Positions 1-5,400 of a stretch of DNA of 5,400 nucleotides are shown in pieces. Under the pieces are notes generated by a model. It was not told where the DNA came from, did no database searches, and worked only from the letters and a program-made list of their open reading frames with translations. Origin of the DNA: Candidatus Methanophagales archaeon. GTDB lineage: Archaea; Halobacteriota; Syntropharchaeia; Alkanophagales; Methanospirareceae. Numbering within the stretch: the first letter of the stretch is position 1; every line of letters begins with the position of its first letter. The stretch is from positions 1 to 5,400 of the forward strand of contig JAUXHM010000082.1 in the NCBI GenBank assembly GCA_030621535.1, written 5' to 3'. The position numbers were made by a program, and so were the translations under genes.

Positions 1-26
1 ATAAACAACCCCGATCTTTTTTATTG

Positions 27-34
27 TATATAAA
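27..34. promoter_or_regulatory. TATA-like element, orientation ambiguous
   Basis: The plus strand reads TATATAAA and the minus strand reads TTTATATA, which is close to the archaeal TATA (box A) consensus. Read on the minus strand it would start a transcript near position 4, serving a gene left of the window. Read on the plus strand it would start transcription around position 57, just before the hairpin-rich element at 73-218. No clear purine-rich BRE is seen on either side, so the direction is undecided. In AT-rich DNA such a match can also arise by chance. Confidence 0.35.
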
Positions 35-109
35 GTATAACTTCTACCCATAAATAAATTTAATTTAGGACGCAGATTTACACACAACTTTTTTACCTTC
101 GGTAAAAAC

Positions 110-148
110 CTTGACTAACAACCTTTCTTAAAAAGAAAGCTTGACTAA
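110..148. repeat. Direct repeat CTTGACTAA, two copies 30 bp apart
   Basis: The identical 9-mer CTTGACTAA occurs at 110-118 and 140-148. Each copy follows directly after a small hairpin: the first lies one base past the 90-108 stem-loop, and the second starts on the base after the 123-139 stem-loop. The unit is therefore hairpin plus 9-mer, given twice. It lies inside the larger structured element, and its role is unknown. Confidence 0.6.
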
Positions 149-179
149 AGAAACAGGTCTTTTTTTCTTTTAGCACAGG

Positions 180-203
180 TTTTCTTTTTGTGAAAAAGAA
201 AAA
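180..203 (-). terminator. Possible T-rich terminator after tRNA-Gln
   Basis: On the minus strand, downstream of the tRNA-Gln gene, the sequence reads TTTTTCTTTTT (203 to 193), followed by the other arm of a perfect 10-bp hairpin. Archaeal transcription usually ends at T-rich tracts without needing a hairpin, so this could end the minus-strand transcript. The plus strand has its own T-tract (T7-C-T4 at 160-171), so termination in both directions is possible. The call rests on base composition only. Confidence 0.3.
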
Positions 204-262
204 GTGTTGTGTAATCTGGTGGTTATAATTTTCGGGATGACTATGGTCAACAGCAACAGTAA

Positions 263-335
263 TAGCCCGGGACGGATTCGAACCGACGTCCCGAGGTCCA
301 GGGCCTCGGATGATTGACCTCTACACTACCGGGCT
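263..335 (-). tRNA. tRNA-Gln (anticodon CTG), unusual C33
   Basis: This is a 73-nt cloverleaf. The acceptor stem AGCCCGG pairs fully with CCGGGCT, the discriminator base is A, and no CCA is encoded, so CCA would be added enzymatically. The D arm is GTGT with loop AGAGGTCAA, the anticodon stem is CGAGG/CCTCG with loop CCCTGGA, the variable region has 4 nt, and the T loop is TTCGAAT. The anticodon is CTG (decodes CAG), hence glutamine; in most archaea it would be charged with Glu and amidated by GatDE. Two oddities are visible. Position 33 is C rather than the near-universal U, and the T stem (GTCGG/CCGTC) has a U50-U64 mismatch. There is no intron. It may be a functional variant or a decaying copy; the intact acceptor and anticodon stems favour function. 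Confidence 0.9.
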
Positions 336-363
336 ATGTCTTGGCACTAATACTAAGATAATT

Positions 364-374
364 GATTTTTTTAA
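364..374 (-). promoter_or_regulatory. Possible AT-rich box A for tRNA-Gln
   Basis: Read on the minus strand, the stretch is CTTAAAAAAAT, centred about 34 nt upstream of the mature tRNA 5' end. With the usual archaeal distance of roughly 25 nt, transcription would start a few bases before the tRNA. It departs from the TTTATATA consensus and lacks an obvious BRE. The tRNA could equally be processed from a transcript continuing out of trpA. Confidence 0.25.
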
Positions 375-398
375 GAGATAAACATGATGTACTTAAAA

Positions 399-425
399 CT
401 CTGTGGTCTCTGCGCTCTCGGCGGT
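399..425. repeat. Three tandem imperfect 9-bp units
   Basis: The plus strand reads CTCTGTGGT, then CTCTGCGCT, then CTCGGCGGT, back to back. The shared pattern is CTC-(T/G)-G-(T/C)-G-(G/C)-T. It lies in the 154-bp gap between tRNA-Gln and the end of trpA. It may be a remnant of a dispersed intergenic repeat; nothing shows a function. Confidence 0.45.
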
Positions 426-426
426 G

Positions 427-444
427 ATAAATCACTTGATTTAT
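427..444. other. Small palindrome downstream of trpA
   Basis: ATAAATCA and TGATTTAT form an 8-bp inverted repeat around CT; as RNA this gives a 7-bp stem with a 4-nt loop. It lies 46 bp past the trpA stop on the minus strand and directly adjoins the 9-bp tandem units. It could stabilise the 3' end of the trpA message or be an operator-like site. No long T-tract follows it, so it is not a classical terminator. Confidence 0.35.
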
Positions 445-489
445 GGATATGCCAATCGCAATATCGCAGAAAAAATCGGCAGTACAGTG

Positions 490-1296
490 TTAAACGATTT
501 TTGTCCCCGTTTTCAAACTCCTTGTGTATTCTTCTATCTCACGAAGCATGCTCGCTTTAGATTTAGATTTAGACTCCAGTCCCTTCTCTATCAGCCGTAT
601 GAACGCACTACCCACAATTGCTCCATCTGCGACTTCGCAAACCATTCTTACATGCTCGGGCTTTGAGATGCCAAATCCCACCGCCAGGGGTACGGATGTT
701 TTTACTTCTCGTATCCTTCGGATAAGCGGGTGTATAGCATCAGAAATCTGCTCCCGTGCGCCGGTCACGCCAAGCAGCGATACAACGTAAACAAATCCTG
801 ATGCAACGTCCAGAATCCGTGCCATCCTTTTCTCGGTCGTTGTAGGTGCGATAAGAAAAATCAAGTCCGTTTCATGCCTGTCGCATATCCTCAGCAGTGG
901 TTTTGACTCCTCCACGGGTAAATCCGGCACGACTAAACCTTTTATTCCCGCCGACTCGCAATCCGCTATAAAAACCTCCAAACCTCGTTGCAGCACCAAA
1001 TTGTAATAAGTAAGGCAGACTTTTTCCACTCCTTTTATCCCCGCTGCGACTTCAAAATACACGTCTGTATTCATTCCCGCTTCTAAACTGCGTTCACTCG
1101 CTCGCTGTATCGTAACGCCATCGGCAATGGGGTCAGAGAAAGGCAAACCCAGCTCCAGAATGTCCACTCCTCCTTTGACCATCGCACGAGCGATTTTCAG
1201 TGTATCGTCAGCAGTGGGATAACCAGCAGTTACAAACCCTATCAAAGCTCGCTCTTTTCGCTTTCTTAGCTCCTCAAATTTCTCTTCAAGGCGCAT
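490..1296 (-). CDS. trpA: Tryptophan synthase alpha chain
   Basis: This cytoplasmic TIM-barrel enzyme cleaves indole-3-glycerol phosphate to indole and glyceraldehyde 3-phosphate, and normally passes the indole to TrpB. The 268-residue length is normal. Signature stretches are GFVTAGYPT (20-28), ILELGLPFSDPIADG (46-60) with the catalytic pair Glu48 and Asp59, VPDLPVEE (123-130), YVVSLLGVTGA (170-180), and the phosphate-binding parts VGFGISKPEHV and GAIVGSAF. The ATG lies one base after the rpoK stop (TAACATG), so translation is probably coupled to rpoK; no strong Shine-Dalgarno is seen. A Ser-Lys repeat near residues 242-247 is encoded by a hexanucleotide repeat. No trpB or other trp gene is in the window, so trpA sits apart from any trp operon here. 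Identification is firm; the location is unusual. Confidence 0.97.
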   Translation of the reverse strand: MRLEEKFEELRKRKERALIGFVTAGYPTADDTLKIARAMVKGGVDILELGLPFSDPIADGVTIQRASERSLEAGMNTDVYFEVAAGIKGVEKVCLTYYNLVLQRGLEVFIADCESAGIKGLVVPDLPVEESKPLLRICDRHETDLIFLIAPTTTEKRMARILDVASGFVYVVSLLGVTGAREQISDAIHPLIRRIREVKTSVPLAVGFGISKPEHVRMVCEVADGAIVGSAFIRLIEKGLESKSKSKASMLREIEEYTRSLKTGTKIV

Positions 1297-1297
1297 G

Positions 1298-1489
1298 TTA
1301 TTTCTTTCTTTTCACGGTTATCGGGACATTTCCGCTCTCAAATTCTTCCATTGCTATCTCTATGGGGTCTATTTCCTCTGTTCTCATAAGCACAGGAGCA
1401 CCGGCGGCTATCTGTAGTGCTCGTGCACCTATGATGCGTGCTTTTTCGTATTTCGTGTATTTTTCTCTTTTTTCTGTCAATGAAACCAA
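1298..1489 (-). CDS. rpoK: DNA-directed RNA polymerase subunit K (RpoK/Rpb6)
   Basis: This is the archaeal counterpart of eukaryotic Rpb6 and bacterial omega, a small subunit that helps assemble and stabilise RNA polymerase. The hallmark [20 protein letters not shown] (11-30) and the following GAPVL are present, as is the acidic/hydrophobic C-terminal part with IPITVKR-like ending. The length (60-63 aa) is typical. No ATG is available in frame; the start must be TTG at 1489 or TTG at 1480. The latter is preceded at a better distance by AAAAGG/AGGT, a partial Shine-Dalgarno, and would give 60 residues. It lies 27 bp after tRNA-Pro and one base before trpA, in the conserved archaeal order rpoN-rpoK. 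Confidence 0.95.
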
Positions 1490-1516
1490 CCTTTTATTCG
1501 TATATGCGTGATGATA

Positions 1517-1591
1517 TGGGGTTGCTGAGATTTGAACTCAGGTCTCGGCATCCCGAACGCCGAAGGATAGTCCAAGCTACCCTACAACCCC
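1517..1591 (-). tRNA. tRNA-Pro (anticodon CGG)
   Basis: This is a 75-nt cloverleaf with every arm intact. The acceptor is GGGGTTG with CAACCCC, the discriminator is A, and no CCA is encoded. The D arm is GGGT with an 11-nt loop containing GG; the anticodon stem is CGGCG/TGCCG with loop TTCGGGA (U33, anticodon CGG, G37); the variable region has 4 nt; the T arm is CTGAG-TTCAAAT-CTCAG. It decodes CCG. It lies 14 bp after the rpoN stop and 27 bp before rpoK, on the same strand, so it is probably cut out of the polycistronic transcript by RNase P and RNase Z. No intron is present. Confidence 0.96.
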
Positions 1592-1605
1592 CTTCTCGTA
1601 GTTGT

Positions 1606-1791
1606 TCATTCATACGGTGCTATCTCGTCTATCAGCTCAGCATGCGTTAGAAGCATTCTTCGGCAGCAATATCTCTTTATTCCTAACTTGTCCAGTACCT
1701 CTGCCCGCTCCTCGTGCTTTATTCGCTCCTTGTACTCCTCCCAGATATCCGATATTACTCTTCCGCATGTATAGCATCTAACTGGAATCAT
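1606..1791 (-). CDS. rpoN: DNA-directed RNA polymerase subunit N (RpoN/Rpb10)
   Basis: This small zinc-binding subunit is the archaeal equivalent of eukaryotic Rpb10 and belongs to the D-L-N-P assembly platform of RNA polymerase. It is not the bacterial sigma-54 that shares the name. Length is 61 residues, normal for the family. [12 protein letters not shown] (1-12) supplies Cys6 and Cys9, and [10 protein letters not shown] (41-50) supplies Cys42 and Cys43, completing the unusual zinc site. The ATG at 1791 is fixed by the conserved MIPVRC start. The 31-bp gap behind uS9 is almost only A and T with no Shine-Dalgarno, so initiation may be leaderless-like or dependent on coupling. Confidence 0.97.
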
Positions 1792-1822
1792 TTTTTATTT
1801 TTTACTTTTTATTTTAGAAATT

Positions 1823-2272
1823 TTACCTGTAAGATTTTTGCCTGTGCGCTCTCGCACCTTTAGCACCAAACTTCTTCGGCTCCTTCTGTCTCGTATCGCT
1901 GACTAACAGGCTTCTATCATATTCTAAATAGGATTCACGTAGCTCCTCCTTCCCCGTCCAATCAACCAATCCACGAGCAATAGCGGTTCGAGCTGCTTCC
2001 GTCTGTCCCATGAACCCTCCACCTTTTATATTTACGTCCACCTCGATGCTCTCAATGTCAGCAGCGACATCGGGAATCTGAGATGCGATAATCAAAGGCT
2101 CTGATAATTTCGCTCTTATCACTTCGGGTTCTATGATTTCCAGCGGCTTCTTATTAATCCTCACCAGACGTTCTCCTTTGCTTTTGCCTTCTTGTATAGT
2201 TACGCGTGCAACTGCCTTCCTCCTCTTCCCTACCTGATTTACTATTTTTTTTACCTTCTTTTTGGTGCCCAT
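1823..2272 (-). CDS. rps9: 30S ribosomal protein uS9 (archaeal S9P)
   Basis: This small-subunit protein has a C-terminal basic tail that reaches the P-site tRNA. Visible signatures are GKRRKAVARV (15-24), the glycine-rich KGGGFMGQTEAARTAIARGL (83-102), and the tail ending RAHRQKSYR, in which the final Lys-Ser-Tyr-Arg is the family's conserved C-terminus. At 149 residues it is somewhat longer than usual because of a lysine-rich start (MGTKKKVKK). No other start codon lies between this and the conserved core. The start overlaps the uL13 end by 22 bp, and its Shine-Dalgarno is inside the uL13 coding region, so expression is probably coupled to uL13. Confidence 0.97.
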   Translation of the reverse strand: MGTKKKVKKIVNQVGKRRKAVARVTIQEGKSKGERLVRINKKPLEIIEPEVIRAKLSEPLIIASQIPDVAADIESIEVDVNIKGGGFMGQTEAARTAIARGLVDWTGKEELRESYLEYDRSLLVSDTRQKEPKKFGAKGARAHRQKSYR

Positions 2273-2688
2273 CCTAACTTTCCACTCACCTCCTCCAGGG
2301 TTATATACTTACCGAGCGATAACCTGCTTTCTGCATTTGCAGCTTCCACTTTCTTACTCGCTTTTCCTTCGTATTCGTCGGGTATACCCAGATAAACCTT
2401 CACACGAGAAAGAGCATCTCTTCCTCTTGCACGTTTATATGGGAGCATTCCACGTATTGTGCGTTTTACGATTCTATCAGGCATCGTAGGGAAGTAAGGT
2501 CCTTGCTCTTTCGACCCCCGGTTCTTCCTCGTTTTGTATTCCTCAAATAACCCCACTTTGGAACCGCTTATTACCACGCGCTCCGCGTTAACAATTGCAA
2601 TTTCCTTATCTTTTTCTTTTAGCAACTGTTTCGCAACTACACTCGCTAATCTTCCTAAAATGAGTCCTTCACCATTTATTATTTCCAT
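2251..2688 (-). CDS. rpl13: 50S ribosomal protein uL13 (archaeal L13P)
   Basis: This is a large-subunit protein of the early assembly core. The 145-residue length suits the archaeal family. Recognisable parts are GLILGRLASVVAKQLL (8-23), IAIVNAERVVISG (30-42), the YKTRKNRGS segment (51-59), and the signature RTIRGMLPYKRARGRDAL (76-92) followed by VKVYLGIPDE. The ATG start fits the family's hydrophobic N-terminus. It begins 38 bp after the eL18 stop and runs 22 bp into uS9. No clear Shine-Dalgarno precedes it; the leader is A-rich. eL18-uL13-uS9 is a standard archaeal operon order. Confidence 0.97.
   Translation of the reverse strand: MEIINGEGLILGRLASVVAKQLLKEKDKEIAIVNAERVVISGSKVGLFEEYKTRKNRGSKEQGPYFPTMPDRIVKRTIRGMLPYKRARGRDALSRVKVYLGIPDEYEGKASKKVEAANAESRLSLGKYITLEEVSGKLGWAPKRR
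2286..2293 (-). promoter_or_regulatory. Strong Shine-Dalgarno for uS9 inside uL13
   Basis: The minus strand reads GGAGGTGA, a full match to the archaeal anti-Shine-Dalgarno of 16S rRNA. It ends 13 nt before the uS9 ATG (a slightly long spacing) and is read in the uL13 frame as part of the codons for Glu-Glu-Val-Ser. It supports the overlapping uS9 start. It is the clearest ribosome binding site in the window. Confidence 0.7.
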
Positions 2689-2726
2689 TTTTTTTCTTGT
2701 TAAACCTTTTCTAAACGTTTGAGTAC

Positions 2727-3134
2727 TTACGTGATTATCTTCACACCAGTCCCTTTTGGATTGTCTTTTGCCAGATCCTCAATGCTTATGCACTTACTCT
2801 TTCCCTTTCTTCTCCCCTTTCCCTTGCTTTTTACCTTTCCTTCTACGGACTCAGTGATCTTCTCAAATGCCTTTTTACTGAATCCCAACGCTGCAACGGT
2901 AATCGGATTCTCAAGCGTACCCGCGCTCAGCACCTTCCCGGGCACCAATATCGTATCATTTGCACTGGAATATCGGTTTATTTTACTCAGATTTACCGCT
3001 GCATAATTCCTTCGCGGTTTCTCTAATCGCTTCGCTATATCCCTCCATATCGGTGCGCTGTTCTCCCTCGCAATCCCCTTTAAATCCTTTATTAGCCTAT
3101 TAATCTGCGGATTCGTCTTCCTTTTTGTTCGCAT
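2727..3134 (-). CDS. rpl18e: 50S ribosomal protein eL18 (L18e)
   Basis: This archaeal/eukaryotic large-subunit protein has no bacterial counterpart in this form and is related in fold to uL15. Seen are the N-terminal [14 protein letters not shown] (7-20), [13 protein letters not shown] (30-42), VNLSKINRY (47-55), [11 protein letters not shown] (62-72), and the C-terminal [19 protein letters not shown] (117-134). At 135 residues it is a little longer than usual, because of a lysine/glycine-rich insertion around residues 99-114. This is encoded by a polypurine run (2797-2825 on this strand). It is the first gene after the putative promoter at 3193-3200, so it is the likely head of the ribosomal/RNA polymerase operon. 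Confidence 0.96.
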
Positions 3135-3192
3135 CTTTTTCGCTTTCGCCCCACGTTCTACCCTTCGCCTTTGAAAATCTTTAGGATACCTT

Positions 3193-3200
3193 TTTATAAA
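3193..3200 (-). promoter_or_regulatory. TATA box for the eL18 operon, overlapping the ftr stop
   Basis: TTTATAAA on the minus strand matches the archaeal box A. It is centred about 62 bp upstream of the eL18 ATG, which would put the transcription start near 3170 with a leader of roughly 35 nt. The bases just upstream (GCAACC) are only a moderate BRE. The box uses the last codon and the TAA stop of ftr (CCT-TTA-TAA). It is inferred from sequence only. Confidence 0.5.
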
Positions 3201-4099
3201 GGTTGCAGGATAAAATCATTCAAATAAATTTTATACCGTCCTAATTTCCCTCCATAATTCCCCGCTGATATTTTCACCAATCCTTTGACATCCCTTACGC
3301 TATCCATCGCGGCTTTCATCGCTTCTTTTACCGTGTCGAGCGAAACGCCATTTATGACGATTTCGGGAATGCACTGCACGCCTTCCGGAACCTTCGAGCC
3401 ACTTATCTTGTGCTTTAACGTGGGGCAAAAGGAATGATTGGTCGTGGGGCCTATCTCAGGATATTTCGTTTCTGGTTTAGAACCCGCAGAGCAGATATCA
3501 AAAGGAGTTATCGCACCTTCTATTTTGTTTATCGCATTGATTGCCTTTTCACCCGTTTCTAATGCTGCTTCCAAACTTTCGCAGAAGAACCATAAGTTCC
3601 CGCCCATTACTCCCTTCTTATAACCTAAATGACGTTCCACGAGAAACTCCCCCATCATTATCGGCACCACGACCACTTCCCTTCCAAACCTTTGCTCTAT
3701 TGTCTCGTATCCATCGCCGCAGTGCCCTATTCTGTCTATAGTATCAATAAAATTCCCACCGGGGATTTCAATCGCATTGAAGACCGAGGTCGTGGGCACG
3801 ACCAGTATCCCCTGCCTTATTCGTTTTGATATTTCATACTCCAGTTTTTCGACAGCATCTTCGTCTTTACTTTTAGCGTAATTCACCCATATCTGTGCTA
3901 TCGCGCCTTTTCTGCCGTCTGGCGTTTCGCGCTCGCTTAGCCACTTCTCTATCCCTCCTTCTGCCTCGCCAAAAACGGTGCAAGGCAATGCAGTGGCACT
4001 GTATGCCGCTCGCTCCAATCGCTTTTCATCTTTCGCGGTTATGCATATCCTTGCGAATAAACCCTCAAATGCCTCGCAGTATGTGTTCTCGATTTCCAT
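3194..4099 (-). CDS. ftr: Formylmethanofuran:tetrahydromethanopterin formyltransferase
   Basis: Ftr moves the formyl group between methanofuran and tetrahydromethanopterin: the second step of CO2 reduction to methane, run backwards in methane or alkane oxidation. It is a soluble cytoplasmic enzyme, known as a homo-oligomer. The 301-residue length matches the family. Visible blocks are IENTYCEAF (3-11), the [11 protein letters not shown] stretch (44-54), [11 protein letters not shown] (55-65), VPTTSVFNA (101-109), [11 protein letters not shown] (145-155), GGNLWFF (166-172), [18 protein letters not shown] (197-214), FCPTLK (224-229), EIVINGV (246-252), and the C-terminal [16 protein letters not shown] (276-291). 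It lies 35 bp behind the aldolase with no TATA box in the gap, so both are probably cotranscribed. The ATG lacks a Shine-Dalgarno but fits the family N-terminus. It is the main metabolic marker of the window. Confidence 0.97.
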
Positions 4100-4134
4100 T
4101 TCGGTGTTTTTGTCTATGCTATGCTAAACTAAAA

Positions 4135-5361
4135 TTATCCTGAATCCTGATTAATATATCTCTCTACTAACTCTTTAGTCTTAACCACCCTCAACTGCTT
4201 GAAGAGAAACTCAAACTTTTCTTCTAATTCGTTTCCAATCGCCTTTTTTGTTTCTCCCTGGAGTCCCATAATCTCTTTTTTAAACGCCCCTAAGGCTCTT
4301 TTGCGTGTCTTATAAATGAACTGCTCCTCCGTCTGACCTTCTTTCCTTTCATTACCGTGTTTTTCTTTTAGCCATGCATACATTCTCTTTTTTAATTCCT
4401 GCGGGAAATAACCGCTGTCATAGACCATATTCTGGAATTGAGTAGCTAAATGTATCTCCGCCGTTTCTATTTCTGCGAATTTATGAAATACCTCCTCTGG
4501 TAATGTAGAAGCACCGTGCTGCACGGCTCCTGCTAAACCGTATTTATCGCGGGCTAACTGCGAAAGTGTCGTCAAAGTATCAAAGTCCAGCTTTACTTGC
4601 GCAATGCTACCATCCGGTAAGACCACCCCGCCATGGGCAGTCCCGGTTTGTACACTTATTTTGCTTATTCCCTCCAGCGAAGGACTTAACGCTTCTCGGT
4701 ACCCATCCATAAAAGCCATCAACTCTTCAGGAGTGGAATTCTTATCGCCGATTTCGCCTATCTCTCCGCCAACGGAAACCTCTATTCCTTTCGGTTGTAG
4801 CGACCGGATAAACTTGGTGAATGCGGCACAAACGGTGTAATTCAACTTTTGCTGCTCTTTTGTTCCTTCTTTACTTAAATCCACTAAGGTGGAGCTATCA
4901 ATATCAATATTGTAAAACCCTGCAGCCAGCGCATCACGGATGAGACTATTTAAAAGCTCTGTTTCTTTCCTTGGATTCTGACGATAGTTTTTCGCATTTA
5001 TCTGGAAGTGGTCGCCCTGGATAAATATTGGCCCTCGCCATTCTTCCTTTATCGCTGCTGCCATGCAAACCCCGCTGTATTCAATCGGCGACTGCATTGT
5101 GTACCCGATTTCACTTCGGGCAATCTCAAAAATAAATGCACCTGCCCGGTTCCTTTTGGCTACACGAAATATTGCTCTTGCTAAATCATAGGTAAGCGTT
5201 CTCAAATTTATTGCCGGCACCGTGAAGCCCGCCGCGCCCGCCGCAGCGCCAAAATTGCCTCTGCCTCGAGCACGGTAAAGAGGATGAATAGAAGCGAAAA
5301 AAATACCTCGTTCTTCTGCCAGTCGCAAAATCTTTTTGAATATCTCCAATTTCACATTCAT
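4135..5361 (-). CDS. Class II fructose-bisphosphate aldolase family protein
   Basis: This is a zinc-dependent class II aldolase-type barrel, probably fructose-1,6-bisphosphate cleavage/condensation in gluconeogenesis, though a related sugar phosphate is possible. Numbered from the ATG at 5361 (408 aa): FTVPAINLR (46-54); QGDHFQIN (115-122), where Asp117/His118 match the catalytic Asp and first zinc ligand; FYNIDIDSSTL (149-159); VGGEIGEIG (197-205) with the acidic ligand; TGTAHGG (239-245) with His243; and QHGAS (281-285) with His282. A helical, charged C-terminal extension of about 100 residues follows the barrel. The start is uncertain: the frame stays open to the window edge with TTG codons (for example 5391), so the gene may begin further right. 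ATG 5361 is chosen because GGATGAT precedes it. Most archaea use other aldolases, so the gene may be acquired. Confidence 0.82.
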   Translation of the reverse strand: MNVKLEIFKKILRLAEERGIFFASIHPLYRARGRGNFGAAAGAAGFTVPAINLRTLTYDLARAIFRVAKRNRAGAFIFEIARSEIGYTMQSPIEYSGVCMAAAIKEEWRGPIFIQGDHFQINAKNYRQNPRKETELLNSLIRDALAAGFYNIDIDSSTLVDLSKEGTKEQQKLNYTVCAAFTKFIRSLQPKGIEVSVGGEIGEIGDKNSTPEELMAFMDGYREALSPSLEGISKISVQTGTAHGGVVLPDGSIAQVKLDFDTLTTLSQLARDKYGLAGAVQHGASTLPEEVFHKFAEIETAEIHLATQFQNMVYDSGYFPQELKKRMYAWLKEKHGNERKEGQTEEQFIYKTRKRALGAFKKEIMGLQGETKKAIGNELEEKFEFLFKQLRVVKTKELVERYINQDSG

Positions 5362-5370
5362 ATCATCCTT

Positions 5371-5394
5371 TAATACCAATTCCAACACCAATTC
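5371..5394 (-). repeat. 12-bp imperfect tandem repeat at the aldolase start
   Basis: On the minus strand GAATTGGTGTTG is followed directly by GAATTGGTATTA (10 of 12 identical). If translated in the aldolase frame, each copy gives Glu-Leu-Val-Leu, so it could be the N-terminal end of the protein. Otherwise it is leader sequence just upstream of ATG 5361. Confidence 0.5.
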
Positions 5395-5400
5395 GTCAAC

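Follow-up and report, generated by a model that had tools for sequence, protein, structure and literature searches.

The window analysed here, a 5,400-nt stretch of a Candidatus Methanophagales genome, is contig C138 of a 170-contig genome (1.09 Mb, 61% complete). Near its left end, at 73-218, a cluster of nested hairpins adjoins a tRNA gene. Further downstream, the gene at 3194-4099 encodes a protein whose four best relatives are 93-96% identical and come from MAGs assigned to Methanophagales (n = 2), the ANME-1 cluster (n = 1), and Methanomicrobiales (n = 1), which points to an ANME-1 archaeon; the region upstream of this gene was compared across loci, found not to be syntenic, and dropped. 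A second dispersed repeat (CTCTGTGGTCTCTGCGCTCTCGGCGGTGATAAATC...) occupies 392-442, with more than 50 matches among those listed, in six genomes of the genus. In G001, about 4.2 kb (C173, 1862-6076) separate the tRNA-Gln from the downstream gene region, and this split falls exactly at the start of the second repeat (window 391/392).

The preliminary description of the hairpin cluster had claimed a compact element closed by a 13-bp stem, and the pairings it listed can be read from the sequence: 73-88 (CAGATTTACACACAAC) pairs with 206-218 (GTTGTGTAATCTG) over 13 bp with a 3-nt bulge, a perfect 10-bp hairpin with a GTG loop is located at 180-189/193-202, and the hairpins of modules C and B (Table 1) as well as one inner pairing are present. 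Folding of 73-218 as single-stranded DNA reproduced the nested structure and beat 200 of 200 dinucleotide-shuffled controls on both strands (plus strand, −26.6 kcal/mol, z = −3.9; minus strand, −30.4 kcal/mol, z = −5.3; 0/200 shuffles as good in either case). The RNA fold of 60-235 reached z = −2.6 on the plus strand (2/200 shuffles as good), with a different structure as its best fold, and z = −3.7 on the minus strand (0/200). Thus, the structure lies where it had been placed, but its limits had been drawn too narrowly, as the repeated DNA is longer and covers about 15-246.

Composition and distribution of the repeat

The window copy is a chimera in which the arms of two repeat families enclose three palindromic modules (Table 1). 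Parts of 15-87 match other loci in blastn searches (L009, L012, L025, L093, L122, L127, L138, L143, and L150), and a repeat of the left-arm kind lies beside the same tRNA in G001. The TATA-like box at 27-34, previously taken for a promoter, sits inside this repeated arm and therefore provides no evidence of a locus-specific promoter. Module C has further copies in the same genome (e.g. L093, L099, L103, L107, L112, and L125), and module A is the best conserved part among the copies. Folded alone as DNA, modules C and B yielded z = −3.25 and z = −2.39, respectively.

Table 1. Parts of the window copy and the two autonomous elements that share the right-arm tip.
Feature	Sequence	Positions	Strand	Length	Description
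Left arm	Window	15-86	+		Terminus of a second repeat family, TTGTATATAAAGTATAACTTC...GATTTACAC; includes the TATA-like box and the outer stem's 5' half
Module C	Window	85-119	+		Palindromic; hairpin 90-97/101-108, then tail CCTTGACTAA
Module B	Window	119-153	+		Palindromic; hairpin 123-129/133-139, then tail variant CTTGACTAAAGAAA (common form GCTTTACCAAAGAAA)
Module A	Window	162-207	-		Palindromic, inverted relative to B and C; minus strand ACACTTTTTCTTTTT-CAC-AAAAAGAAAACCTGTGCTAAAAG
Right arm	Window	208-246	-		End of an IS630-type MITE; tip 234-245, reverse complement CATAGTCATCCC versus TATAGTCATTCC
Element of the preliminary description	Window	73-218	.		Stem 73-88/206-218 joins two foreign arms around modules C, B, and A
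Autonomous copy	L298	838-2048		1211 bp	391-aa ORF, DDE_3 transposase
Autonomous copy	L301	1367-2511		1145 bp	363-aa ORF, DDE_3 transposase

Comparison of 38 copies from the same genome resolved the three modules as exchangeable units. Their general forms are AAACCTTTCTTT-loop-AAAGAAAGCTTTACCAAAGAAA for module B, CAACTTTTTTACC-TTC-GGTAAAAACCTTGACTAAA for module C, and, read in reverse, ACACTTTTTCTTTTT-loop-AAAAAGAAAACCTGTGCTAAAAG for module A. Every module consists of a hairpin and a tail, and the conserved tails (CCTGTGCTAAA, GCTTTACCAAA, and CCTTGACTAAA) can be summarised as SCTKKRCYAAA. In composites, B and C face an inverted A; module number and order differ among copies, with A alone, B-A, C-A, and B-C-A all found, and the internal modules also occur without the arms of the window copy, singly and within genes. 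In contig C90, the ends of the B-C-A unit are fixed, and at least about 44 matches in the genus, counted by eye, run from end to end. When B copies were chosen by their tail alone, an abutting hairpin was present in 49 of 67, compared to 6.0% of shuffles preserving base content only (403/6700), and 31 of these copies scored 6.9 vs. 2.35 on average. An arm-swap test for covariation with loose anchors showed no excess for B (0.625 vs. 0.608), no clear excess for C (0.592 vs. 0.540), and more for A (0.619 vs. 0.441); since the loose anchors were contaminated by chance tails, this test was set aside in favour of the tail-only sample.

In the window's own genome, a query of 176 bp gave 55 matches, with scoring limited to 40 of 141 first-look candidates, and it matched 23 of 39 sampled genomes, 22 of the 24 from the same family vs. 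one of 15 from outside. An exact search for the 15-mer of the common B tail was positive in 32 of 36 genomes of the family and in one of 23 others, while its reversed counterpart, used as a control, occurred in none of the 59; the exact 23-base core of module A had no match in viral contigs. The element at 73-218 is thus a dispersed DNA repeat, which is evidence against an RNA gene.

Copies of module A in L097, L107, L110, L116, and L123 of the same genome end directly 5' of an ATG (GTGTATG, GTGTAATG, GTGTGATG), and in L098 a copy follows closely behind a stop codon. Another short double-hairpin insert, TAAACCCTTTCAGGG...GGGCAGAGCCCAC, was observed in L198 (approximately 12770-12820), where G000 and G003 carry it and G001 and G005 do not.

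Orthologous sites and copies in protein genes

Presence and absence of the repeats could be followed at several orthologous sites. At the window's own site, the right arm is common to G002 and G004, where the contig of G004 ends in it, G005 lacks it, and in G001 the repeat beside the tRNA is a different one. At about 4.8 kb of contig C114, the junction is empty in G001, whereas it contains little beyond two TIR tips in G005, an F-type MITE lacking both A and B in G004, and a B-A copy in G000. Some repeat is present at the C90 site in all six genomes, with the G000 copy facing other repeats in the five relatives, so that this site offers no clean empty state. At 9.45 kb of contig C75, an A' module is missing in G001 and lies within another repeat in G002, which makes gain and loss indistinguishable; in G005, the loop of A is occupied by a further module pair, suggesting that hairpin loops may be landing places for other modules. 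The repeats also offer a possible reason why some contigs of these MAGs end within intergenic repeats, as those of G004 and G002 do at the window's own site.

Modules are also found in frame within protein-coding genes, where NLSLKKKALPKK is an example of the encoded segment (inserts in MetRS, CoaE, UbiD, and Dph2). The dephospho-CoA kinase CoaE of G018 contains module B in frame, which the CoaE of 24 other genomes lacks; relative to G041, a genome of the same genus without the module, the net difference is 51 nt, with 4 nt replaced. In MetRS, the insert separates the residues that align to 272 and 274 of 1rqg, and for MetRS as well as DapF, in-frame copies contrast with solved structures that have none. 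In UbiD, the full insert (N/T)LS(L/F)...K(A/G)L(P/S)KK occurs in eight of the 75 aligned homologs (P0001-P0003, P0011, P0012, P0019, P0022, and P0074), shorter related inserts are found in P0031 and P0050, and the remaining 65 have none (all counts for the best 75 of 120 homologs). An AlphaFold model of UbiD with the insert was too poor to use (mean pLDDT 48).

The diphthamide synthase Dph2 has one loop that carries modules in both orientations depending on the genus: A, A' with an inverted B, an inverted B alone, or two B-like units, while the loop is short in G018, G041, and G008. The window's own genome encodes a Dph2 of 331 aa (L377) with a segment 96% identical to module A of the window over 45 nt; this segment is in frame, reads DTFSFYKRKPVLKE, and corresponds to a gap in the alignment to the solved Dph2 structure 6bxm. 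In a HAD-type gene, the module replaces native sequence of similar length, indicating that clean insertion is not the sole event. HAD-type loci (L031, L012, L275, and others) from several genera additionally have one loop in which B modules vary in length and are nested, and the frame is open in every aligned row.

Among the B copies with an exact tail in G018 (n = 26) and G007 (n = 12), seven of 38 are spanned by an open frame with at least 40 aa on each side, five of them in the recognised families CoaE, DapF, MetRS, Dph2, and PfkB; 175 of 340 random stretches of the same loci passed this open-frame test. Genes are therefore under-represented among the B copies, in line with the expected effect of selection, yet they are by no means devoid of copies.

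The IS630-type arm and candidate mobilising enzymes

F-type MITEs carry inverted tips TATAGTCATTCC, and complete ones measure 77 to 246 bp; two-tipped copies exist with modules (L128 and L139) and without (L211). Two of 30 loci with a DDE_3 transposase, L298 and L301 (Table 1), both from relatives, are framed by right-arm tips, and on the basis of this domain and the traits of the family we take both to be IS630-type elements. The tip at window positions 234-245 matches those of L298 and L301, which identifies the right arm, and only this arm, as the end of an IS630 MITE; the window copy does not have matching inverted tips at both ends, its left arm belonging to another repeat family. Members of the IS630 family duplicate a TA target; at C114 and at the tRNA site, the junctions would fit such a duplication but have diverged. 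In L298 (2020-2048) and L301 (1367-1395), the transposase stop codon lies within the element's own terminal repeat, and the last residues, CNLLAE, are thus encoded by that repeat.

Y1/HUH transposases recognise REPs as single-stranded hairpins with a tail, and a Y1/RAYT enzyme was considered as the partner of the palindromic modules. This candidate was rejected: Y1 transposase hits occurred in only 14 of 24 genomes and were absent from G007, G012, and G013, which have B copies, and none of the 30 Y1 loci had modules close by on both sides, the single-motif matches on either side of the Y1 locus L182 being 0.65 and 0.88 kb away. An autonomous element with B and A ends was likewise rejected, as the seven widely spaced pairs among the loci examined framed no transposase ORF when inspected by eye. 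No cognate transposase for the modules was found among the Y1 loci and the B/A-framed pairs examined, nor was a target duplication for the modules seen at the sites examined. One open Y1 transposase frame of 223 aa (L184, contig C191 of G011) itself holds module B in frame (RNLSLEKKALPKK).

Explanations and comparison with known systems

Taken together, the feature is genuine, though in all likelihood not an RNA gene; it appears to be the nested, chimeric remnant of mobile elements, built from palindromic repeats whose system extends into protein genes. We are fairly confident that 73-218 represents a dispersed ANME-1 DNA repeat, with modules between two repeat arms, that likely spreads as non-autonomous mobile DNA and does not encode an RNA. 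Evidence for this comes from the copy number, the modular build, the autonomous IS630-type parents of the right arm, the presence and absence at orthologous sites, and the in-frame copies in core genes. The right arm would have moved as an IS630 MITE with the transposase supplied in trans, while a separate process may have mobilised the palindromic modules, probably in the form of single-stranded hairpins that an enzyme, also acting in trans, would recognise by hairpin and tail. Hairpin loops and older repeats may be favoured landing places, which would lead to the observed nesting. That the modules can be read through in several frames is probably why in-frame copies are tolerated, and the extra peptide would form a surface loop.

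A rather unlikely alternative, though the strongest of those weighed, is that the modules are kept between genes as bidirectional transcription terminators or stabilisers of mRNA ends. T-rich tracts are present on both strands, some copies abut a start or stop codon, and 19 of 20 A copies lie between genes (20 contigs of the same genome, simple ORF caller). However, the positions of module A show no bias (convergent, 5; tandem, 10; divergent, 4; within a called ORF, 1; vs. 22, 67, and 30 of 119 gaps >60 bp), and modules also lie in frame within genes.

Far less probable is transcription of 73-218 as a structured non-coding RNA or as a cis-regulatory leader. The preliminary description had favoured such a plus-strand RNA, and the compact nested structure, the adjacent tRNA gene, and an RNA fold that also beats shuffled controls are in line with it, but the idea is not supported by what is seen, a high-copy dispersed repeat of variable module number and order whose placement relative to genes is unbiased, whose supposed promoter is part of a repeat arm, and whose modules recur inside protein genes. 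The remark that the element resembles no recognised RNA family was borne out by an Rfam search, in which only two tRNAs reached the gathering threshold and the best other hit, snR49, stayed far from it (21.3 bits vs. 45, E = 0.73). Such hairpin clusters are easily misread as non-coding RNAs or riboswitches and call for caution.

Slightly less credible still is an ordinary single IS-derived MITE, with the 13-bp stem as its TIR and internal hairpins that arose by chance. The right arm is indeed the end of an IS630-type MITE, and the palindromic mobile element with TIRs that had been offered as an alternative comes close to the data in its general nature. Yet the arms of the stem stem from two different repeat families, so that its 13 bp do not represent the TIR of a single element, and modules also occur on their own and within genes, free of these arms. 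Chance pairing in A+T-rich DNA, the other alternative originally named, is excluded for practical purposes despite the very A+T-rich arms, both by the DNA-fold shuffles and by the repeats throughout the genome and the family.

Beyond the dispersed mobile repeat itself, we lean towards the broader view that ANME-1 archaea possess their own, independently evolved protein-coding palindromic elements, an archaeal counterpart of the Rickettsia palindromic elements (RPEs) that jumps into genes across the family, swaps and nests at its sites, and gives rise to new in-frame peptides in essential enzymes (MetRS, CoaE, and Dph2). Together with intragenic REPs, RPEs come closest among the known systems; they are short palindromic repeats of several families, which the consulted portions of PMC10969869 and PMC3733652 place both in non-coding regions and, in frame, in genes for unrelated proteins. 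The modules likewise occur both between genes and in frame within them, a likeness of description, but their hosts are archaea, and they measure about 35-46 bp, share a tail, and are often nested and inside MITEs. REPs, according to the consulted portion of PMC3733652, combine a hairpin with a conserved tag and occur singly or in inverted pairs, sometimes inside genes. The modules resemble REPs and REPINs in their hairpin and tail and in their single or inverted-pair occurrence, with the tails pointing inward as in the TT arrangement of that source, but differ in the tail itself (SCTKKRCYAAA, not the GTAG or CGTC of intragenic bacterial REPs) and in that no RAYT-type framing was found.

The right-arm tip is common to the window copy and autonomous DDE_3 elements, as for an IS630 MITE; however, the window copy carries such an arm at one end only, and the palindromic core is absent from the IS630 elements examined. 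Archaeal MITEs are represented by SM1-SM4 of Sulfolobus, which are non-autonomous and present in tens of copies, and for which PMC10969869, in the portion consulted, describes no in-frame insertion into coding sequence and no nested modules of hairpins. Among the titles and abstract openings listed, mostly from outside subscription journals, none mentions such ANME-1 elements or archaeal in-frame palindromic elements, and in the literature found in this way, in-frame palindromic insertions are peculiar to Rickettsia and some other bacteria. An archaeal case in core enzymes, with many species available for comparison before and after insertion, makes it directly testable, by proteomics and enzymology, whether new protein segments can be seeded by selfish DNA. 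Thus, judged from these sources, the kind of element is known from bacteria, whereas the archaeal system appears to be new, as do its modular build and the core genes that host it.
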